Shown: positions 1-64,000 of the stretch, one piece after another | How positions within the stretch are numbered: position 1 is the stretch's first letter | Layout: every line of letters begins with the position of its first letter | Source of the DNA: Aeromicrobium sp. | GTDB taxonomy: Bacteria; Actinomycetota; Coriobacteriia; Anaerosomatales; Anaerosomataceae | Length of the DNA stretch: 64,000 nt | Direction: 5' to 3' | Assembly: GCA_015351705.1 (NCBI GenBank) | Contig: JADIIM010000048.1 | Coordinates: 1 to 64,000, forward strand | The notes under the pieces: generated by a model | What the model was told of the DNA's origin: nothing | Seen by the model: the letters and a program-made list of their open reading frames with translations, nothing else | The model's database searches: none | Translations under genes and position numbers: made by a program

Positions 1-686
1 TACCTCGCGCGCCGCAGCGCTGAAGACGTGCTGCGCGACGCCCGCCTCGTGCAGTCGCTCGGTGGACCCGGCAGCTTTGGTGAGTTCGCGTACGGCACGC
101 GCTCGGCCACGGCGACCGACACATGGCTGCTCGACATCGTCGTCCGGGACCGACCGGGCCTTTTCGCACTGCTGGCGGGCTCCATCGAGCTCTCCGGACT
201 CGATGTCCTGGCCGCCGAGGCGTTCACCGAGCAGGCGGGCATCGCCCTCGACACCTTCGTGGTGACCTCGGCCACGCACGCGGCGGTCACGGACAGCAAC
301 TGGCATGCGTTCCAGCGCAACGTGGACGACGTGCTCGCCGGACGGGCCGACCTCGACGCGCGGCTGGCCGAGCGGCGCTCCTACTACCGGCGCACCCGGC
401 GCCGCCAGGCGCGCGTGAGCGCCGAGACGCACGTGACCGCAGGTCCGCGCGGGGCGTTCTCCACCACCGTGCACGTCTGCGCACACGACCGGGTGGGACT
501 CCTGTACGACCTCGCGCGCGCCATCGACCGCGCCGGGCTCGACATCCGGCGCGCGATGATCACCACGTCGTCCGGCGTCGCTGACGACGTCTTCGAGGTC
601 ACTGATGCCGAGGGCGCGCCACCGCAGGTAGCGGTCCTCGAGGAGACGCTCGTGCCGCTGCTCGAGGAGGTCGCTCGCGCGGAGCG

Positions 687-690
<4 letters not shown>
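1..690 (+). CDS. glnD: [Protein-PII] uridylyltransferase, C-terminal fragment (partial)
   Basis: The reading frame is open to the left window edge, so this is the 3' end of a longer gene. The visible 229 residues hold two ACT domains: one around residues 40-110 ([19 protein letters not shown]) and one at about 150-220 ([19 protein letters not shown]), the usual tandem glutamine-sensing C-terminus of GlnD. The family uridylylates and de-uridylylates PII in response to glutamine in the cytosol. The nucleotidyltransferase and HD domains would lie outside the window. Its stop overlaps the stop of the convergent acs gene by a few bases. It fits the other nitrogen genes here (glnA, GlnR-like regulator, glutamate synthase). 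An ACT-only protein is possible but less likely. Confidence 0.85.
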
Positions 691-2672
<1,982 letters not shown>

Positions 2673-2710
2673 CGGCAGGCTCCCCGTTTCCGTCGGCTCG
2701 GCGTCCGTCA

Positions 2711-2734
2711 CCCCGCCCGCAAGCCGGGGCGGGG
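2711..2734. repeat. GC-rich inverted repeat between acs and larE
   Basis: CCCCGCCC and GGGCGGGG face each other across a short loop in the gap between the divergent acs and larE genes. There is no T-run on either side that would make it an intrinsic terminator. It could be an operator or a structured 5' leader element for acs; nothing assigns it. Confidence 0.4.
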
Positions 2735-2809
2735 TCTCTTACTGGGTATTCCCCTTGCGCGGCGCATCGCTCATGTAGGATAACGGGATATCCGCCCGAG
2801 AGGACCTGT

Positions 2810-3640
2810 GTGCCCACCACCGCCCGGAAATACGACGACCTGCGCAACCGGCTCGCGAACCTTGGGAGTGTCCTCGTCGCGTACTCGGGCGGAGTGGACT
2901 CCACGCTCCTCGCGGTGACCGCCCACGCGGTGCTCGGGAACCGGGCCCTCGCGGTGCTCGCGATCTCCGACGTGCATCCGGCCGCCGAGATCGATGAGGC
3001 GCGCGCTACCGCGCGGACGCTCGGCCTGCACGTGCACGAGGCCGAGACGTACGAGCTCGCCGACCCGCGCTTCCATGCCAACACGCCTGACCGCTGCTAC
3101 TACTGCAAGTCCGAGATGTTCGGCCTGCTCAAGACGCTCGCCTCGGCGCGCGGCATCGCGTGGGTGGCCGACGGCAGCAACGCCGACGATGCCGCGGAGT
3201 TCCGGCCGGGCCGCCGGGCCGCGGCGGAGTTCGGCGTGGTCAGCCCGCTGCTCGAGGTCGGGTTGCACAAGAGTGAGATCCGCTCGCTGTCCGAGCAGCT
3301 CGGCCTTCCCACCTGGGACAAGCCGTCCATGGCGTGCCTCGCGACCCGCTTCCCCTACGGGACGCCGATCACCGAGACGACGCTCGAACGCGTGGCCCGC
3401 GCCGAGGCCGCCGCGCGCGCGCTCGGGCTTCGGCAGGTCCGCGTGCGCATCCACGACGGCGTGGCGCGCGTTGAGATCGACCCCGCCGAACTCGACCGCG
3501 CGTTCGCCCTTCGCGACCAACTGGCGGCCGGGATCAAGGCCGCCGGCTTCTCGTTCGTAGCGCTCGACCTCGAAGGCTACCGTTCGGGGTCCTTCGACAA
3601 CGAGGAGGCTGAAGCGCCCGTCGCCGGCCCTGACGACTGA
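2810..3640 (+). CDS. larE: LarE-type ATP-dependent sacrificial sulfur transferase
   Basis: LarE inserts sulfur into the pyridinium precursor of the nickel-pincer nucleotide cofactor of lactate racemase-type enzymes. The 276-residue protein has the PP-loop SGGVDS (residues 26-31) and the family motif MACLATRFPYG with Cys176, the position of the sacrificed Cys in Lactiplantibacillus LarE. It also has CYYC (Cys96, Cys99); three-Cys LarE proteins are the [4Fe-4S]-dependent kind, so sulfur supply may be catalytic rather than sacrificial (inference). I chose GTG at 2810, with GAGAGGA about six bases upstream; the open frame runs further upstream into acs antisense. No larA, larB or larC is in the window. 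Confidence 0.88.
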   Translation: MPTTARKYDDLRNRLANLGSVLVAYSGGVDSTLLAVTAHAVLGNRALAVLAISDVHPAAEIDEARATARTLGLHVHEAETYELADPRFHANTPDRCYYCKSEMFGLLKTLASARGIAWVADGSNADDAAEFRPGRRAAAEFGVVSPLLEVGLHKSEIRSLSEQLGLPTWDKPSMACLATRFPYGTPITETTLERVARAEAAARALGLRQVRVRIHDGVARVEIDPAELDRAFALRDQLAAGIKAAGFSFVALDLEGYRSGSFDNEEAEAPVAGPDD

Positions 3641-3656
3641 CGCCGTCCGGCGCCCG

Positions 3657-5015
3657 TCACGCCACCAGTTCGCGCAGCGCCGCCCGGACGGCGGCCGGCA
3701 TCCGCTCCTTCAGACGCGCCGGGTCGCCCATCGCCTGCCCGAGCACGCGGGTGGTGAACGGCTGCGCGGCGGCGACGATGTCGATCTCGGGATACAGCGC
3801 CCGGGCGACCCCCTCCACCGTGGCAAGCGATTTGATGAGCAGCCCGTACCCGCTCGGGATCTTGACCCCATGCTCCCCCAGCAGGCGCAGGAACCCGAGA
3901 CCGAAGTGCGCGAAGTCGCGCGTGCCGTCAGGACGCGTCGTGCCGTCGAGCAACGCGCCTAAGCCCTCACGCACCGCATCGATGTGCTCCGGAGGAACGT
4001 GCACACCCAGTCTCGCCGAGTACGTCAGCGCCCGCTCCGGATCGCGGTAGACGAGCGCGGCCATCACCTGTGTGATGTTCATGCGCTCCTCGGGCGTGAG
4101 ATAGCCGACGATGCCGAAGTCCAGGTAGGCGATCGTGTTCTCCGGCGTGACGAAGATGTTCGCCGGATGTAGGTCGGCGTGATAGCGGCCGTAGACGAAG
4201 ACCTGTCGCATGAACGCCGTGGCGCCGTGGACCGCGAGTCCAAAGCAGTCGACCCCAGCGGCCCGCGCCTCCTCGAGGCCCGTGAGACGCCAGCCGCGGA
4301 TGAACTCCATGGTGAGCACACGCGACGTGCTGCGGCTCCACACGATCCGCGGGGCCACCACTTTCTCGTCGTCACGGAAGTCGAATCGGAACCGGTCGGC
4401 GAAGCGGCCCTCCTGTCGCAGGTCCAGCTCTCGATCGAGCGTCTCGGCGAACTCGTCGAGCAACGCGAGCGGGTCGAAGCGTCGCGCGATGCGGGTGCGG
4501 GCGATGCGCTCGGCCAGGCGCCGGGCGATCGCGAGGTCGGCGCGGATCGACCCGGCGGCACCGGGACGCACGACCTTGACCACCACGTCGCCGCCTGCGG
4601 GGAGCACCTCCCCCCACACCGGGCGATACGGCGCCGCAAGCGTGGCGCGATGTACCTGCGCGATGGATGCCGAGGCGAGCGGCGTATCTTCGAAGGTGGC
4701 GAAGAGCTCCTCGGGAGCGGCGCCGAAGTCGGCCTCGATCACCGCACGGATCGCCGAGACCGGCAGCGCCGGCACCGCGTCTTGCATCGAGCGCATCTCG
4801 GCGACCAGCTGCTCGGAGAACTCGTCGGGCCGCACGGAGATGAGCTGCCCGAGCTTCACGAACGCCGGTCCCAGCTTCTCGAACGACAGCCTGAAGGCCC
4901 GCGCCCACGCGGCGCGGCGCACGGCTGCCGGGGCCAGGCCGAACCGTGCGCGCGGAAGGGCGGCCAGCAGGTGGCGCGTGGTGGTCCATACGATGGTCGA
5001 GGTCCGGGACGCCAT
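3657..5015 (-). CDS. ABC1/UbiB-family atypical protein kinase
   Basis: A 452-residue member of the AarF/UbiB/COQ8 family of kinase-like ATPases, which in other bacteria support quinone biosynthesis or lipid handling. Visible are the family-specific KxGQ segment (FVKLGQLISVRPDE), the Ala-rich loop before SIAQVH, the Lys in VVVKVV, the catalytic YHADLHPANIF loop and the metal-binding LDFG. No transmembrane pair is obvious at the C-terminus (the final residues 415-452 are only moderately hydrophobic). The gene starts nine bases after the stop of the small coiled-coil gene upstream, so they are probably co-transcribed. The actual substrate is unknown; no ubiquinone genes are nearby. Confidence 0.85.
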   Translation of the reverse strand: MASRTSTIVWTTTRHLLAALPRARFGLAPAAVRRAAWARAFRLSFEKLGPAFVKLGQLISVRPDEFSEQLVAEMRSMQDAVPALPVSAIRAVIEADFGAAPEELFATFEDTPLASASIAQVHRATLAAPYRPVWGEVLPAGGDVVVKVVRPGAAGSIRADLAIARRLAERIARTRIARRFDPLALLDEFAETLDRELDLRQEGRFADRFRFDFRDDEKVVAPRIVWSRSTSRVLTMEFIRGWRLTGLEEARAAGVDCFGLAVHGATAFMRQVFVYGRYHADLHPANIFVTPENTIAYLDFGIVGYLTPEERMNITQVMAALVYRDPERALTYSARLGVHVPPEHIDAVREGLGALLDGTTRPDGTRDFAHFGLGFLRLLGEHGVKIPSGYGLLIKSLATVEGVARALYPEIDIVAAAQPFTTRVLGQAMGDPARLKERMPAAVRAALRELVA

Positions 5016-5024
5016 CGCGTGTCC

Positions 5025-5366
5025 CTATCCGTCGAGCTTGCGCAGGACCGACTGGAGCAGCGTCTCGATCGAGTCCAGGCGCCCGCGGAGCTCGGCGACC
5101 TCGAAGCGGATCTCGTCGAGCGCTGGGTCGCGCCCGGCAGTGCCGCCGGTGTCCTCGCCGCGGGCACGGGCCTCGAGCGCGGCCTTCAGACGCTCTTTCT
5201 CCTCGGCCACCATCGCCGCCAGACCGTCGACGAACGCGTCGGGGCCGCCGCCCATGCCTTCGGGCCCCTCGGCGTCGCCCCGCGCCACCGCGGCCTTCAG
5301 CCCCTCATCGGCGACTTCGTGCGTGAGCATCCACGCCGCGAAGAACCGCATCACGTCATCGGTCAT
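5025..5366 (-). CDS. Small phasin-like coiled-coil protein
   Basis: 113 residues with no signal peptide or membrane segment. The last 35 residues (LDEIRFEVAELRGRLDSIET and following) form heptads expected to be coiled coil; the middle is Gly/Asp/Glu-rich and likely disordered. The helical N-terminus followed by a Lys/Arg/Glu-rich helix resembles short phasin/granule-associated or UbiK-like accessory proteins. It sits nine bases upstream of the ABC1 kinase and is probably a partner of it. The ATG at 5366 has GGGGGAG very close to it, so a start at Met6 is possible. The functional assignment is inference from context. Confidence 0.6.
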   Translation of the reverse strand: MTDDVMRFFAAWMLTHEVADEGLKAAVARGDAEGPEGMGGGPDAFVDGLAAMVAEEKERLKAALEARARGEDTGGTAGRDPALDEIRFEVAELRGRLDSIETLLQSVLRKLDG

Positions 5367-5411
5367 GACTCCCCCGTCCGCCGGGCCGTATCGCTGTCCC
5401 CCCAGAGTATC

Positions 5412-7811
5412 TCACCGGGTCCGGAGCAGCCGTAACCCGTTCGCGATGACAATGAGCGCCACGCCGGTGTCCGCGAAGACCGCCATCCACAGCGTGGCAT
5501 GACCGGTGACCGCGAGCGCAAGCACGAGTGCCTTCACGCCGAGCGAGAGCGCGATATTCTGGCGGATGTTGGTCATGGTGGCGCGCCCGAGCGCGAAGAA
5601 CCCCGGAAGCGCGGCCAGGTCGTCGCGCATGAGCGCGACGTCGGCGGTCTCGATGGCCGTGTCGCTGCCGGCAGCGCCCATCGCGATGCCGATGTCGGCC
5701 GCTGCGAGCGCGGGCGCATCGTTGATGCCGTCGCCCACCATCGCGACAACCCCGTGCTGCTCCCTCAGTTCGGCGACGGCGACCGTCTTCCCGTCCGGGA
5801 GCAGGCGGGCCCGGTACTCCGGCACGCCCGCGGCGGCGGCCACCCGGGCGGCGGCGTGCTCGTTGTCACCGGTGAGCATCACGAGGTGCTCGATCCCGCT
5901 CGCTCGCAGCGCGCCGGTGGTCGAACCCGCGTCCGGCCTGATCGTGTCGGCAAGGCCGATCAGAGCGAGCAGGGCGGCGTCGGGTCCCGTGCGCGCGAGC
6001 GCGAGCACGGTGAGCCCCGCGTCCTCAAGAGCGGCGGCGCGCTCGAGCGCCTCCCCGGTGGCGGATGCGGCCGCCGATGCCGCGGCTGCCGCTGTCCGCT
6101 CGGTCACGAAGGCGACGTTGCCGACCACGAGAGGGACGCCGTCAGCCACGCCCTCCACGCCCCGACCGGGCGTCTCGACGAGCGCATCGACGGTGATGTC
6201 CGCCGCCCCCTCGGCGCCCGCGGCCGCCACGGCGCGCGCGAGCGGGTGCGTCGAGTGCGCCTCGAGCGCGGCGGCGAGCCACAACGCTTCCTCGGCCGTC
6301 TGCTCCGCGAGCGGCACGACCTCGGCCACGGCAGGCCGCCCCTCGGTCAGCGTGCCGGTCTTGTCGAAGACCACGGCGTGCGTCTGCCCGGCGAGCTCCA
6401 GAAAGGCGCCTCCTTTGACGAGCACGCCGTCGCGCGTGGCACGCGTGATCGCCGAGACGATGGCCACCGGCGTGGACACCACGAGCGCGCACGGACAGGA
6501 GACCACCAGCAGCACGAGGGCGCGGTATATCCAGTCAGGCAGTGCCTCGAAACCCGGCCACGGCGCACCGGCCTGACCGAGTGCGGGTGCACCGAACGCG
6601 AGCGCGAGCGCGCCCGCGATCACGACGGGCGTGTACCAGCGGCTGAACCGGTCCACGAAGCGCTGCACCGGCGCGCGGGACGCCTGCGCCGCCTCGACGA
6701 GATCGACGATGCGCGCAAGCGTCGTCTCACCGGCGCCTGCGGTCGTCCGCACCTCCACGCGACCAGTCGTGTTGAGCGAGCCCGCGAAGACGCGGTCCCC
6801 CTCGGCGCGGTCGGCGGGGACCGACTCCCCGGTGATCGGGGACTCGTCGAACGCCGAGGCGCCCACAGTGATCACGCCATCGAGCGGGACGCGCTCGCCG
6901 GGCCGGACGACGATCACCTCGCCGAGGGAGACCTCCTCGGGAGCGACCTCACGCTCCGCGCCTGCGCGCAGCACGCGTGCCCGCTCGGGCGCGAGCGCCA
7001 TGAGCTCCCGGATGGACCGTCGCGTGCGGGCCACAGAACGTGATTCGAGCACCCCGCCGAGCGCGAACAGAAAGATGACGGTGGCGCCTTCGCCCCATTC
7101 ACCGATCGCCGCGGCACCTGAGACCGCGATCGTCATGAGCACGTTCATGTCGAGGGTGCGCGCGGCAAGCGAGACCGCCGCACGTCGCCACGTGATGGCG
7201 CCTCCGGCCATGATCGCAAGGCCGAACGCCACCGTGGCCGCAAGCTCCGCGCCGAGCCAGCCGAGCAACCAGCCGATCGCGATAAGAGCGCCCGAAGCGG
7301 CCACCGTCACCTCGGCACGATGGCGGACCCACCACGTGGGCTCGGCGATGAGTACATCGTCTGCGACAAGCGGCTCCACGCCGTGCCCCGCCCCGGCGAC
7401 AGCGGCGATGGCCTGTGCGCGCGGGTCAGCACCCGTGTCATATTCGAGAAGCATCACGCCTGTGGCGAAGTTGACATCGGCGAAGAGCACTCCGGGAATC
7501 CTGCTGACGGACTTGGTCACGGTCCGCGCACAGTCAGGTCAATCGAGTCCCGTCAGGCGGTAGGCCACATGACCGACGCGCCCGGTCTCCTCGAGGACGA
7601 GGCGCCTGACGAGCGGTTCCAGGTCGCTCTCGGCAAGCAGGCGGGTGTCGAGCCCGACGCTCAGCACACCCTCCTCGAGATCGCAGGACACGGTGGTCAC
7701 ACCGTCTACCGTGCGGGCACGCTCACAGACACGCTCGGCGCACCCGGCGCAGTAGTACTCGCCGGGCAGCAGCGACCGCAGGTCGAAAGCGCGTTCGAGC
7801 GTGCGCGACAC
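5412..7811 (-). CDS. Candidate selenocysteine-containing Zn/Cd/Pb P1B-type ATPase (UGA read-through at 7539-7541)
   Basis: Exports soft divalent metals across the cytoplasmic membrane at the cost of ATP. The frame from GTG 7811 to the stop at 5412 is continuous except for one TGA at 7541-7539; read through, it gives 799 residues. N-terminal HMA domain 1 carries YYCAGCAERV; HMA domain 2 begins TGLD-[TGA]-PDCARTV, so TGA replaces the first Cys of the CxxC metal site (position 91). HMA 2 then continues normally (PGVLFADVNFATG). The body (5412-7520) has TGES, CPC in a membrane helix, DKTGTLT, the THPLA His-Pro motif, GDGINDAP, and the terminal Lys/Asp pair of the Zn/Cd/Pb class (GVKALVL, VFADTG). 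A SECIS-like hairpin follows the TGA. If not read through, the ATPase would have to restart at GTG 7520, inside a broken HMA domain and with no clear ribosome site. It lies directly behind an ABC exporter. Confidence 0.8.
7504..7537 (-). promoter_or_regulatory. SECIS-like hairpin directly after the in-frame TGA
   Basis: Counting from the first base after TGA on the minus strand, bases 2-6 (CUGAC) pair with 31-35 (GUCAG) and 14-17 (GGAC) with 27-30 (GUCC); alternatively 12-17 pairs with 27-32 as a 6-bp stem. The apical loop is bases 18-26, CGUGACCAA, with G as its second base. Bacterial SECIS elements known to bind SelB lie at this distance from UGA and have a G in the first two loop positions. 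Found by eye, no folding energy computed. Confidence 0.6.
7539..7811 (-). CDS. N-terminal HMA segment ending at the in-frame TGA (90-residue product if terminated)
   Basis: This is the part upstream of the TGA, listed apart because conventional termination would make it a separate 90-residue protein. It contains one heavy-metal-associated domain (YYCAGCAERV, then DGVTTVSCDLEEGVLSVGLD) and the first strand of a second one (VAYRLTGLD). A domain cut after its first strand is not a natural C-terminus, which argues that the segment belongs to the ATPase that continues in the same frame. Start chosen at GTG 7811, eleven bases past the stop of the ABC permease gene; the ribosome site (GGGCAG) is weak. 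Confidence 0.65.
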   Translation of the reverse strand: MSRTLERAFDLRSLLPGEYYCAGCAERVCERARTVDGVTTVSCDLEEGVLSVGLDTRLLAESDLEPLVRRLVLEETGRVGHVAYRLTGLD

Positions 7812-7822
7812 CGGCTGCCCGA

Positions 7823-8620
7823 TCAGGCCACGTCGCGGCGGCGGAACACGAGCACCGCTGCGACGAGCGAGGCGGCGCCGACGATCCCGTAGATCCACCA
7901 TGCCTCGGGCGCCACGGCATCACCGTTGATGATCTTCCCCGGCTGCCAGTAGGTGACGAGGTTGACCGGGTCGAGCACCTCGGCCGCCTCGGACACGTTG
8001 GAGACGAGGTCGGCGACCCACAGCACCCCCATCACACCAGCCGCGATGCCACCTGCACGCCCGCCGTCGCGGAACATCGCGCTCAGCAGCATGGCGATGC
8101 CGCCGACCGCCAGCATGAACAACACCCCGAACGCCGAGAGCGTCCAGAACGTCTGCGCGGAGAGCTCGATGTCGTACGTGGGCCCGAAGATGGCGATCGG
8201 CGCGAAGGAGGCGGCAGCGAGAAGCACGATGTATCCCACCAGCGCCACGACACGCGTCACCGCAAGGCGGACGCGTGAGACGGGCTGGGCGAGCGTGAAC
8301 TCCATCGTTCCATCGGCGATCCCACCGGCGAACGCCTTGCTCGCGAAGATGATGACCGCCGACGCGACGATGAGCATCCACATGAGCCCGAGGTACTCGG
8401 TCTGGAAGTACCCGCCGAGGGTGGCGAAGTCCACCTCGGTCCCGCCGAACAGTGCGAGCATCTCGGGGGGCATGTTGTCGATCAGCTCGGCGTACTGACC
8501 ACCGCCGATCTGCGGATAGAACCACGTCATCAGCCACGAGTACGCCACGAGGCTGACCGAGTACCACATGATCGAGGTGCGGCGAGCGCGGAGCGTGGCG
8601 CGCAGGAGTGTCCAGCTCAT
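7823..8620 (-). CDS. ABC-2 type transporter permease
   Basis: 265 residues with about six hydrophobic segments: one near the N-terminus (MWYSVSLVAYSWLMTWFY), then around 105-125, 150-170, 180-205 and a final one before the basic C-terminus VFRRRDVA. The pattern (cytoplasmic N-terminus, extracytoplasmic loop after helix 1, 'AGGIADGTMEFTLAQPVSR' coupling segment) matches ABC-2/NatB-type permeases. Its ATG abuts the stop of the ATPase gene upstream and its stop is eleven bases before the HMA/P-type ATPase gene, so all three are probably one operon. Substrate unknown; drug, lipid or ion export are all possible. Confidence 0.85.
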   Translation of the reverse strand: MSWTLLRATLRARRTSIMWYSVSLVAYSWLMTWFYPQIGGGQYAELIDNMPPEMLALFGGTEVDFATLGGYFQTEYLGLMWMLIVASAVIIFASKAFAGGIADGTMEFTLAQPVSRVRLAVTRVVALVGYIVLLAAASFAPIAIFGPTYDIELSAQTFWTLSAFGVLFMLAVGGIAMLLSAMFRDGGRAGGIAAGVMGVLWVADLVSNVSEAAEVLDPVNLVTYWQPGKIINGDAVAPEAWWIYGIVGAASLVAAVLVFRRRDVA

Positions 8621-9523
8621 CTACGCCTCCCCTCCCTCGGCGTCGCGGTAGAACTCGAGGAACACGTCCTCCAGGCTCGCCTGCGTGATGCGCAGGTCCG
8701 CGACCTCCGTGGTGGCCAACCGCTTGACGACCGAGTCCACGGCATCGCCCTTGACCCGCGCAGTCAGCCCGGATGCACCAACGCGCGCCACAGAGTCCAC
8801 GCCCGCCAGGCCAGTCAGCAGCGATTCGTCCGCATCCCCGGCAAGGGTGACCTGCAGGTGCCGGAGCCGCTTGGCCAGAAGCGAGCGCACATCCTCCTCG
8901 GCGACCAGGTGCCCGGAGCGGATGATGCCGATGCGGTCGCACACGCGCTCGACCTCGGACAGCACGTGACTCGAGAGGAACACCGTGCGTCCGGCCGCCA
9001 CGCGCTCCTCGATGACCTCGTAGACCGACTCCTGGTTGAGCGGATCCAGACCGCTGGTGGGCTCGTCCAAGATCAGCAGCTCCGGGTCGTGGGCCATGCC
9101 GAGGATGAGCGCGAGCTTCTGCTTGTTGCCTTTGGAGAGCTCGCGCACCTTGCGCCCGGGGTCGAAGTCGAAGCGCTCGAGCAGCTCGGCCTCCAGAGGT
9201 CCCCGGCTGCCGCGGAGCCCGGCGACCAGATCGAGGTGCCACCGGCCCGTCTCGCGCTCGAAGAGCCGCACCTCGCCGGCCACGTACCCGATGCGGTGCC
9301 TGAGCGCCGAGCCGTCGAGCGTCACCGGCTCGCCGAGCACCATCGCCTCACCGGCCGTCGGCTTGAGCATGCCGAGCAGGCAACGGATGGTCGTGGTCTT
9401 TCCCGCCCCGTTGGGGCCGAGGAACCCGTAGACGGCACCCGAAGGCACGCACATCGAGAGGTCCTCGATCCCACGCGCTTTGCCGTAGAACTTGCTCAGC
9501 CCCGCAGTGCTGATGACGTCCAT
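8621..9523 (-). CDS. ABC transporter ATP-binding protein (NatA/BcrA-like)
   Basis: 300 residues energising the permease that follows without a gap. Walker A GPNGAGKTT (about residue 37-45), a signature region degenerate as LSKGNKQKLALI, Walker B LLILDEPTSGLD, and the switch His in SSHVLSE. The C-terminal 80 residues (QVTLAGDADESLL onward) are the extension typical of multidrug/antibiotic ABC-2 ATPases. ATG at 9523 was chosen because the ABC fold starts there; the frame stays open 143 codons upstream with no conservation. Divergent from the surface protein gene at 9627. Together with the permease it forms a two-component exporter. Confidence 0.9.
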   Translation of the reverse strand: MDVISTAGLSKFYGKARGIEDLSMCVPSGAVYGFLGPNGAGKTTTIRCLLGMLKPTAGEAMVLGEPVTLDGSALRHRIGYVAGEVRLFERETGRWHLDLVAGLRGSRGPLEAELLERFDFDPGRKVRELSKGNKQKLALILGMAHDPELLILDEPTSGLDPLNQESVYEVIEERVAAGRTVFLSSHVLSEVERVCDRIGIIRSGHLVAEEDVRSLLAKRLRHLQVTLAGDADESLLTGLAGVDSVARVGASGLTARVKGDAVDSVVKRLATTEVADLRITQASLEDVFLEFYRDAEGGEA

Positions 9524-9626
9524 CGTCCTTGCGCCTCTCTCACGGACCGGGGCGATGCCCGGCTGCCAGGTCGAACACGCGACAGGGAACATACTATCAG
9601 CGACCGACATGGGAGGAGGGGTCGCA

Positions 9627-10289
9627 ATGGCCTCTGCACCGTCACGGAGCACGTTCATCCTGGCGCTCGTGCTCACCGCGATCATCGCGCTGCTCGCCGG
9701 GGCCGGCGGCGCATGGATGTTCCGCTCCTCGGAGATCGACGACCTCACGGAGCGACTCGAGGCCGCTGAGCGTCGACTCGCCGAGATCGCCGAAGGCGAG
9801 GACGCCTTGCCCGAGGATGACGAGGCGCCTGAAGACGAAACGCCGCCTGATGACGCGGCCGAGCCCGGTACGTCCGAGCCCGGCAGCGGCGCTGCGGGGC
9901 CGACCGAACGTGTCCCGGCGCTCGTCGCCTCGGTCAGGACGAGCGGCGGCACCCACTACGTGACACTCGACTACATCCAGTTCCTCACCGGGGCCGAGGC
10001 CGCGGCGGCGGCTGCGGCCGCCGGCGAGGAGTCCCCGCCGCCCAACGACTACTTCATCCTCAACGAGAACCCGCGCCTCAGGGAGTACCCGGTCCGCTCC
10101 GGCATCGCCGTGTCCGTGGTGTTCAATGCGGACGGGACGTCGAATCCCGAGGGCCGGAACCTGACGCTCGACGACTGGATCGCCGGGACGGTGGCCGGTG
10201 GCAGCACGTCACAGTACGTGGCCAACTTCTACTGGGTGTCGGTGACCGGCGGCACGGTGACCGAGCTCACACAGCAGTACGTGCCGTAG
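9627..10289 (+). CDS. Membrane-anchored extracytoplasmic protein, unknown function
   Basis: 220 residues. A single N-terminal membrane helix (residues 9-31, FILALVLTAIIALLAGAGGA) is followed by a short coiled coil (SSEIDDLTERLEAAERRL), an acidic Pro/Asp/Glu linker (about 52-88), and a compact domain with HYVTLDYIQFLTG, NDYFILNENPRLREYPV and NFYWVSVTGG. Orientation would put the domain outside the membrane. I do not recognise the C-terminal domain beyond resemblance to uncharacterised actinobacterial surface proteins. ATG at 9627 has a strong GGAGGAGG seven bases upstream. It stands alone between an ABC exporter (divergent) and uvrB (convergent). Confidence 0.75.
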   Translation: MASAPSRSTFILALVLTAIIALLAGAGGAWMFRSSEIDDLTERLEAAERRLAEIAEGEDALPEDDEAPEDETPPDDAAEPGTSEPGSGAAGPTERVPALVASVRTSGGTHYVTLDYIQFLTGAEAAAAAAAAGEESPPPNDYFILNENPRLREYPVRSGIAVSVVFNADGTSNPEGRNLTLDDWIAGTVAGGSTSQYVANFYWVSVTGGTVTELTQQYVP

Positions 10290-10338
10290 TGACGTCATCG
10301 TGCCGAGGCGGCGTGCTCGCGCACCGGCAGACGGCGGG

Positions 10339-12405
10339 TTACCGCTTGCGCTTGCGGACCCCGTGCGCCGAGCCCTTCCGCGCGCCCTGCTTGAGGCGCG
10401 CAAGAACCTCGTCGGCGGTGGTCGCCTCGGCCTCGGCCTTGAGCTTCACCACCTGATCGCGCAGCCGCGCCGCTGTCTCGAAGTCGAGCGCCTCGGCCGC
10501 GGTGTGCATGTCCTCCTCCATCGCGGCCATGATGCGGGCGAGCTCCTCGCGCGGCAGCTGGCCGAGCTCGGCGGCCACATCCACGCTCGGCTCGAGGCCG
10601 ACGGCCTGCTCGCGGGCGTACTGCGCGATGTCGTGGATCGCCTTGCGGATGGTCTGCGGCTCGATGCCGTGCTCGGCATTGAACGCGATCTGGAGCGCGC
10701 GGCGGCGCTCGGTCTCCTCCATGGCGGTGCGCATGGAGTCCGTGACCTTGTCGGCGTACAGGATGACCTCACCGGAGACGTTGCGCGCCGCGCGACCGAT
10801 CGTCTGGATGAGCGAGCGGTGGTTGCGCAAGAACCCTTCCTTGTCGGCGTCCAAGATCGCCACGAGCGAGACCTCGGGCAGGTCGAGGCCCTCGCGGAGC
10901 AGGTTGATGCCCACGAGGCAGTCGATGACGCCCGCACGTAGGTCCCGCAGGATCTCCACGCGCTCGAGGGTGCCGATGTCGCTGTGCATGTAGCGCACCT
11001 TGATCCCATGCTCGAACAGGTAATCGGCCAGGTCTTCAGCCATCTTCTTGGTGAGCGTCGTGACCAGCGTGCGCTCGTCGCGCTCGGCACGCTCACGCAC
11101 CTCGGCCATGAGGTCGTCGATCTGCCCGTGTGTGGGGCGCACCTCGATCGCCGGGTCCACCAGGCCGGTGGGGCGGATGATCTGCTCGACCACGCGCTCG
11201 CTCACGCGCAGCTCGTAGTCGCCCGGCGTGGCCGAGACGAAGACGGTCCGCGGCACGCGCGCGCGGAACTCGTCGAACTTGAGCGGCCGGTTGTCGAGCG
11301 CGCTCGGCAGGCGGAACCCGTGCTCCACGAGCGTGAGCTTGCGCGAGCGGTCGCCCTCGTACATGCCGTGGAGCTGCGGAACCGTGACGTGACTCTCGTC
11401 GATGATGCACAGGAAGTCGTCGCCGAAGTAGTCGATGAGCGTGTGCGGCGGCTCGCCGGGATTGCGGCCGTCCAGGTGCCGTGAGTAGTTCTCGATACCG
11501 TTGCAGTAGCCCATCTCCTCGAGCATCTCCAGGTCGTAGTTGGCGCGCATCTCCAGGCGCTGCGCCTCCAGGAGCTTGCCCTCGGCGTTCAGCTGCACGA
11601 GCCGCTCGTGCAGCTCCTCGCGGATCGACGCCACCGCCGCCTGCATCTTCTCCTTAGGCGTGACGTAGTGCGTGGCCGGCCAAACCGGTGTGGCCGAGTA
11701 GCGGTTCAGGAGCTCGCCGGTCAGGTGGTCCACCTCGGTGATGGACTCCACCTCGTCGCCGAAGAACTCCACCCGAAGCGGCTGCTCGGCGTACGGCGGG
11801 AAGATGTCGAGCACGTCGCCGCGCACGCGGAAGGTGCCGCGCGAAAGCTCGTAGTCGTTGCGGTCGTAGTTGATGTCGATGAGGTCGCGGATCAGCTGAT
11901 CACGGTCGTACGGTGCCGCCTCTGACAGGAAGACCGCCATGCCCGCGTAGTCCTCAGGCGAGCCGATGCCGTAGATGCAGCTCACGCTGGCGACCACCAC
12001 GACATCCCTGCGCGAGAGCAGCGCTGCCGTAGCCGCATGACGGAGCTTCTCCACCTCGGCGTTGATGCTCGCGTCCTTCTCGATGAAGGTGTCGGTGGAG
12101 GGAACGTACGCCTCGGGCTGGTAGTAGTCGTAGTACGAGACGAAGTACATGACCGCGTTGTCCGGCATGACGTCGCGGATCTCGCTTGCCAGCTGCGCCG
12201 CGAGGGTTTTGTTAGGCGCCAGGATGAGCGTGGGCTTCTGCACGGCCTCGACGAGCTTGGCCATCGTGAACGTCTTGCCCGAGCCGGTCACGCCGAGAAG
12301 CGTCTGGTCCTTGATGCCGGTGCGCACGCCATCGGCCAAGCCCTCGATGGCCTTGGGCTGGTCGCCGGCCGGTTCGTACTCGGAGACGACCGTGAGCGGT
12401 CGCAC
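10339..12405 (-). CDS. uvrB: Excinuclease ABC subunit B
   Basis: DNA-damage verification helicase of nucleotide excision repair, working with UvrA and UvrC in the cytosol. 688 residues, normal length. Walker [13 protein letters not shown] near residue 38, the beta-hairpin segment [17 protein letters not shown] that inserts between DNA strands, [11 protein letters not shown], the helicase motif [18 protein letters not shown], and a C-terminal UVR motif ([15 protein letters not shown]-like, here [14 protein letters not shown]). GTG at 12405 is preceded by AAGGAGG seven bases upstream. No SOS box of the CGAAC-N4-GTTCG form is visible in the 60 bases before the start. Upstream neighbour is coaE in the same direction. 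Confidence 0.97.
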
Positions 12406-12465
12406 GCGATGACCTCCTTCGTGGGCGCGAGCGTCTCCGGCCGCACCCGGCCAGACCGGATACGA

Positions 12466-13077
12466 CTAGGTCTCGCGCGACATCACGACGCTTTCCCAGA
12501 ACTCGATGATAGCGCGGCGGAACGACTCAAGGTCGCCGTCGTTGTCGATCACATGATCGGCGATCGCGCGCCGCTCGCCGTCCCCGGCCTGCCGCGCGAT
12601 CCGGCGCTCGGCGTCCTCACGCGTCATGCCACGCGCGACCGCGCGTTCGATGCGCGCGTCCTCGGTGGCCGAGATGGCGAGCACGGCATCGACCGGCTCA
12701 AGGAACAGCGGCGACTCGGCCAGCAGCGGTACCACGAGCACCACGACGCGCGGCGGCTCGCCCTGGAGCGCCAGCGTGTCGAGCGCTCCGGCGATCGCGG
12801 CGAGCACCGCCGGGTGCACGATCGCGTCGAGCATCGCGGTCGCCTCCGCTGAGACGAAGGCCGCGTCGGCAAGCGCCGCGCGGTCGATCCGGCCGTCGGC
12901 ACCGAGCACCCCCGGGCCGAACGCCTCGACCACGCGGTCCCGGACCACCGGGGCCTCGTCGAGCAGGGTCCTGGCGATGTCGTCACAGTCGATCACCACC
13001 GCGCCACGCTCCGCGAAGACGTCGGCGGCGGTGGACTTGCCGGACCCGAGCCCTCCGGTGAGTGCTAGGACGTACAT
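12466..13077 (-). CDS. coaE: Dephospho-CoA kinase
   Basis: Last step of coenzyme A synthesis: phosphorylates the ribose 3'-OH of dephospho-CoA. 203 residues, a normal length. P-loop LTGGLGSGKST at residues 6-16, then DCDDIAR, the HPAVLAAI segment and the RIARQ lid region. ATG at 13077 has GGGAGG five bases upstream; the frame continues 21 codons upstream without conservation. It lies between rpsA (84 bases upstream) and uvrB, an arrangement common in Actinomycetota (rpsA-coaE-uvrB). Confidence 0.95.
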   Translation of the reverse strand: MYVLALTGGLGSGKSTAADVFAERGAVVIDCDDIARTLLDEAPVVRDRVVEAFGPGVLGADGRIDRAALADAAFVSAEATAMLDAIVHPAVLAAIAGALDTLALQGEPPRVVVLVVPLLAESPLFLEPVDAVLAISATEDARIERAVARGMTREDAERRIARQAGDGERRAIADHVIDNDGDLESFRRAIIEFWESVVMSRET

Positions 13078-13161
13078 GGTGGCCTCCCGGTGCGCGAGGG
13101 CCGGACCGCGCATGTGCGCTGGCCCGGCCCGTCGATCCAAACGGTGCTACTGGCTGAGGCC

Positions 13162-14520
13162 CTAGGCCTCGTCGCTGTCCTCGGCGGGCTCCGCCTCGTC
13201 AGCCTCGGGGGCCTCCGCGGCCTCGTCCTCGGCCTCTTCGACCTCTTCGGTCTCAGGTGCGTCGGCGGCCTCATCGGCGGCCTCAGCAGCTTCCTCGGCA
13301 ACGGGCGCCTCATCGACGGCCTCGTCGGAAACCTCTGCTGACTCGGCCGATTCGACGGCCTCGTCGCCGTCCTCGGCGTCTTCGACGTCCTCGGTGGCCG
13401 CGACGGCGTCCGGCAGGCCGAGTTCCTCGTTGGCCGCGCGGATCGAGAGCGAGATCCGGCGGCGCTCGAGGTCGACGTCCATGATCTTCACCTTGATCTC
13501 GTCACCGACGGCGACAACGTCTTCCGGCTTCTCGACGTGACCGCGCGCCATCTCGGAGATGTGCACGAGGCCCTCGACGTTGTTGCCGATCTCAACGAAC
13601 GACCCGAACGGGACGATCTTGGTCACGCGACCATCGGCGATCGAACCGATCTGGAACTCCTTGACGAGCTGCTTCCACGGATCGTCCTGGGTCTGCTTGA
13701 GGCCGAGTGAGATGCGCTCGCGGGACAGGTCCACGTCGAGCACCTGCACCTCGACCTTGTCGCCCACGGAGACGACCTCGGACGGGTGGTTGACGTGGCT
13801 CCAGCTGAGCTCGGAGATGTGCACCAGGCCGTCGATGCCGCCGAGATCCACGAACGCGCCGAAGTCCACGATCGAGGAGACGGTGCCCGGCAGGATCATG
13901 CCCTTGACGAGCTTGTTCAGGATCTCCTGGCGCTCCTGCTTGCGGTCCTCCTCGAGGACGACGCGGCGCGACAGGACGACGTTGTTGCGGTTGCGGTCCA
14001 TCTCGATGACACGCGCCTCGAGACGATCGCCGAGGAACGTGTGGAGGTCCTTGACGCGGCGCAGGTCCACGAGCGACGCAGGCAGGAAGCCTCGGAGGCC
14101 GATGTCGAGGATGAGACCGCCCTTGACGACCTCGATGACCTCGCCTTCGACGTTCTCGCCGGCTTCGAATTTCTTCTCGATGTCGTTCCAGGCGCGCTCG
14201 TAGGCAGCACGCTTCTTGGAGAGGATGAGTCGGCCGTCCTTGTCCTCCTTCTGGAGGACAAGCGCCTCGATCTCGTCGCCGAGCGACACGATGTCGGCGG
14301 GATCGGCGTCCTTGCGGATGGAGAGTTCGCGGGCGGGGATGACGCCCTCGGACTTGTAACCGATATCGAGCAGGACCTCGTCCCGCTCGACCTGGACCAC
14401 AACTCCGGTCACCAGATCACCGTCGTCAAAGTCGGTGATGGTGCCGTCGATGAGGGCATGCATCTCCTCATCGGAGTACTCGTGCTCGTCGTGGATCACA
14501 TAGCTGTCGTTCTCTACCAC
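13162..14520 (-). CDS. rpsA: 30S ribosomal protein S1
   Basis: Binds mRNA on the small ribosomal subunit and helps initiation. 452 residues with four S1 OB-fold repeats at roughly 34-103, 120-185, 205-275 and 290-362; repeats 3 and 4 are the best conserved (GTVSSIVDFGAFVDLGG, GRVTKIVPFGSFVEIG). The remaining ~85 residues are almost entirely Glu, Asp and Ala and likely disordered. Start GTG at 14520 follows AAGGGG by about nine bases. Four repeats instead of six and an acidic tail are usual for Actinomycetota. The leader holds a hairpin and an extended -10 element (separate entries). coaE follows. Confidence 0.95.
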   Translation of the reverse strand: MVENDSYVIHDEHEYSDEEMHALIDGTITDFDDGDLVTGVVVQVERDEVLLDIGYKSEGVIPARELSIRKDADPADIVSLGDEIEALVLQKEDKDGRLILSKKRAAYERAWNDIEKKFEAGENVEGEVIEVVKGGLILDIGLRGFLPASLVDLRRVKDLHTFLGDRLEARVIEMDRNRNNVVLSRRVVLEEDRKQERQEILNKLVKGMILPGTVSSIVDFGAFVDLGGIDGLVHISELSWSHVNHPSEVVSVGDKVEVQVLDVDLSRERISLGLKQTQDDPWKQLVKEFQIGSIADGRVTKIVPFGSFVEIGNNVEGLVHISEMARGHVEKPEDVVAVGDEIKVKIMDVDLERRRISLSIRAANEELGLPDAVAATEDVEDAEDGDEAVESAESAEVSDEAVDEAPVAEEAAEAADEAADAPETEEVEEAEDEAAEAPEADEAEPAEDSDEA

Positions 14521-14603
14521 TGTGGTGGCCCCTTCCCTCTACCTCGGGGCCCCGAATGCCACGTACTCGTCTCGGTCGACTGCTTTCCGTACATGTCGTA
14601 TCG

Positions 14604-14643
14604 GGGGCCTACATGACTGCCCCGCGCGGGCGCGCGTAGCCCC
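14604..14643 (-). other. Structured leader hairpin upstream of rpsA
   Basis: On the minus strand GGGGCTAC pairs with GTAGGCCCC (one bulged G), enclosing a second GC-only helix (GCGCG/CGCGC type). It lies between the extended -10 and the rpsA start. S1 genes in other bacteria are autoregulated through leader structures, so this could be such an element; that is inference. Confidence 0.35.
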
Positions 14644-14646
14644 GAC

Positions 14647-14655
14647 ATGATAGCA
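14647..14655 (-). promoter_or_regulatory. Extended -10 candidate for rpsA
   Basis: TGCTATCAT on the minus strand, about 130 bases before the rpsA GTG. TG-n-TATNAT is an extended -10, which needs little -35; no good -35 is visible at 17-18 bases. Confidence 0.4.
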
Positions 14656-14732
14656 GACGGTCCTGCCGCACGCGAGAACGACTCGACAGGCGGTCAGCCT
14701 CGCGCGCACAGCTGTTGCGCACGCGATGCGTG

Positions 14733-14763
14733 CGGGCCGGAGCGGAGGTACCGCCCCGGCCCG
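14733..14763 (-). terminator. Terminator-like hairpin after the S8 protease gene
   Basis: CGGGCCGG and CCGGCCCG pair perfectly, with a further GCGG/CCGC step inside, 26 bases past the protease stop. No T-run follows, so it would be a non-canonical (L-shaped) terminator or an mRNA 3'-end stabiliser, as is common in GC-rich actinobacteria. Confidence 0.5.
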
Positions 14764-14788
14764 CGGGTCACTCCATGAAGCGCGCCGG

Positions 14789-17700
14789 CTACCGGATCGC
14801 GCTCAACACCTGGCTCCGCACGGTCTCGCTGACCGCGCTCGGCCCGCCGATGATGTTGACGGTCTGTATGGACCGCCTGTTCACCGACAGCGGTGCGCGC
14901 GCCGACGGCGAGAGTGCATCGCCGGGGGTCAACAGCAGCGGCGAGCGCATCTGCCCGAGCATCGCACCACCGGCAAGCGCGTCGGCGAACGACGTGCCCG
15001 TGGCGATACCGACACCCTCCCAGCGCAGCCCGTTGCTCACGCCGTACGCGGAGATGAGCGCTGCGGTGGCGTAGCGGTCCGCGCCGCCCCTGCGGACGAC
15101 GTTCCACTCACCCAGCAGCCCGGTGAGTGCCGCCTCCATGCCTGTGGACACAACGCCCGTACCGCCGAGGATGACCGCCTGGCTCGCCTCCTCGGGAACC
15201 GCGAGGGCCCCGGACGGGCTGGCGAGCACGATCGGCCAGCCGCGATGCGTCGCGATCGGCGCTGCGGCAAGCGCGTCGGGATAGTTGGCGCCGGTGGCCA
15301 CGAGCACCATGCCGTCATAGTACGGGTGCAGTGCGATGACTTCGGCAGCGATCGCTTCTGCAGTCTGGTACCGATCGTCGCCTGCAAGGCGCGTCACGCT
15401 GTCCGGACCCATGAGGTCCTCGAGCTGGCCGACGACGTCCTCGCTGACCGCGCTTGTGCCGCCAAGGACGTACGCCTGTGAAGCGCCCAGACGCTCGACC
15501 TCGTCAAGGACGATGCCGGGTGCGGCCATGGTGTCGGTCAGCAGGATCGGCCCGTCGACCACGCCGGCAAGCGCGGTTCCGCCGAGCGCGTCAGGCCAGT
15601 TGCGGCCTGTTGCGATGACGACCGTGCCGGCGCCGTCGGGGAATGCCTTCTCAGACGCGGCAACTGCGGTCGACCAGCGGTCGGAACCCGCAACACGAAG
15701 CGTTGCGGGGTCGCCGCGCAGGAGCTCGAAGTCCACCGTCACCGGCTCGCTCACGTTGCCGAGCAGGTCCTCGCCCCAGTACGTCAGGGAGCCGAAGCGC
15801 GTCGGCACCGTGCTGACGGCGACCGCCACGTCGTCGAAGACGGTCGTCGGCTCGTCGTCACCAAACGCATAGGAGATCGACGCCACACCGGCGTCATCGG
15901 TTGCGGTCAGGGTGATCTCGGCACGCCCCACATACGAACCCGTGTTGTCGTCCGTGATGACCGGGCCGAACACGTCGCTCAGCGAGCGCGCGGCGTTGGC
16001 GCGGCCGCCGGTCACGCACATGCCATCAAGCTGCGGCAGGTAGTCCGCACCGGCCATGACCGCGTTCTTCAGGTCAAGGCCGGTGGCTCCCGGCCACTCG
16101 GACAGCACGAGCGCCGCAATGCCCGACACGTGCGGCGTGGCCATCGAGGTACCGCTGAAGTACTCGTACGCGTTGGTGTAGTCGGCCTCGGTCCACCCGC
16201 CCTCGAGAACCGTCAGGTCGTCGATGGCGACGCCTATCAGACCGTCAACTGCGGCCCACTCGGCATCACTCGTGAACCGGAACGCCAGGTAGACCTGCGA
16301 CTCACCCGCGAACGTCGAGAGATCCACGACCTTCGACTCGAATCCGGGTTCATACATGCCGCTGAACCCCGAGTAGCTCGCGAGCTCGGTCCACGCCGCC
16401 CCGTCGGTGGAGGCGTACGCCGTCATGATGTCCAGCCCGGGATCGGTGTAGTAGAAGGCGTCGAACGTGAGCGCCAGCTCTGCAGCCGCGCCGGACAGGT
16501 CGAGCGGGCTTGCCAGCTTCAGCCACGCATCCTCGTTGTTGTCATAGTTGATGACGCCCGCTGCGCTTGGACCGGAGACCATGAACTCGGTGGTGAGCGC
16601 CCAGGGCTGGTTCACGAACTCAGACGCGTCCCACGCGGCGAGATCGGTGAAGTCGTCCGAGAGGTACGTCGCCAACTCCACGATCTCGATATCGTCGACG
16701 ACCGCGCCGATGTAGCCCCACTTGGAGTCCATCGAGTAGTCCGACTCGAAGCTGAACGCCAGATAGACGTCCGAATCGCCCGCGAAGTCCGAGAGATCGC
16801 AGTCGATAGTCGTGAAGCCGCTCGGAGAATCCCACCCGCCCGAGTAGCCGGTGAGCGAGGCCACCTTGGTCCAGTTGGAGCCGTCGGCCGACGCCCACGC
16901 ATTGAGGAAATCAAAGCCGTGCTCGATCTCGTAGAAGGCCTGGAACCTCAGCCAGGGTGCAGCCATGGCCGAGAGATCGACGGTGTCGTTCAGGTACGCC
17001 CACGAGTTCTCGTTGTCACGGTACTGGAGGTGCGCCAGCGCTGCGGGCTCGGACGAGAACCAGGTCGTCGAGACCTCCCACGGCTTGGAGTTGTAGCTGC
17101 CAAGGTTCCAGTCGCCAGCATCGTCGCACGCGCTCACGAAGAACGAGTCCACAACGACAGGGTCGAAGCTCGGCGGAGGTCCCGCGACCGTGCTCAGAAC
17201 CTCATCGCCGGGCGCGAACACATCGACCGTCTCGGCGCCCCAGTTGGAGAACCAGGCGATCTGGTCGTTGTGATCGGTGGCGCCGACTGAGAGCACGTTG
17301 GGCAGCTCGTAGCCGGACGGATAGTTGGGGAACTGGTCCGTGTCGGACATGTCGTTGCCTGCCGCCGCCACGAAGAGCGCATCGGTGCTGGCGATCGCGT
17401 CGTAGAGGACCTGCTCCCACGGGCCGCCGCCCCACGAGTTCGACATGATGTCGGCGCCCATCATGTCGGCGTAGTAGATGGAGTCAACGGCGCCCCACGT
17501 GTCCCCCCAGCCGTCAGCGGAGAGGAACTTCACGGCCATGATCTTGACGTCCCACGCGACGCCGGCCACGCCGATGCCGTTGTTCGCAACCGCGCCGATC
17601 GTGCCCGAGCAGTGCGTGCCGTGGGCGTGGTCGTCCATCGGGTCGCTGTCGTAGTTGAAGAAGTCGTAGCCGTAGATGTCATCGACGTAGCCGTTGCCGT

Positions 17701-18331
17701 CGTCATCGAGGCCATTGCCCGCGATCTCGCCGGTGTTCGTCCACATGTTGTCGGCGAGGTCGGGGTGCCGGTAGTCAACGCCGGTATCGATGACGGCCAC
17801 GACTACCTGGTCGCTGCCGGTCTGGACGTCCCACGCCTCGGGAGCGTCGATATCGGCGTCCTCCGTCCCGCCGGTCTGACCCTCGTTGTTCATGCCCCAC
17901 AGATCGGGAAGGCGCGGATCGTCCGGCATCACCGAGATGCTATGGAGGTAGTTCGGCTGGGCGTAGGCCACTCCCTGGGTCTGACGGTAACTGCGCGCCG
18001 CCTTCTCCGCGGTGACACCCTTGGGGAGCTTGATCTTCTGCATCCCACGAACACCCTTGGCCTCGGCAACCACACGGCCGCCGAGTTTGGCGTTGATCGA
18101 ATCCGCCGCGCTTGCGCTCACACCCGGCTTGAACTTCACGATGAGCTCGTCAGCAACGTACGGATGGCCCTGAGCGTCGATCGCGGCACCGGGAGGCGCC
18201 TTCAAAGCCTTGCCCGATCCGGCCGCCTCACCCTCCTGGCCGATGGCAACGGCCGGCACCAGCGCACAGCAGAGCGCTCCTACGAGCAGCAGCCTGAGCG
18301 CGCGCGCCCGAAACACCGACGTACCCGACAT
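14789..18331 (-). CDS. Secreted subtilisin-family (S8) protease with inserted jelly-roll domains and cell-wall-binding repeats
   Basis: 1180 residues. Signal peptide 1-31 (ALRLLLVGALCCALVPAVA), then an inhibitor-type propeptide at about 60-130 (ELIVKFKPGV). Catalytic triad: Asp182 (VIDTGVDYRHPDL), His237 (HGTHCSG), Ser729 (GTSMATPHVSG), with oxyanion Asn in AAGND near 325. Between His and Ser lie two similar ~150-residue domains (about 400-712; each with WxxxxxF...LAFxFxSD and VVDDIEIVE or AIDDLTVLE endings), resembling MAM/immune-inhibitor-A jelly-rolls. From about 877 to the end are three cell-wall-binding type 2 repeats (RVAGSDRWSTAV, RLAGDDRYQTAE, RRGGADRYATAA, each with a WPDALGG- or FADALAG-like stretch and a GG-AVS). 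It should be exported and held on the wall by anionic polymers. It stands alone, 192 bases downstream of polA. Confidence 0.93.
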   Translation of the reverse strand: MSGTSVFRARALRLLLVGALCCALVPAVAIGQEGEAAGSGKALKAPPGAAIDAQGHPYVADELIVKFKPGVSASAADSINAKLGGRVVAEAKGVRGMQKIKLPKGVTAEKAARSYRQTQGVAYAQPNYLHSISVMPDDPRLPDLWGMNNEGQTGGTEDADIDAPEAWDVQTGSDQVVVAVIDTGVDYRHPDLADNMWTNTGEIAGNGLDDDGNGYVDDIYGYDFFNYDSDPMDDHAHGTHCSGTIGAVANNGIGVAGVAWDVKIMAVKFLSADGWGDTWGAVDSIYYADMMGADIMSNSWGGGPWEQVLYDAIASTDALFVAAAGNDMSDTDQFPNYPSGYELPNVLSVGATDHNDQIAWFSNWGAETVDVFAPGDEVLSTVAGPPPSFDPVVVDSFFVSACDDAGDWNLGSYNSKPWEVSTTWFSSEPAALAHLQYRDNENSWAYLNDTVDLSAMAAPWLRFQAFYEIEHGFDFLNAWASADGSNWTKVASLTGYSGGWDSPSGFTTIDCDLSDFAGDSDVYLAFSFESDYSMDSKWGYIGAVVDDIEIVELATYLSDDFTDLAAWDASEFVNQPWALTTEFMVSGPSAAGVINYDNNEDAWLKLASPLDLSGAAAELALTFDAFYYTDPGLDIMTAYASTDGAAWTELASYSGFSGMYEPGFESKVVDLSTFAGESQVYLAFRFTSDAEWAAVDGLIGVAIDDLTVLEGGWTEADYTNAYEYFSGTSMATPHVSGIAALVLSEWPGATGLDLKNAVMAGADYLPQLDGMCVTGGRANAARSLSDVFGPVITDDNTGSYVGRAEITLTATDDAGVASISYAFGDDEPTTVFDDVAVAVSTVPTRFGSLTYWGEDLLGNVSEPVTVDFELLRGDPATLRVAGSDRWSTAVAASEKAFPDGAGTVVIATGRNWPDALGGTALAGVVDGPILLTDTMAAPGIVLDEVERLGASQAYVLGGTSAVSEDVVGQLEDLMGPDSVTRLAGDDRYQTAEAIAAEVIALHPYYDGMVLVATGANYPDALAAAPIATHRGWPIVLASPSGALAVPEEASQAVILGGTGVVSTGMEAALTGLLGEWNVVRRGGADRYATAALISAYGVSNGLRWEGVGIATGTSFADALAGGAMLGQMRSPLLLTPGDALSPSARAPLSVNRRSIQTVNIIGGPSAVSETVRSQVLSAIR

Positions 18332-18523
18332 GTCTTCCCCCTATCCGCATCAACCCGCAGGGCAGACCGACAGTCCGGTTCCGGACCGCCGAGAACAATG
18401 ATAGTCCCCGCAGTGCCACGCGCGATACCAGAAAGTAGGCGTACGCATCGCGGGGACATCAGTGGTGTAGACGCGTCACGCCGGTGAATGGTTCCCGCCG
18501 CAGGCAGACGGATCGCCAGACGG
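18332..18523. other. Intergenic region between polA and the S8 protease
   Basis: 192 bases. On the minus strand a TATCAT hexamer (18403-18398) may be the -10 of the protease promoter, but no convincing -35 is present. GGGGGA precedes the protease ATG. I see no riboswitch or strong terminator for polA here. Confidence 0.3.
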
Positions 18524-21163
18524 CTACTTTGCGCTCGCCCAGTCCGGTCCCGAACCCACGCTTACCTCGAGCGGTACGCGGAGTTCGGCCACGCCGGCCA
18601 TCGCCTCGCGCACGAGCGCGGTCAGGCGCTCGAGTTCAGCGGGCGGCGCCTCGAAGACGAGCTCGTCGTGCACCTGCAGCACCATGCGGGATTCGAGCCC
18701 CTCGGCACGCAGGAGACGGTCGACCTCGATCATCGCGAGCTTCATGAGATCGGCGGCGGTGCCCTGCATCGGGTGGTTCATGGCGGTGCGCTCGCCGAAC
18801 GACCGCAGATTGAAGTTGGAGCTGCGGAGCTCGGGGATGGGGCGCCTTCGGCCGTAGAGTGTCTCCGCATAGCCGGTCTTGTGCGCCTCGGCCACCGTCT
18901 CGTCGAGGTACGCCCGCACGCGCGGGTAGGCGGCGAAGTACCGGTCGATAGTGGCCTGCGCCTCGGCATAGCCCACATCGAGCGATGCGGCCAATCCGTG
19001 CGACGAGATGCCGTACACGATGCCGAAGTTGACCGCCTTGGCCTTGCGCCGCATCTCGGCATCGACCGCCTCCGGTGCTACGCCGAAGATGCGCGCCGCG
19101 GTGGCGGCGTGGAAGTCGGCGCCGGAGGTGAACGCCTCGACAAGGCCCGGGTCCTCCGAGAGGTGTGCGAGGATGCGCAGCTCGATCTGCGAGTAGTCGG
19201 CGCCCACCATGAGGTCGCCCGCCCGTGCGGGAATGAAGGCCGCGCGGATGCGGCGGCCGAGCTCGGTGCGCACCGGGATGTTCTGCAGGTTGGGGCTGCT
19301 TGAGGACAGCCGTCCGGTGGCCGCCACCGTCTGGTTGAACGTGGTGTGAAGCCGCCCGTCCTCGCCCACGAGCCGGGGTAGCGAGTCGATGTAGGTGCTC
19401 GTGAGCTTGGTGAGTTCGCGGTACGCCACGACCTTCGCGGCGATCGGGTGCAGCGGCGCGAGGTCGGCGAGCACGCTCGCGTCGGTGGAGTACCCCGTCT
19501 TGGTGCGCTTGCCGGTGGGCAGCCCGAGCTTCTCGAAGAGCACCTCGCCGAGCTGTTTGGGCGAGTCGATAGTGAACTCGCAGCCCGCCAGCCCGTGGAT
19601 CTCGGTCACGAGCGCGCCGATCTGAGCGTGCGTTTCCTCGGAGAGCGCCGCCAGGACCGCACGGTCGACCCCGACACCGAGCTGCTCCATGCGGACGAGC
19701 ACCGGCACGAGCGGCATCTCGATCGTCTCGAAGCACGCCGTGCCCCCCCACTCCTCAAGCGCGGCGCGCAGCACGGGCGCGAGCTCTGCTGCGGCGGACG
19801 ACTCGGCCACCGGGTCGCCCGGCTCGATCGTCCTTCCGAGGTAGGCGGCCGCAAGCGCGGAGATTGAGAAGTCCGAGCGGTTGGACTCAAGCAGGTACGC
19901 CGCGATCCCGCAGTCGAACATGCGGGCCGGATCGATGGTGGAAGCGACGTCCCCGCCGGACCCGGATGCGCTGCCGGGCGGGCAGAACCCCTGCGCGAGC
20001 GCCTTCACGTCTCCGGCGCTCACGAGGCACGACGCGCACACCTCCTCCCATGCGGTGCCAGCCGCGTCGCCGCGGACGAGCGCGACGGTGCCTTCGTGCG
20101 CAAACGCGAGCGCGCGCTCCTCGGGGAACAGGCACGCAGCGTCCCCGCTGCCAAGCGCGATGCCCACAGGGCCGTCGGGCGGGTGTGCCGCCAGACGGCC
20201 GACCCACGCGGTCGCCTCCGGTCCCTCAAGCACGCGCCACTCGGCTTCCGGCGCGACCTCCTCGGCCACGCTTTCTGCGGACGCCACGGACGGCGTCAGC
20301 GCACGCAGCCGCGGCACGAGCGAGGTGAACGCGAGCGCCGAGAGCGCGCTCAGGGCTTCGGGCTCGTCCCACACGCCCCAGGTGACCGACGCTACGTCGA
20401 TGTCCACCGGCACGTCGCGCCGGATGGTCGCAACCACCCGGCTCGCGCGCGCCGCATCGGCATGCTCGCGCAGATTCTCGCCGAGCTTGCCCTTGATCTC
20501 GCCAGCGTGCTCAAGCACCGCATCCAGCGTGCCGAACTCGGCAAGCAGCTTGGCGGCGGTCTTCTCCCCCACACCGGGCACGCCCGGTATGTTGTCCGAC
20601 GTGTCGCCCTTGAGGCCGAGGAAGTCGGTGACCTGCCCGGGTGCGACGCCGTAGCGCTCGATCACCGCATCGCGGTCGTAGACGACGATGTCGGTGATGC
20701 CCTTGCGCGTGCTCACGACCTGCACCAGGTCGTCCACGAGCTGGAGCGCGTCCTTGTCGCCGGTCACGAGCAGCACGCGCATGCCGGCTTTGGCGCCGCG
20801 CTCGGCCAGCGTGCCCAAGACGTCGTCGCCCTCCCACCCCTCGCACTCCACGATGGGTATCGCCAGCGAGGCGAGGAGCTCCTTGACCATCGGGAACTGC
20901 GCCTTCAGATCCGGGTCCGTGGGCGGCCGGTGCACCTTGTACGCCGCGAGCGCCTCCGTGCGAAAGGCGGGCGTGCCGCGGTCGAACGCCACGATGACGC
21001 CGTCGGGCTTGAGGTCGGCCACCATCTTGAAGAGCATCGAGACGAAGCCGAACACGGCGTTGGTGGGCCTACCGTCGGGCGCAGTCATCGTGGGCGGAAG
21101 CCCGTGGAACGCGCGGTGCAACAGGCTGTTGCCGTCGATGACGGCTAAGGTGCGCTCGGCCAC
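18524..21163 (-). CDS. polA: DNA polymerase I
   Basis: Replication-primer removal and repair synthesis. 879 residues in three parts: 5' nuclease (1-290; VIDGNSLLHRAFHG, WEGDDVLGTLAE, GDKDALQLV, TSDNIPGVPGVGEKTAAKLL helix-hairpin), a middle exonuclease-like domain (about 310-480) and a polymerase domain (DYSQIELRILAHLS, RRKAKAVNFGIVYG, QVHDELVFEAP). The middle domain lacks the DxE metal ligands of a proofreading exonuclease (GIALGSGDA where D-x-E is expected) so 3'-5' activity is probably lost, as in many Gram-positive enzymes. ATG at 21163. Divergent from the methyltransferase gene. Confidence 0.96.
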   Translation of the reverse strand: MAERTLAVIDGNSLLHRAFHGLPPTMTAPDGRPTNAVFGFVSMLFKMVADLKPDGVIVAFDRGTPAFRTEALAAYKVHRPPTDPDLKAQFPMVKELLASLAIPIVECEGWEGDDVLGTLAERGAKAGMRVLLVTGDKDALQLVDDLVQVVSTRKGITDIVVYDRDAVIERYGVAPGQVTDFLGLKGDTSDNIPGVPGVGEKTAAKLLAEFGTLDAVLEHAGEIKGKLGENLREHADAARASRVVATIRRDVPVDIDVASVTWGVWDEPEALSALSALAFTSLVPRLRALTPSVASAESVAEEVAPEAEWRVLEGPEATAWVGRLAAHPPDGPVGIALGSGDAACLFPEERALAFAHEGTVALVRGDAAGTAWEEVCASCLVSAGDVKALAQGFCPPGSASGSGGDVASTIDPARMFDCGIAAYLLESNRSDFSISALAAAYLGRTIEPGDPVAESSAAAELAPVLRAALEEWGGTACFETIEMPLVPVLVRMEQLGVGVDRAVLAALSEETHAQIGALVTEIHGLAGCEFTIDSPKQLGEVLFEKLGLPTGKRTKTGYSTDASVLADLAPLHPIAAKVVAYRELTKLTSTYIDSLPRLVGEDGRLHTTFNQTVAATGRLSSSSPNLQNIPVRTELGRRIRAAFIPARAGDLMVGADYSQIELRILAHLSEDPGLVEAFTSGADFHAATAARIFGVAPEAVDAEMRRKAKAVNFGIVYGISSHGLAASLDVGYAEAQATIDRYFAAYPRVRAYLDETVAEAHKTGYAETLYGRRRPIPELRSSNFNLRSFGERTAMNHPMQGTAADLMKLAMIEVDRLLRAEGLESRMVLQVHDELVFEAPPAELERLTALVREAMAGVAELRVPLEVSVGSGPDWASAK

Positions 21164-21222
21164 GGGACGCCTTTCGGGTACGAACTCGCGTAAGTGCCTC
21201 GATTCTACCCGAGGGGAGTGAC

Positions 21223-21819
21223 GTGGGCTTCTTCGACTGGGCTGCGCCGCTCATCCGACGCTACGGCGACCGTTTCGGCGCCGAGGACGCTGTGACCATC
21301 GCAGGATGGCTCCGGGCGGCGGTCGAACCCGGCGGTCACGTGCTCGACGTAGGCGGCGGCGCAGGGCAGCTCGCCGCGCTCCTCGCCGACACGCTCACCG
21401 CGCACGTGACCGTGCTCGACCCCACCGCCGCCATGCTCAGCCACGTCCCCACCCGCCCGCGGATCACGGCGGTCTCCGGCAGCGCCGAGGACATCCCGCT
21501 GCCCGACTCCGCGTTCGACGCGATCGTGGTCACCGACGCCTTCCACCACTTCCGCGACCAGGACGCGGCCGTTCGCGAGTTCGCGCGGGTGGTGCGCCCG
21601 GGCGGAGCGGTCCTCGTTCTCGACCTCGATCCGCGTCCGCTCGCCATGCGCGTGATCGCTCTTGCCGAGCGGCTCGTGGGCGAGCCTGCGGCGTTCATGA
21701 CGCCGGAGCAGATGTGCACCTTCATGGCCTCACGCGGCATCCCCGGTGAGTGCACGCCGGAGGCTGGCGCGAGCTACCGCTTCCTCGGTCGCGTGGAAAA
21801 GGATCTGACCGCCGCGTAG
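21223..21819 (+). CDS. Class I SAM-dependent methyltransferase (UbiE/Methyltransf_11 type)
   Basis: 198 residues. The SAM-binding motif I is HVLDVGGGAGQLAALL (about 38-53), acidic loop VLDPTAAM, motif II AIVVTDAFHHF and post-motif RPGGAVLVLDLDPR. The DAFHHF segment resembles ubiquinone/menaquinone and arsenite-type methyltransferases, but no Cys set for arsenite is present. Substrate unknown, small-molecule likely. GTG at 21223 has GAGGGGA upstream. It stands alone between polA (divergent) and the GlnR-like regulator (convergent). Confidence 0.85.
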   Translation: MGFFDWAAPLIRRYGDRFGAEDAVTIAGWLRAAVEPGGHVLDVGGGAGQLAALLADTLTAHVTVLDPTAAMLSHVPTRPRITAVSGSAEDIPLPDSAFDAIVVTDAFHHFRDQDAAVREFARVVRPGGAVLVLDLDPRPLAMRVIALAERLVGEPAAFMTPEQMCTFMASRGIPGECTPEAGASYRFLGRVEKDLTAA

Positions 21820-21847
21820 CACCGGCCGGCACCGCGCGATCCGGGAC

Positions 21848-22513
21848 TCAGCTCTTCCAGAGGTACCCGACGTTGCGCACGGTCTCCAGGCGCCAGGAGA
21901 CCTCCGGGCCGAGCTTGGAACGGATGCGCCGCACGTGCACGTCCACGGTCCGCGCGCCGCCGAAGTAGTCGGTGCCCCACACGCGGGTGAGCAGCACCTC
22001 GCGACTGTAGACGCGGTTGGGGTGCGTGACGAGGAACGCGAAGAGCGAGTACTCCAGGAACGTGAACTCCACCGGCTCGCCACCCACCTGCGCCTGGTAG
22101 GTCGCCAGGTTGAGCGTCAGCCCGTCGAGGCGGATCAGCTCCTCGGCCGCCACCTCCTGGCCCGGCCACAGAAGGCCGCGCACGCGTGCCACGATCTCGG
22201 CAGCGGAAGCACCGCGCACCACGAAGTCGGCGGGAAACCGCACGGGCATACGAAGGCTGCCGAGGGACTCGGGCTCGACCACCACGAGGAGCCTCACGTC
22301 GGAGCCGCCCGCGACCGCGCGCTCGGCCTCGGCGATGACCGTCTCCGGCGCCCGCGTGCCGTCGACGACCATCAGGTCGCCGGGGTCGGCGAGCAGCCTG
22401 TCGGCGAGCTCCGCGCGGGCGCACCGGTCGCGGGCCACATCGAGCTGCTCGAGGGCGCTCTCGATCCACGCACGGGAGTGCACGTCGTCCGCCACGATGA
22501 TGAGCCGCTTCAT
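21848..22513 (-). CDS. GlnR-like OmpR-family transcriptional regulator with atypical receiver
   Basis: 221 residues. Receiver-like domain 1-115 has the acidic pair Asp9/Asp10 and Asp51, but the conserved switch Lys is Arg (position 100, FVVRG) and the switch Thr is missing, so phosphorylation is doubtful. Winged helix 125-221 (FTFLEYSLFAFLVTHPNRVY, VWGTDYFGGARTVDVHVRRI, TVRNVGYLW) closely resembles actinobacterial GlnR, an orphan nitrogen regulator that activates glnA and ammonium genes. No kinase gene is adjacent, while glnA lies immediately upstream in the same direction. ATG at 22513 was chosen because the receiver starts there. The GlnR identity is inferred from these motifs and position. 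Confidence 0.75.
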   Translation of the reverse strand: MKRLIIVADDVHSRAWIESALEQLDVARDRCARAELADRLLADPGDLMVVDGTRAPETVIAEAERAVAGGSDVRLLVVVEPESLGSLRMPVRFPADFVVRGASAAEIVARVRGLLWPGQEVAAEELIRLDGLTLNLATYQAQVGGEPVEFTFLEYSLFAFLVTHPNRVYSREVLLTRVWGTDYFGGARTVDVHVRRIRSKLGPEVSWRLETVRNVGYLWKS

Positions 22514-22627
22514 GTGCACGATTCTAGCCTCCCGTGCCTCGAGCTGAACACAGGCGCCGGGCGACATGAGCCGCCCGGCGCCGTTGCCGTGCTGCCGCCG
22601 GACACCCGGCGGTGAGAGCGCGTCACA

Positions 22628-23971
22628 CTAGAGGATCGAGAGGTACTTGTCCTGCTCCCACGGCGAGACGTAGCTCACGTACTCGCTCCACTCCTTCTTC
22701 TTGTTCTCGACGAAGAAGCGGTGGATGTGGTCGCCGAGGACCTCTTTCATGAGATCGGACTGCTCGAAGGCGACGATGGCCTCGCCAAGATCCTTCGGCA
22801 GGGTCTTGATACCCGCATCGGCGAGTTCGTCCTCGGTCATGTGGAAGATGTTGTTGGTGGCCTCGGGCATCAGCTCGAGACCCTCCTCGATACCCTTGAG
22901 GCCGGCGCCCAGCATGACCGCGAAGGCGAGGTACGGGTTGGCCGAGGGGTCCGGCGAGCGAAGCTCGACGCGGGTCGCCACTTCCTTGCCCGGCTTGTAC
23001 ATCGGCACGCGGACCATGGCCGAGCGGTTCCGGCGCGCCCACGTCACGTACACCGGAGCCTCGTAGCCCGGGACAAGCCGCTTGTAGGAGTTCACGAACT
23101 GGTTCGTGACGGCACAGAACTCGGGGGCGTACTTCAGCAGACCGGCGATGTAGCTCTTGCCGACGGCCGAGAGGTTGTAGCCATCGGGGTCGTTGGCGTC
23201 GAACATCGCGTTGCCGTCCTTGGTGAACAGCGACTGATGCACATGCATGCCGGAACCGTTCTCGCCCTGGATCGGCTTGGGCATGAAGGTGGCGTACACG
23301 CCGTTCTTGTGCGCGACCTCCTTGACGGTCAGGCGGTAGGTCATCACGTTGTCGGCCATCGTGAGCGCGTCGGCGTAGCGCAGGTCGATCTCGTGCTGCG
23401 ACGGCGCAACCTCGTGGTGGGAGTACTCCACCGGGATGCCGAGCTTCTCGAGGGTGAGGACCGTCTCGCGACGCAGGTCGCTCGCCACGTCGAGCGGCGT
23501 GAGGTCGAAGTAGCCGCCCTTGTCGAGCACCTCGGTGCCCTCGCTGTCGGCGAAGTAGAAGAACTCGAGCTCGGGACCGACGTACATCGTGTAGCCCATG
23601 TCGGCGGCCTTGGCGAGCACCCGCTTGAGCGCGTAGCGCGGGTCGCCCTCGAACGGCGTGCCGTCGGGGTTCATGACGTCGCAGAACATGCGGCCCGTTC
23701 CGGCGGTGTCACCGTTGCAGCGCCACGGCAGCGCCTGGAACGTCGTCGGATCCGGGAACGCGACCATGTCGGACTCCTGGATGCGGGTGAACCCGTCGAT
23801 CGAGGAGCCGTCGAAGCCCATGCCCTCCTCGAACGCTCCCTCGAGCTCGGTGTCGGTCACCGCGAAGCTCTTGAGAAAGCCGAGGACGTCGGTGAACCAG
23901 AAGCGCACGAAGCGGATGCCGCGCTCCTCGATCGTCCTCATCACGTAGTCTTTGTCCATCGGTGTGGTCAT
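22628..23971 (-). CDS. glnA: Glutamine synthetase type I (alpha, Gram-positive kind)
   Basis: ATP-dependent amination of glutamate; main ammonia assimilation enzyme, dodecameric in the cytosol. 447 residues, the length of the GSI-alpha subgroup (Bacillus, Thermotoga) rather than the ~470 of the adenylylated GSI-beta. Signature GFDGSSIDGF, ATP-site KPIQGENGSGMHVHQS, RRNRSAMVRVP and the C-terminal SPWEQDKYL. The Tyr-containing adenylylation loop of GSI-beta is absent, so control is probably feedback and transcriptional. ATG at 23971 follows GAGGAGG. The upstream gap holds paired GAAAC elements and an inverted repeat, a plausible site for the GlnR-like regulator encoded downstream. Confidence 0.97.
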   Translation of the reverse strand: MTTPMDKDYVMRTIEERGIRFVRFWFTDVLGFLKSFAVTDTELEGAFEEGMGFDGSSIDGFTRIQESDMVAFPDPTTFQALPWRCNGDTAGTGRMFCDVMNPDGTPFEGDPRYALKRVLAKAADMGYTMYVGPELEFFYFADSEGTEVLDKGGYFDLTPLDVASDLRRETVLTLEKLGIPVEYSHHEVAPSQHEIDLRYADALTMADNVMTYRLTVKEVAHKNGVYATFMPKPIQGENGSGMHVHQSLFTKDGNAMFDANDPDGYNLSAVGKSYIAGLLKYAPEFCAVTNQFVNSYKRLVPGYEAPVYVTWARRNRSAMVRVPMYKPGKEVATRVELRSPDPSANPYLAFAVMLGAGLKGIEEGLELMPEATNNIFHMTEDELADAGIKTLPKDLGEAIVAFEQSDLMKEVLGDHIHRFFVENKKKEWSEYVSYVSPWEQDKYLSIL

Positions 23972-24012
23972 AGTGAAGCCTCCTCGATCCGATACCCTGT
24001 GCGGTCAACGGT

Positions 24013-24039
24013 ACGGCCGGGATGTTTCGGCCGTGTTTC
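24013..24039. promoter_or_regulatory. Candidate regulator-binding site upstream of glnA
   Basis: Two GTTTC pentamers (24024-24028 and 24035-24039; GAAAC toward glnA) are exactly 11 bases apart, the phasing of OmpR-type winged-helix dimers; GAAAC is also the conserved half of the actinobacterial GlnR box. A perfect inverted repeat ACGGCCG / CGGCCGT (24013-24019, 24028-24034) overlaps them. The site is about 42-68 bases before the glnA start. The GTnAC halves of a full GlnR box are not in register. Confidence 0.45.
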
Positions 24040-24123
24040 CGATATGCGAGCGATACGAGAACCTTCCGGTTGCCACGACGTTGTGGGACGATTCCGTGCA
24101 TCCGGACTCTGGGGGTGTGGGCG

Positions 24124-24678
24124 ATGATCCGAGGCACGAGCGTGTACCTGGCCAGGTTCGATGCGGCCAGCGCCGAGCAGGCGCGCGCGTGGCTGAACGA
24201 CCCGGACGTGAACGAGTGGATGCTCTCCGGCCAGCTCCCGGTCTCGCGCGCCCAGGAGGTCTCCTTCTTCGAGCTCACCGAGCGTCAGTGGAACGAGGGG
24301 TCCGCCTACCGCTTCGAGATCCACGCGGCTGACGACGGCCGCCTCATCGGCATCTGCGGACTGGATTCGACCGACCTCGTCCACCGGCATGCCGAGGTGG
24401 GCATCTTCATCGGTTCGCGTGCCGACCAGAACCGCGGCTACGGGCGCGACGCGATCGTCACGCTCCTGCGATTCGGCTTCGATCACCTCGGCCTGCACCG
24501 CATCGGCATCATGGCCAACGCAGAGAACGAGCGTGCGGTCCACCTCTACGCCTCGATCGGATTCGTAGAGGTCGGACGCGAGCGCGAGGTCGTCTTCATG
24601 CGCGGCCGCTTCCGCGACCACGTCTGCTTCGACATACTCGAAGACGAGTTCCGCGCCCGCTACGGGAACCAGGCCTGA
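24124..24678 (+). CDS. GNAT-family N-acetyltransferase (RimJ/RimL-like)
   Basis: 184 residues. Acetyl-CoA site GSRADQNRGYGRDAIVTLLRFGF (Q/RxxGxG/A type, near residues 99-120) and the C-terminal GIMANAENERAVHLYASIGF segment mark a GNAT of the RimJ/RimL/SpeG branch, which acetylates protein N-termini, polyamines or antibiotics. Substrate cannot be read from sequence. ATG at 24124 is chosen at the start of the fold; a GTG at 24115 is possible. Divergent from glnA across the candidate operator; its stop is one base from the glutamate synthase operon's end. Confidence 0.85.
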   Translation: MIRGTSVYLARFDAASAEQARAWLNDPDVNEWMLSGQLPVSRAQEVSFFELTERQWNEGSAYRFEIHAADDGRLIGICGLDSTDLVHRHAEVGIFIGSRADQNRGYGRDAIVTLLRFGFDHLGLHRIGIMANAENERAVHLYASIGFVEVGREREVVFMRGRFRDHVCFDILEDEFRARYGNQA

Positions 24679-24679
24679 C

Positions 24680-25513
24680 CTACATCGAGGCATAGAGCTT
24701 GGCGTAGGGACGGTGGCTGACCGGCGCTATCCGGACGAACGGTCCGTCCATGATCGCCTCGGCGTCCTCACCGAACGCCTCAGCGTACTCCTCCACGAGC
24801 GGGCGCAGGACGCCGAGGTCCTCCTCGCACGCCTCGGTGATACCCACCTCCGCGCCGCACTGCCACGGCTCGACGGTGCCGCGCACGTACATCACGCCGC
24901 CGTGCATGCCCGCACCGGTGAACCCGCCCACGAGCGGCTGCTCGGGGAAGTGCGTGTTCACGCCGAGGAGGACGAGCACGCCTCCTGCCATGTACTCGCC
25001 GAAGAAGTCGCGTGCCTTGCCACCGCACACGACCACCGGCACGTGCTTCTCGTACGCCTTCATGTGGATGCCGACGCGATAACCCACGTCGCCCTGCACG
25101 AACACGCGGCCGCCCCGCATGCCGTATCCGAGCACGTCGCCTGCGTCACCGTGCACGATCACGCGCCCGGAACTCATCGTGTTGCCCACACCGTCCTGCG
25201 CGTTGCCGAAGACCTCCACCTCGGCACCGTCCATGAACATCGCGGTGTCGTTGCCGGCGGTGCCGTGCACCTCGATACGCACGCCGGGCACGCGCAGGCC
25301 CGCCCCGATGTAGCGCTGCCCGTTGGCGCCGGTGACACGCACCGTCGTGACGCCATCGGCAACAAGCCGCCGTATCGCGTCGTTGAGCTGCTGGAAGTAG
25401 ACGCCCGTGGTGTCGACCGTGGCCGCGTCTCCTTCGCGCTCGATGACGGGAGCCACCTGGCGGTACCCTTCGATCACGCCCGCGGGGGGCACACTGACCG
25501 CTGCCTTGATCAT
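24680..25513 (-). CDS. Glutamate synthase, C-terminal (GXGXG) domain protein
   Basis: 277 residues corresponding to the right-handed beta-helix domain at the C-terminus of bacterial GltB, here a separate gene as in archaea and many anaerobes. The repeated Gly-rich turns (GANGQRYIGAGLRVPG, GNAQDGVGNTMSSG, GDAGDVLGYGMRGG, GDVGYRVGIHMK, GGFTGAGMHGG) make the helix. The domain is structural and links the ammonia tunnel parts. ATG at 25513 follows GAGAGGAG. Last gene of the hdrBC-gltB operon; 16 bases after the synthase domain gene. COG0070 family. Confidence 0.92.
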   Translation of the reverse strand: MIKAAVSVPPAGVIEGYRQVAPVIEREGDAATVDTTGVYFQQLNDAIRRLVADGVTTVRVTGANGQRYIGAGLRVPGVRIEVHGTAGNDTAMFMDGAEVEVFGNAQDGVGNTMSSGRVIVHGDAGDVLGYGMRGGRVFVQGDVGYRVGIHMKAYEKHVPVVVCGGKARDFFGEYMAGGVLVLLGVNTHFPEQPLVGGFTGAGMHGGVMYVRGTVEPWQCGAEVGITEACEEDLGVLRPLVEEYAEAFGEDAEAIMDGPFVRIAPVSHRPYAKLYASM

Positions 25514-25529
25514 CTCCGGCACTCCTCTC

Positions 25530-27041
25530 TCACATGCCCGCCGGCTTAACGCCGAGCACGCGGCACGTGTGCTCGTCCAGTCCGATCGACCGCAGACGTT
25601 CGCGGCTCCCGCGCAGGCTCTCAACGGCGTTCACGCCGAGGGCGCCCAGGATCTCCTGGAGTTCGTGGCTCCACGCGTGGACGAGGTTGGTGAGGCGCTC
25701 TGCCCCCCACTCGGGATCGATGCGGCGTGTAAGCTCGGGCTTCTGCGTGGTGATGCCCCACGAGCACTTGCCGGTGTGGCAGCTCTGACACAGGTGGCAA
25801 CCGAGCGCGAGCAGGGCCGCTGTGCCGATGGCGACCACGTCGGCGCCGAGCGCGATGGCCTTGGCCGCATCCGCTGAGGAGCGGATGGAGCCGGCAGCGA
25901 TGATCGACGCCTGGTTGCGGATGCCCTCGTCGCGCAGCCGCTGGTCCACCGCGGCGATCGCGACCTCGACCGGGATGCCGATGTGGTCGCGGATGACCGC
26001 GGGCGCGGCGCCGGTGCCGCCACGGAAGCCGTCGAGGTAGACGTAGTCCGCGCCGGCGCGCACGATACCGCTCGCGATCGCCGCCACGTTGTGCACCGCG
26101 GCGATCTTCACGCCTACCGGCTTGTAGCCGCTGGCCTCTTTGATCGCGTAGATGAGCTGCCGCAGATCCTCGATCGAGTAGATGTCGTGGTGCGGCGCCG
26201 GGCTGATGGCGTCTGAGCCCTGCGGGATCATGCGCGTGGCGGAGACCTCACGGTCGATCTTCTCGCCGGGCAGGTGCCCGCCGATCCCTGGTTTGGCGCC
26301 CTGCCCGATCTTGATCTCGAGCGCTGCGGCGCGACCGAGCACCTCGGGGTTCAGGCCGAAACGCCCCGAGGCCACCTGCAAGATGGCGTGGTCCTGGTAG
26401 GGATACAGGTCCTCGTGCAGACCGCCCTCACCGGTGTTCATGAGGATGCCGAGCCGCTCGGCCGCCATGGCAAGCGACCGGTGGACGTTGAGCGACACCG
26501 AGCCGTAGCTCATCGGTGAAAAGATGATCGGCGTGTCCAGCTTGAGGTTGTTGGTCATGCCGCCACCCTCGGCCAGACGGAAGCCACCGTTGCCGTCCGA
26601 CTCCACCTGCACGGCATCGGGCTTCCGGCCGAGGTAGGTCCGGAGCTCCATCGGCTCGCGCAGCGGGTCGATCGACGGGTTGGTCACCTGGCAGGCGTCG
26701 AGCACGAGCTTGTCGAAGATGCGCTCGTACGGCCTCGGGTTCCCCATCGAGGTGAGCAGCACGCCGCCGGTGTCCGCCTGCTTCCAGACGCCCTTGACCA
26801 GGTTGGTGGACCAGTTGTCGTTCTCACGGAACGCGAGCGCGTTCTTCTCGATGGTGATGCAGTGCGCCGGGCAGTACGTCACGCAGCGGTGGCATGCGCG
26901 GCACTTCTCGTCATGCGGGATGGGCCGCTCGGCGAAGTCGTAGACGCCCCAGCCGCACTGCTGGACGCAGCGCCCGCACTTGTGGCACTTGTCGTAGTCG
27001 ATCCTGACCCGGAACTCGGGCTGCACGAACGTCTGCTGCAT
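25530..27041 (-). CDS. gltB: Glutamate synthase, FMN/synthase domain with N-terminal ferredoxin domain
   Basis: 503 residues. N-terminal two-cluster ferredoxin (CHKCGRCVQQCG and CRACHRCVTYCPAHC, residues 19-65), then the FMN-binding synthase barrel (FSPMSYGSVSLNVHRSLAMA; KIGQGAKPGIGGHLPG; DGFRGGTGAAPAV) and the [3Fe-4S] motif CHLCQSCHTGKCSWGITTQ near 420. It converts 2-oxoglutarate plus ammonia and two electrons to glutamate. In this archaeal-type arrangement the built-in ferredoxin replaces part of the GltD electron chain. ATG 27041 follows the stop of the upstream gene by one base. COG0069 family. Confidence 0.94.
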   Translation of the reverse strand: MQQTFVQPEFRVRIDYDKCHKCGRCVQQCGWGVYDFAERPIPHDEKCRACHRCVTYCPAHCITIEKNALAFRENDNWSTNLVKGVWKQADTGGVLLTSMGNPRPYERIFDKLVLDACQVTNPSIDPLREPMELRTYLGRKPDAVQVESDGNGGFRLAEGGGMTNNLKLDTPIIFSPMSYGSVSLNVHRSLAMAAERLGILMNTGEGGLHEDLYPYQDHAILQVASGRFGLNPEVLGRAAALEIKIGQGAKPGIGGHLPGEKIDREVSATRMIPQGSDAISPAPHHDIYSIEDLRQLIYAIKEASGYKPVGVKIAAVHNVAAIASGIVRAGADYVYLDGFRGGTGAAPAVIRDHIGIPVEVAIAAVDQRLRDEGIRNQASIIAAGSIRSSADAAKAIALGADVVAIGTAALLALGCHLCQSCHTGKCSWGITTQKPELTRRIDPEWGAERLTNLVHAWSHELQEILGALGVNAVESLRGSRERLRSIGLDEHTCRVLGVKPAGM

Positions 27042-27042
27042 G

Positions 27043-28275
27043 CTAGACCGCCACCTCCAGCGACTCTTCACACGACACGTCGGTCCCGGTGACGGCGCAG
27101 GAGATCTCGGCCGCACCGAGGTGGAGCTGGCTGTGGACCGGCGACTCCATGCCCGCCACGCGGCCGATGACCGGCTCGCCCGCCTTGGGCGCCCACACGA
27201 CGTCCGGCGCGGTCATGACGGCGCGGATCGCGGCTTCTTCCGAGGCGACCATGAGCGTGCTGCCACTGCGCGCCGCCACGAGCGGGCGCAGCTTGATGCG
27301 GTCGTTGAGCGCCACCATGCCGCCGTTGAACCCGAGCACGATCGCGAACGGGCCGTTGAGCATGCCCGGCCCGTACACGGCACGCAGCGAACGCATCAAC
27401 GCGGCGTCATCGGCCGACATGCGGTCGATGTCGGACCACAGCGGCGCGGCGAGCGCCTTGCAGGCGAGCTCGACCGGCAGTTTGTGGCGACGGAGCAGCA
27501 GGTCGAACAGGTACGCGGCCACCTCGGTGTCCGTGCCGAGCGAGCACGTATAACCGAACTGCTCGAGGTAGCGTGCGTTGATGCCGTAGCTCGAGATCTC
27601 ACCGTTGTGCACGATCGACCAGTCAAGCAGCGTGAACGGATGCGCACCGCCCCACCAGCCGGGCGTGTTCGTTGGGAAGCGGTTGTGACCCACCCACGTG
27701 TGGCCCTCGTACTCCTCGAGGCGGAAGTAGTGCCCGATCTCCTCCGGGTACCCCACGCCTTTGAACGCGCCCATGTTCTTGCCCGAGGACGCCACGAACG
27801 CGCCGTCGACGCGAGCGTTGATGTTCATGACCATCTGGACCACGTAGTCCTCGGCGGACATCTCACGCTCCTCGAGCACCTCGGGGTGCGGCGCGAGGAA
27901 GTACCGCCACAGCAGCGGCGCGTCGGTGATGCCCTTCACCGGGCGGGTCGGCATCGGCTCGGCGACCTCGATGGCGAACGACGCCGCAAGCAGTGCCTCG
28001 GCCTCTTCCTTGGCGCGCATGTCGTGGAACATCATGTGGAACGCGAAGAGCTCGGCGAACTCGGGATAGATGCCGTAGCCGGCGAACCCGCCGCCCAGGC
28101 CGTTGCCGCGGTCGCGCTGCACGGCCATGGCGCGGATCGCCACGTCACCGCTCATGAGGGCGCCGCTCTCGTCACAGATGCCCATCAGCCCGCACCCGCC
28201 GTGGATCTTGAACGGCGACTCATCGCGGTATCGGGTGACGTCGAATGTGTCGTAACGCTCCAGGTCGTACGCCAT
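27043..28275 (-). CDS. Glutamate synthase, glutamine amidotransferase (class II) domain protein
   Basis: 410 residues. Releases ammonia from glutamine for the synthase domain protein encoded next. HGGCGLMGICDESG (Cys28) is the likely mature N-terminal nucleophile after propeptide removal; WVGHNRFPTNTPGWWGGAHPF, VHNGEISSYG and LGTDTEVAAYLFD are standard Ntn-amidotransferase motifs. Only 5 bases separate it from hdrBC upstream and one base from gltB downstream, so it is tightly coupled. COG0067 family, separate gene as in archaeal-type glutamate synthases. Confidence 0.92.
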   Translation of the reverse strand: MAYDLERYDTFDVTRYRDESPFKIHGGCGLMGICDESGALMSGDVAIRAMAVQRDRGNGLGGGFAGYGIYPEFAELFAFHMMFHDMRAKEEAEALLAASFAIEVAEPMPTRPVKGITDAPLLWRYFLAPHPEVLEEREMSAEDYVVQMVMNINARVDGAFVASSGKNMGAFKGVGYPEEIGHYFRLEEYEGHTWVGHNRFPTNTPGWWGGAHPFTLLDWSIVHNGEISSYGINARYLEQFGYTCSLGTDTEVAAYLFDLLLRRHKLPVELACKALAAPLWSDIDRMSADDAALMRSLRAVYGPGMLNGPFAIVLGFNGGMVALNDRIKLRPLVAARSGSTLMVASEEAAIRAVMTAPDVVWAPKAGEPVIGRVAGMESPVHSQLHLGAAEISCAVTGTDVSCEESLEVAV

Positions 28276-28280
28276 GGCTC

Positions 28281-29606
28281 CTACTCCTCACTCGTGGTCA
28301 GTAGGCGGGCGACCGCGTCGCCGCCGCCTTCGGGAAGGGGGTCAAGCCCGAGCTTCTTGCGGGCGGACTCGCGAGGCTTGCCGAGCGCGCCGGTCCTCAG
28401 GAACTCGGCATAGGCAGCCGAGACCGACTCGGGACCCGCGTCCGCCTCCATCGCGAGCTCTTTGAGCGTGCGGAACGTCTCGGCCATGCCGATACGGCTG
28501 TGGCAGAGCTCCTGGCAGGTGTAGCACTCGAGGCACTTCCACAGATCGCCGCGCGCGATGACGGCGTCGAGGTCGCCGCGGATGAGCTCGCCGATGATCT
28601 CGGTGGGCTGGAACGACGTGTCGATCTTGCACACCGGGCAGTCGTCCTTGCAGGCACCGCAGGCGAAACACGTGCCGAGGAGCGAGACGTCGAAGTGCTC
28701 GGCCAGCCGCGCCTTGTCAGCGGCGCGCACGCCCCACTTCTCGAGGAACGGCTCCACGCCCACACGGTGCATGCCGAGACCGACCTCCTCGGGTGTGTGG
28801 CCGTAGGCGAGCGCGATGAGTTCGGAGAGGTAGAGCACCGGCACGTTGACGTCCTCGTTGGCGCGCTGCAGCGCCGCCTGGTTGAGATCGAACTGCTGGA
28901 AGCACGAAGGGCACACGACCACGAGCGCATCGACCTCTTCGCGCATGAGGTCGCCGAGCTTGCGGCGCGCGAACGCGAGCGAGCTGTCGCGCTCGCCCAC
29001 GCGGTCGAGCGCGCCGCCGCAGCACTGCATCTTGGACGGGTAGTCCACGACCTTCGCGCCGAGGGACGCGACGAGCTCCTCGACCTTGGTCGGGTTGAGC
29101 GGGTCGTCCCAGCGCACCGCAGGCTGCGGGCGCAACAGATGACAGCCGTAGTGGACGGCAACGCGCATCCCCCACAGCGGGTTGGTGACCTTCGAGCCGA
29201 GCGTGCCGGCGCCCACATGATCGGCCAACCACTCGGCGAAGTGCACGACCTGCGTCCGTGCGTCGTAGCGAAGCTCCTCGGCGGCCAGACGGGCGTTGAT
29301 CGCCTCCCGCTCACGCCATGCGGCCGTCAGATGGCTCGAGGCCTCCTTGAACGTGGAGTAGCAGCCGTTGCAGGGCGTCACCACGTCCAGACCGGCCCGC
29401 TCGACGATCGCGAGGTTCCGCGCCGCCGCCGTGTAGAACGCACTCTCGTCGTTGGCCTTGACGAGCGTCCCCTCCGGACAGCACGTGTGACCGGCGAGCT
29501 CGTGCACGGTCGCGCCCAGGTCGTCGAAGACCAGCCGCGTCGCCTTCTCGATCTGTGGGAACCTCGCGGGGATGGTGCATCCCCAGAAGACCGCGAACTC
29601 CCGCAT
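28281..29606 (-). CDS. HdrB-HdrC fusion: iron-sulfur (CCG domain) protein
   Basis: 441 residues. The first 290 contain two CCG modules (Cys10, HTCCPEG, PCNGC; then YGCHL, QCCGG, CPSC) as in HdrB of heterodisulfide reductase, which bind the non-cubane [4Fe-4S] cluster pair. The C-terminal part has two ferredoxin motifs (CFACGACKDDCPVC, CLECYTCQELCH) as in HdrC. No membrane segment. Such proteins pass electrons between thiol/disulfide or ferredoxin partners. First gene of an operon with split glutamate synthase and no gltD, so it may be the electron donor module (inference). It has a promoter and an antitermination-type leader. Confidence 0.88.
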   Translation of the reverse strand: MREFAVFWGCTIPARFPQIEKATRLVFDDLGATVHELAGHTCCPEGTLVKANDESAFYTAAARNLAIVERAGLDVVTPCNGCYSTFKEASSHLTAAWREREAINARLAAEELRYDARTQVVHFAEWLADHVGAGTLGSKVTNPLWGMRVAVHYGCHLLRPQPAVRWDDPLNPTKVEELVASLGAKVVDYPSKMQCCGGALDRVGERDSSLAFARRKLGDLMREEVDALVVVCPSCFQQFDLNQAALQRANEDVNVPVLYLSELIALAYGHTPEEVGLGMHRVGVEPFLEKWGVRAADKARLAEHFDVSLLGTCFACGACKDDCPVCKIDTSFQPTEIIGELIRGDLDAVIARGDLWKCLECYTCQELCHSRIGMAETFRTLKELAMEADAGPESVSAAYAEFLRTGALGKPRESARKKLGLDPLPEGGGDAVARLLTTSEE

Positions 29607-29625
29607 GACACGCCACCTCTCGCCG

Positions 29626-29671
29626 AAAAACGGAAAACGCCCACCCGGACCCGGTATGGTCCGTGTGAGCG
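29626..29671 (-). terminator. Intrinsic terminator in the hdrBC-gltB leader
   Basis: On the minus strand CGCTCACACGGACC (29671-29658) pairs with GGTCCGGGTGGGCG (29651-29638): 13 of 14 positions, one A-G mismatch, loop ATACCG. TTTTCCGTTTTT follows at once (29637-29626). It lies 20 bases before the hdrBC ATG and its 5' arm contains the 3' arm of the second hexaloop hairpin, so the two cannot form together. Confidence 0.85.
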
Positions 29672-29713
29672 TCGTTGCTCGTCTCTTCAGTTGCCGGCGC
29701 GTCGTTGAGCCGG
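29667..29713 (-). promoter_or_regulatory. Twin hexaloop hairpins: candidate ANTAR-protein RNA target
   Basis: Hairpin 1 (29713-29694): CCGGCTC / GCGCCGG with one T-C mismatch, loop AACGAC. Hairpin 2 (29680-29667): GAGC / GCTC, loop AACGAC. Both have hexaloops with A1 and G4 closed by C-G, the known signature of ANTAR antiterminator binding sites, with a 13-base linker. Hairpin 2 excludes the terminator. A PdtaR-type ANTAR gene lies 1.5 kb upstream. Confidence 0.8.
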
Positions 29714-29720
29714 TGTCGGT

Positions 29721-29749
29721 AGTCTAGCAGGGCTCGTGCCGGATGTGAA
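29721..29749 (-). promoter_or_regulatory. Promoter of the hdrBC-gltB operon
   Basis: -35 TTCACA (29749-29744), spacer of 17, -10 TAGACT (29726-29721) on the minus strand. The expected start at about 29714 is right at the base of hexaloop hairpin 1, giving a leader of about 110 bases. Confidence 0.65.
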
Positions 29750-29814
29750 GCGCGCCGGAAACCCGCACGTAACGCGACCGCGAGCGCCGGCGGGCGGCCG
29801 CGCCCCGTATCCCG

Positions 29815-31179
29815 TTACACGCCGAGCACCACGGTGGCGATCGAGAAGTAGATGAACAGGCCCATCACGTCGGCAAGCGTCGTCACGAGCGGACTGCTCG
29901 CCACCGTGGGGTCCTGCCTCAGCTTCGTGAGGACGAACGGCAGCAGCATGCCGAACAGGTTCGTTGCGAGCACGATGACGGCCATCGATGCACCGACCAC
30001 GACCCCGATGCGCACGTCGCCGCGCCACAGGCCGAGCCCGAACGCCCCCGCCGCAAGCGTCGCGCCCAGGAGCAGCCCGACGCCGATCTCCTTCACGAAC
30101 GTGCCGAACCACGTCTTCATCGTGACATCTCCGGTCACGAGCGCACGGACCATCATCATCGCGGACTGCGAACCGGTGTTGCCCCCCGTGGCGATCAGGA
30201 GCGGGATGAAGAACGTGAGCGCGATCACCGCGGCGAGCGTCTCCTCGAACGCGGCGATGATGCTCGATGACGCGATGTTGACCACCAGAAGCACGGCGAG
30301 CCACCCCACGCGCTTCCCGTACAGGTCGAACACACTCAGGCTGCGATAGCTCGCCTTGAGCGGCATGACGGACGCGGTGCGGTGGATGTCCTCGGTCGCT
30401 TCTTGCTCGGCCACGTCGAAGATGTCGTCGGCCGTGACGATGCCGATGAGCACACCCGCCGAGTCGACCACCGGCAGCGCCACCACGTCGTGCCGGCCCA
30501 TCTCACGCACCGACTCTTCCCGGTCGTCGAAGGCGGTGAGCCGCGCATGGACCGGCCGCATCACCCCGGAGACGGTGACGGCCGGGTCGGCCAGGATCAG
30601 ACGCCTGAGCTCGCACACACCGAGCAGTTGCCAGGCATCGTCCACCACATACAGTACGTCGATGGTCTCCGAGTCGCGCCCGCGCGCCCGGACGTGATCG
30701 AGCGCCATCGCAACCGTCCAGTCGGGGCGGATGGCGACGTAGTCCGGTGTGGCCAGGCGCCCCACGCTCTCCTCGGGATAGCCGAGCAGCTGCCGCACCT
30801 CGCGGAAGTCCTCGTCCCCGAGCAGGTTCAGCAACCGCTGCGTCATCTCGCCGGGAAGCTCCTCGAAGAACTCCGCCCGGTCGTCAGGAGCGAGTGAGGC
30901 GAGGAGCGAGCGTGTCTGCTGGTCGCTCAGGCCCTCGAGCACGACATCGCGGTCCGGCCGGTCGTAGTAGGCGAACACGATCGCCGCGGTCTCGCGCGGG
31001 AGGAGCCGGAAGAGCAGCACGCGCTCCGGCGCCTCGAACTCCAGCAGCGCATCGGCCACATCAGGCGCCGATGCCGCGGCCATCGCCCGCCGCGCCTCGG
31101 CCCACGCGTGGCGATCGACGGCATCACGCAATCGAACGACCAACTCGGCCACGGTCATGTCGTCGCGCACGGCGATCAT
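29815..31179 (-). CDS. mgtE: Magnesium transporter MgtE
   Basis: Mg2+-selective channel of the cytoplasmic membrane. 454 residues: N-terminal superhelical domain (about 20-130, EFFEELPGEMTQRLLNLL), two CBS domains (about 135-260, with VADDIFD- like ADDIFDVAEQEA) that sense Mg2+, and five membrane helices from about 290 (the pore signature ATGGNTGSQSA near 330). Normal family length. ATG 31179 overlaps the stop of the ANTAR regulator gene by four bases, so it is co-translated with pdtaR and pdtaS. Possible ANTAR control of Mg2+ transport is not shown by the sequence. Confidence 0.95.
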   Translation of the reverse strand: MIAVRDDMTVAELVVRLRDAVDRHAWAEARRAMAAASAPDVADALLEFEAPERVLLFRLLPRETAAIVFAYYDRPDRDVVLEGLSDQQTRSLLASLAPDDRAEFFEELPGEMTQRLLNLLGDEDFREVRQLLGYPEESVGRLATPDYVAIRPDWTVAMALDHVRARGRDSETIDVLYVVDDAWQLLGVCELRRLILADPAVTVSGVMRPVHARLTAFDDREESVREMGRHDVVALPVVDSAGVLIGIVTADDIFDVAEQEATEDIHRTASVMPLKASYRSLSVFDLYGKRVGWLAVLLVVNIASSSIIAAFEETLAAVIALTFFIPLLIATGGNTGSQSAMMMVRALVTGDVTMKTWFGTFVKEIGVGLLLGATLAAGAFGLGLWRGDVRIGVVVGASMAVIVLATNLFGMLLPFVLTKLRQDPTVASSPLVTTLADVMGLFIYFSIATVVLGV

Positions 31180-31745
31180 GCCTCGGCCTCCGCTGCGAGC
31201 ACGACCGCCTCGGCAACCTCTCGAAGCGTCATCCTGCGGTCCATGGCGAGCTTCTGCAGGCGTCGGAACGCCTCCGGTTCGGTGAGGCCCTTGGACATCA
31301 GCACGCCCTTGGCCCGGTCGAGCGCCTTGCGGGTCTCGAGCCGGTCGGAGAGGTCGGAGATCTCGGCCTCGAGAGCCCGCGCCTCGGCGAAGCGCGAGAC
31401 CGCCACGGTCATGGCCGGAGCGATGTCACGGCGGGTGAACGGCTTGACGATATAGGCCATGGCTCCTGCCGCCGACGCCGCATCGACGTGGCTCTGCTGC
31501 GAGAACGCCGTGACCATGACGACCGGTGCGATCCGCTCCTCGCCGATCACCCGTGCCGCCTCAAGGCCGTCGACGCCGGGCATCTTCACATCCATGAACA
31601 CGACGTCCGGAACGAGCTCACGAGCGAGCGCGATCGCCTCGGCACCGTCACGCGCCTCACCGATGACCTCGTGTCCCTCCTCGGCGAGCATCTCACGCAG
31701 GTCCATGCGGATGAGAGCCTCGTCCTCGGCGATCAAGACACGCAC
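31176..31745 (-). CDS. pdtaR: ANTAR-domain response regulator (PdtaR-like)
   Basis: 189 residues. Receiver 1-115 with acidic pair in AEDEA, phosphorylation site Asp52 (VVFMDVKMPG) and Lys101 (VKPF); ANTAR RNA-binding domain about 128-185 (RKALDRAKGVLMSKGLTEPEAF). ANTAR proteins bind paired hexaloop hairpins and stop terminator formation; in mycobacteria PdtaR is activated by PdtaS. GTG at 31745 is chosen: GGGAG lies seven bases upstream and the receiver starts at once. Kinase gene 4 bases upstream, mgtE overlapping downstream. A matching RNA target lies in the hdrBC-gltB leader. Confidence 0.92.
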   Translation of the reverse strand: MRVLIAEDEALIRMDLREMLAEEGHEVIGEARDGAEAIALARELVPDVVFMDVKMPGVDGLEAARVIGEERIAPVVMVTAFSQQSHVDAASAAGAMAYIVKPFTRRDIAPAMTVAVSRFAEARALEAEISDLSDRLETRKALDRAKGVLMSKGLTEPEAFRRLQKLAMDRRMTLREVAEAVVLAAEAEA

Positions 31746-31749
31746 GCAC

Positions 31750-33168
31750 TCACTCCCTCTCGCCGGATGCGGGAACACGGACGGTCACGGCGGTCCCGGG
31801 CGAACCGCGGAACTCCAGTGTACCGCCCAGGTCGTCCTCGACCACGGTGCGCACGATCGCCAGGCCGAGGTGCGCCGAGCCGTCCACGGTGAAGCCGGGC
31901 GGCAGGCCGACGCCGTCATCGCGCACTTCGAGCAGCACGTCCGATCCCGCGCGGCGCACGCCCACGCGCACGGCTCCGTCGGTGCGTCCGGCGAGACCGT
32001 GCTCGATGGCGTTGTGCACGAGCTCGGCCGCCACGAGGGCCAGCGACGTTGCCACCTGGCCCGGCACCGGCCCGGTCTCTCCGTCGACCCTGACGGTGAT
32101 CGCGCTGTCGGGGCCGGCGAGTCCCTGTCGCACCATGTCGACGACGGTCCGGACCGCCGCGGTCAGGTCCACCGACTCGTCGGCGGCCTCGGCGAGCATC
32201 CCGTGCACGACCGCCATCGACGACACGCGCTCGACGGCCTCCGCAAGCGCGCGGGCCGCCTCGTCGCTTGCCGAGCGCCGGGCCTGGATGCGCAGGAGCG
32301 ACGCGATCGTCTGGAGGTTGTTCTTCACGCGGTGATGGACCTCACGGATCGTCGCCTCCTTGACCCGGAGTTCCTGCTCGCGACGCCGCACGTCGGTGAC
32401 GTCCTCGACGAGCACGAGCGCGCCGCCGGTCAGCCCGATGGCTCGGTACGCAAGCGCGCGGCCGCCCACCTCGGCGGTTATGCTGCGACCCGCATCCGTG
32501 CCGAGCACCGGCGTGACCGCCATGGCGCCGCCGGGAAGCGCCGACGCCGGCCCGCCCACCGGCGTACCGTCCATCCCCGCAAGACGCATGATGTTGACGG
32601 CGTTGGGGCTTGCGTAGACCACGCTCCCGTCCGGGGCCACTTCTAGCACGCCGTCGCCGGCGGTGCGGGTGGTCGAATAGGGGGTCTCGGTGTCCAGCTC
32701 GGTGATCGCGCTCGTCCGCAGGCGCTCGAGCACACGCTCGGCCAGACGCATGAACGCGACCTCCATCTTGCCGGGCGCCTCGGCCACGCTTTGGCCGAGA
32801 TGACGCACGACCACCGCATAGGGTGCCTCAGGAGGCCCGACGGGATAGGCGGTGGACGTGAACGCGATGCCGCGCTTGGTCCTGCGGCGCGCTCCGCAGA
32901 CCAGCGTGCCCCCGGTGAGCGAGTCGTACGCCTCGGGCTCCTCCTCGTACGGCACACGCTCGCCAGCACGGCTGATCGGGATAGCCGCGGCGGCAGTGGT
33001 CGGACGGGCGTCGGCGACCACCCTGAGCGTGCCGTCCCGTTCGGCAACGAGCAGGGCGACGTCGCCGTATCCGAGGTCAGCGGCAAGCTGCAGGTTGGAG
33101 GCCACATTTCGGACGTGGCGACTCGCCGCCCCGTCCAGCGTGAGCATCATATCGGTCTCGTGTCCCAT
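31750..33168 (-). CDS. pdtaS: PdtaS-like soluble sensor histidine kinase (HisKA_2)
   Basis: 472 residues with no membrane helix. N-terminal GAF-like sensor (1-150), PAS-like domain (about 165-260, DGSVVYASPNAVNIMRLAGM), then HisKA_2 dimerisation helix with EVHHRVKNNLQTIASLL (phosphorylated His near 285) and an HATPase (ELVHNAIEHGL, EVRDDGVGLPPG). This is the architecture of mycobacterial PdtaS, which phosphorylates PdtaR. ATG 33168 lies eight bases after a perfect TATAAT, so the mRNA is probably leaderless. Four bases separate it from pdtaR. Confidence 0.92.
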   Translation of the reverse strand: MGHETDMMLTLDGAASRHVRNVASNLQLAADLGYGDVALLVAERDGTLRVVADARPTTAAAAIPISRAGERVPYEEEPEAYDSLTGGTLVCGARRRTKRGIAFTSTAYPVGPPEAPYAVVVRHLGQSVAEAPGKMEVAFMRLAERVLERLRTSAITELDTETPYSTTRTAGDGVLEVAPDGSVVYASPNAVNIMRLAGMDGTPVGGPASALPGGAMAVTPVLGTDAGRSITAEVGGRALAYRAIGLTGGALVLVEDVTDVRRREQELRVKEATIREVHHRVKNNLQTIASLLRIQARRSASDEAARALAEAVERVSSMAVVHGMLAEAADESVDLTAAVRTVVDMVRQGLAGPDSAITVRVDGETGPVPGQVATSLALVAAELVHNAIEHGLAGRTDGAVRVGVRRAGSDVLLEVRDDGVGLPPGFTVDGSAHLGLAIVRTVVEDDLGGTLEFRGSPGTAVTVRVPASGERE

Positions 33169-33175
33169 GGGCGCG

Positions 33176-33181
33176 ATTATA
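33176..33181 (-). promoter_or_regulatory. Consensus -10 for a leaderless pdtaS transcript
   Basis: TATAAT on the minus strand ends eight bases before the pdtaS ATG, so transcription should begin at or next to the start codon. The -35 region is GC-rich without a good hexamer. Confidence 0.6.
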
Positions 33182-33228
33182 CGCGTGCCGGACCCTGCGG
33201 TGCCGTCGATGAGCGGCACGGCTCGGGC

Positions 33229-33256
33229 GGATGAACGGCACATCAGCCGTTCATCC
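33229..33256. repeat. Perfect 11-bp palindrome between pdtaS and the HD-GYP gene
   Basis: GGATGAACGGC, loop ACATCA, GCCGTTCATCC. It lies in the divergent gap, about 50 bases upstream of the pdtaS -10. No T-run follows, so an operator for one or both genes is more likely than a terminator. The loop lacks the G4 of ANTAR hexaloops in either direction. Confidence 0.5.
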
Positions 33257-33348
33257 TCCCATGACTACCTTTCGAGAACTCCATATAACCTTTCGTCTAT
33301 GACCAGCCGATAGCATCATCAAGAGCATCCAGGCCGGGAGGAGTTCTC

Positions 33349-34695
33349 GTGAGGGAACGCGGGGCACAACACAGGCGCGATCTGACGCACGTCGTCAAAC
33401 GGGAGGGGCAGCTCGATCTGCTCTCCTACCTCATCATCATCTCCCTTATCGCCATGGTGGCCGTGCTGCTCCTGCTCATGCTCACCGACGCCGCGGCTCC
33501 CGAGATGTGGCTCTTCCGCAGCCACGCGTTCCGCGTGCTGGCCGCCGGGTTCTTCCTCGGGCTCTTGATCTACCTCTTCGACCAGCACAACCGCCTGCGC
33601 AGTGAGATCGTTGCGATGCACCGTCACCTGGAGCAGGCGAAGGTGGAAGTAGAGGCCGCCAACAAGCATCTGGCGTTCGCCCACCGGGCGGCGGTCCTCA
33701 TGTCGTCCCTTAGCAGAGACGACGGGCTCGACACGGTTCTGCAGGAGGCGGCCGAGCACTTCGGCGCCGATGCCGTTGCCGTGGTGGAAGACGATGTGCG
33801 CATGTTCGCCACCGAGGCGACCGACACGCGTGCCGCCGAGGCGGCCGCTATGCAGGTCGCGCTCGACGCGGTCGCAGCAGGACGACCGATCACCGTCGCC
33901 GATGCCGACCCGACGGGCAGCGCGATCGCCGTGCCGTTGCGCGTCTCCGGACGACTCGACTCCGTTGCGTGCGCGTGGCGCGCCGAGGGCACGTTCGCCG
34001 AGGAGCAGCTCAGCGGCCTACAACTCGTGGCCCGCATCATCGAGATGAGCATCGAGAACCGGCGGCTCCTGGAAGACGCCAACGCGCGCGTGCAGGGCAC
34101 CCTCCACACGCTCGCCGCGCTCGTGGACATGCGACAGCCGGAGTACTCTCACCACTCGGCGCGTGTCGCTGACTACGCCCTCGGCGTGGGCAGGATCATC
34201 GGCCTGCCCGACGACGAGCTCGAAGACCTTCGTGTCGCGGCCCTGCTCCATGACGTCGGGATGCTCGAGGTGCCCAAGGAGATCCTCGCGGCAACGCGCC
34301 CCCTTACTGCAGCGGAAACGTTCGTCGTGCGGCGCCACCCGGCCGCTGGAGCGGAGATCGTACGCGCGGGAGGATTCGGGCATCGCGTCCAAGAAGCGGT
34401 CCTCCGCCATCACGAACGCCTCGATGGCTCAGGGTATCCGGAGGGGCTGCGCGGCCCGCAGATCCCGCTGGTGGCCCGGATCATCGCCGCGTGCGACGCG
34501 TTCGCGGCCATGACCACCCCCCGGCCACACCGGGACGCACTGAGCAGGGACGAGGCCGTCGCAGAGCTCGTTCACGAGACCGGCACCGGGTTCGACAGGA
34601 CCGTGGTCCAGGCGCTCATCTCACTCGTCAGCGGCCAGGCACGGCCGTCGCGGCGCGGCAAGGACGTCAGCGCGCTTCTCTCGCAGGTCTCGTGA
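33349..34695 (+). CDS. Membrane-bound GAF/HD-GYP domain protein (probable c-di-GMP phosphodiesterase)
   Basis: 448 residues. Two membrane helices (about 23-45 and 55-78), a coiled coil (LRSEIVAMHRHLEQAKVEVE), a GAF-like domain (about 110-235) and an HD-GYP domain (250-430). The HD-GYP motifs are HDVGMLEVP, RRHPAAGAEI, HHERLDGSGYP and ACDAFAAMT, i.e. all metal ligands plus GYP, so c-di-GMP hydrolysis is likely. GTG at 33349 follows GGGAGGAG. Divergent from pdtaS; nothing in the same operon. A GC hairpin follows the stop. Confidence 0.88.
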   Translation: MRERGAQHRRDLTHVVKREGQLDLLSYLIIISLIAMVAVLLLLMLTDAAAPEMWLFRSHAFRVLAAGFFLGLLIYLFDQHNRLRSEIVAMHRHLEQAKVEVEAANKHLAFAHRAAVLMSSLSRDDGLDTVLQEAAEHFGADAVAVVEDDVRMFATEATDTRAAEAAAMQVALDAVAAGRPITVADADPTGSAIAVPLRVSGRLDSVACAWRAEGTFAEEQLSGLQLVARIIEMSIENRRLLEDANARVQGTLHTLAALVDMRQPEYSHHSARVADYALGVGRIIGLPDDELEDLRVAALLHDVGMLEVPKEILAATRPLTAAETFVVRRHPAAGAEIVRAGGFGHRVQEAVLRHHERLDGSGYPEGLRGPQIPLVARIIAACDAFAAMTTPRPHRDALSRDEAVAELVHETGTGFDRTVVQALISLVSGQARPSRRGKDVSALLSQVS

Positions 34696-34698
34696 CAC

Positions 34699-34732
34699 GC
34701 ACGGGCGGTCCCGTGCCCCGGGCCGCCCGTGC
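34699..34732 (+). terminator. Terminator-like hairpin after the HD-GYP gene
   Basis: GCACGGGCGG and CCGCCCGTGC form a perfect 10-bp stem over a 14-base loop, starting four bases after the stop codon. No T-run follows, as with other hairpins in this window. Confidence 0.55.
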
Positions 34733-34910
34733 TCCCCGGCCGCACACGGACTTGGCCATCTCGGCATGGATGGGTGCCGCCTTGGCCTACGCCCCTCACG
34801 CTGGTTAAGGTTTCCCAGAACCGCTACCATGTGACCGACACACGATGCAGCGCCTGATACCTTCGCGTATCATGGGGGCGTGGGGCCGATGGGGAGCCGG
34901 GAGGAACCGC

Positions 34911-35483
34911 ATGTCGTTCGGGTCATCCGAGACGTACATCTACGCGTACATCGCGTTTGCCTCCGTGTACCTGGTCGCGAGCGCGGTGTTCGTCGTCTCG
35001 GCCCTGCGCGTGAGCACCGGCCTCTCGCGGGCGCGGCAGGTTCCGACGTCTGAGCGTAGACAGGCCAATGGGCCCGTGGCAGCGGTACTCGGGCATTCAC
35101 AGCGACTCACCGACTACACGCAGGTCTCCACACTGCTCCCGCTCGTGTACATCGTCGGCAGCATGTTCCTCGGCTCGGTCATCGTCAGAGACACCGCCGC
35201 GGCCTCGACCGCCAACGTGGCCTGGATCCTGTTCACGGTGGTCTGTGCGGTCGCCAGCGTCTTCCTGACCGTCCTCGGCGTGCGCGAGTCCGGCGCCATC
35301 GGGCCGGTGGCCGAGGTCACCGACCAGCTGGCGGGACGAGCGCCTGAAGCGATCCAACGCGCAGGTGTGCGGCTCGGCGTGAGCGCTGCGCTCCTGCTGC
35401 TCGTCGCGGTGTTCACCGCACTCAACCTGTGGTCGGTCGTCTCAAGCCTCGACGTTCTCCGGGCGGTCGACTTCCTGCTGTAG
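34911..35483 (+). CDS. Four-helix membrane protein, unknown function
   Basis: 190 residues with four hydrophobic helices: about 10-32 (AYIAFASVYLVASAVFVVSAL), 73-92, 98-120 and 156-178. No catalytic motif recognised. ATG at 34911 follows GGGAGGAA; the frame extends upstream without conservation. It sits alone between the HD-GYP gene and tRNA-Leu; a TATCAT hexamer at 34868-34873 may be its -10. I cannot assign a function. Confidence 0.7.
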   Translation: MSFGSSETYIYAYIAFASVYLVASAVFVVSALRVSTGLSRARQVPTSERRQANGPVAAVLGHSQRLTDYTQVSTLLPLVYIVGSMFLGSVIVRDTAAASTANVAWILFTVVCAVASVFLTVLGVRESGAIGPVAEVTDQLAGRAPEAIQRAGVRLGVSAALLLLVAVFTALNLWSVVSSLDVLRAVDFLL

Positions 35484-35496
35484 CCGCCACGTGCGG

Positions 35497-35502
35497 TACT
35501 AT
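35497..35502 (+). promoter_or_regulatory. -10 candidate for tRNA-Leu
   Basis: TACTAT lies 26 bases before the tRNA 5' end. The -35 (TTCCTG at 19 bases) is weak. Confidence 0.35.
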
Positions 35503-35528
35503 TGTCCCCGCGCTCGCGCACACCCGAT

Positions 35529-35615
35529 GCCCGGGTGGCGGAATTGGCAGACGCGTCGGTCTCAAAAACCGATGGCCGAAAGGCCGTGCGGGTTCGATCC
35601 CCGCCCCGGGCACCA
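35529..35615 (+). tRNA. tRNA-Leu (anticodon CAA)
   Basis: Acceptor GCCCGGG pairs with CCCGGGC (35605-35611), discriminator A, encoded CCA at 35613-35615. D-arm GGCGGAATTGGCAGACGC, anticodon arm TCGGT-CTCAAAA-ACCGA with CAA (reads UUG), long variable arm (TGGCCGAAAGGCCG) as in class II tRNAs, and T-arm GGGTTCGATCCCC-like. 87 bases. Fully within the gap before the adenine deaminase gene. Confidence 0.97.
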
Positions 35616-35642
35616 TATCTGACCTGCGAAGGGAGCGTCGCT

Positions 35643-36668
35643 GTGACTGAAGGGCTCCGCGCGTTCATCACGGGACTTCCCAAGGCCGAGCTGCATCTGC
35701 ACCTCGAGGGCACGCTCGAACCGGAGCTCATGTTCGCGCTTGCCGCGCGCAACGGCGTCGCCCTTCCCTACGCCTCGGTGGACGAGGCGCGCGCGGCCTA
35801 CGAGTTCACCGACCTCCAGTCGTTCCTCGACCTGTACTACGCCGGATGTGCCGTGCTCGTCACCGAGCAGGACTTCTACGACCTGACCCGCGCATACCTG
35901 GATCGGGCCGCCGCCGAGAGCGTCCGCCATGTCGAGCCCTTCTTCGACCCGCAGACGCACACCGCGCGCGGCATCCCCTTCTCGGTCGCCGCAGACGGCA
36001 TCCTGCGCGCACTGGCCGACGGCGAGCGCATCCACGGCATCACCTCGAAGCTCATCATGGCGTTCCTCCGCGACCAACCCGCCGAGAGCGCCGGAGCCGC
36101 GCTCGAGGAGGCGCGCGTCCACGGGGAGCGCATCGCCGGCGTCGGGCTCGACTCGGCGGAGGTCGGACATCCCCCCGAGGGATTCGCCGAGGTGTTCGCC
36201 GAGGCGCGTCGCCGCGGCTACCGCGTCGTGGCCCACGCCGGTGAGGAGGGCCCGCCGGAGTACATCACCGGTGCGCTCGACGTCCTCGGCGCCGAGCGCA
36301 TCGATCACGGCGTACGCTGCCTGGAGGACCCGGCGCTCACGCGCCGCCTGGTCGACGAGCGCATCCCGCTCACCGTCTGCCCGCTTTCTAATGTCCGCCT
36401 CCGGGTGGTGCCCGACATGGCGTCGCACCCGCTCGAGCGGCTCATCGAGGCGGGGTTGATGGTCACCGTCAACTCGGACGACCCTGCGTACTTCGGCGGC
36501 TACCTGGTCGACAACTACCTCGCTGCGGCCGAGGCGTTCGGCCTCACGAAGGACGTCCTCGTGGCACTCGCCGAGAACTCGTTCGCGGCGTCGTTCCTCG
36601 GCGGTGCGGACAAGATCGCACGAATCGCCGAAGTACACGCCTACGCGGCATCGGCGGAGGCCCTCTAG
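35643..36668 (+). CDS. Adenine/adenosine deaminase family enzyme (probably adenine deaminase type 2)
   Basis: 341 residues of the metal-dependent TIM-barrel deaminases. Zn ligands HLHLEG (near 18), HAGEEGPP (catalytic Glu, about 199), DHGVRC and NSDDPAYFGGYL (Asp pair). The SDDPAYFGGY form and the PEYITGALDVLGAERIDHG segment are typical of the adenine deaminases (Aah1 type) rather than classical adenosine deaminases, so purine-base salvage to hypoxanthine is the better guess. GTG at 35643 follows GGGAGCG about nine bases upstream; an upstream open frame runs through the tRNA and is not used. Confidence 0.85.
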   Translation: MTEGLRAFITGLPKAELHLHLEGTLEPELMFALAARNGVALPYASVDEARAAYEFTDLQSFLDLYYAGCAVLVTEQDFYDLTRAYLDRAAAESVRHVEPFFDPQTHTARGIPFSVAADGILRALADGERIHGITSKLIMAFLRDQPAESAGAALEEARVHGERIAGVGLDSAEVGHPPEGFAEVFAEARRRGYRVVAHAGEEGPPEYITGALDVLGAERIDHGVRCLEDPALTRRLVDERIPLTVCPLSNVRLRVVPDMASHPLERLIEAGLMVTVNSDDPAYFGGYLVDNYLAAAEAFGLTKDVLVALAENSFAASFLGGADKIARIAEVHAYAASAEAL

Positions 36669-36673
36669 CGATA

Positions 36674-36687
36674 CGAACACCTGTTCG
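36674..36687 (+). promoter_or_regulatory. SOS box (LexA site) upstream of the helicase gene
   Basis: CGAAC-ACCT-GTTCG is a perfect match to the Gram-positive LexA consensus CGAAC-N4-GTTCG. It overlaps the -35 of the putative promoter (TTCGCT 36684-36689, 18-base spacer, TAGCAT 36708-36713), the classical repressing position. Confidence 0.8.
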
Positions 36688-36713
36688 CTTTGTGCGCCGC
36701 GACCTGCTAGCAT
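36684..36713 (+). promoter_or_regulatory. Promoter of the UvrD-like helicase gene
   Basis: -35 TTCGCT, 18-base spacer, -10 TAGCAT; start expected near 36720, about 30 bases before the ATG. The -35 is covered by the SOS box. Confidence 0.5.
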
Positions 36714-36749
36714 CGCAGTCGAGTCATCGCACGCGAGCAGGAGGCTGTC

Positions 36750-38798
36750 ATGCACACGCTCAACGACCGGCAGCGCGCGGCCGCCACCCACGACGACGGA
36801 CCACTGCTGATCGTCGCGGGTGCGGGCACGGGCAAGACCACCACACTCGCCCATCGTGTCGCACATCTCATCGAGCGGGGAACGCCCTCCGAGCGGATCG
36901 TGCTCCTCACGTTCACCCGCCGCGCCGCCGAGGAGATGCTGCGGCGGGTCGACGCGATCATCGGCCCACGCGCTTCGGACGTACGAGCCACGCCTGGAGG
37001 CCCGGGCGATGCCGGGCGGGCACAACGCGTGTGGGGCGGCACGTTCCATGCGGTCGCGTCCCGGCTCCTGCGGATCCACGGTGAGGCCATCGGGCTTCCT
37101 CCCGCCTTCACGATCCTCGACCGCGCTGATGCCGAGGACCTCATGCACTCGGTCCGCACGACGCTGGACCTCGGCGCAACGGGCCGGCGCTTCCCGCAGA
37201 AGGGCACCTGCCTGGACATATACTCGCGTTGCGTCAACGCTGCCGAGCCGCTCGAGCACGTCGTCAAGACCCGCTTCCCGTGGTGCGCCGATGACGCCGA
37301 GGACCTTGCGCGACTGTTCTCGGCATATGTGGACCGCAAGGAGGCCCACCACGTGCTCGACTACGACGACCTGCTGCTGTTCTGGCGCGGGATGCTCGCC
37401 GACCCGGGCATCGGGCCGGTGCTCCGCGACCGCTTCGATGCCGTGCTCGTCGACGAGTACCAGGACACCAACGCCATACAGGCCGAGATCGTCTCGCTCC
37501 TGCGCCCCGACGGGACCGGCGTCACCGTCGTGGGCGACGACGCCCAGGCGATCTACGGGTTCCGCGCCGCCACCGTGCGCAACATCCTCGACTTCCCCAC
37601 TCGCTTCGAGGGCGCGATCGTCCTCACACTCGAACACAACTACCGCTCCACCCGGCCGATCCTCGACGCGACGAACGCCCTTATCGCCGAGGCGGCCGAA
37701 CGCTACGACAAGACGCTCGTCACCGACCGGGAGGGCGGCGCGCGGCCGTCGCTCGTGACCTGCAGGGACGAGTCCGAGCAGACCGATTACGTGATCGAGC
37801 ACATCCTCGGTCACCGGGAAGAAGGTGTGCCGCTCAAGGAGCAGGCCGTGCTGTTCCGCGCCGCCCACCACTCTCTCGCGCTCGAGGTCGAGCTGCAGCG
37901 CAGGAACATCCCGTTCGTGAAGTACGGCGGACTGAAGTTCGTCGAGATGGCGCACGTCAAGGACCTGGTGGCGTGCCTTAGACTCGCCGAGAACCCGCTC
38001 GACGCGGTGGCGGCGCTCCGGGTGCTTCAGCTGCTCCCCGGCATCGGCCCGCGGACGGCGGCCGACCTCGCCGCCGTGCTCGCAGAAAGTGCGGGCGACT
38101 TCGAGGTCTGGGTGGGCAGAGCCGTCCCCGGTGCCGCGAAAGAGCAGTGGCCGGCGTTCGTCACGCTCATGCGCACGCTCGCGAGCGCACCGCCCGCAGA
38201 CGTCGCGGGACAACTGCACGCCGCGCGCGTCTTCCTGGGCCCGCTTGTCACCGATTGCTACGACGACGCGCCGGCCCGGCTCGCCGATCTCGAGCAACTC
38301 GAGATGCTCGGCTCACGCTTCCGCGACCGCAGTCGCTTCCTGACCGAGCTCACCCTCGACGCGCCGCAGTGGACCGGCGACCTCGCCGGCCCTCCCCTGC
38401 TCGACGAGGACTATCTCGTGCTGTCGACGATGCACTCGGCCAAGGGACTTGAATGGCGCGTGGTCTACGTCATCCACGCGGCCGATGGCAACATCCCGTC
38501 CGACATGGCCACCGGAAGCGTCGAGGAGATCGAGGAGGAGCGCAGACTGTTCTACGTCGCCTGCACGCGCGCCCGTCAGGCGCTCTACGTCACGCATCCG
38601 CTCAGGTACTACGCGGCGGGCCGGGGACGCTCGGACGCATACGGCTACGCGCAGCGCACGCGGTTCGTGCCGGACCGTCTGCGCCCGCTGTTCGCCGAGG
38701 AGCAGGCGCGGCCGGCCGAGTGCGACCCGGACGAGCGCGTGCCGGTTGTCGCGACGACCGCGTCGATCCGCGCAGGCGTGCGGCAGATGTGGGAGTGA
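36750..38798 (+). CDS. UvrD/PcrA-like superfamily 1 DNA helicase
   Basis: 682 residues. Motif I VAGAGTGKTTT (about 23-33), Ia TFTRRAAEEM, II VLVDEYQDTN, III VVGDDAQAIYGFRAA, IV EHNYRST, V TMHSAKGLEWRVVYVI, VI RRLFYVACTRARQALYV. A helix-hairpin-helix-like LLPGIGPRTAADLA sits in domain 2B. 3'-5' helicase acting in repair or recombination. ATG 36750 follows AGGAGG. An SOS box over its promoter predicts induction by DNA damage, as for uvrD in several bacteria. The second, shorter UvrD-like type found in actinobacteria; not AddA or RecB, which are longer. Confidence 0.92.
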   Translation: MHTLNDRQRAAATHDDGPLLIVAGAGTGKTTTLAHRVAHLIERGTPSERIVLLTFTRRAAEEMLRRVDAIIGPRASDVRATPGGPGDAGRAQRVWGGTFHAVASRLLRIHGEAIGLPPAFTILDRADAEDLMHSVRTTLDLGATGRRFPQKGTCLDIYSRCVNAAEPLEHVVKTRFPWCADDAEDLARLFSAYVDRKEAHHVLDYDDLLLFWRGMLADPGIGPVLRDRFDAVLVDEYQDTNAIQAEIVSLLRPDGTGVTVVGDDAQAIYGFRAATVRNILDFPTRFEGAIVLTLEHNYRSTRPILDATNALIAEAAERYDKTLVTDREGGARPSLVTCRDESEQTDYVIEHILGHREEGVPLKEQAVLFRAAHHSLALEVELQRRNIPFVKYGGLKFVEMAHVKDLVACLRLAENPLDAVAALRVLQLLPGIGPRTAADLAAVLAESAGDFEVWVGRAVPGAAKEQWPAFVTLMRTLASAPPADVAGQLHAARVFLGPLVTDCYDDAPARLADLEQLEMLGSRFRDRSRFLTELTLDAPQWTGDLAGPPLLDEDYLVLSTMHSAKGLEWRVVYVIHAADGNIPSDMATGSVEEIEEERRLFYVACTRARQALYVTHPLRYYAAGRGRSDAYGYAQRTRFVPDRLRPLFAEEQARPAECDPDERVPVVATTASIRAGVRQMWE

Positions 38799-38877
38799 AC
38801 CGGCACACCGCCCGGTGTGGCACACACCCGCGCGTTGTGACACGATGCTGTCTCGTGAGCAACGAACGGGGGGTCGC

Positions 38878-39573
38878 GTGACCAACGCCGTCGAGGTCTC
38901 GGGCCTGACGCGAGAGTACATCATGGGGGGACAGCCGCTGCAGGTCTTGCGCGGGGTCGACCTGAGCATCGAACACGGTGAGATCGTCTGCGTGATGGGG
39001 CCGTCGGGCTCGGGGAAGTCCACGCTGCTGAACATCGTCGGCGGGCTGGATCGGCCCACCGCCGGCGCCGTGGTGGTCGAAGGCGAGGACCTCGCGGTGA
39101 TGGACGATGAGCGACTCGCCGTCTACCGACGCAGGCAGGTCGGTTTCGTCTTCCAGTCGTTCAACCTCATCCCGACGATGACTGCCCGCCGCAACGTGGA
39201 GCTACCGCTGCTCTTTGCCGGAGCCAGCGCAGCCGAGCGCGGTGAGCGAGCGGCGGCGGCGCTCGAATCGGTAGGGCTCGGCGCACGCATCGACCACCGC
39301 CCCACCGAGCTCTCGGGCGGCGAGCAGCAGCGAGTCGCGATCGCCCGGGCGGTGGTCGGCGAGCCCGCGATCATGCTGGCCGACGAACCCACAGGCAATC
39401 TCGACACCACCACCGGCGGCGAGATCCTGGCGCTGATCCGCGAGATGAACGCAGCCGGACGCACGTTTCTCATCACGACCCACGACCGCGCGGTGGCCGA
39501 ATCAGTGGCCGACCGCATCGTCCACATCGTCGACGGCGCCATCGAGCGCATCGAGCAGGGAGGCACATCGTGA
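38878..39573 (+). CDS. ABC transporter ATP-binding protein (MacB/LolD type)
   Basis: 231 residues: Walker A GPSGSGKST (about 42-50), Q-loop FQSFNLIPTMT, signature ELSGGEQQRVAIARA, Walker B MLADEPTGNLD, switch His in TTHD. It belongs to the MacB/LolD/FtsE branch that drives mechanotransmission, not substrate transport through the membrane. GTG at 38878; ends by overlapping the next gene by four bases. First of four coupled genes (ATPase, secreted protein, FtsX-type permease, YIP1-type protein). Confidence 0.93.
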   Translation: MTNAVEVSGLTREYIMGGQPLQVLRGVDLSIEHGEIVCVMGPSGSGKSTLLNIVGGLDRPTAGAVVVEGEDLAVMDDERLAVYRRRQVGFVFQSFNLIPTMTARRNVELPLLFAGASAAERGERAAAALESVGLGARIDHRPTELSGGEQQRVAIARAVVGEPAIMLADEPTGNLDTTTGGEILALIREMNAAGRTFLITTHDRAVAESVADRIVHIVDGAIERIEQGGTS

Positions 39574-40535
39574 CACGGACCCACGCCACGCGGATCAGCA
39601 CCCTCGGGATCGCGCTCGCGCTCCTCGTATCCCCCGCCTCGGCACTTGCAGACCCTGCGACCTCCACGGTACCGCCTACGGCGAACGTGCCGGTGCTGAC
39701 TCCGACCGATCCGGAGGTGCCCGCGCCGCGCCCCGCGCCCGTGCTCGTGGTCCGCTCGTACGATACCTCCACGGACCGCATCGTCGTCGGCTCTGCGTTC
39801 ACGCTCACTCTCGAGGTCTACAACGCCACCGCGCGTCGCGCCGAGAACGTCGTGGTCTCGCTGGGCGCCTCGGCCACAGGGGGCATGCCTGACGCGGCTG
39901 CGACAGGCGGGCTCACGGTCCTTGGGACCGGCAACGCGAAGTTCCTCGGCGCGCTCAAGGGCCAGCGCGCTGAGACCATCGACTTCGAAGTGATGGCGGG
40001 CCCGGGAACGCCGCCGGGAACGGCCACGGTCCCCGTGACGGTCAGCTTCGAGTATGACGGTGTCCGCCAGGAGGTCGGCTACACCATCGGGCTGCTCATC
40101 GAGCGTGATGCATCATTCGCGCTCGTCTCGGCCGAGCTACCCGACAGCATCATGACCGGCGAATCGTTCGACGCGATGTTCGAAGTCGCCAACACCGGCG
40201 GCTTCGCCGTCTCGGGCGTGACCTTAAGCGTCGAAGCCAGCGGCGCGACGGTGGTCGACGGCACCCTGTTCCTCGGCACGTTCGACGTCGCAGGGACAGA
40301 GACCATCGACGTGACGATCGTTCCGGAAGGGCCCGGTATGCTGGAGGTCGCGGTCGTCGTGAGCTACCGGGACGACCTCGGCAGGGCGCAGTCGTTCCGG
40401 GAGACGAAGTCCGTGACCGTCGAGGACGTGCCGGACGACGGCCCGGCGGGACCCGGTCAGCCGGACCCGGAGAAGGAGAGCAACGACAACTGGTTCGTCG
40501 CGTTCATCAAGGCGCTCTTCGGCATAGGCGACTGA
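39570..40535 (+). CDS. Secreted protein with two CARDB/NEW3-like beta domains
   Basis: 321 residues. Signal peptide 1-28 (ALALLVSPASALA). Pro-rich stretch 30-52, then two immunoglobulin-like beta domains at about 55-165 and 175-290 (GSAFTLTLEVYNATARRAENVVVSL, GESFDAMFEVANTGGFAVSGVTLSVE) of the COG1361/CARDB kind found in S-layer and archaeal surface proteins. The last residues NWFVAFIKALFGIGD look amphipathic. Encoded between the ATPase and the permease of a MacB-like system, so it is probably the extracellular partner, in the place that MacA has in Gram-negatives. Role inferred. Confidence 0.8.
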   Translation: MTRTHATRISTLGIALALLVSPASALADPATSTVPPTANVPVLTPTDPEVPAPRPAPVLVVRSYDTSTDRIVVGSAFTLTLEVYNATARRAENVVVSLGASATGGMPDAAATGGLTVLGTGNAKFLGALKGQRAETIDFEVMAGPGTPPGTATVPVTVSFEYDGVRQEVGYTIGLLIERDASFALVSAELPDSIMTGESFDAMFEVANTGGFAVSGVTLSVEASGATVVDGTLFLGTFDVAGTETIDVTIVPEGPGMLEVAVVVSYRDDLGRAQSFRETKSVTVEDVPDDGPAGPGQPDPEKESNDNWFVAFIKALFGIGD

Positions 40536-40538
40536 TCC

Positions 40539-41825
40539 GTGCGCTTCCGCGACCTCGCATACCTGGTCGTCTCGAACCTGGCCCGGATGAAGCTCCGGCT
40601 GGTCCTCACGTCCCTGGGTGTGGTCATCGGCACCTCGGCGATCGTGCTCATGCTCTCCCTCGGCATCGGGCTGCAACGCAACATCACCGCTGAGCTGGGT
40701 CAGATCGGAGCTGCCACCCACATCAACGTGATGGGCGGCGTCTTCGGACCCGGCATGAACGAGCCCAAGCCGCTCGACGATCGCGCGATCAGGGAGATGG
40801 AGTCGCTCGAGCACGTAGATGCCGTGATGCCTGCAGTGAGCGTCACGAACATCGGAGATGTGTCGTACAAGCGCTACACGACGTTCCTCATGGTGCAAGG
40901 TGTGCCGATGGAACCGTTCCAGCGGCTTGGCTACGAGATCGAAGCGGGCCGCCTGCCCCGAAACGACAAGGAGATCCTGCTGGGCGCCGCCGTGCCTGCA
41001 TCGTTCGCAGCCGGCTTCGGCCCGCAGGGCGCCGTGGGCGGCTCCCCGACTCCGGACCTCATCGGCAAACGGCTGGATGTGACGTTCTTCGAGTACCCGT
41101 CAGACACGGCGGACCCCATGGCCATGCCGACGGAATCCACCCGTCGGCTTACGGTGGTCGGGCTGCTCGCGCCCTCGGACATGCAGACCGACCAGTCGGC
41201 ATTCGTCACGCTTGAAGCAGCGCTTGAGTTCAACGGGGTGACACAGCGCCGCGCCACGTACGAGAGCGTGATCGTGAAAGTCGACCTCCCCGCCTCCGTC
41301 GCCGATGTCGAGAAGGTGCTCACTGATCAGGGCTACTACACGTTCTCGGCGCGCTCCATCCAGCAGAGTCTGAACGCGACGTTCCTGATCGTCCAGGCGG
41401 TTCTCGGCGCGCTTGGCGCCATCGCGATGCTGGTGGCCGCCCTCGGGATCGCGAATACCATGACGATGTCCATCTACGAGCGGACACGTGAGATCGGGAT
41501 CATGAAGGCGGTGGGCGCGTCGAACCGGCAGATCAAGCGGGTGTTCCTCGGGGAGGCGGCCATCATCGGCGTCCTGGGTGGCAGCGGCGGGCTTCTGTTC
41601 TCGATCTCCGGTGCCGCGCTCGCCAACCTGTTCGTCGCGAGCATGATCGAAGCGCAGACATCAGGCGCGGGCGGCGGGGCGACTCAGAGCTCCTTCTTCC
41701 ACATTCCGCCGTCGCTGGCGTTGTTCGCCATAGCGTTCGCGGCTGGCGTCGGACTCCTCTCGGGGGTGCTGCCGGCCATGCGTGCCGCCAACCTCGATCC
41801 CTTGACCGCGCTTCGACACGAGTGA
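40539..41825 (+). CDS. MacB/FtsX-family ABC permease
   Basis: 428 residues: N-terminal helix (LVLTSLGVVIGTSAIVLMLSLG, about 20-42), a large extracytoplasmic domain (about 60-270), and three C-terminal helices (around 285-310, 335-360, 385-405) in the MacB fold; the sequence TMTMSIYERTREIGIMKAVGAS between helices is diagnostic. GTG at 40539. Partner of the ATPase at 38878 and translationally near the secreted protein gene. Drives conformational work across the membrane, such as lipoprotein or peptide release. Confidence 0.92.
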   Translation: MRFRDLAYLVVSNLARMKLRLVLTSLGVVIGTSAIVLMLSLGIGLQRNITAELGQIGAATHINVMGGVFGPGMNEPKPLDDRAIREMESLEHVDAVMPAVSVTNIGDVSYKRYTTFLMVQGVPMEPFQRLGYEIEAGRLPRNDKEILLGAAVPASFAAGFGPQGAVGGSPTPDLIGKRLDVTFFEYPSDTADPMAMPTESTRRLTVVGLLAPSDMQTDQSAFVTLEAALEFNGVTQRRATYESVIVKVDLPASVADVEKVLTDQGYYTFSARSIQQSLNATFLIVQAVLGALGAIAMLVAALGIANTMTMSIYERTREIGIMKAVGASNRQIKRVFLGEAAIIGVLGGSGGLLFSISGAALANLFVASMIEAQTSGAGGGATQSSFFHIPPSLALFAIAFAAGVGLLSGVLPAMRAANLDPLTALRHE

Positions 41826-41836
41826 CGGAGGCAACG

Positions 41837-42610
41837 ATGCGTGCACTGACAAGCGTGCTCCTCGGACTGTTCCGGCCCGCTACGGGATTCGATCGTGCGG
41901 GGGCCGCCACCAGATGGCTCTGGATGCCCCTGCTGGCGCTACTCGTGCTCTCGGTCGCGATCAAGGCCGGCGTGGCCACGCCCCTGCAGACGGCAGCGAC
42001 GGAGGAGCAGAGCAGGCAGGCGCTCGAGCGCGAGATGGAGTCGTGGCCTGAGGAGCAGCGGCGGCAGTACGAGCGGGACATGGCGCAGTTCGAGGCCGAC
42101 ATGGGTCTTGAAGAGGGTGGCGCCATGCAGGCCGCGACCTCGATCGCTGCGACGGCCGCGTTGGTGTTCGGCGTACTGGGTGCCGTGGCCGCCGTCCTGT
42201 ACGTCGCAACGTTCTTCTTCGTCGCCGCCAAGACCTGGGCCAGCCCCGTCAGGTATCCCGTCATGCTCACGGTTGCCGCGCTCTCCCTCGTGCCGCATGC
42301 GTTCCGGAACCTCCTCCAGGCCGCTTACATGTCGGCAACGGGCACGTGGCTGCAGCACTCCGGGCTCGGCGCTCTGGTGGCACCGGCGGACCCGATGCAA
42401 CCGCCGGGAGTCGCCTACGCCGTCCTGGCGCAGCTCGACATCTGGGTCCTGTGGGGCCTTGCGATCCTCTTCGCCACGCTCCTGTCCCAGACCGTCGGAT
42501 TCGCGCGCAAGCGGGCTGTGACCGCTCTGCTCACGTTCGTCGGCGTGACCGGCGTCCTTCAGGCGCTGCCCACCATCATCGCCAGTGCCTTCATGGGAGC
42601 GGTCATGTAG
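41837..42610 (+). CDS. YIP1-family membrane protein
   Basis: 257 residues with five hydrophobic helices (about 28-47, 98-128, 140-165, 195-215, 225-250). A charged loop (REMESWPEEQRRQYERDMAQ) follows the first helix. The LFRPATGFDR start and layout match YIP1-domain proteins of bacteria. ATG at 41837 has GGAGG five bases upstream; an in-frame GTG at 41822 overlaps the permease stop. Fourth gene of the ABC operon; probable membrane accessory, function unknown. Confidence 0.75.
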   Translation: MRALTSVLLGLFRPATGFDRAGAATRWLWMPLLALLVLSVAIKAGVATPLQTAATEEQSRQALEREMESWPEEQRRQYERDMAQFEADMGLEEGGAMQAATSIAATAALVFGVLGAVAAVLYVATFFFVAAKTWASPVRYPVMLTVAALSLVPHAFRNLLQAAYMSATGTWLQHSGLGALVAPADPMQPPGVAYAVLAQLDIWVLWGLAILFATLLSQTVGFARKRAVTALLTFVGVTGVLQALPTIIASAFMGAVM

Positions 42611-42704
42611 CGGGGCCGGGAGGCGCCACGGAACGCATGCCTCTCGGCGAGGAGCGCGGTCGCATGGCGCCGTGCGCGTGACGCGGCGCCGGCGCCCTGC
42701 CGTC

Positions 42705-43259
42705 TTACCTGCCGAGCAGGTCCAGGATGGCCGCGCTCGCCTCGAGGACGCTCATGTGCATGAACGCCTCCTCCAGGGTGGCTCCTGTGGCGAACGGCCC
42801 GTGTGTGCGCAAGACGGCCACCGGGCGGCCCGCCAGCGCCCCCGCGAGCACAACTGCCGCCTCGGCAGACGCGATGGTGGTAGCGGCCTCGACCACCGGC
42901 ACTTCGCCGAGCACGTAGAGTCCCTCGGAATCCGCGGGAACGATCGTGTCGTGCGCGAAGCTCCGTGCCACCGTGTGCGGCGGATGCGCGTGCACGATCG
43001 CACGCGCGTCAGTGGCCGCGTAGACGGCCCGGTGCACCACGATCTCGCGGCTGCAGCGCTCGTCGGCGGCGCACGGCTCCATCCCCGTCTCCACCAGGTC
43101 GTCGTCGCCAAGCCTGCCAAGCATCGACCCGCGCCGGGTGATCACGATCCGATCGCCGTCACGGACGCTCATGTTGCCGCCGTGGCTCGTCGTCAGGCCC
43201 GCCACGTAGATGTCGCGCCCGATGTCGCGGAACACCCGCAGGGTCTCGCGGTCGATCAT
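42705..43259 (-). CDS. Class II aldolase/adducin-family protein (fuculose-phosphate aldolase-like)
   Basis: 184 residues. Zn-dependent aldolase of the FucA/AraD family: GGNMSVRDGD phosphate-binding start, Zn ligands HAHPPHT (about 88-94) and the late His in LRTHGPF; catalytic Glu lies in the EGLYVLGE region. Cleaves sugar 1-phosphates to dihydroxyacetone phosphate or glycolaldehyde, or acts in methylthioribulose salvage. Substrate not decidable. Start ATG 43259. It lies four bases from the phosphofructokinase gene, so a link to glycolysis is likely. Confidence 0.85.
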   Translation of the reverse strand: MIDRETLRVFRDIGRDIYVAGLTTSHGGNMSVRDGDRIVITRRGSMLGRLGDDDLVETGMEPCAADERCSREIVVHRAVYAATDARAIVHAHPPHTVARSFAHDTIVPADSEGLYVLGEVPVVEAATTIASAEAAVVLAGALAGRPVAVLRTHGPFATGATLEEAFMHMSVLEASAAILDLLGR

Positions 43260-43263
43260 CTGC

Positions 43264-44520
43264 TCACTCCGGTCTGCCCTCGCCCGACAGCATGCCCTGA
43301 TACTCAAGTGCGCGTGCCAGGCGGTAGAAGTCGCTCTCACGGTCGATGAAGCGCACGCGGGTCATCATCGTCTCCGGATCGATCAACTCACCGAACGGCA
43401 CGTACTTCAGTGAGAGCTGGTCTTCCACGCTCACCATCACACCCGTCAGCCCACGCTCGATCAGCGCTCGATAGGCACCGACACCCAGCTGGGTGCCGAG
43501 AAGAACGTCGAAGGCGCTCGGCTCCGCGCACCGCGCCTCGTAGCCGATCTGCTTGTGCCTGACCTTGATCGAACGACCGGTCCGTGCCGCGTAAACCCGC
43601 TCCATCTCGCCGGCCAGTGTGCGTCCGATCTGGGCATCGCCGAGTCGCACGTTGCCGTGCTCATCGGTCACCTGCGGACGCTGGTCATCGGGCAGCCGGT
43701 CGGCGAGCCCCTCCGCGGCGCACACGATGCCGTAGTCGCGGCCATCGCGCTCGCGCTCCAGCATCAGGTCCACGAGCTCCTCGGCGGCCTGGCGCGCATC
43801 GAACGTGCCGTCGTAGTCCTCGACCGACAGCATGCGTGTGGCCTCTCCGGCGATGCCCGAGGCATAGGTGAGCCACCCGGCCTTGCGGCCCATCATCTCC
43901 AGCACGTACCACACACGTGTGGAACGAGCGTCCGCGCCGAGGTTGCGGATCTCGGCAGCGGAGAAGTGCGCCGCCGAGAAGAACCCGAACGTCCAGTCGA
44001 TCCCGTAGTAGTCGTTATCGATCGTCTTGGGGAGGTGCACGATGCGCACGCGGCGCAGGTCGGGCATCAGATCCTGCATGCGGTAGAGGTAGTTCGCCGT
44101 CTTGAGCGTATCATCACCGCCGATGGAGACGAGCGCATCGATGCCGTGGGCGTCGAACGCCTCGTACACCGCACGAAGCCGCGCGTTCTTCTCGGCATCG
44201 GCGAGGTCATCGAGCGAGCCCACCGGCTTGCCGGGATTGGCGCGCGAGGTGCGCAGGATGATGTCCTTGCGATTGCGGATGCCCGAGACGTCGTCGCGCG
44301 TGAGCAACGCGTAGTCGCGCCCCTCGACGAGCGGCGTCTGCGCCGAGAACGACTCGAGGTCTTCGTAGCCGTCGAAGAAGCCGACGACCTCGATGCCGCT
44401 ATTCAGGAACGAGAGCGCCGCAGCCGAGATGACGGCGTTGGCGGCGGGCGCCGGCCCACCGCTGAACAGCATGCCGACGCGCTTGATCGGGGCCGATCCG
44501 TTCACACGATCACTTCCCAT
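43264..44520 (-). CDS. 6-phosphofructokinase, probably PPi-dependent
   Basis: 418 residues. Motifs of the PfkA superfamily: FSGGPAPAANAVI, SIGGDDTLKTA and PKTIDNDYYG, RVWYVLEMMGRKAGWLTYASG, GYEARCAEPSAFD. The GGDD (Asp after GGD instead of Gly) and the PKTIDND form are typical of PPi-using enzymes, which run both glycolysis and gluconeogenesis. The 418-residue length fits PPi-PFKs of anaerobes. ATG 44520 chosen; GTG at 44505 has a better GGGAAG spacing and is possible. Followed by the class II aldolase gene. Confidence 0.88.
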   Translation of the reverse strand: MGSDRVNGSAPIKRVGMLFSGGPAPAANAVISAAALSFLNSGIEVVGFFDGYEDLESFSAQTPLVEGRDYALLTRDDVSGIRNRKDIILRTSRANPGKPVGSLDDLADAEKNARLRAVYEAFDAHGIDALVSIGGDDTLKTANYLYRMQDLMPDLRRVRIVHLPKTIDNDYYGIDWTFGFFSAAHFSAAEIRNLGADARSTRVWYVLEMMGRKAGWLTYASGIAGEATRMLSVEDYDGTFDARQAAEELVDLMLERERDGRDYGIVCAAEGLADRLPDDQRPQVTDEHGNVRLGDAQIGRTLAGEMERVYAARTGRSIKVRHKQIGYEARCAEPSAFDVLLGTQLGVGAYRALIERGLTGVMVSVEDQLSLKYVPFGELIDPETMMTRVRFIDRESDFYRLARALEYQGMLSGEGRPE

Positions 44521-44591
44521 CGGGTCGTTTCCGGCCGGTCCAGCGCGAGACCCTCCGGCAGGCGTCACCGGCGGGCCCCGTCGTGTGGGTC

Positions 44592-45557
44592 TTACCCGGC
44601 GCTCTCGTCGAACACACCGATAGCACGCAGCCGCTCGTATCGTTCGTGTTGCAGCCGCGCGGAGTCCGTGCCCGACAGCACATCGAGCGCCGCACTGATG
44701 CGGCTCCCCACCGCGGCGATCACCGGCGCCGGATCACGATGCGCCCCGCCCGGCGGCTCCGGCACGATCTCGTCGGCGATGCCGAGGCGCACGAGGTCGT
44801 CGGCGGTGAGTGCGAGCGCCGAGGCGCTCTCGGCAGCGCGTGCGGTGTCCTTGTACAGGATCATCGCGCACATCTCGGGGCTGATGACCGAGTAGTACGC
44901 GTTCTCGAGCATGATCAGCCGGTCACCGAAGCCGATGGCCAGCGCACCGCCGCTGCCGCCTTCGCCGATGCCCACCACCACGACGGGGACCGGGAGGTCC
45001 GAGAGCGTCGCCAGACACTCGGCGATCGCCCACGCCTGCCCGCGCTCTTCGTCCTCGAGGCCCGGGTACGCACCGGCGGTGTCCAGCAGCGTGACCACGG
45101 GAAGGCCGAACTTGGCCGCGAGCAGCATCGCCCGGCGCGCCTTCCGGAACCCCTCGGGGTGCGGACTGCCGAAGTTGCGGCGTACGTTCTCCTTGGTGGT
45201 CCGGCCCTTGCGGTGTCCGATCACCACCACGCGGCGGCCGTCGAGCGTGGCCAGCGCGGCCATGATCGCCTCGTCATCGCCGTACGCGCGGTCGCCCTTG
45301 AGCTCCACGACGTCGGTGAACAGCGCCGAGAGGTAGTCGTCGGTCTTGGGGCGCTCGGGGTGACGGCTGACCTGCACGCGCTCCCAGGGCGAGAGGGCCG
45401 CGTACAGCGTATCGCGCAGCCGCTCGACCTCGCGCTCGAGGTCCTCGATCTCGGCCGCAAGGTCCGGAAGAGACGCTACGTCGAGAGCCTTGAGCTCGGC
45501 GAGCTTTTCCTCGAGTTCGACGAGCGGCCGCTCGAACTCCATGACGAACCGGGCCAT
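44592..45557 (-). CDS. accA: Acetyl-CoA carboxylase carboxyltransferase subunit alpha
   Basis: 321 residues, the usual length. Forms with AccD the carboxyltransferase that makes malonyl-CoA. N-terminal coiled coil (MEFERPLVELEEKLAELKAL), then FGSPHPEGFRKARR, DTAGAYPGLEDEERGQAWAI, GEGGSGGALAIGFGD and LENAYYSVISPE. ATG 45557 overlaps the accD stop (TGATG), so translation is coupled. No accB or accC in the window. Confidence 0.96.
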   Translation of the reverse strand: MARFVMEFERPLVELEEKLAELKALDVASLPDLAAEIEDLEREVERLRDTLYAALSPWERVQVSRHPERPKTDDYLSALFTDVVELKGDRAYGDDEAIMAALATLDGRRVVVIGHRKGRTTKENVRRNFGSPHPEGFRKARRAMLLAAKFGLPVVTLLDTAGAYPGLEDEERGQAWAIAECLATLSDLPVPVVVVGIGEGGSGGALAIGFGDRLIMLENAYYSVISPEMCAMILYKDTARAAESASALALTADDLVRLGIADEIVPEPPGGAHRDPAPVIAAVGSRISAALDVLSGTDSARLQHERYERLRAIGVFDESAG

Positions 45558-46450
45558 CAGACATCACCCGCCACGGCGGGAGTCCCCGCAGCGTCGGCCA
45601 TCAGGTACCCCAGCACGGTCGCGACGCGGCCACGCAGCTCACCACGCTGAACGACGCCATCGATCATCCCGTGCTCCACGAGCGACTCGGCGCTCTGGAA
45701 GCCCTTCGGGAGCGAGCGGCGGATCGTCTGCTCCACCAGCCGCGGGCCGGCGAAGCCGACAAGCGCGCCGGGCTCGGCGAAGATGACATCGGCAAGGACC
45801 GCGAAGGACGCGGTGACGCCGCCGTACGTGGGGTTCACCAGTATCGACACGTAGGGAAGACCCGCGCGCGCCAGCCGCTCGGCGGCCGCTGCGGTCTTGG
45901 CCATCTGCATGAGCGAGAGCATCCCCTCCTGCATCCGCGCGCCGCCGGACGCGACGACGATGACCGCCGCGCGGCGCTCCTCGAGCGCGAGCTCGAACAA
46001 GCGGGTGACCTTCTCGCCCACGACCGAGCCCATCGAGGCGCCCACGAAGCGGAAGTCGAGCGCACCGATCGCGACCGGCACGCCGTCGATCGTCGCGCGC
46101 CCGGTGACAGCAGCGTCGGACAGGCCGGTGCTCTCGCGAGCCGCGCGGACGCTCTGCGCGTAGGGTTTGGCGGCCGAGAAGCGCAGCGGGTCTGCCGAGG
46201 TCAGACCGGCGTCGATCTCGGCGAAGCTCCCCTCATCGACGAGCAGCGCGATGCGGTCTGATGCGATGAGCTCGAAGTGGTGGTCGCAGTGCGGGCACAC
46301 CGAGTGGCTGCGCGCGACATCGCCCTGGTAGAGGGTCTTGCGGCAGCCGGGACAGGTCCGCCACACGCCATCGGGCAGGCTACCGCTCACGCCGGAGGTC
46401 ACCGTGTAGCGCCGGCGCTCGCGTTGCTTGAACCAGTCGTTGATCGGCAT
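45557..46450 (-). CDS. accD: Acetyl-CoA carboxylase carboxyltransferase subunit beta
   Basis: 297 residues. N-terminal C4 zinc finger (CPGCRKTLYQ, CPHCDHHF) and crotonase fold with the oxyanion site (VVASGGARMQEGMLSLMQMAKT; GPRLVEQTI). ATG 46450, accA immediately follows. Normal family length. Confidence 0.96.
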   Translation of the reverse strand: MPINDWFKQRERRRYTVTSGVSGSLPDGVWRTCPGCRKTLYQGDVARSHSVCPHCDHHFELIASDRIALLVDEGSFAEIDAGLTSADPLRFSAAKPYAQSVRAARESTGLSDAAVTGRATIDGVPVAIGALDFRFVGASMGSVVGEKVTRLFELALEERRAAVIVVASGGARMQEGMLSLMQMAKTAAAAERLARAGLPYVSILVNPTYGGVTASFAVLADVIFAEPGALVGFAGPRLVEQTIRRSLPKGFQSAESLVEHGMIDGVVQRGELRGRVATVLGYLMADAAGTPAVAGDV

Positions 46451-46550
46451 GCGTCTCCACGACGTCGGACGGTCACATCAGGTGGCTATGATAGCGCGGC
46501 ACCGCCACTCGTGCGATGCCGCGCTATCGTTCGTGCGTTATGGGGTGCGC

Positions 46551-47510
46551 CTACAGCGAGAACTCCTTGGTGCCCTCGAAGACGGCGAGCGCATCTTCCA
46601 CGCCCCAGTCGCCGAGCGTGATCGCGCTGATCGCCTTCGTGAGTCGTACGGCCTCGTCGAGCGAGCGCTGGTGGATGTTGCGCCCGGTGGCGTTGCCCAT
46701 GGCGCCGCCCACGTGGATCTGTTCCCACAGCTGCGTGAGGAACGTGCGCGCATCGACGGTGGAGCCGCCGGCGCACACGAGGCCGGTCCGGCCCGCGGCG
46801 GACGACGCTTCCTTCAGCAACTCGGCCGAACTCGCGGCGTCGGTGCCCTTGGGCGGGTTGACCTTCACGAAGTCCGCGCCGAGCGACACGGCCACGCCGG
46901 CAGCACCGGCGATCAGGTGCGGGTCCTTCTCATCGAGCACGGCGCGACCGCGCGGATAGATCCACAGCACGACCAGCATGCCCACCGAGTGCGCATCGGC
47001 GATGAGCTGCCCGGCCTCCTGCATCATGTTCGCCTCGTACTCGCTGCCGAGATAGATCGTGTAGCCGACGCCCACGACGTTCACGCCGTTGTCCCGCAGG
47101 TCGAGCACGGTCTGGATGTCGTAGAGCTGCGGGGAGTACGGGTCGTCCTGGTGCTTGGCCGGGTCCTTGGCCGAGGTCTTGACCAGATGGGTCTTGGAGT
47201 TGATCTTCACGAGGTAGTTGATGTCCGGGTAGTCGGCCGCGTACTGCGCCACGAGGCCGCGCTGTCCGGCAAGGACGCCACAGACGCCCTGGTCGCCGAT
47301 GCGGAACAGGTGCTCCGGCTCGGCGTCCTCGGCAGCGATACCCTCGCCGTAGAAGTCGTCGTTCAGGTGCTCGATCTTCTGGTCGCAGGCGAACAGCATG
47401 AGCCTGCCCGTGCCGCGCGTGGCGGCCAGGTAGTTGTCGATGTAGGTCTCGCGCGCCTCGGCGGGCACATCCATCGGCACGCGGACCTGCTCACGGGTGA
47501 TGCTCGGCAT
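46551..47510 (-). CDS. Class I fructose-bisphosphate aldolase (DhnA/archaeal type)
   Basis: 319 residues of the DeoC/FbaB family of Schiff-base aldolases. Catalytic Lys in DFVKVNPPKG; core LMLFACDQKIEHLND, GVGYTIYLGSEYEANMM, VLWIYPRGRAVLDEKD, GLVCAGGSTVDARTF. This type makes or splits fructose 1,6-bisphosphate in anaerobes and archaea, some with built-in FBP phosphatase activity (not judged here). ATG 47510 follows GAGGAGG. It complements the PPi-type PFK nearby. Confidence 0.9.
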   Translation of the reverse strand: MPSITREQVRVPMDVPAEARETYIDNYLAATRGTGRLMLFACDQKIEHLNDDFYGEGIAAEDAEPEHLFRIGDQGVCGVLAGQRGLVAQYAADYPDINYLVKINSKTHLVKTSAKDPAKHQDDPYSPQLYDIQTVLDLRDNGVNVVGVGYTIYLGSEYEANMMQEAGQLIADAHSVGMLVVLWIYPRGRAVLDEKDPHLIAGAAGVAVSLGADFVKVNPPKGTDAASSAELLKEASSAAGRTGLVCAGGSTVDARTFLTQLWEQIHVGGAMGNATGRNIHQRSLDEAVRLTKAISAITLGDWGVEDALAVFEGTKEFSL

Positions 47511-47562
47511 GGAACTCCTCCTCGTGATTCGAACGTACTCGGTCTCCCCCGGGGCGCACGCG

Positions 47563-47577
47563 AACACAGGGTGTGTT
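47563..47577. repeat. Inverted repeat upstream of the FBP aldolase gene
   Basis: AACACA-GGG-TGTGTT, a perfect 6-bp inverted repeat 53 bases before the aldolase start, in the 5' leader or promoter. Could be an operator of a dimeric regulator; no family assigned. Confidence 0.35.
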
Positions 47578-47629
47578 GTTGGCGCATGGACCCGACAGAT
47601 AGGTTATGCCACTCGGCCCCGAAACGCTA

Positions 47630-48085
47630 TCAGGCGTCGTGCAGCGGCAGCTCCATCCGCACGTGCGGCACGCCCGTACGCCCGGACGGGAAGGGAGTGT
47701 CGCTCACGGTGCGGTAGCCGAGACGCTGGTAGAACCCCTCGGCGGTCACCCGGGCGTTCAGCCAGACACCGGTCAGGCCGAGTCTGTGGGCCTCTGCCGC
47801 GACCTCGGCCATGAGCGCACGGCCGACACCGCTGCCGCGCAGGGCGTCACGCACGCTCACCTGACGGACGTGACCGGTGCGGTCGGGTTCGATGAGCAGG
47901 CTCGCGTACCCGACGACCGCGCCACCGCGCACGGCGATCACATGGCGCCGGTCCGCGCCCTCGTCGTCCCAGCGGTCGTCACGCGGGAGCCCGAACGGTG
48001 CGAAGAGCGCCTCGTGGCGCAGCTCGTGCACCTCGGACATCCGTGGGTCGTCGGACGCGATCCACTCGCAGACCGTGGCCGTCAC
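47630..48085 (-). CDS. GNAT-family N-acetyltransferase
   Basis: 151 residues. VRQVSVRDALRGSGVGRALMAEVAAEAHRLGL is the Q/RxxGxG/A acetyl-CoA motif (about 74-100), followed by NARVTAEGFYQRLGYRTVSD, typical of ElaA/YjcF-like GNATs with small thiol or amine substrates. GTG 48085, one base beyond the nadE stop on the same strand; probably in the nadE operon. Substrate unknown. Confidence 0.85.
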   Translation of the reverse strand: MTATVCEWIASDDPRMSEVHELRHEALFAPFGLPRDDRWDDEGADRRHVIAVRGGAVVGYASLLIEPDRTGHVRQVSVRDALRGSGVGRALMAEVAAEAHRLGLTGVWLNARVTAEGFYQRLGYRTVSDTPFPSGRTGVPHVRMELPLHDA

Positions 48086-48086
48086 G

Positions 48087-49727
48087 CTACCCGCCGAACC
48101 GGTTGGTGATAGGCATGCGGCGGTCGCGCCCGAACGCCTTGGGCGTCACGCGCGTGCCCGGCGCGGACTGGCGGCGCTTGTACTCGGCGCGGTCCACCAT
48201 CCCCACCACCGAGCGGACGAGGCCCTCGTCCAGGCCACCGGCGATGAGCTCGGTGACGGAGCGGTCCTGCTCCACGTAGCCGGCGAGCACCGGGTCGAGG
48301 ACGTCGTAGGGAGGAAGCGAGTCCTGATCGGTCTGATCCGGCCGCAGCTCGGCCGAGGGGGGCTTCTCGAGCGTGGCATCCGGGATCACCGGCACGGGTC
48401 CCTGTGCGTTGCGCCAGCGGGCGATCTCGTAGGCGTGGGTCTTGAAGACGTCCTTGATCGGCGCAAAGCCGCCGGCCATGTCGCCGTAGAGCGTGGAGTA
48501 GCCGACCGAAAGCTCGCTCTTGTTGCCGGTAGCAAGCACGAGCCAGCCGAACTTGTTGGAGAGCGCCATCAGGAGCGTCCCGCGCACGCGCGCCTGGAGA
48601 TTCTCCTCGGTCACGTCCTCCGGACGCCCCGCGAACGCCGGTGCGAGCGCGCCAAGGAACGCCTCGTGCGTATCGCTGATGGGCAGTTCGATGGTCTCGA
48701 TGCAGAGCGCGCCCGCAAGCGCCTGCGCATCGGTGAGGCTCCCCTCACTCGAGTACGGGCCGGGCATGAGAACACCGTGCACGTGCCCCGGGCCCAGGGC
48801 ATCGGCGGCGATCGCCGCGACGAGCGCGGAATCAAGTCCGCCTGAGAGGCCGAGGACCACGTCGGTGAACCCGTTCTTGCGAACGTAGTCGCCGAGGCCC
48901 GTGGTGAGCGCGCGGTACACCTCGGCCGGTCCGCCGAGCATGGGAGCGACCATCCCCGAGCCGGTCACGCCGCGGGGCAGCCCGGCACTGTCGCGCCCTG
49001 GGCCACTGTCCGGATCGATGTCTACGACCACGAGGTCCTCGTCGAACGAAGCCCCGCGCGCCACCACTGTGCCGTCGGGCGTGATCACGACCGAGCGGCC
49101 GTCGAAGACGAGCTCGTCCTGTCCGCCAACGAGGTTGCAGTACGCGAGCCAGACACCTCCCTCACGCGCGCGGTCCTGGAGCATCCGCTCCCGCTCGGGG
49201 CCTTTGCCGGTGTGGAAGGGCGACGCCGAGACGTTGAGCACAAGCCGCGCGCCGCCTGCGGCAACCCGCCGTACCGTCTGTGGGACCCACACGTCCTCGC
49301 ACACGGTGAGCGCAGTGGGCAGACCGCCGAGATCGACGATGACGTCGCCGGTGCCGGGCTCGAAGTAGCGCTCCTCATCGAAGACGCCGTAGTTGGGCAG
49401 TTCGCGCTTGGCGTAGGTGCGCTCGATGCGCCCTCCCCTGACCAGCGCGGCGACATTGTGCAGACCGGCTTCGCCGCGCACGACGCTTCCTATCACCGCT
49501 GGCAGCGCGGCCCGCTCGGCGAACACCTCGAGCGCAGTCGCGGTGGCGGCGATGAAGTGCGGCTTGGCCAGCAGGTCCTCGGGCGGGTATCCCGTGAGCG
49601 CGAGTTCGGGCAACAGCACCAGCCCGGCGCCGGTGGCCGAGGCGCGTGAGGCGGCGTCAAGGCACCGTTCGAGGTTCCCTTCGATGTCCCCTACCGTGAC
49701 GTTCACCTGCGCGAGCGCGATGCGCAT
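48087..49727 (-). CDS. nadE: Glutamine-dependent NAD+ synthetase
   Basis: 546 residues. N-terminal nitrilase-fold glutaminase with Glu (LPELALTGYPPEDLL), Lys (KRELPNYGVFDEERYF) and Cys (VCEDVWVP); C-terminal ammonia-using synthetase with PP-loop VLGLSGGLDSALVAAI (about 295-310) and NKSELSVGYSTLYGDMAGGF. Makes NAD+ from nicotinate adenine dinucleotide with glutamine as N source. ATG 49727, preceded by GGGAGG; a TAGACT -10 lies about 30 bases upstream without a good -35. Followed by a GNAT gene. Confidence 0.96.
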   Translation of the reverse strand: MRIALAQVNVTVGDIEGNLERCLDAASRASATGAGLVLLPELALTGYPPEDLLAKPHFIAATATALEVFAERAALPAVIGSVVRGEAGLHNVAALVRGGRIERTYAKRELPNYGVFDEERYFEPGTGDVIVDLGGLPTALTVCEDVWVPQTVRRVAAGGARLVLNVSASPFHTGKGPERERMLQDRAREGGVWLAYCNLVGGQDELVFDGRSVVITPDGTVVARGASFDEDLVVVDIDPDSGPGRDSAGLPRGVTGSGMVAPMLGGPAEVYRALTTGLGDYVRKNGFTDVVLGLSGGLDSALVAAIAADALGPGHVHGVLMPGPYSSEGSLTDAQALAGALCIETIELPISDTHEAFLGALAPAFAGRPEDVTEENLQARVRGTLLMALSNKFGWLVLATGNKSELSVGYSTLYGDMAGGFAPIKDVFKTHAYEIARWRNAQGPVPVIPDATLEKPPSAELRPDQTDQDSLPPYDVLDPVLAGYVEQDRSVTELIAGGLDEGLVRSVVGMVDRAEYKRRQSAPGTRVTPKAFGRDRRMPITNRFGG

Positions 49728-49796
49728 CCTCCGCTGCCTCCCTTGGCTTCGGATGCAAGTCTAGCGCACGCGCACGACACGCGGAGCACCCGCAGC

Positions 49797-50612
49797 TCAG
49801 GTCCTTCCGGCCGCCGCGGCCAACGAGCGGACCATCTCTTCGACCGCCGCCGGGTCCCCCTGCCGCTTCACGATCGCACTGCCGACGATCACCCCGTCGG
49901 CGACTCTGGCGACCTCGGCCACCTGTTCCGGCGTACTCACGCCGAAACCGACCGCGACCGGCAGCGACGTGTGCGCGCGGACGCGCTCGACCAGCGCGCT
50001 GATCCCAGTGGCGAGCGTGTCCCGCTCGCCGGTCGTGCCGGTGGTGCTCACGCAGTACACGAACCCTGCCGAGGCGCCCGCGACCACCGCCATGCGCTCA
50101 TCGGTCGATGTGGGAGCTGCGAGGAACACGGTGTCGATGTCCCCCGAGACCGCGAGCCACGGCCGGGCGGCCTCGGGCGGCATGTCTGGCACGATGATGC
50201 CGGCAACGCCCGCCTCACGCATCGCCTCAGCGGCGCGCTGTAGGCCGAAGCGCATGAGCGGGTTGAGATACGTCATCAGCACGATGGGCGGCGGCTCCTC
50301 GCCGTCCGCGCCGCGGGTCCCGGCGATGAACTCGGCAGCGAGCGAGATCGACTCGGCAAGTCCGAAGCCGCCCCCCTGCTCCCGCGCGATCGCCGCGGCC
50401 TCGGCTATGACCGGGCCGTCGGCGAGCGGATCGCCATACGGCACGCCGAGCTCGATCACGTCGGATCCGGCGCGTGCGGCGGCGTGCAGGGACTCGAGCG
50501 ACATAGCCCGGTCCGGATAGCCCGCCATCAGATACGTGATGAGCGCGGCGCGGTCACGCGGGAACGCGGCCGTGAGGCGGGAGCGCGATGCGCGCTCGGA
50601 CCTCTCACCCAC
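49797..50612 (-). CDS. trpA: Tryptophan synthase alpha chain
   Basis: 271 residues. Cleaves indole-3-glycerol phosphate to indole and G3[17 protein letters not shown] (catalytic Glu and Asp), [48 protein letters not shown] 50612 overlaps the trpB stop by eight bases, so the two subunits are translationally coupled. Last gene of the trp operon. Confidence 0.96.
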
Positions 50613-51843
50613 CGAGGCCTGCCTCCCGCACGATGTCCATGTCCTTGTCGCCGCGACCCGAGACGTTCACGACCACGACACCTTCGGGGCCGAGCTCGGC
50701 CGCAAGCCTGGGCAGCAGCGCGAGCGCGTGACTGCTCTCGATGGCCGGGATGATGCCTTCGGTACGCGTGAGCAGCGCGAATGCTTCGATCGCCTCGGCA
50801 TCGGTGACGCCCTCGTAGCGGACGAGACCGCTGTCCTTGAGGTAGCTGTGCTCCGGACCCACGCCGGGATAGTCGAGCCCGGCCGAGATCGAGTACGCCT
50901 CGAGCGGATTGCCCGCGTCGTCTTGCAGCAGGTACGAGTAGAACCCGTGCATCACGCCGGGCTGGCCCTTGGTGAGCGCCGCTCCATGCTTGTCGGTCTC
51001 CAGGCCGAGCCCGGCCGCCTCGGCGCCGATGAGGGCCGGACGACGGTCGGCCGACACATCGTGCAGGAACGGGTAGAACATGCCGATGGCGTTGCTGCCG
51101 CCGCCGACGCACGCGACGACCGCGTCCACGTGCGCGATCTCCTTCTCGGCGAGTTGCGCGATGGTCTCGGTGCCGATGATCGCCTGGAAGTCACGCACCA
51201 TCGCGGGGTACGGGTGCGGGCCCACGACCGAGCCGATCACGTAGAAGGTGTCCTCCACACGCTCGACCCAGTGCCTGAGCGCCGCGGTGACCGCATCGGC
51301 GAGCGTCCCGGCTCCGTCCGGCACGGGGACGACCTCGGCGCCCAGGAGGCGCATCTTGTAGACGTTGAGCGCCTGGCGGCGGATGTCCTCGGTACCCATG
51401 AACACGGCACACTCGAGGCCCATGAGCGCCGCGGTGGTGGCGGTGGCCACACCGTGCTGCCCCGCACCGGTCTCGGCGATCACGCGCCTCTTGCCCATCC
51501 GCCGCGCGAGCAGGCACTGGCCGATGGTGTTGTTGATCTTGTGCGCGCCGGTGTGGTTGAGGTCCTCACGCTTGAGCCACACGGCCCCGAGCCCGACCGC
51601 CTCGGCCAGCCGATCGGCGCGATACAGCGGCGACGGGCGTCCCACATAGTCGCGCAGCAGATACGCGAGTTCCCCGGCGAACGACGCGTCCGCCTGCGCC
51701 TCTTCGTACGCCGCGGCGAGTTCCGCGAGCGCCGGGACCACGGTCTCCGGTACGAACGTGCCGCCGTACGGTCCGTAGAACCCCGCAGCGTCCGGCGCGG
51801 AGTACGCGAGCTCGGCAGAGGGCAGCAGTGGATCAGCGGACAT
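50605..51843 (-). CDS. trpB: Tryptophan synthase beta chain (TrpB1)
   Basis: 412 residues, classic TrpB1. PLP Lys in [28 protein letters not shown]; phosphate-binding [12 protein letters not shown]; the [14 protein letters not shown] and [13 protein letters not shown] segments that interact with TrpA. Pairs with trpA next to it. ATG 51843 overlaps the trpF stop by 11 bases. A second, divergent trpB-like gene lies two genes upstream. Confidence 0.96.
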
Positions 51844-52480
51844 CGGACACCTCCAGGTCGGCGGCGCGCACGGCCGCGCAGAACGAATCGATCAGCGACT
51901 GGTCCTTCACGCCGGGTGACGCCTCCACGCCGCTACAGACATCCACCGCGAAGGGTGAGAGCACGCTCACGGCCTCGGCGACGTTGACCGGCCCAAGGCC
52001 CCCGGCGACGATCACCGGCGCCCAGTGGGGCAGGTGACCTGCCACATCGTACCAGTCGAACGCCACGCCCGTACCCCCGCTCTCGCCGCCGACGACGGTG
52101 TCTAACAGGAACGCCGCCACCGAGCCGCGATACGCGTCGAGATCCGCAAGGCGGGTGCCGGGGCCGACGCCCACCGTCTTGATGACGGGCACGGGCGCCG
52201 TCGCGCACGTCTCCGGCGCCTCGTCGCCGTGGAACTGGACCGCTGTCAGGCCGAGGCGCGCGACCGCCTCCCACACCTCGTCGGCGTGCGCATCACGGAA
52301 CACACCGACGCGGGCCACGAACGGTGGCACGTCGGCGAAGACGGCCGCCGCCTCATCGATGGTCACCTGCCGCTTCGAGGGTGCGAGCACCACACCTACG
52401 GCGTCCGCGCCGGAGGACACCGCCGCGGCGGCGTCCTCCGGTCGGGTCAGACCACATACCTTGATGCGCGTGCGGTGCAC
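51833..52480 (-). CDS. trpF: Phosphoribosylanthranilate isomerase
   Basis: 215 residues of (beta/alpha)8 barrel. Catalytic Cys in [12 protein letters not shown], and Asp in [61 protein letters not shown]. Converts PRA to CdRP, between trpD and trpC steps. GTG 52480 lies two bases after the trpB2 stop. The usual size for a stand-alone TrpF. Confidence 0.95.
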
Positions 52481-52482
52481 GG

Positions 52483-53844
52483 CTACTCCTCGAGCGTGGT
52501 ACCGGCGGCGAAGTCGAAGTCGACGAGCTCACCGGCGTTGTAGGCGGCATACGCGGCCAGGTCGAAGTGCCCGTGACCCGAGAGGTTGAACAGGATGCAA
52601 CGGTCTTCGCCTGCGGCCTGAGCGGCCTTGGCCTCGTTGATGGCGGCAAGGATCGCGTGGCTGCTCTCAGGCGCGGGCAGGATGCCCTCGGCGCGGGCGA
52701 ACTGCGCGGCTGCGTCGAAGCACGCCGTCTGGTCCACGGCGACCGCCTCGACCTCTCCCTCGTGCACGAGCTGCGAGACCAGCGGCGAGTCGCCGTGATA
52801 GCGCAGTCCGCCTGCGTGGATGCCGGCAGGCACGAAGTCATGGCCGAGCGTGTACATGAGCATCTGCGGCGTCATTCCGGCCTCGTCGCCGAGGTCGTAG
52901 CGGTACTCTCCCGCGGTGAGCGTGGGGCATGCCTTGGGCTCGACCGCGAGCAGGCGCGCGTTGCTCTTGCCCTCGAGCTTGCGGTGGTAGTACGGGAACG
53001 CGATGCCGGCGAAGTTGCTGCCGCCGCCGACACACCCGATGACCACGTCCGGCTCCTCCTCGGCGAGCCTCATCTGCTCGATGGCCTCCTGGCCGATGAT
53101 CGTCTGGTGCAGACAGACGTGGTTGAGCACACTGCCGAGCGCGTAGTGCGTGCCGGGGTCCTTGATGGCAACCTCGACGGCTTCGGAGATCGCGATGCCG
53201 AGCGAACCGGTGGAGTCAGGATCCATCGCGAGCACGTGGCGTCCCGCCTCCGTGAGGTCGGTCGGCGAGGCGTGCACGGTTCCGCCGTAGGTCTCCATCA
53301 GGATGCGGCGGTACGGCTTCTGCTCGTAGGAGACCTTCACCATGAAGACCTCGACGTCGATGCCGTACAGGGCGCCCGCGATCGAAAGCGCGCTTCCCCA
53401 CTGCCCGGCGCCGGTCTCGGTGGAGATCTTGGTGATGCCCTCGAGTTTGTTGTAGTACGCCTGCGGGATCGCCGTGTTGGGCTTGTGGCTACCCGCCGGC
53501 GAGACGCCCTCGTACTTGTAGAAGATCTTCACGCCCGCGGGCAGGCCGAGCACCCGCTCGAGCTGGCGCGCGCGCAGCAGCGGCGAGGGGCGATAGGTCT
53601 TGTAGACGTCGATGACCGCGCCGGGGATGTCTATCCAGCGCTCCGGCGACATCTCCTGCTTGATGCACTCGGCCGGGAAGATCATGCCCAGCCGCTCACC
53701 GATCTGATCCATCGTCAGTTCCGTGCCGTCGGGCGCGAACGCCTTCGGCGGCGCCGGCGGGTTCTTGAGGTCCGGGATCACGTTGTACCAGGCCTCCGGG
53801 ATCCTGGTCTCGTCCAGTCCGAACCTCGTCTTGTCACTGCCCAT
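52483..53844 (-). CDS. TrpB2-type tryptophan synthase beta-like protein
   Basis: 453 residues, longer than TrpB1 and of the TrpB2 subgroup: N-terminal segment ETRIPEAWYNVIPDLKNPP and MIFPAECIKQEMS, PLP Lys in GVSPAGSHKPNTAIPQ, ETGAGQWGSALSIAG, GCVGGGSNFAGIAFPYYH. TrpB2 proteins make tryptophan from free indole or serve as serine deaminases and usually do not bind TrpA well. It is placed between trpC and trpF in the same operon as trpB1. ATG 53844 overlaps the trpC stop by 11 bases. Confidence 0.92.
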   Translation of the reverse strand: MGSDKTRFGLDETRIPEAWYNVIPDLKNPPAPPKAFAPDGTELTMDQIGERLGMIFPAECIKQEMSPERWIDIPGAVIDVYKTYRPSPLLRARQLERVLGLPAGVKIFYKYEGVSPAGSHKPNTAIPQAYYNKLEGITKISTETGAGQWGSALSIAGALYGIDVEVFMVKVSYEQKPYRRILMETYGGTVHASPTDLTEAGRHVLAMDPDSTGSLGIAISEAVEVAIKDPGTHYALGSVLNHVCLHQTIIGQEAIEQMRLAEEEPDVVIGCVGGGSNFAGIAFPYYHRKLEGKSNARLLAVEPKACPTLTAGEYRYDLGDEAGMTPQMLMYTLGHDFVPAGIHAGGLRYHGDSPLVSQLVHEGEVEAVAVDQTACFDAAAQFARAEGILPAPESSHAILAAINEAKAAQAAGEDRCILFNLSGHGHFDLAAYAAYNAGELVDFDFAAGTTLEE

Positions 53845-54637
53845 GTCCTGCTCCCTTCCTCACCCCGGTCAGTTCTGCCAGCACGTCTTCAGGAAACGGC
53901 GAGCGCATGAGCGTCTCGCCAACGAGCACCGCCTCGGCGCCTGCCGCGGCCGCAGCCTCGACATCCGCGCGCGTCTTCACCCCGCTGGCGGCCACCAGCG
54001 TCACGTCGAACCGCCGCGCCTCCTCAAGCACATGGCGCGCGCGGTCCGGGTCCACCTCGAGCGTGCGCAGGTCACGCGCGTTGACGGCAATCACCGCCGA
54101 GCGCACGCCGAGCGCGATAGCGAGTTCCTCGGCGCTCACGATCTCAACGAGCGGCGTCAGCCCCAGTGTCTCTGCCGTATCCGCGAACTCCCGTGTGAGG
54201 TTGCCGAGCACGCTCACCATCAGCAGCACCGCGTCCGCTCCATGGCCGCGCGCTGCGAACAGCTGCACCGGGTCGACCACGAAGTCCTTGCACAGCACGG
54301 GGACCTCGACCGCGTCGGCCACGTCCGAGAGGTCGGTGAACGAGCCGCCGAAGAACTCGGGCTCGGTGAGTACCGAGATCGCCGCCGCGCCGCCGTCCTG
54401 GTAGTGGAGCGCCTGCTTGGACGCATCGCAGTCCGCCGCGATCACACCGGCGCTCGGCGAGGCCTTCTTGACTTCGGCGATCACGGCGACATCGGAGCGG
54501 TCCCGAAGCGCCGATGCGAAGTCACGCGGAGGCCGAGCGCAGCACGCGAGCCGCTCGCGGTCGGCCGCGGACAGAACGCCGTACTCGGCTGCAATGCGCT
54601 CTCGGCGCCGGGACATCACGGTCTCCAGGAAGCTCAC
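53834..54637 (-). CDS. trpC: Indole-3-glycerol phosphate synthase
   Basis: 267 residues. EVKKASPSAGVI (catalytic Lys), VLTEPEFFGGS, VLCKDFVVDPVQL, VIAVNARDLRTLEVD, AASGVKTRADVEA, VGETLMRS. Closes CdRP to indole-3-glycerol phosphate. The frame stays open into trpGD but GTG at 54637 (GTGA overlap with the trpGD stop, GGAGG upstream) is the real start. Free-standing, not fused to TrpF. Confidence 0.95.
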   Translation of the reverse strand: MSFLETVMSRRRERIAAEYGVLSAADRERLACCARPPRDFASALRDRSDVAVIAEVKKASPSAGVIAADCDASKQALHYQDGGAAAISVLTEPEFFGGSFTDLSDVADAVEVPVLCKDFVVDPVQLFAARGHGADAVLLMVSVLGNLTREFADTAETLGLTPLVEIVSAEELAIALGVRSAVIAVNARDLRTLEVDPDRARHVLEEARRFDVTLVAASGVKTRADVEAAAAAGAEAVLVGETLMRSPFPEDVLAELTGVRKGAGHGQ

Positions 54638-56334
54638 GAGGCCACCTCCGCGAGCCTCCGACTGGTGGCAGCCAGCCGCTCGAGTGTGTCCAGCGCGCGA
54701 CCCGAGTCGATCGACTCCCGTGCGCGGGCGACGCCTTCGGCGAGGTCCGACACCGCGCCAGCCGCGAGCAACGCCGCGGCTGCGTTCATGAGCACCACGT
54801 CGCGCCGGGGACCGTGCTCGCCGTCGAGCACCGCACGCACCAGCGCGGCGTTGGCCACGGCGTCCCCACCGGCGATATCCGCGATCGTCGAGCGCGCGAT
54901 GCCCACCTGCTCCGGTGTGACCTCGTGGGTGCGCACGGCGCCGTGCGTCGCGTCGTACTCGGCCACCGTGGTGGGGCCGCTCGCCGAGACCTCGTCCATG
55001 CCGGGGTGCCCGTTGACGACAAGCACGCGCTCGGCGCCGAGCCTGCCGGCCACCTCGGCCATCACCGGCGCGAGGCGCGCATCGTACACGCCGAGGAGTT
55101 GACGCTTCGCGCCTGCCGGGTTGGTGAGCGGGCCGAGGATGTTGAAGACCGTGCGGATGCCGATCTCGCGACGCGGGCCGCCGGCGTGGCGCATCGAGGC
55201 GTGGAGCGACTGAGCGAAGAGGAATCCCACGCCGCACTCGTCGATGCAGCGCGCCATGCCCGCGGCGTCGAGAGTGATGTCCACGCCCAGCGCTTCGAGC
55301 ACATCCGCGCTGCCGGCGCTTGAGGAGACGGCGCGGTTGCCGTGCTTGGCGACCGGCACGCCCGCGCCGGCCACCACGAACGCGGTGGTCGTGGAGACGT
55401 TGAACGTGTGGAGACCGTCGCCGCCGGTCCCGCAGGTGTCGATGTAGTGCGCCGCCGTGGGCCTGACCGGCGTGGCGCGCTCGCGCATGGCGCGCGCGAA
55501 GCCCACGATCTCGTCGACCGTCTCGCCCTTCATCCGCATCGCCACCACGAGCGCCGAGATCTGCGCGGGGGTCGCCTCGCCGTCCATCACCAGGCCCATC
55601 ACGTGCTCGGCCTCGGCCTCGGACAGCGCGTCGCCGCCGCTCACACGCGCGATGGCGCCGCCGATCGTAGTGACCTCGGCCAGCCGTGCCGAGGAGCGTG
55701 CGGTGCCACCCGCCGCGGCGATCGCAGCGGGCGCCTCGTCTGCCGAGCGCGTGAGCGGCACCTCGCCGCACACGTCGAGGAAGTTGGCGAGCAGCTTCGT
55801 GCCCTCGGGCGTGAGCACGCTTTCCGGGTGGAACTGCACGCCGAAGACCGGAAGGTCCCGGTGGCGCATGCCCTGGATGACGCCGTCTGCCGTGCGCGCC
55901 TGGACCACGAGCGGTTCGCCGATACTCCCGGCTTCCACGCACAGCGAGTGGTAGCGCGTGGCCGTGAACGGGCTCGGGATGCCCGCGAACAGCGCCGTCC
56001 CGTCGTGCACGATGTCGTCGGTCTTGCCGTGCACGGGCCTGGGCGCCCGGCAGACGGCTCCACCGAAGACCTCGGCGATCACCTGATGGCCGAGGCACAC
56101 GCCGAGCACCGGCACGCCCACCTCAGCGGCGGCGCGTACCACGTCGGCCGAGATACCGGCATCGGCCGGCGTGCCCGGCCCGGGCGAGATCACGATGCCC
56201 GCAGGCTTGAGTGCGAGCGCCTCGGCGGCGCTGAGCGCGTCGTTGCGCTCAACCCTCACCTCTGCCCCCAGGGCAGCCAGGAGCTGCACGAGGTTGTAGG
56301 TGAAGCTGTCGTAGTTGTCGATGACGAGGATCAT
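54634..56334 (-). CDS. trpGD: Anthranilate synthase component II / anthranilate phosphoribosyltransferase fusion
   Basis: 566 residues. TrpG (1-190): NYDSFTYNLVQ, GVCLGHQVIAEVFGG (nucleophile Cys), GVQFHPESVLTPEG. TrpD (about 220-566): HYIDTCGTGGDGLHTFNVST, KHGNRAVSSSAGSADVLEALG, NILGPLTNPAGAK, GMDEVSASGPTTV. A linker with Ala-rich sequence (196-215) joins them. Same fusion occurs in enterobacteria and some other lineages. ATG 56334 overlaps the trpE stop by four bases. Confidence 0.95.
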   Translation of the reverse strand: MILVIDNYDSFTYNLVQLLAALGAEVRVERNDALSAAEALALKPAGIVISPGPGTPADAGISADVVRAAAEVGVPVLGVCLGHQVIAEVFGGAVCRAPRPVHGKTDDIVHDGTALFAGIPSPFTATRYHSLCVEAGSIGEPLVVQARTADGVIQGMRHRDLPVFGVQFHPESVLTPEGTKLLANFLDVCGEVPLTRSADEAPAAIAAAGGTARSSARLAEVTTIGGAIARVSGGDALSEAEAEHVMGLVMDGEATPAQISALVVAMRMKGETVDEIVGFARAMRERATPVRPTAAHYIDTCGTGGDGLHTFNVSTTTAFVVAGAGVPVAKHGNRAVSSSAGSADVLEALGVDITLDAAGMARCIDECGVGFLFAQSLHASMRHAGGPRREIGIRTVFNILGPLTNPAGAKRQLLGVYDARLAPVMAEVAGRLGAERVLVVNGHPGMDEVSASGPTTVAEYDATHGAVRTHEVTPEQVGIARSTIADIAGGDAVANAALVRAVLDGEHGPRRDVVLMNAAAALLAAGAVSDLAEGVARARESIDSGRALDTLERLAATSRRLAEVAS

Positions 56335-57956
56335 CGGATCATGCCCCCATCGCCCTCGGCCGGCCGGGAAACCACGGCCTCTGTCCTCGGATGCTCCCGC
56401 CTCCCGGCGGAAGCATCCTGCGAAAGGATCGGCCTTAGGTTTCCCGTCCCGTCCTCGGCTGCATGAACAGCGCTCTCCTCGTCATGCATCCCCGCCGCAA
56501 GCTCCAGGGCGCGATGCAGGGCGCGGGCCTTGTGGAGGCACTCCTCGTACTCGCGTTCCGGGTCTGAGTCCGCCACGATGCCGGCGCCGCTCTGCAGGTA
56601 CGCGCGACCGCCGGCGAGCACGATCGTGCGGATCGTGATGCACATGTCCATCGCGCCATCGAGCCCGAAGTAGCCGACTGTCCCGGCGTACGGGCCGCGT
56701 GCGGCGGGTTCGAGTTCGGCGATCAGCTCCATCGCGCGGACCTTGGGGGCTCCGCTGACGGTGCCCGCCGGGAACGTGGCCCGCAGAGCGTCGAATGCGT
56801 CGGCGCCCGGCGCGAGCGTGCCGGTCACGTTGCTCACGATGTGCATGACATGCGAGTAGTACTCCACCTCCATGAGCTCGTCGACGGTCACGCTGCCGGG
56901 AACGCACACGCGTCCGAGGTCGTTGCGGCCGAGGTCCACGAGCATGACGTGCTCGGCGCGCTCCTTCTCGTCGGCGAGCAGGTCGGCGCGCAGCCGGCCG
57001 TCCTCGGCCGTGTCCGCGCCACGGGGGCGCGTCCCGGCAAGCGGGCGGGTGAGCACCTCGTCGCCCTCCACGCGCACGAGCGGCTCGGGGCTCGAGCCCA
57101 CGAGCGTCACATCGCGCGTGCGGACGTAGAACATGTACGGGCTCGGGTTGACCGCCCTGAGCACCCGGTAGAGGTCGAGGCCGTCACCCGCATACGGTGC
57201 GCTGAAGCGCTGCGAGAGCACGATCTGGAAGATGTCGCCGGCCGCGATGTGCTCCTTACCGGCCTTCACCGCCTCGATGTACTCCTCGCGCGTGCTGTGG
57301 GCGGTGAGCGGCACCTGGCGCGTCATGCCGACGCGACCGAGCTCAGCCCCGCGCGGCCCCTCGTCGATGCGCTTGAGACACGCGTCGATGCGCTTGAGCG
57401 CGGCCTCGTATGCGAGCTCCGGCGCCCCGCCGGGACGCACTGGCGCGATGACCTGCAAAACGCGACGCGCGTGGTCGAAAGCCACCACGATGTCCGCGGT
57501 CATGAAGACCGTGTCCGGCACGCCGAGCTCGTCTGAGCCGTGCCGCGGCACGCGCTCGAACCCGCTCGCGGCCTCGTAGCCCACAAAGCCCACCGCGCCG
57601 CCGACGAACAGCGGCAGCCCGGGTACGCGCGCCACGCGGCCGGCTGAGAGTCGCTCCGCCACCACGGTGAGCGGGTCATCGGCGCGCACCCCGTGCACGC
57701 CCCCGTTCTCCACCACGACCTCGCTCCCACGCGCGGTCACGACCTCGCCATCGCCCACGCCGAGGAAGCTGTAGCGCCCCAGCCGCTCGCCACCGACCAC
57801 GCTCTCCAGCAGGAACGCGTGCTCGGCGCCCTCGGCCAGTGCCATGAATGCGGATATCGGCGTCGCGAGATCCGCGTAGACCTCACGCGCCACGGGGACC
57901 ACGTCGTGGTCCGCTGCCAATCGCACGAACTCGTCTTTGCCCGGCAGTATCACGCT
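56331..57956 (-). CDS. trpE: Anthranilate synthase component I
   Basis: 541 residues; makes anthranilate from chorismate with ammonia from TrpG. TPISAFMALAEGAEHAFLLESVVGGERLGR includes the tryptophan-inhibition LLES motif; catalytic core HIAAGDIFQIVLSQRF, RPLAGTRPRGAD, DEKERAEHVMLVDLGRNDLG, FPAGTVSGAPKVRAMELI. About 50 extra residues at the C-terminus (after RALELAAG) are unconserved and hydrophilic. Start ambiguous: GTG 57956 sits ten bases after GGAAGG; GTG 57965 is also in frame. Expressed behind a Trp T-box. Confidence 0.95.
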   Translation of the reverse strand, partial: SVILPGKDEFVRLAADHDVVPVAREVYADLATPISAFMALAEGAEHAFLLESVVGGERLGRYSFLGVGDGEVVTARGSEVVVENGGVHGVRADDPLTVVAERLSAGRVARVPGLPLFVGGAVGFVGYEAASGFERVPRHGSDELGVPDTVFMTADIVVAFDHARRVLQVIAPVRPGGAPELAYEAALKRIDACLKRIDEGPRGAELGRVGMTRQVPLTAHSTREEYIEAVKAGKEHIAAGDIFQIVLSQRFSAPYAGDGLDLYRVLRAVNPSPYMFYVRTRDVTLVGSSPEPLVRVEGDEVLTRPLAGTRPRGADTAEDGRLRADLLADEKERAEHVMLVDLGRNDLGRVCVPGSVTVDELMEVEYYSHVMHIVSNVTGTLAPGADAFDALRATFPAGTVSGAPKVRAMELIAELEPAARGPYAGTVGYFGLDGAMDMCITIRTIVLAGGRAYLQSGAGIVADSDPEREYEECLHKARALHRALELAAGMHDEESAVHAAEDGTGNLRPILSQDASAGRREHPRTEAVVSRPAEGDGGMIR

Positions 57957-57980
57957 GATGCTCACCTTCCGGTCCGCAAG

Positions 57981-58275
57981 AACACAAAAAGCCCTCGTCC
58001 TGTAAGGGACGAGAGCTTCACTCCCGCGGTACCACCCTTGTTGCCGAAAGCCGGGGCCTTCGGCCACTCATCCTGACAGTGCTCCGGCGACTTCGCCGTC
58101 CACACCCGTTCCCTGCTATCGGTGGGCATCCGCCGGGACTAGTAGGCACTGCCGTTGCCCCGGAGCCTCAAGGGTCCATTCCTGCCGGTCGTTCACGCCG
58201 GGTTTCCACCGTCCCCGACTCTCTATGCTTCGCTGACCGGAGTACTACTCCCCGTCACAGGCGCATATGCGATTG
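57981..58275 (-). promoter_or_regulatory. Tryptophan T-box leader of the trp operon
   Basis: tRNA-sensing leader. Read on the minus strand it holds AGAGAG and GGTGGAAACC of stem I, a specifier region GGAATGGACC with UGG (Trp) at 58178-58176, the T-box consensus AGGGTGGTACCGCGGG (58037-58022), and a terminator at its end. Uncharged tRNA-Trp would hold the antiterminator and allow trp transcription. The full stem I fold was not drawn. Confidence 0.93.
57986..58016 (-). terminator. T-box terminator
   Basis: GCTCTCGTCC pairs with GGACGAGGGC (10 bp, loop CTTACA) followed by TTTTT (57990-57986) on the minus strand. About 30 bases before trpE. Confidence 0.9.
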
Positions 58276-58281
58276 CCGAGC

Positions 58282-58311
58282 ACTGTAGCAGCCGAGGCGG
58301 GCGAGACGCAA
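58282..58311 (-). promoter_or_regulatory. Promoter of the trp operon
   Basis: -35 TTGCGT (58311-58306), 18-base spacer, -10 TACAGT (58287-58282). Start near 58275, directly before the T-box stem I. Confidence 0.6.
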
Positions 58312-58344
58312 GTGCCCCTTCTACCTGGACCACGCGCCCGGGAT

Positions 58345-59007
58345 CTACCTACCCCGCATCGACTCCGCCATGACTATCAAGTCCGCGACGGGTCCATCGC
58401 CCACGAGTTGATACTCGACGAGTTGGCCCGTATCGGTGCGCTCGACCCAGGTCAACACGGCCGGGTAGTCGCTGGTCTCACCGTTTCGCCAAACCTGCGT
58501 CCCGGCCTCGCGCCCCACGGCAGGCAGTCCGCGAGTTGACGTCTCGAAGTTGAAGCGTGTCTCACCCTTCTCATTCGGGCTGAACTCCTCGCCCAACATC
58601 TCTTTCACCGGGAGAGTTTGACTCGTGGGCGTCACGTGCAGAATCACTCGGTCCGCATACCGGATGTTGAATGCGGTCAGAACCACGCCATTCCCTACGT
58701 CCGCGCCATCTGTCGTGACGGAGATGGCAGGAACCAAGCCGTCGCGCGCGGCCCGCAGAAGTGGATGGTACTGACCCTTCGGATCGGTCAGCGCTTGATC
58801 GAGGGTCATGCGTCGACCAGCCGGTGATGCATCAACGAACCAGTCCGTCCGCGCACCTCCAAGTAGCCGTGGAGCGTCATCACCGCGACCTACTACGGCA
58901 GGTGACGGCGCGCTTGCTGTCGACTGACTCGGCGGCGTGCCCCCGGTACAGCCAGCAGTCGCCGCGGCGACCAGCACAAGCGCAGCAAGCCATGTCGCTG
59001 TCTTCAT
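58345..59007 (-). CDS. Lipoprotein, unknown function
   Basis: 220 residues. N-terminus MKTATWLAALVLVAAATAGC is a lipoprotein signal with Cys20; then Ser/Thr-rich linker and a soluble domain (about 60-220) with VILHVTPTSQTLPVKE, GTQVWRNGETSDYP and VEYQLVGDGPVADLIVMAESM. The end resembles DUF4367/MucB-type sensor domains in overall pattern, but I do not recognise the family. ATG 59007 lies 13 bases after the stop of the secreted protein gene upstream, so they form a pair. Exposed on the outer face of the membrane. Confidence 0.75.
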   Translation of the reverse strand: MKTATWLAALVLVAAATAGCTGGTPPSQSTASAPSPAVVGRGDDAPRLLGGARTDWFVDASPAGRRMTLDQALTDPKGQYHPLLRAARDGLVPAISVTTDGADVGNGVVLTAFNIRYADRVILHVTPTSQTLPVKEMLGEEFSPNEKGETRFNFETSTRGLPAVGREAGTQVWRNGETSDYPAVLTWVERTDTGQLVEYQLVGDGPVADLIVMAESMRGR

Positions 59008-59020
59008 CGTGCCACCCCCC

Positions 59021-59689
59021 CTAGTACACGGACACGTAGTTGTTCCCGAAGTGATTGGAGTTGTTGGGGTCGTTGTCGTAGAAGTTCTGGCCCGATGTCC
59101 CCCAGTATGTCCAGACGCCCCAGTTGTACTCCTTGTACATGAGCCCGCTGAAGTAGGCATCGTTGTTGTACGCGGCGCTCGAGTTCCACAGATCGACCTC
59201 GGCGTTCGTACCCGGCCAACATGACGTCATGCCGCCCACCTCGGACTTGGGTATCGTCATGAATACGGCGTTGTTGAGCCAGTAGTAGAACTTCTGGTCA
59301 GCGGTGCTGTAACCGATGTGGAAACGAGTCGTGGTTCCCCATGGCACTGAATCGAACACGTAGTCTTTGTACGCCCCGTTGCTGCAGCGCGCCACGAAGA
59401 TTCGGGCGTTCGAGTAGCCGTAATCGTAAGTCAGCCCCAGTTCAGTCCAACTCGACATGTCGGTCTTTGACGCGTAGATGCTCTTGACCTTCTGGTACTG
59501 CACCACAGGCGCCGATGGCTCGGTGGCGATGTATCCCGAACACCCGTAGTGGTACCAGTCCTCCCTAGCCTCCACGTTGTAGATCGCCGCCGCCGCGTAC
59601 GCCTCAGCGGGACAGGTCAACAAACTCAGGCAGGCGCTCACCAGCATCGTCAAGGCCGTGATGCCCGACCACATCCGCCGAACACGCAT
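59021..59689 (-). CDS. Secreted aromatic-rich protein, unknown function
   Basis: 222 residues. Signal peptide 1-33 ending AYAAAA. The mature part is rich in Tyr, Trp and Asn (YDYGYSNARIFVARCSNG, WTYWGTSGQNFYDNDPNN) and has few acids or bases, with six Cys that could make disulfides. This resembles extracellular beta-sandwich proteins; no family recognised. GC content is lower than its neighbours by eye. Followed by the lipoprotein gene. Such composition is often seen in horizontally gained surface genes. Confidence 0.75.
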   Translation of the reverse strand: MRVRRMWSGITALTMLVSACLSLLTCPAEAYAAAAIYNVEAREDWYHYGCSGYIATEPSAPVVQYQKVKSIYASKTDMSSWTELGLTYDYGYSNARIFVARCSNGAYKDYVFDSVPWGTTTRFHIGYSTADQKFYYWLNNAVFMTIPKSEVGGMTSCWPGTNAEVDLWNSSAAYNNDAYFSGLMYKEYNWGVWTYWGTSGQNFYDNDPNNSNHFGNNYVSVY

Positions 59690-59770
59690 GACGCACCCCC
59701 GATCTTCGGCTCCCCCTGCCGACAGTACCCCCCCCCGATGTCGGAGTCAACACGACGGCAACCTGCGCGC

Positions 59771-60184
59771 CTACCCCTCATCCCCGATGAGCAGCACTCC
59801 GGGGAACGCCCCGTGCGCCCGTGCATCCGCGCTCGCGAGCGTAGCGCCCAGGAGCGTCGCGCACGCCGGTGCGAGCGAGTCGTAGAACGAGCAGCCGAGC
59901 GCCTCGCACTGGCGTGCCGCTTCGGCGATGACCTCGGTCGTCAGGGGTATCACCGCGACACCGGAGGCCTCGATGAGCTCCCACGCCGGCGTCATGTCCG
60001 CCGGGGAGTAGAGCCGTCGCACCACGGAGAGCACCTCATGCACGAAGTGCGTGGGTACCGCGAGTGCGATCTCCCCGTTCGTCGCCTGGACAAGCAGCGC
60101 GAGGGCTGCCGCCTGGCTGGTCTCCGGCTTGAACCACTTGACGCCCACGGACGCGTCGAGCACTACTGCGGGATGCGGGCTCAC
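59771..60184 (-). CDS. vapC: PIN-domain toxin (VapC-like)
   Basis: 137 residues. Acidic PIN residues: Asp near the N-terminus (VVLDASVGVKWF), Glu in HEVLSV, Asp in FYDSLAPACA and ADARAHG. Single-strand RNA nuclease that probably cuts tRNA or rRNA when freed. GTG 60184 overlaps the antitoxin stop by four bases, normal for VapBC. Divergent neighbours are unrelated. Confidence 0.88.
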   Translation of the reverse strand: MSPHPAVVLDASVGVKWFKPETSQAAALALLVQATNGEIALAVPTHFVHEVLSVVRRLYSPADMTPAWELIEASGVAVIPLTTEVIAEAARQCEALGCSFYDSLAPACATLLGATLASADARAHGAFPGVLLIGDEG

Positions 60185-60489
60185 TTCTCGTCATCTCCAT
60201 GGCCTCGAAGCGGCGCCGAGTCGTCCGTCTCGCGGATCTTGCGCAGGATCTCAAGCGTGGGGCGGTCATCGATCACCGTCCGGTCCTCCGCAAACGTCCG
60301 CATCCCCTCCAGCGCCCACAGCATCCGCCTCTGTCGCGCCTCGGCGTGCCGCTCCTCGGCCGTCTTGCCGAGATACGCCGCGAGCGACTCCTGGACGAGT
60401 TCGCTTCGCGCCATGCCGAGGTCACCTGCCTCCGCGTCGAGGCGGGCCAGCAGCTCATCCGGAAGTGAGATCGTCACCTTGGCGGTCAT
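60181..60489 (-). CDS. vapB: Ribbon-helix-helix antitoxin (VapB-like)
   Basis: 102 residues. N-terminal RHH fold (KVTISLPDELLARLDAEAGD, MARSELVQESLAAYL; 4-45) for DNA binding; C-terminal 50 residues neutralise the toxin. ATG 60489. Its promoter holds a nested palindrome that it should bind with the toxin to repress itself. Confidence 0.85.
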   Translation of the reverse strand: MTAKVTISLPDELLARLDAEAGDLGMARSELVQESLAAYLGKTAEERHAEARQRRMLWALEGMRTFAEDRTVIDDRPTLEILRKIRETDDSAPLRGHGDDEK

Positions 60490-60502
60490 GGGCAGCTCCC
60501 TC

Positions 60503-60535
60503 GGTCATACCCTAATTCATACTGAATGTATGACC
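60503..60535. promoter_or_regulatory. Nested palindromic operator of vapBC
   Basis: GGTCATAC (60503-60510) and GTATGACC (60528-60535) form an outer repeat; inside is ATTCA-TAC-TGAAT (60515-60527). AT-rich against the surroundings and 14 bases before the vapB start, over the likely -10 (TATGAC). Fits autoregulation by an RHH antitoxin. Confidence 0.65.
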
Positions 60536-60602
60536 AGCGGAAGGAGACGTCAAGGGGCACGCGCGCCTGAGATCGCACGCGTCACACTGGGACCCTACCG
60601 GG

Positions 60603-62228
60603 CTACGGTGCGGTCGGCATCGTCGGCTGCTCATAGGCCGGGTCGCCGAGGCAGTAGAAGTACCCGTCACGCGAGCCGACGTAGATGCGCCCCTGCCACA
60701 CGATCGGCGTGGACTCGTAGCTGCCGGCGCCCGCGAAGCGCGCGACCCTCGTGACACCGACGCGCCACTCCTTGCCGGTGCGGTCCTTGAGCGCGACCCC
60801 GCCTTCGGCTTCGTAGTCGATCCGGTACACGTTGACGGCGGCACCGTACCCGGCCTGGATGATGTGGTCGTCGACCATGATCGGCGTGGATATCGCGCCC
60901 CCGACGTTCTCCTTGAACACGAGCTTCGGAACGGGGACCGCACCTCGGCCATGCCAGTCGGGCGCGGTGCCCTCGGTCTCGTCCTGAGACACGACGTACA
61001 GATTGCCGTCGATCGCGGTGAACGCGGCGAGTGCCGGACGCACGAGCGCGCTGCCGTACTCGTCGTTCACGCTCACCGAGCCGATCACACCCCCCTGCCA
61101 GTCCGACAGCCCCCGGTTCTCCGTCGGGAAGAACCACACCAGCGCCTCGTCCGGGTCCTTGCGGGGATCGAGCTTGGCCACACCGCCTTTGCCCTGGATG
61201 TACTGGCGCTCGATCGCCTGGAGGATATGACCGTCACCCGAGACCACCGGCGAGCCGTCCAGGTCCGAGCCGATCCAGTAGTCCCACACGACCTCGAGCG
61301 TCTCGAGTTTGAGCCCGTAGACGTGCCCGGCGCCCGAGGCCAGATAGAGCGTGTCGCCGATCACCGACGGCGAGCTCTCGAGCACGAGATTGCCGCCGTG
61401 AGAGGATGCCCGCGAATCGCCGAGGAGGACCTGCTCGGCCTTGATGACCGGCCACCGGTGCCCGCCGCGCTCCTCGGTACGTGTGGGATCGACCGCGTAG
61501 ACGTGACCGGTCTCGATCGCCACGTACAGCGTGTCACCCACCAGCACCGGGCTCGAGTCCGCGTCGCGGCTGTAGCTGCGCGTGCGCGGCGCCGTCAGCC
61601 GCCACAGCTCCTCGCCCGTCTCGAAGTCCACACAGCGCACCGGCGCGATCGAGGGGTCGTCCATGCCCCGCGGGAACCCGCGCCGGGAGCCGCACACCAC
61701 CGCGAGCTTGCCTGTGTCCGGCATGCGGAAGACGGTGGGACTGCCCTTGATGACATCGTCGAACCGGTACGACCACAACTCCTCGCCCGTGGCCGCGTCG
61801 ATCTTGACGAGGTTGTGGTCGAATCCGCCGATGACGAGGTAGAGCTTGCCCTTGTCGCGCACGAGCGCCGGCTGCCCGGTCCACCCCGTGCCCGACCACG
61901 TGACCGGACCGCTCGACGACGCCGTGCCGCCCGTGGTCCCGCTGCCGATATGTGCACGCCAGATGACCTCGAGCGTCTCGGGGACCGGCCCCAGGCCGTA
62001 GAACCGCCGCGTCTCATCGCCGAGGAACGTACCGACCTTGATGCCGTCGGTGTACGGGTTCGGACCGGTGGGCTCCGGCAGGGTCACCGTGACGGTCGGC
62101 AGCACCGAGGGCAGATCGGGGCGCGTGACGGCAGGCGGCGGCTCATCGGCGACAGGAGCACTGCATGCAGCCGCAACGGCCACAAGCAGCGGTATCACCA
62201 TCGCTGACGCTACACGCCGAATGGACAC
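60603..62228 (-). CDS. PQQ-like beta-propeller lipoprotein
   Basis: 541 residues. Lipoprotein signal with Cys in VAVAAAC (about 22), Pro-rich linker to 60, then eight or so propeller blades of the PQQ/BamB type (GKLYLVIGGFDHNLVKIDAATGEELW, ETGEELWRLTAP, GDTLYVAIETGHVYAVDP, GDTLYLASGAGHVYGL, GRIYVGSRDGYFYCLG). No PQQ-binding Trp/Cys pattern is clear; it is likely a structural or scaffold protein on the outer membrane face. GTG 62228 follows GGAAGGAG by seven bases. Next gene upstream is an HtrA-like protease on the same strand, so a protein-quality role is plausible. Confidence 0.88.
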   Translation of the reverse strand: MSIRRVASAMVIPLLVAVAAACSAPVADEPPPAVTRPDLPSVLPTVTVTLPEPTGPNPYTDGIKVGTFLGDETRRFYGLGPVPETLEVIWRAHIGSGTTGGTASSSGPVTWSGTGWTGQPALVRDKGKLYLVIGGFDHNLVKIDAATGEELWSYRFDDVIKGSPTVFRMPDTGKLAVVCGSRRGFPRGMDDPSIAPVRCVDFETGEELWRLTAPRTRSYSRDADSSPVLVGDTLYVAIETGHVYAVDPTRTEERGGHRWPVIKAEQVLLGDSRASSHGGNLVLESSPSVIGDTLYLASGAGHVYGLKLETLEVVWDYWIGSDLDGSPVVSGDGHILQAIERQYIQGKGGVAKLDPRKDPDEALVWFFPTENRGLSDWQGGVIGSVSVNDEYGSALVRPALAAFTAIDGNLYVVSQDETEGTAPDWHGRGAVPVPKLVFKENVGGAISTPIMVDDHIIQAGYGAAVNVYRIDYEAEGGVALKDRTGKEWRVGVTRVARFAGAGSYESTPIVWQGRIYVGSRDGYFYCLGDPAYEQPTMPTAP

Positions 62229-62283
62229 GGCGCCGCTCCTTCCCACACGCCCTCGCACACGCCTCACCTGCCGTCAGGCCAGG

Positions 62284-63489
62284 TCATTCCCGATCGGACC
62301 CGGCTGCACCCCGGCCCCGCTGATGCCTGCCCTCGTAGACCCTCACCAGTGTGATCGTCGCCGGCCCGATGCGCACGCTCTCGCCCGGCACGAGCGGCAC
62401 GGTGCGCACGCACTCGTCACCGCAGTACATGCCCCGTTCGTCGGTCAGGTCAAGGGCGACCACACCGCCAGGCGCCGGGGAGAACCTGACGTGATAGGCC
62501 TGAGCGATGCCGGCGGGAAGCGGGATGTCGGCGTTGCGCGCGGACCCCGCGACCGACGGCAAACGGACGTCGATCTCGCGCTCAGACCCCGCTCCCGTAA
62601 CCCTGACCACCGCGCGCGGCACCTGTCGGCCGCCCTGTCCGCTCTCCGAATCGTCTGCGGCCGCCGCGGCCCGGGAGCGAGCGTGTGCGACCATCGCCCC
62701 GATGACCACCGTGACGGCGAGCGCCAGGGGCGCCCACCACCACGGCCAACGCGGCGAACGCACGGCGGCAGGCTGCACGGATTCGGCCTCGGCGGGCACG
62801 TCTTCACCGGAATCGTCCATCAGGACCTGTATGGCAGGGTCAGCCTGGGCCAGGAACGCGAGCGCCTCTGAGGCCGGGACCGCGAAGCCCACCGCGTCCA
62901 CGTCGAGCTGCGCGATCTTGGCGACGTTCACGCCGACCAGGCGTCCTCGCTCGTCCACGAGCGGCCCGCCGGAGTTCCCGGGGTTGATCGCGGCATCCGT
63001 CTGCACGTACGTGTCCCCCTCGAAGACCTGCAGCGGCGAGGAGACCACGCCCTTGGTGAGGCTGACCGACCGCAGGCCGATGGGGAACCCGAGTGCGATG
63101 ACGTCCTGACCCCGACGAAGCGTGTCGCTGTCGCCCCACACGATCGCGGGCACCTCAGGTGGCAGTTCGAGTGCGAGGAGTGCGAGGTCGCGGCGGCGAT
63201 CGATGCCGACGACCTGGAACTGCAGCATCGCATCGGCCGCGATGACGCTTGCGGGTGTACCGGCCGTCGCATCGACGACGTGCGCGGCGGTGAGCACGCG
63301 TCCCGGGGCGACGACCACGCCGGTGCCGATGCGCTCGGCTCCCGCGACGATCGCCACCACCGAGTCGGTGGCGCGATCGAGCGACGAGGTCTCCGCGTTC
63401 GCGGCCACGGGCGCCGAGACGATGGCCGCGCAGACGGCGAGTGCGCAGCACAGCATCGCGATGGCGCGCAGCCTAGACAGGCTCGGCAT
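62284..63489 (-). CDS. HtrA-like secreted serine protease with membrane helix and FHA-like domain
   Basis: 401 residues. Signal peptide 1-32, trypsin-like fold (35-215) with His in LTAAHVVD, Asp in DRRRDLALL and Ser in PGNSGGPL, then a membrane helix (about 250-270, WWWAPLALAVTVVIGAMV), a charged stretch, and an FHA-like domain (295-385; VAGSARNADIPLPAGIAQAYHVRF, PGESVRIGPATITLV). The FHA key Ser is replaced (Ala in AQAYH), so phosphothreonine binding is uncertain. Topology: protease outside, FHA inside. No PDZ. Its stop precedes the PQQ lipoprotein; it overlaps the M48 gene by 17 bases. Confidence 0.85.
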   Translation of the reverse strand: MPSLSRLRAIAMLCCALAVCAAIVSAPVAANAETSSLDRATDSVVAIVAGAERIGTGVVVAPGRVLTAAHVVDATAGTPASVIAADAMLQFQVVGIDRRRDLALLALELPPEVPAIVWGDSDTLRRGQDVIALGFPIGLRSVSLTKGVVSSPLQVFEGDTYVQTDAAINPGNSGGPLVDERGRLVGVNVAKIAQLDVDAVGFAVPASEALAFLAQADPAIQVLMDDSGEDVPAEAESVQPAAVRSPRWPWWWAPLALAVTVVIGAMVAHARSRAAAAADDSESGQGGRQVPRAVVRVTGAGSEREIDVRLPSVAGSARNADIPLPAGIAQAYHVRFSPAPGGVVALDLTDERGMYCGDECVRTVPLVPGESVRIGPATITLVRVYEGRHQRGRGAAGSDRE

Positions 63490-64000
63490 CGGCCACCTCC
63501 GCGGTCAGGTCGAGGCGCGGTGCCACGGGCGGCGCGGCCGGCCAGCCGGGAACGTTCGGGCGTGGCACGTACGGCGCACCCTCGGCGCCGAGCGTCTCCC
63601 GCAGCCGCGCCACGCGACGCATCTCAGGGTCGTCTTCCGGTGCGAAGCCGAAGCCCGCCCAACAGAAGAAGACCTGCGAGTACGCGTCACCGGCCGTCGG
63701 CACGAAGTTGTCGCGCTCGAGCACGTTCTCGATCGCGCGCAGCATCGACCGCGGGTCCTTAAGGAGCATCATCCCCTCGGCATCGGCCTTCTCGGCGGCG
63801 CGCCACGCGGCCTCGCGGTGGAAGTACGCGAACACCTCGGTGACGACCACCATCAGCCCGTACAGCACCAGCACCGCCGCGCGCCAGTCGTCACCCGAGC
63901 CCCGCCGATGCGTGCCGGTCTCGGAGTCGAAGATCTCGGCCGTGGGGTCGTAGCGCAGATCATGGTGCCGCATCGCCCACACGGGCCCCATGATGGCCGA
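63473..64000 (-). CDS. M48-type metallopeptidase, C-terminal fragment (partial)
   Basis: The frame is open past the right window edge; 175 residues of C-terminus are seen. One membrane helix (about 40-58 of the fragment, AAVLVLYGLMVVVTEVFAYF) and EKADAEGMMLLKDPRSMLRAIENVL, typical of the third zinc-ligand region and following helix of M48/HtpX-type peptidases; the HExxH motif would lie outside the window. Its last 17 bases overlap the start of the HtrA-like gene, so the two are coupled: a membrane quality-control pair. Family call depends on the missing part. Confidence 0.6.
   Translation of the reverse strand, partial: SAIMGPVWAMRHHDLRYDPTAEIFDSETGTHRRGSGDDWRAAVLVLYGLMVVVTEVFAYFHREAAWRAAEKADAEGMMLLKDPRSMLRAIENVLERDNFVPTAGDAYSQVFFCWAGFGFAPEDDPEMRRVARLRETLGAEGAPYVPRPNVPGWPAAPPVAPRLDLTAEVADAEPV

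Follow-up and report, generated by a model that had tools for sequence, protein, structure and literature searches.

An in-frame UGA probably read as selenocysteine in the metal-binding domain of a ZntA-like P1B-type ATPase from a Coriobacteriia-type lineage

P1B-type ATPases that carry selenocysteine (Sec) in a UxxC motif form a known family (PMC2398784, PMC5029168, PMC13188914; exemplar ABB15669.1). Catalogues have listed Sec in these pumps since 2008 at the latest, and a 2016 survey tabulates the family with the figures 25 and 32 (PMC5029168). Roles in metal resistance have been suggested for its members in a 2026 review, which states that their function needs study (PMC13188914). Our literature search found no paper on members of the family from Coriobacteriia. 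The gene described here lies on the minus strand of a 64,000-nucleotide stretch of an Aeromicrobium sp. assembly (GCA_015351705.1, contig JADIIM010000048.1, positions 1 to 64,000), hereafter called the window. It shares with the catalogued Sec pumps the P1B ATPase with UxxC and the occurrence of UGA/Cys pairs, and it would be a real member of this family but not new in kind. What sets it apart is its origin in an uncultured Coriobacteriia-type lineage and its apparently vertically inherited locus. With ZntA, a P1B-2 pump for Zn2+, Cd2+ and Pb2+ (structures 4umv and 4umw), it shares the HMA and ATPase architecture, the CPC motif, the transmembrane Lys and Asp corresponding to K693 and D714, and the D-C-x-x-C motif, but it would have Sec in place of Cys59 and has an additional N-terminal Cys-containing domain of about 80 residues. 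HMA-like domains with Sec in the metal motif are also found in the UxxU metal-binding (seleno)protein NF041115 and in Sec-containing MerP-like proteins, which, unlike the pump, are small stand-alone proteins. The NF041115 profile scores 21.1 bits against the pump, below its cut-off of 95, which places the pump outside the UxxU family.

The original prediction held that an HMA piece and an ATPase body lie in one frame, split only by a lone TGA and six sense codons, and re-reading 7811-5412 (-) confirmed this. The frame is a single HMA plus P1B-type ATPase frame whose sole internal stop is the TGA at 7541-7539, which is followed by six sense codons (PDCART) and then by a GTG at 7520. Read through, it gives VSRTLERAFDLRS...AYRLTGLD[TGA]PDCARTVTKSV...DKTGTLT...RLLRTR[stop] (Table 1). 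In the CxxC motif the TGA stands where the first Cys would be (GLD-[TGA]-PDC), as had been claimed, and this residue corresponds to Cys59 of ZntA in the 4umv alignment. The HMA domain is also intact on either side of the TGA, with the Pfam HMA model matching across it (residues 85-142 of the read-through product, E = 7.2e-16). The same product matches E1-E2_ATPase and HAD hydrolase, and it reaches 573.9 bits with TIGR01525 (P1B-type ATPase; curated cut-off 346.25), CPC and DKTGTLT being present. Its best solved structure is ZntA 4umv (E = 5.8e-125), and that alignment shows CPC to be kept, along with a Lys and an Asp that match K693 and D714. CPC together with this Lys/Asp pair marks the P1B-2 (Zn/Cd/Pb/Hg) subgroup. 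With ZntA as the closest structure and these residues kept, the pump can be assigned to P1B-2. Standard gene calling divides such Sec pumps into two false genes.

Table 1. Coordinates of the features discussed, with the orthologues that carry a duplicated HMA domain
Feature	Position in the window	Strand	Remarks
Whole candidate selenoprotein gene	5412..7811	(-)	N-terminal Cys-containing domain, HMA with UxxC and ZntA-like P1B-2 ATPase; 799 residues read through
N-terminal part	7542..7811	(-)	Cys-containing domain with CAGC (residues ~1-80) and start of the putative Sec-bearing HMA
In-frame UGA, read as Sec (predicted)	7539..7541	(-)	First CxxC ligand in the HMA domain; at least 31 genomes have TGA here, every other orthologue whose codon was read has TGC/TGT
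Remaining HMA and ATPase body	5412..7538	(-)	CPC, DKTGTLT, GDGINDAP, Lys/Asp equivalent to ZntA K693/D714
Predicted SECIS-like hairpin, GCGGAC-CGUGACCAA-GUCCGU	7507..7527	(-)	Starts 12 nt past the UGA; 9-nt apical loop begins CGUG
Co-directional ABC transporter	7823..9952	(-)	ATPase 8621-9952, ABC-2 permease 7823-8620; ends just upstream of the pump gene start
Small ORF and ABC1/UbiB-like kinase	3657..5366	(-)	ORF 5025-5366, kinase 3657-5015; downstream, syntenic
Cys orthologues with duplicated HMA			L042, L046, L058, L063, L155, L156, L158, L159

To place the TGA among its relatives, the window genome (G000) and 60 relatives were searched in six frames and the site codons were read from the loci, the orthologues being 50-76% identical. 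Of the 44 genomes of the family and order with an orthologue, at least 31 have TGA at the site, and the codons read in the 13 non-TGA orthologues, covering all but G043, are TGC or TGT. The Cys/UGA pairs that the original prediction had proposed to look for in homologues are thus present, and the combination of a stop with residues other than Cys, which would have spoken against Sec, does not occur within the order, where only Cys or UGA was seen. Neither TAA nor TAG was found at the site among the orthologues read. A TAA in the relative G049 was at first a candidate for a stop at the site, but it lies at residue 721 and the site itself is Cys. Since the TGA is conserved over many independent genomes and at a syntenic locus, both a sequencing error and a random nonsense mutation can be excluded; the latter had already been judged improbable, and the conservation of the frame on both sides of the shared TGA bears this out. 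An ordinary nonsense mutation would have broken the gene into an HMA piece and an ATPase that perhaps restarts at the GTG, which sits 7 codons past the TGA. P1B ATPases without an HMA domain can be functional, and the G000 assembly lacks selA, selB and tRNA-Sec, both of which count for a pseudogene. We nevertheless consider a pseudogene extremely unlikely, given the identical TGA and intact frame in so many genomes, the conserved hairpin described below, and the selD and fdhA genes of the same genome, which also require UGA to be Sec. In a distant relative, L116 from Caldilineaceae, both HMA cysteines are gone (GLD-A-ADA).

The reading of UGA as another amino acid, by genome-wide reassignment or by Trp suppression, is less credible still. 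Nothing specific speaks for it, and among the orthologues read in the order the site never holds Trp or any residue other than Cys. The known Sec genes of the genome place UGA at Sec positions, and ordinary genes of the window stop at TGA, for example the ABC-2 permease ending at 7823. The UGA of the pump gene is, on the sequence evidence, almost certainly read as Sec at the metal-binding site: it alternates with Cys at one codon across many genera, is followed by a SECIS-like hairpin, and shares its genome with UGA-bearing selD and fdhA, as the original prediction would have it.

In the bacterial SECIS model, the apical loop measures 3-9 nt, has a G at its first or second position and lies 16-37 nt past the UGA (PMC13188914). 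Nearly all Sec orthologues contain a hairpin whose loop, CGUG.. or GUG, begins about 18-19 nt past the UGA, and several distant UGA-bearing members of Bacillota have GGU-type loops at the equivalent position. The core hairpin of the window gene has a folding energy of -6.9 kcal/mol, and folding all 51 nt from the UGA onward gives -16.1 kcal/mol; the energy that the SECIS model asks for is reached in this gene only when the lower stem is counted. Against synonymous codon shuffles, 33 UGA genes show an excess of hairpin energy and 57 Cys genes show none (P about 8e-9 by a Mann-Whitney test, a value that is too small because the compared sequences are related), and for the window gene on its own the difference is not significant (P = 0.117). 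Stronger evidence than the shuffle energies comes from the codons themselves, where synonymous compensatory changes maintain the hairpin pairs. An invariant Arg is encoded by CGG in all Sec orthologues in which it pairs with Ser TCC and by CGC in all in which it pairs with GCG. In the GCG-pairing group, Ala GCC accompanies GGC/AGC and Thr ACC accompanies GGT/AGT, and the GGT/AGT codons are rare in those Sec genes (3-24% usage). A single pairing register common to all hairpins was also considered and rejected, as the clades differ in register.

The original prediction had put forward, as a check, a search of the same genome for selA, selB, selC (tRNA-Sec) and selD. G000 has selD, with a UGA at the known Sec site (MSTKAG[UGA]AAKWGPGDL; L130, G000:C29:2181-3098), whereas selA, full selB and tRNA-Sec were not found in the assembly (60 contigs, 96.75% complete), the selD contig breaking off before their expected place. 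Matches of the genome to the tRNA-Sec model RF01852 reach at best 50.4 bits, and those checked are tRNA-Ser, Leu, Trp and others by ARAGORN. Formate dehydrogenase fdhA likewise has UGA at a known Sec position (NVEHQARI[UGA]HSSTVAG; L144, G000:C14:16367-17137), and the frames of both genes have this UGA and no other stops. In relatives selA and selB are adjacent, with tRNA-Sec nearby in the two genomes checked, G003 and G018 (72-73 bits). The selD contig of G000, C29, runs colinear with G011 up to its end, which falls inside the gene preceding selA there and some 4 kb short of selA itself; in the relative G013 selA is absent too, and its selD contig likewise ends near selD. The missing genes are therefore best explained by a gap in the assembly, and a true loss is unlikely. 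We thus rejected the idea that the absence of these genes disproves Sec, in view of the syntenic contig break and the UGA-bearing selD and fdhA. If the lineage had recently lost Sec decoding (selABC), the UGA would be a fossil that now truncates the protein, and the absence of selA, full selB and tRNA-Sec from the assembly speaks for such a loss; we hold it to be very unlikely, however, since G000 keeps the selD and fdhA frames, since C29 ends within the equivalent of a long G011 gene short of the syntenic selA, and since G013 shows the same pattern. The long G011 gene, in the selD-selA interval (L137:7086-11441), encodes 1451 aa with a proline/alanine/threonine-rich low-complexity stretch. 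A break inside its equivalent in G000 may be the reason for the missing sel cluster. In an attempt to anchor the far side of the cluster, no orthologue of the gene following selB in G011 was found in G000, where this neighbourhood is not conserved.

The pump locus is syntenic across the order, with uvrB upstream and the small ORF and kinase downstream, and it thus appears to have been inherited vertically. The ABC-2 transporter adjoins the pump gene in the nearest relatives and was not found at that place in others. No metal-responsive regulator was noticed adjoining the pump gene. The small ORF encodes 113 aa, matches no Pfam family, and is also found between the ATPase and UbiB-like kinase genes in relatives. 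A second candidate read-through in the window, two 429-codon frames separated by a TGA at 40533 (+), proved to be two separate adjacent genes, one CARDB-type and one a MacB/FtsX permease.

Taken as a whole, the gene very probably encodes one selenoprotein, a ZntA-like P1B-2 efflux ATPase in which Sec of the HMA domain is specified by UGA and the downstream SECIS hairpin. The first metal-binding residue of the cytosolic HMA domain (GLD-U-P-D-C) would then be Sec, its insertion directed by the hairpin just downstream and carried out by SelA, SelB and tRNA-Sec that are presumably encoded in the assembly gap. The pump would export soft divalent metals, to judge from its signature residues. The Sec selenolate and the Cys, perhaps with the preceding Asp, may bind the metal as the ligand set of a regulatory or loading domain; alternatively, Sec could act as a fast redox switch through an Se-S bond. 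Metal binding or Se-S switching at Sec might thereby gate or feed the pump. The locus would offer a clean, apparently vertically inherited case of Sec as a probable metal ligand and not a catalytic redox residue, and the occurrence of natural orthologues of both types, Sec and Cys, at a single syntenic locus makes what Sec adds to a metal pump directly testable.

Sec and Cys appear to have replaced each other repeatedly. A quick tree of 111 proteins, with long branches, gives at least nine Sec/Cys changes, six of them forced by well-supported branches; within the order, a tree built without the HMA domain gives six changes, three of them forced. Two tandem CxxC HMA domains are present in 8 of the 13 Cys orthologues and in 0 of the 30 Sec orthologues. 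This association is not significant after phylogeny is taken into account, and since it comes down to three supported independent pairs, it is a lead only. It is conceivable, though doubtful, that single-HMA Sec and duplicated Cys-type HMA are functional alternatives in the order, with the Cys lineages offsetting weaker metal binding by a second CxxC HMA. We further noticed a second, separate Sec P1B ATPase in relatives (L149, L150, L163-L166), which has a TGA at the same HMA position in the context GIT-U-LDCAAKFEK. This paralogue belongs to a different clade, which also takes in UGA-bearing members of Bacillota, namely Bacillus fonticola and Evansella.

Follow-up and report, generated by a model that had tools for sequence, protein, structure and literature searches.

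Known selenocysteine ATPases and bacterial SECIS elements

Bacterial SECIS elements are SelB-binding stem-loops that lie within the coding sequence just downstream of the UGA, as in the SelB-dependent element of E. coli fdhF. The published bSECIS constraints are an apical loop of 3-9 nt with a G as its first or second base, an upper stem of 4-16 bp, a spacing of 16-37 nt, and a minimum free energy (MFE) of -7.5 kcal/mol or lower (PMC13188914, Fig. 2 legend).

Selenocysteine (Sec)-containing ZntA-like ATPases are an already catalogued selenoprotein family (COG2217, UxxC). Members are P1B heavy-metal ATPases in which Sec takes the first position of the CxxC motif of an HMA domain. Earlier listings of the family rest on few sequences, one of them in a GOS survey table. 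A 2026 review places the family among predicted metal-resistance transporters, whose precise roles need further study. Sec as a probable metal ligand of a transporter is unusual, the majority of selenoproteins being regarded as redox proteins. Shigella ZntA (PDB 4umv/4umw), the best solved relative of the protein described here, is as far as known an ordinary Cys-type transporter and not a selenoprotein.

The window, i.e., the whole 64,000-nucleotide stretch of DNA that was analyzed, encodes a ZntA-like ATPase with an in-frame UGA followed by a hairpin. This hairpin is very probably a bacterial SECIS element that directs Sec insertion at the UGA, as judged from sequence comparison. Because Sec-containing UxxC ATPases of the ZntA type are already catalogued, the gene is an added, well-supported member of a known family. 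In contrast to the earlier listings, 37 distinct genes are found across the whole order to which this genome belongs, the proteins have two HMA-like domains, and the SECIS comparison is full. New here are the family's size within this order, the complete contrast in the hairpin between Sec and Cys sequences, and the switching of the stem between registers. A literature search found no paper on the selenoproteins of this order.

The ATPase gene and its protein

The selenoprotein gene occupies positions 5412-7811 on the minus strand. If the UGA is taken as a stop, the gene is split into two open reading frames at 7539-7901 and 5412-7520. The frame from approximately 7811 to 5412 has a single interruption, the TGA at 7541-7539, and is open on both sides. 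Translated with U at the TGA, it gives one protein with the Pfam domains HMA, E1-E2_ATPase, and Hydrolase (HAD). This protein matches TIGR01525 with 573.8 bits (cut-off 346.25), and the Cd-type subfamily model TIGR01512 is also matched. The structural match to Shigella ZntA (PDB 4umv) covers residues 94-811. Together, these Pfam, TIGRFAM, and structure matches identify a ZntA-like P1B heavy-metal ATPase. The likeness to the catalogued Sec ATPases lies in the P1B class, the UxxC motif, and the NCBIfam model TIGR01525, and was drawn by family and motif.

The start is placed at the GTG at 7811-7809 because homology to the closest relatives begins there, and the UGA is therefore codon 91. The UGA (7539-7541, minus strand) is very probably read as Sec91; it is TGA in 36 other orthologues and TGC or TGT in the Cys homologues. 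Sec91 opens the metal-binding motif in the second HMA domain (GLDUPDC; 7386-7559, minus strand; Pfam HMA, residues 97-154) and aligns with the first Cys of CxxC. In a 19-sequence alignment, GLDCPDC is invariant. A first HMA-like domain, with the motif YCAGCAERVC, lies at 7811-7620 on the minus strand. Pfam does not detect this domain, which looks like a diverged copy of HMA that most relatives also have.

Selenocysteine-decoding genes

The genome itself (G000) is a 2.07 Mb assembly of 60 contigs and is 96.75% complete. It encodes selD (C29:2181-3110; L070, L011), and this selD has its own in-frame UGA (TKAGUAAKWGPGDL); 16 nt downstream of that codon begins the loop, CGGGC, of a hairpin. The mechanical open reading frame call for selD is a shortened 312-amino-acid frame from an internal ATG. 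The genes selA and selB and the tRNA-Sec gene were not found in the 60 contigs. Candidate selB fragments on C40 and C23 are EF-Tu-like by their tRNA context and score under the cut-off, and the RF01852 matches examined in this genome are tRNA-Ser and other tRNAs.

The machinery is common among relatives. Each of selA and selB is present in 33 of the 41 genomes searched, and the two are usually adjacent. A tRNA-Sec gene with the anticodon TCA was found in five of the seven relatives checked, and it lies near the sel genes in G012, G013, and G005. Genome G013 has two tRNA-Sec genes by covariance score (C13:12178-12270 and C8:63627-63719). In G012, a stretch of about 10 kb contains selA, selB, and tRNA-Sec, and one of 18 kb also takes in selD.

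The absence of these genes bears on the best-surviving alternative, in which the UGA is a true stop, the frame comprises either two genes or one gene in decay in a strain whose Sec decoding has been lost, and the hairpin is a relic of an ancestral SECIS element. The three missing genes would fit this account, as would the orthologues of their G012 neighbors, which are missing from G000 too. A similar lack is seen in G025, a close relative (98% complete) where selA, selB, and tRNA-Sec were not found and the ATPase keeps both UGA and hairpin; this absence may be a gap or a recent loss. Against a true stop, G000 retains a UGA-containing selD with a hairpin of its own, and the ATPase frame is long and open on either side of the UGA. 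Moreover, in G029, where selA, selB, and tRNA-Sec were likewise not found, the ATPase has Cys.

An assembly gap is likely because selA, selB, and tRNA-Sec occur in most relatives. Since the three genes lie so close together in G012, their absence from a genome of 60 contigs is explained by a single gap in assembly or binning. On contig C29 of G000, selD is approximately 2 kb away from the left end. A gap at that contig edge is unproved because the genes that flank selABC in G012 have no orthologue found in G000. A gap is nevertheless the simplest reading, with true recent loss as the alternative, and we consider a true stop at the ATPase UGA improbable.

The hairpin downstream of the UGA

On the minus strand, the UGA at 7541-7539 is followed by CCTGACTGTGCGCGGACCGTGACCAAGTCCGTCAG. 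The 5' arm of the hairpin, GCGGAC (7522-7527, minus strand), lies inside the codons GCG-CGG-ACC (Ala-Arg-Thr). The apical loop, CGUGACCAA, is 9 nt long (7513-7521, minus strand), starts 17 nt past the UGA, and has G at its second position. The 3' arm, GUCCGU (7507-7512, minus strand), is made up of the last base of a Lys codon, the Ser codon TCC, and part of the next Val codon.

The first-pass annotation had described a hairpin directly after the UGA, within coding sequence, with a 9-base loop starting C-G, a distance of 17 bases, and G as the second loop base. All of these hold in the sequence, and the loop begins CGUG. For the stem, two readings had been offered, and both are present in the sequence with GGAC/GUCC common to them. 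The 6-bp alternative, GCGGAC/GUCCGU around CGUGACCAA (7527-7507, minus strand), is the conserved core. The lower stem CUGAC/GUCAG is rejected; it is specific to this sequence, and the corresponding 3' bases of relatives are mostly GTACG.

Folding of the 48 nt from the UGA gives an MFE of -16.1 kcal/mol; the bare 6-bp hairpin alone gives -6.9 kcal/mol. A fold more stable than that of shuffled sequences had also been expected, and this was not borne out. The 76-nt region has z = +0.38, and 127 of 200 shuffles fold equally well or better. The fold of the single sequence is thus not above chance. Little weight can be put on stability in this case: SECIS hairpins of bacteria are short, and the coding sequence that holds the present one is rich in GC. 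When the codons were recoded synonymously using the codon usage of the window, 2.3-2.5% of recodings kept an equally good stem at the same place. An Rfam scan of the window gave no SECIS family, and the sole match was a tRNA-Leu.

The suggested match to the bacterial SECIS rules is upheld. Stem length, a small loop with an early G, and spacing all fall in the published range (PMC13188914). The window has a 9-nt loop and a 6-bp stem, and all 37 orthologues have loops of 5 or 9 nt on stems of 5-7 bp. The second loop position is G in 36 of the 37; the exception is L027, which reads CUUG with U at that position. The spacing of 17 nt and the MFE over the 48 nt from the UGA also conform, and conservation of the hairpin is confined to sequences with UGA at this codon. 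In contrast to the bacterial model, the stem is found in two registers on different branches of this gene family. SelB binding, a property of the known elements, is predicted here.

Stem-loops can promote readthrough in other systems. The UGA might accordingly be read as another amino acid, such as Trp or Cys, through near-cognate readthrough, with the hairpin acting as a generic stimulator. We give this account very little credence: the aligned residue is Cys in homologues that lack the UGA, and the relatives encode Sec machinery. The agreement of the hairpin with the bSECIS rules likewise argues for a SECIS element (PMC13188914).

Comparison of UGA and Cys homologues

Of 69 genomes searched within the same order, 66 gave matches, and the best matches mostly contain exactly one internal TGA. 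Outside the order, in searches of the class and the phylum, nearly all matches are without an internal stop. The contig search used a pattern back-translated from the Cys form and for that reason gave Cys forms only, which served as controls. When the sequences were sorted by the codon that aligns with the UGA, 37 distinct ones had UGA, and 103 distinct ones had TGC or TGT with the DCPDC motif. The stem was then scored at a fixed place, with the loop at +17 and a loop length of 5 or 9, by counting contiguous pairs.

All 37 UGA sequences have 5-7 contiguous pairs, whereas all 103 Cys sequences have 0-4. Among the 13 closest Cys homologues the maximum is four pairs, and none reaches 5 bp. Conservation of the stem in UGA-containing homologues, another expectation of the first-pass annotation, is thereby confirmed (37/37 Sec vs. 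0/103 Cys, counted over sequences that are not independent of each other). The Sec/Cys state requires four changes on a 50-sequence tree, with three of them forced by well-supported branches, and every Cys row is without the hairpin. Because the state has changed at least three to four times, the contrast reflects more than a single split. The proof of a SECIS element is therefore comparative: the single fold is unremarkable, but the structure is found with UGA and not with Cys.

Two stem registers

The stem is found in two registers. In 25 of the 37 sequences the loop is 9 nt, and the stem is built from CGG-ACC (Arg-Thr) and TCC (Ser). These three codons are invariant in 25/25, although the genes of the window use CGG for 22% of Arg codons, ACC for 41% of Thr codons, and TCC for 25% of Ser codons. 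The remaining 12 sequences have a 5-nt loop, and their stem is formed by CGC-RCC and a downstream GCG or GTG codon. The loop starts with CGU at an equal distance from the UGA in both registers, except in L027 (CUU).

Covariation, also raised in the first-pass annotation, is found in part. In the 5-nt-loop class, pair 19-27 is GC in seven of the 12 sequences and AU, a compensatory double change, in the other five. The outer pair varies among GU, AU, and UA, with U-A in L044. The covariation score of this class is 0.301 vs. 0.167 ± 0.036 for shuffled alignments, and 3 of 500 shuffles score as high; all slid registers give about 0.10 or less. In the 9-nt-loop class covariation is uninformative because the stem varies at one outer pair only.

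That the hairpin has no function and arises merely from GC-rich codons of the conserved peptide ARTVxKS is hardly credible. For this account, P is only about 0.02 in the single-sequence test, and shuffles of the 76-nt region fold as well as the region itself. Against it, Cys homologues such as L074 (ARTVEKSARQ) and L174 (ARTVDKSV) encode an identical or near-identical peptide with other synonymous codons and no hairpin, the division between 37/37 and 0/103 is complete, and two codon solutions lead to the same loop position.

The register label requires three changes on the Sec tree, and two of these changes are forced. One further reading, whose chances we judge to be about even, is that Sec in this order is a metal ligand (a selenolate in the UxxC of a Zn/Cd/Hg-class exporter) and not a redox catalyst, and that the SECIS element shapes the coding sequence. 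The stem would have switched between the 9-nt and 5-nt registers at least two to three times, and one protein position (Lys or Ala) and the Arg codon (CGG or CGC) would have changed in step.

Proposed mechanism and significance

In the mRNA, a stem of 5-6 bp would form, with a small G-containing loop at a distance of 17 nt past the UGA. SelB loaded with Sec-tRNA-Sec would bind the loop and deliver selenocysteine as the ribosome meets the UGA, which would be decoded as Sec91 instead of stop. Both SelB binding and actual Sec insertion are steps that we infer from the established SelB pathway. The predicted product is a full-length P1B-type export ATPase of the ZntA-like Zn/Cd/Pb/Hg class. Its sequence class suggests export of Zn, Cd, Pb, or Hg. 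The second cytosolic HMA domain would have UxxC in place of CxxC and would offer one selenolate and one thiolate to the metal. Sec would act as a softer and stronger metal ligand, and the selenolate would favor soft metals.

In this actinobacterial lineage, for which most knowledge comes from metagenomes, a codon that looks like a stop divides a genuine selenoprotein gene. A thinly documented family of Sec heavy-metal ATPases becomes a well-supported one with dozens of members. The matched Sec and Cys orthologues make the SECIS rules of the lineage, and the reason for its use of Sec, directly testable.

A second UGA-containing ATPase family

Genomes of the same order also contain, at 13 loci (L162-L171 and L184-L186), a separate second family of HMA ATPases that has a UGA (GITULDCAAKFEKNV). 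Its hairpin has the loop GAGAA, starting 21 nt past the UGA. The stem is GUUC/GAAC followed by GGCC/GGCC or GGCG/CGCC, a G-C/C-G exchange. Because of this hairpin after its UGA, the second family probably likewise contains Sec and has a SECIS element of its own.

Follow-up and report, generated by a model that had tools for sequence, protein, structure and literature searches.

An ANTAR-type antitermination switch probably precedes the hdrCB-glutamate synthase operon in Coriobacteriia

Gene content of the locus

The window (the whole 64,000-nucleotide stretch of DNA analyzed here, from an uncultured Coriobacteriia bacterium) carries on its minus strand, in the order of transcription, pdtaS, pdtaR, mgtE, a short leader, an hdrC-hdrB fusion, three split glutamate synthase domain genes, glnA, and the gene for a GlnR-like regulator. 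Orthologous loci were found in Anaerosomatales and other Coriobacteriia. The genes considered here are as follows.

31750..33243, minus strand: PdtaS-type cytosolic histidine kinase (domain matches: GAF_PdtaS, HisKA_2, HATPase)
31176..31778, minus strand: PdtaR-type response regulator with an ANTAR domain (domain matches: PF00072 and PF03861)
28281..29606, minus strand: hdrC-hdrB fusion (CCG and Fer4 domain matches), 441 aa, first gene of the operon
27043..28275, minus strand: glutamate synthase amidotransferase domain (domain matches: GATase_6/GATase_2)
25530..27116, minus strand: glutamate synthase FMN domain with ferredoxin-type Fe-S clusters (domain match: PF01645)
24680..25624, minus strand: glutamate synthase GXGXG domain (domain match)
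22628..23971, minus strand: glnA, type I glutamine synthetase (domain and homology)
21848..22567, minus strand: GlnR-like OmpR-family regulator, directly 3' of glnA (best PDB matches; syntenic in relatives)

An earlier sequence-only reading had placed an hdrBC-glutamate synthase operon behind the leader. The operon is present, with hdrC and hdrB as one fused gene instead of two separate ones. The fusion has an SD sequence, AGAGG (29620-29616), about 10 nt 5' of its ATG, and its start codon is at 29606. For the FMN domain gene, the true start is probably later than annotated, since the open frame runs 5' over the preceding gene. The true start of the GXGXG domain gene probably also lies inside its annotated frame.

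Architecture of the leader

All leader elements lie on the minus strand, from 29749 to 29626.

29721..29749, minus strand: promoter, with -35 TTCACA (29749-29744), a 17-nt spacer, and extended -10 TGC-TAGACT (TAGACT at 29726-29721) (sequence and conservation)
29694..29713, minus strand: HP1, first ANTAR hairpin, CCGGCUC-AACGAC-GCGCCGG, loop at 29706-29701 (sequence, folding, covariation)
29667..29680, minus strand: HP2, second ANTAR hairpin (antiterminator), GAGC-AACGAC-GCUC (stem invariant in 45/45 leaders; conserved loop A1 and G4)
29626..29672, minus strand: intrinsic terminator, 14-bp stem and U-tract (sequence; lower-stem covariation)

The promoter TTCACA-17-TAGACT and the two hairpins with identical AACGAC hexaloops, both claimed in the sequence-only reading, were thus borne out on this strand. 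Each loop carries A1 and G4, as ANTAR target RNAs require, and both hairpins are closed by C-G; HP1 additionally contains a U-C mismatch beside its closing pair, which that reading had not mentioned. The nearest relatives (L035 and L036) have an intact U-A pair at this position, and the mismatch may weaken the switch in this genome. Paired hairpins, each with a six-nucleotide loop and a stem of 3 bp or more, recur in 51 distinct leaders. The linker between HP1 and HP2 is 13 nt in the window and mostly 12 to 16 nt in relatives. This is longer than the 5 to 12 nt of the eut leaders of Enterococcus faecalis (PMC3369931, PMC8934654), a species in which a 14-nt linker impaired eutP, and it weighs against the ANTAR assignment.

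The terminator shares the 3' arm of HP2 plus HP2 loop positions 5 and 6. In its stem (29672-29637), ACGCUCAC-A-CGGACC pairs with GGUCCG-G-GUGGGCGU, and the stem is followed by UUUUCCGUUUUU up to 29626. The double use of the HP2 3' arm as the 5' arm of a 14-bp terminator had been recognized in the sequence-only reading and holds, with one A-G mismatch counted in the stem.

Conservation and covariation of the hairpins

Orthologous hdrCB loci were gathered by protein, so that leader sequence played no part in their selection. In Coriobacteriia, these operons are preceded by leaders of one plan, 51 of them distinct, and the leader is conserved throughout the order. Conservation of the twin hexaloops in relatives, named beforehand as one of two tests on which the claim hung, was therefore observed. 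For the loop statistics, HP1 was picked by stem quality only and HP2 by its stem, with loop sequence left unused. G stood at loop position 4 in 52/53 first loops and in all 53 second loops (105/106 together). Position 1 was A in 42/53 first and 51/53 second loops (93/106 together) and G in the remainder. The single exception at position 4, L067, is a leader from which HP1 is gone while HP2 and the terminator are kept. In L067 / L156 (G079), 5' of hdrCB, HP1 is lost, HP2 and the terminator are retained, and PdtaSR is present.

In a 45-leader alignment, 6 of the 7 HP1 pairs had both partners changed. Taken jointly, HP1 and HP2 contained 41 cells changed on both sides versus 9.3 in shuffled data, and their pairing was 96%, versus 25 to 46% when slid. 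The HP2 stem is invariant (GAGC/GCUC, 45/45) and thus cannot itself add to the covariation evidence. The terminator and U-tract are retained across the leaders, and the lower stem covaries, with pair 56-86 being A-U in 23 leaders and G-C in 21. Position 6 of the second loop changes from C to A in step with a change from G to U in its terminator partner. RNAalifold, unaided, proposed HP1 plus the terminator. At another lower-stem pair, 54-88 (alignment A1), a U-G wobble is kept in 44/45 leaders.

Eleven outgroup hdr-glt loci (Thermoleophilia, other actinobacteria, and Deltaproteobacteria) were also inspected. They showed no HP2-like hairpin within 600 nt, and the surrounding DNA examined contained no recognizable PdtaR.

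Mutually exclusive structures predicted by folding

The window leader folded better than 200/200 shuffles (z = -3.8). When the lower 3' arm of the terminator was removed from the window RNA, both hairpins formed, whereas the complete leader folded into a structure without HP2. Across the 51 leaders, HP2 was present in the early-transcript MFE structure of 46 and in the full-leader MFE structure of none, and the median energies were -4.0 kcal/mol for HP2 and -25.3 kcal/mol for the terminator. HP2 and the terminator are therefore mutually exclusive in the folding models of all 51 leaders, from which we infer default termination and the need for a protein to hold HP2.

A covariance model of the twin hairpins scored 56 bits at the window leader, and the next best site in the whole genome scored 18.4 bits, which was taken as noise and not as a second leader. 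Because the leader beats all shuffles, stands far above the next best model match, and is conserved at orthologous loci, it is unlikely to be a product of chance.

The ANTAR protein and its pairing with the leader

A PF03861 search found the PdtaR at 31176-31778 to be the sole ANTAR protein in the 2.07-Mb assembly. Its gene lies 1.5 kb upstream of the leader, beside that of PdtaS. By sequence, the two-component proteins of the window correspond to Mycobacterium PdtaS-PdtaR (PMC8164766, PMC8131098). The window PdtaR has Rv1626 (1s8n) as its best match, with an E value of 1e-62 over 182 residues, and matches EutV (6wsh) with an E value of 3.7e-40. In EutV, 11 residues contact RNA (PMC8934654), and six of these are identical in the aligned window PdtaR (R142, K143, K149, E160, M172, and R175). 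Two changes are conservative (K147 to R and the stacking Y164 to F), and the other three are R168 to Q, N173 to D, and R177 to T. In Rv1626, the positions aligned with Y164, R168, N173, and R177 are likewise F, Q, D, and T. The window PdtaS matches its Mycobacterium tuberculosis counterpart, in which cysteines C53 and C57 sense Cu and NO (PMC8131098). The window PdtaS and all 29 relatives compared have residues other than Cys at the aligned positions.

Co-occurrence was scored in 296 Coriobacteriia genomes; an ANTAR protein was counted when it scored over threshold, and a leader when it scored 28 bits or more. Both were found in 58 genomes, the leader only in 1, the protein only in 15, and neither in 222, counts which are inflated and not independent because the genomes share ancestry. 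The single leader-only genome is 64% complete. Among the 15 protein-only genomes, G032 has a proper leader that scores low, G079 is the genome in which HP1 is lost, and in G106 and G137 the contigs end before or inside the leader; the assemblies of the others contain no full hdrCB ortholog. In every one of the 47 genomes examined that carry both on a single contig, pdtaR precedes the leader in the same orientation, and in 20 of these the leader lies within 300 nt of pdtaR. Weak matches of 20 to 28 bits in other genomes were treated as noise, since three of them (L139, L143, and L144) have no hdr-glt or pdtaSR match nearby and similar scores occur in ANTAR-less genomes. In Coriobacteriia families without this leader, an ANTAR gene adjoins a glutamine synthetase gene at L145, L148, and L149 (G138, G288, and G049).

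The conserved twin hexaloops and covarying stems, the structures made exclusive by folding, and the linked ANTAR two-component system, whose ANTAR gene pairs one to one with the leader, support the sequence-only reading on its central point. We consider ANTAR-type antitermination, under a dedicated regulator, about 90% probable for this leader. In the default state, the 14-bp hairpin would form and RNA polymerase would halt at the U-tract near 29626. Upon phosphorylation by PdtaS, a PdtaR dimer would bind both hexaloops of the nascent RNA and hold HP2, so that the terminator arm would be unavailable and read-through into hdrCB-gltB1-gltB2-gltB3 would follow. PdtaR binding, read-through, and their direction are predictions of this scheme.

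It could also be proposed that PdtaR acts at the leader in the mycobacterial fashion and controls translation, not termination. The window regulator scores higher against Rv1626 (214.5 bits) than against EutV (141.1 bits), and about 37% of surveyed actinobacterial ANTAR RNAs overlap the RBS or start codon, with few having terminators (PMC8164766). However, in the window both the SD sequence and the start codon come 3' of the U-tract, clear of the twin hairpins, and the terminator with its U-tract is kept across leaders, with a covarying stem. Thus, control of translation is improbable here, and antitermination is the preferred reading.

Promoter and a GlnR-like operator

The relatives' promoters carry TGn 5' of the -10 element in 49/52 cases, and the hexamer TA(T/G)A(C/A)T is conserved. 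A suspected lack of conservation of the -35 element was dropped, as a -35-like match at 4 to 5 of 6 positions was present in 27/52 promoters, versus about 3 promoters in shuffles. This promoter bears on whether the hairpin is simply the 3' terminator of an upstream mgtE or pdtaR transcript, next to which the hexaloop hairpins would be incidental. The hairpin does follow pdtaR or mgtE in the same orientation; however, the conserved extended -10 promoter intervenes only a few nucleotides 5' of HP1, HP1 covaries, G4 is kept in both loops, and outgroup operons have none of these elements, which makes such a terminator very improbable.

Upstream of the leader, a repeat operator was found, with a second copy at glnA.

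29747..29773, minus strand: degenerate operator GTTAC-N6-GTTTC-N6-GCTTC, three repeats in 11-bp phase (sequence; relatives)
24024..24039: second operator copy, exact, 5' of glnA, GAAACACGGCCGAAAC on the glnA strand (sequence search)

In the window leader, the last repeat overlaps the -35 element. Exact GTTTC-N6-GTTTC occurs 5' of the -10 element in 31/52 leader promoters and in none of the shuffles, and the repeat spacing in these promoters is 11 bp, with almost no other value. Across 461 kb of 28 loci, 38 exact sites were found, 20 before hdrCB and 18 before glnA, and none elsewhere in those loci; in 18 relatives, the glnA site lies 50 to 120 bp before the gene. A 16-bp operator of 5+6+5 repeats at nitrogen genes, as in the GlnR regulon, is therefore present, degenerate at the leader and exact at glnA. 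The genome has two further GTTTC-N6-GTTTC sites, which were set aside because they seem to fall inside coding sequences.

The best PDB matches of the OmpR-family regulator encoded next to glnA are 8hig, 8hih, and 8hml, which we take to be GlnR structures. As reported previously, actinomycete GlnR boxes are built from 5-bp repeats set 6 bp apart (gTnAc-n6-GaAAc) and occur at glnA, with gltBD also a reported target (PMC10704036). The window operator is similar in its 5-bp repeats, its 6-bp spacer, and its occurrence at glnA; it differs in being GAAAC-N6-GAAAC, in its opposite orientations at the two promoters, and in that the regulator is only GlnR-like (PMC10704036).

Given this resemblance and the GlnR-like regulator gene after glnA, two-step control is likely. 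The GlnR-like nitrogen regulator may well set initiation at both glnA and hdrCB-glt, with PdtaS-PdtaR adding control of elongation at hdrCB-glt alone. Less certainly, action of this regulator at the promoters of hdrCB-glt and glnA would mean that the operon needs two signals. If this two-input gate holds, glutamate synthase, but not glutamine synthetase, would also need the PdtaS signal. The sequence-only reading had linked the ANTAR protein with nitrogen control, which holds only in part. The target genes are indeed those of nitrogen assimilation, but PdtaS is not known to sense nitrogen; more probably, the nitrogen link stems from the GlnR-like operator, which that reading had not seen, rather than from PdtaS.

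Relation to known RNAs and regulators

At the Rfam gathering threshold, a tRNA was the sole match and none fell at the leader. The nearest family, narK RNA (RF03032), scored 20.8 bits, below its gathering threshold of 43.2, with its consensus loops AACGGC and AAAGAC aligned to the two hexaloops. Its Rfam model has one hairpin only, whereas the window leader has two; the alignment through the same two loops suggests that RF03032 is probably also an ANTAR leader, modeled with one hairpin. A terminator by itself names no regulator, but a T-box, riboswitch, or leader peptide sharing it is extremely improbable, as no Rfam family reaches threshold, the nearest one aligns via the hexaloops, and no ATG occurs from promoter to terminator.

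The leader resembles the EutV-EutW-controlled eutP leader of E. faecalis in its A1/G4 hexaloop pair, in HP2-terminator exclusivity, and in having an ANTAR response regulator with a kinase (PMC3369931, PMC8934654). Unlike the eut system, its target is hdrCB-glutamate synthase, the genome has a single leader, and the regulator is PdtaR-like. In Desulfotomaculum reducens, ANTAR leaders have been predicted at several glutamate synthase genes (PMC3369931, Figure 9A), with the same RNA motif and the same enzyme class as here. However, that organism is a Firmicute with several leaders, whereas here the leader is single, the operon includes an hdrCB fusion, and PdtaSR is linked in cis (PMC3369931). 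The window leader also has a terminator, in contrast to most actinobacterial ANTAR targets surveyed; the main text of that survey does not mention Coriobacteriia (PMC8164766).

The leader is real and conserved; by its sequence properties, linker length apart, it belongs with ANTAR target RNAs and is very probably an antitermination switch. What is new here is the GTTTC-N6-GTTTC operator ahead of it, which among the loci scanned occurs elsewhere only before glnA and suggests two-step control. In the literature searched, no paper was found that ties GlnR and ANTAR to a common operon, that reports ANTAR from Coriobacteriia, or that explains how Coriobacteriia coordinate glutamine synthetase with glutamate synthase. 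On the present reading, a PdtaR-type ANTAR protein gains one well-defined target, controlled by a classical terminator switch, in an actinobacterial lineage in which terminators are rare among predicted targets. With one regulator and one target, often adjacent, the locus should be a simple system for reading out the PdtaS signal. In addition, the shared operator suggests how Coriobacteriia may coordinate glutamine synthetase and glutamate synthase.
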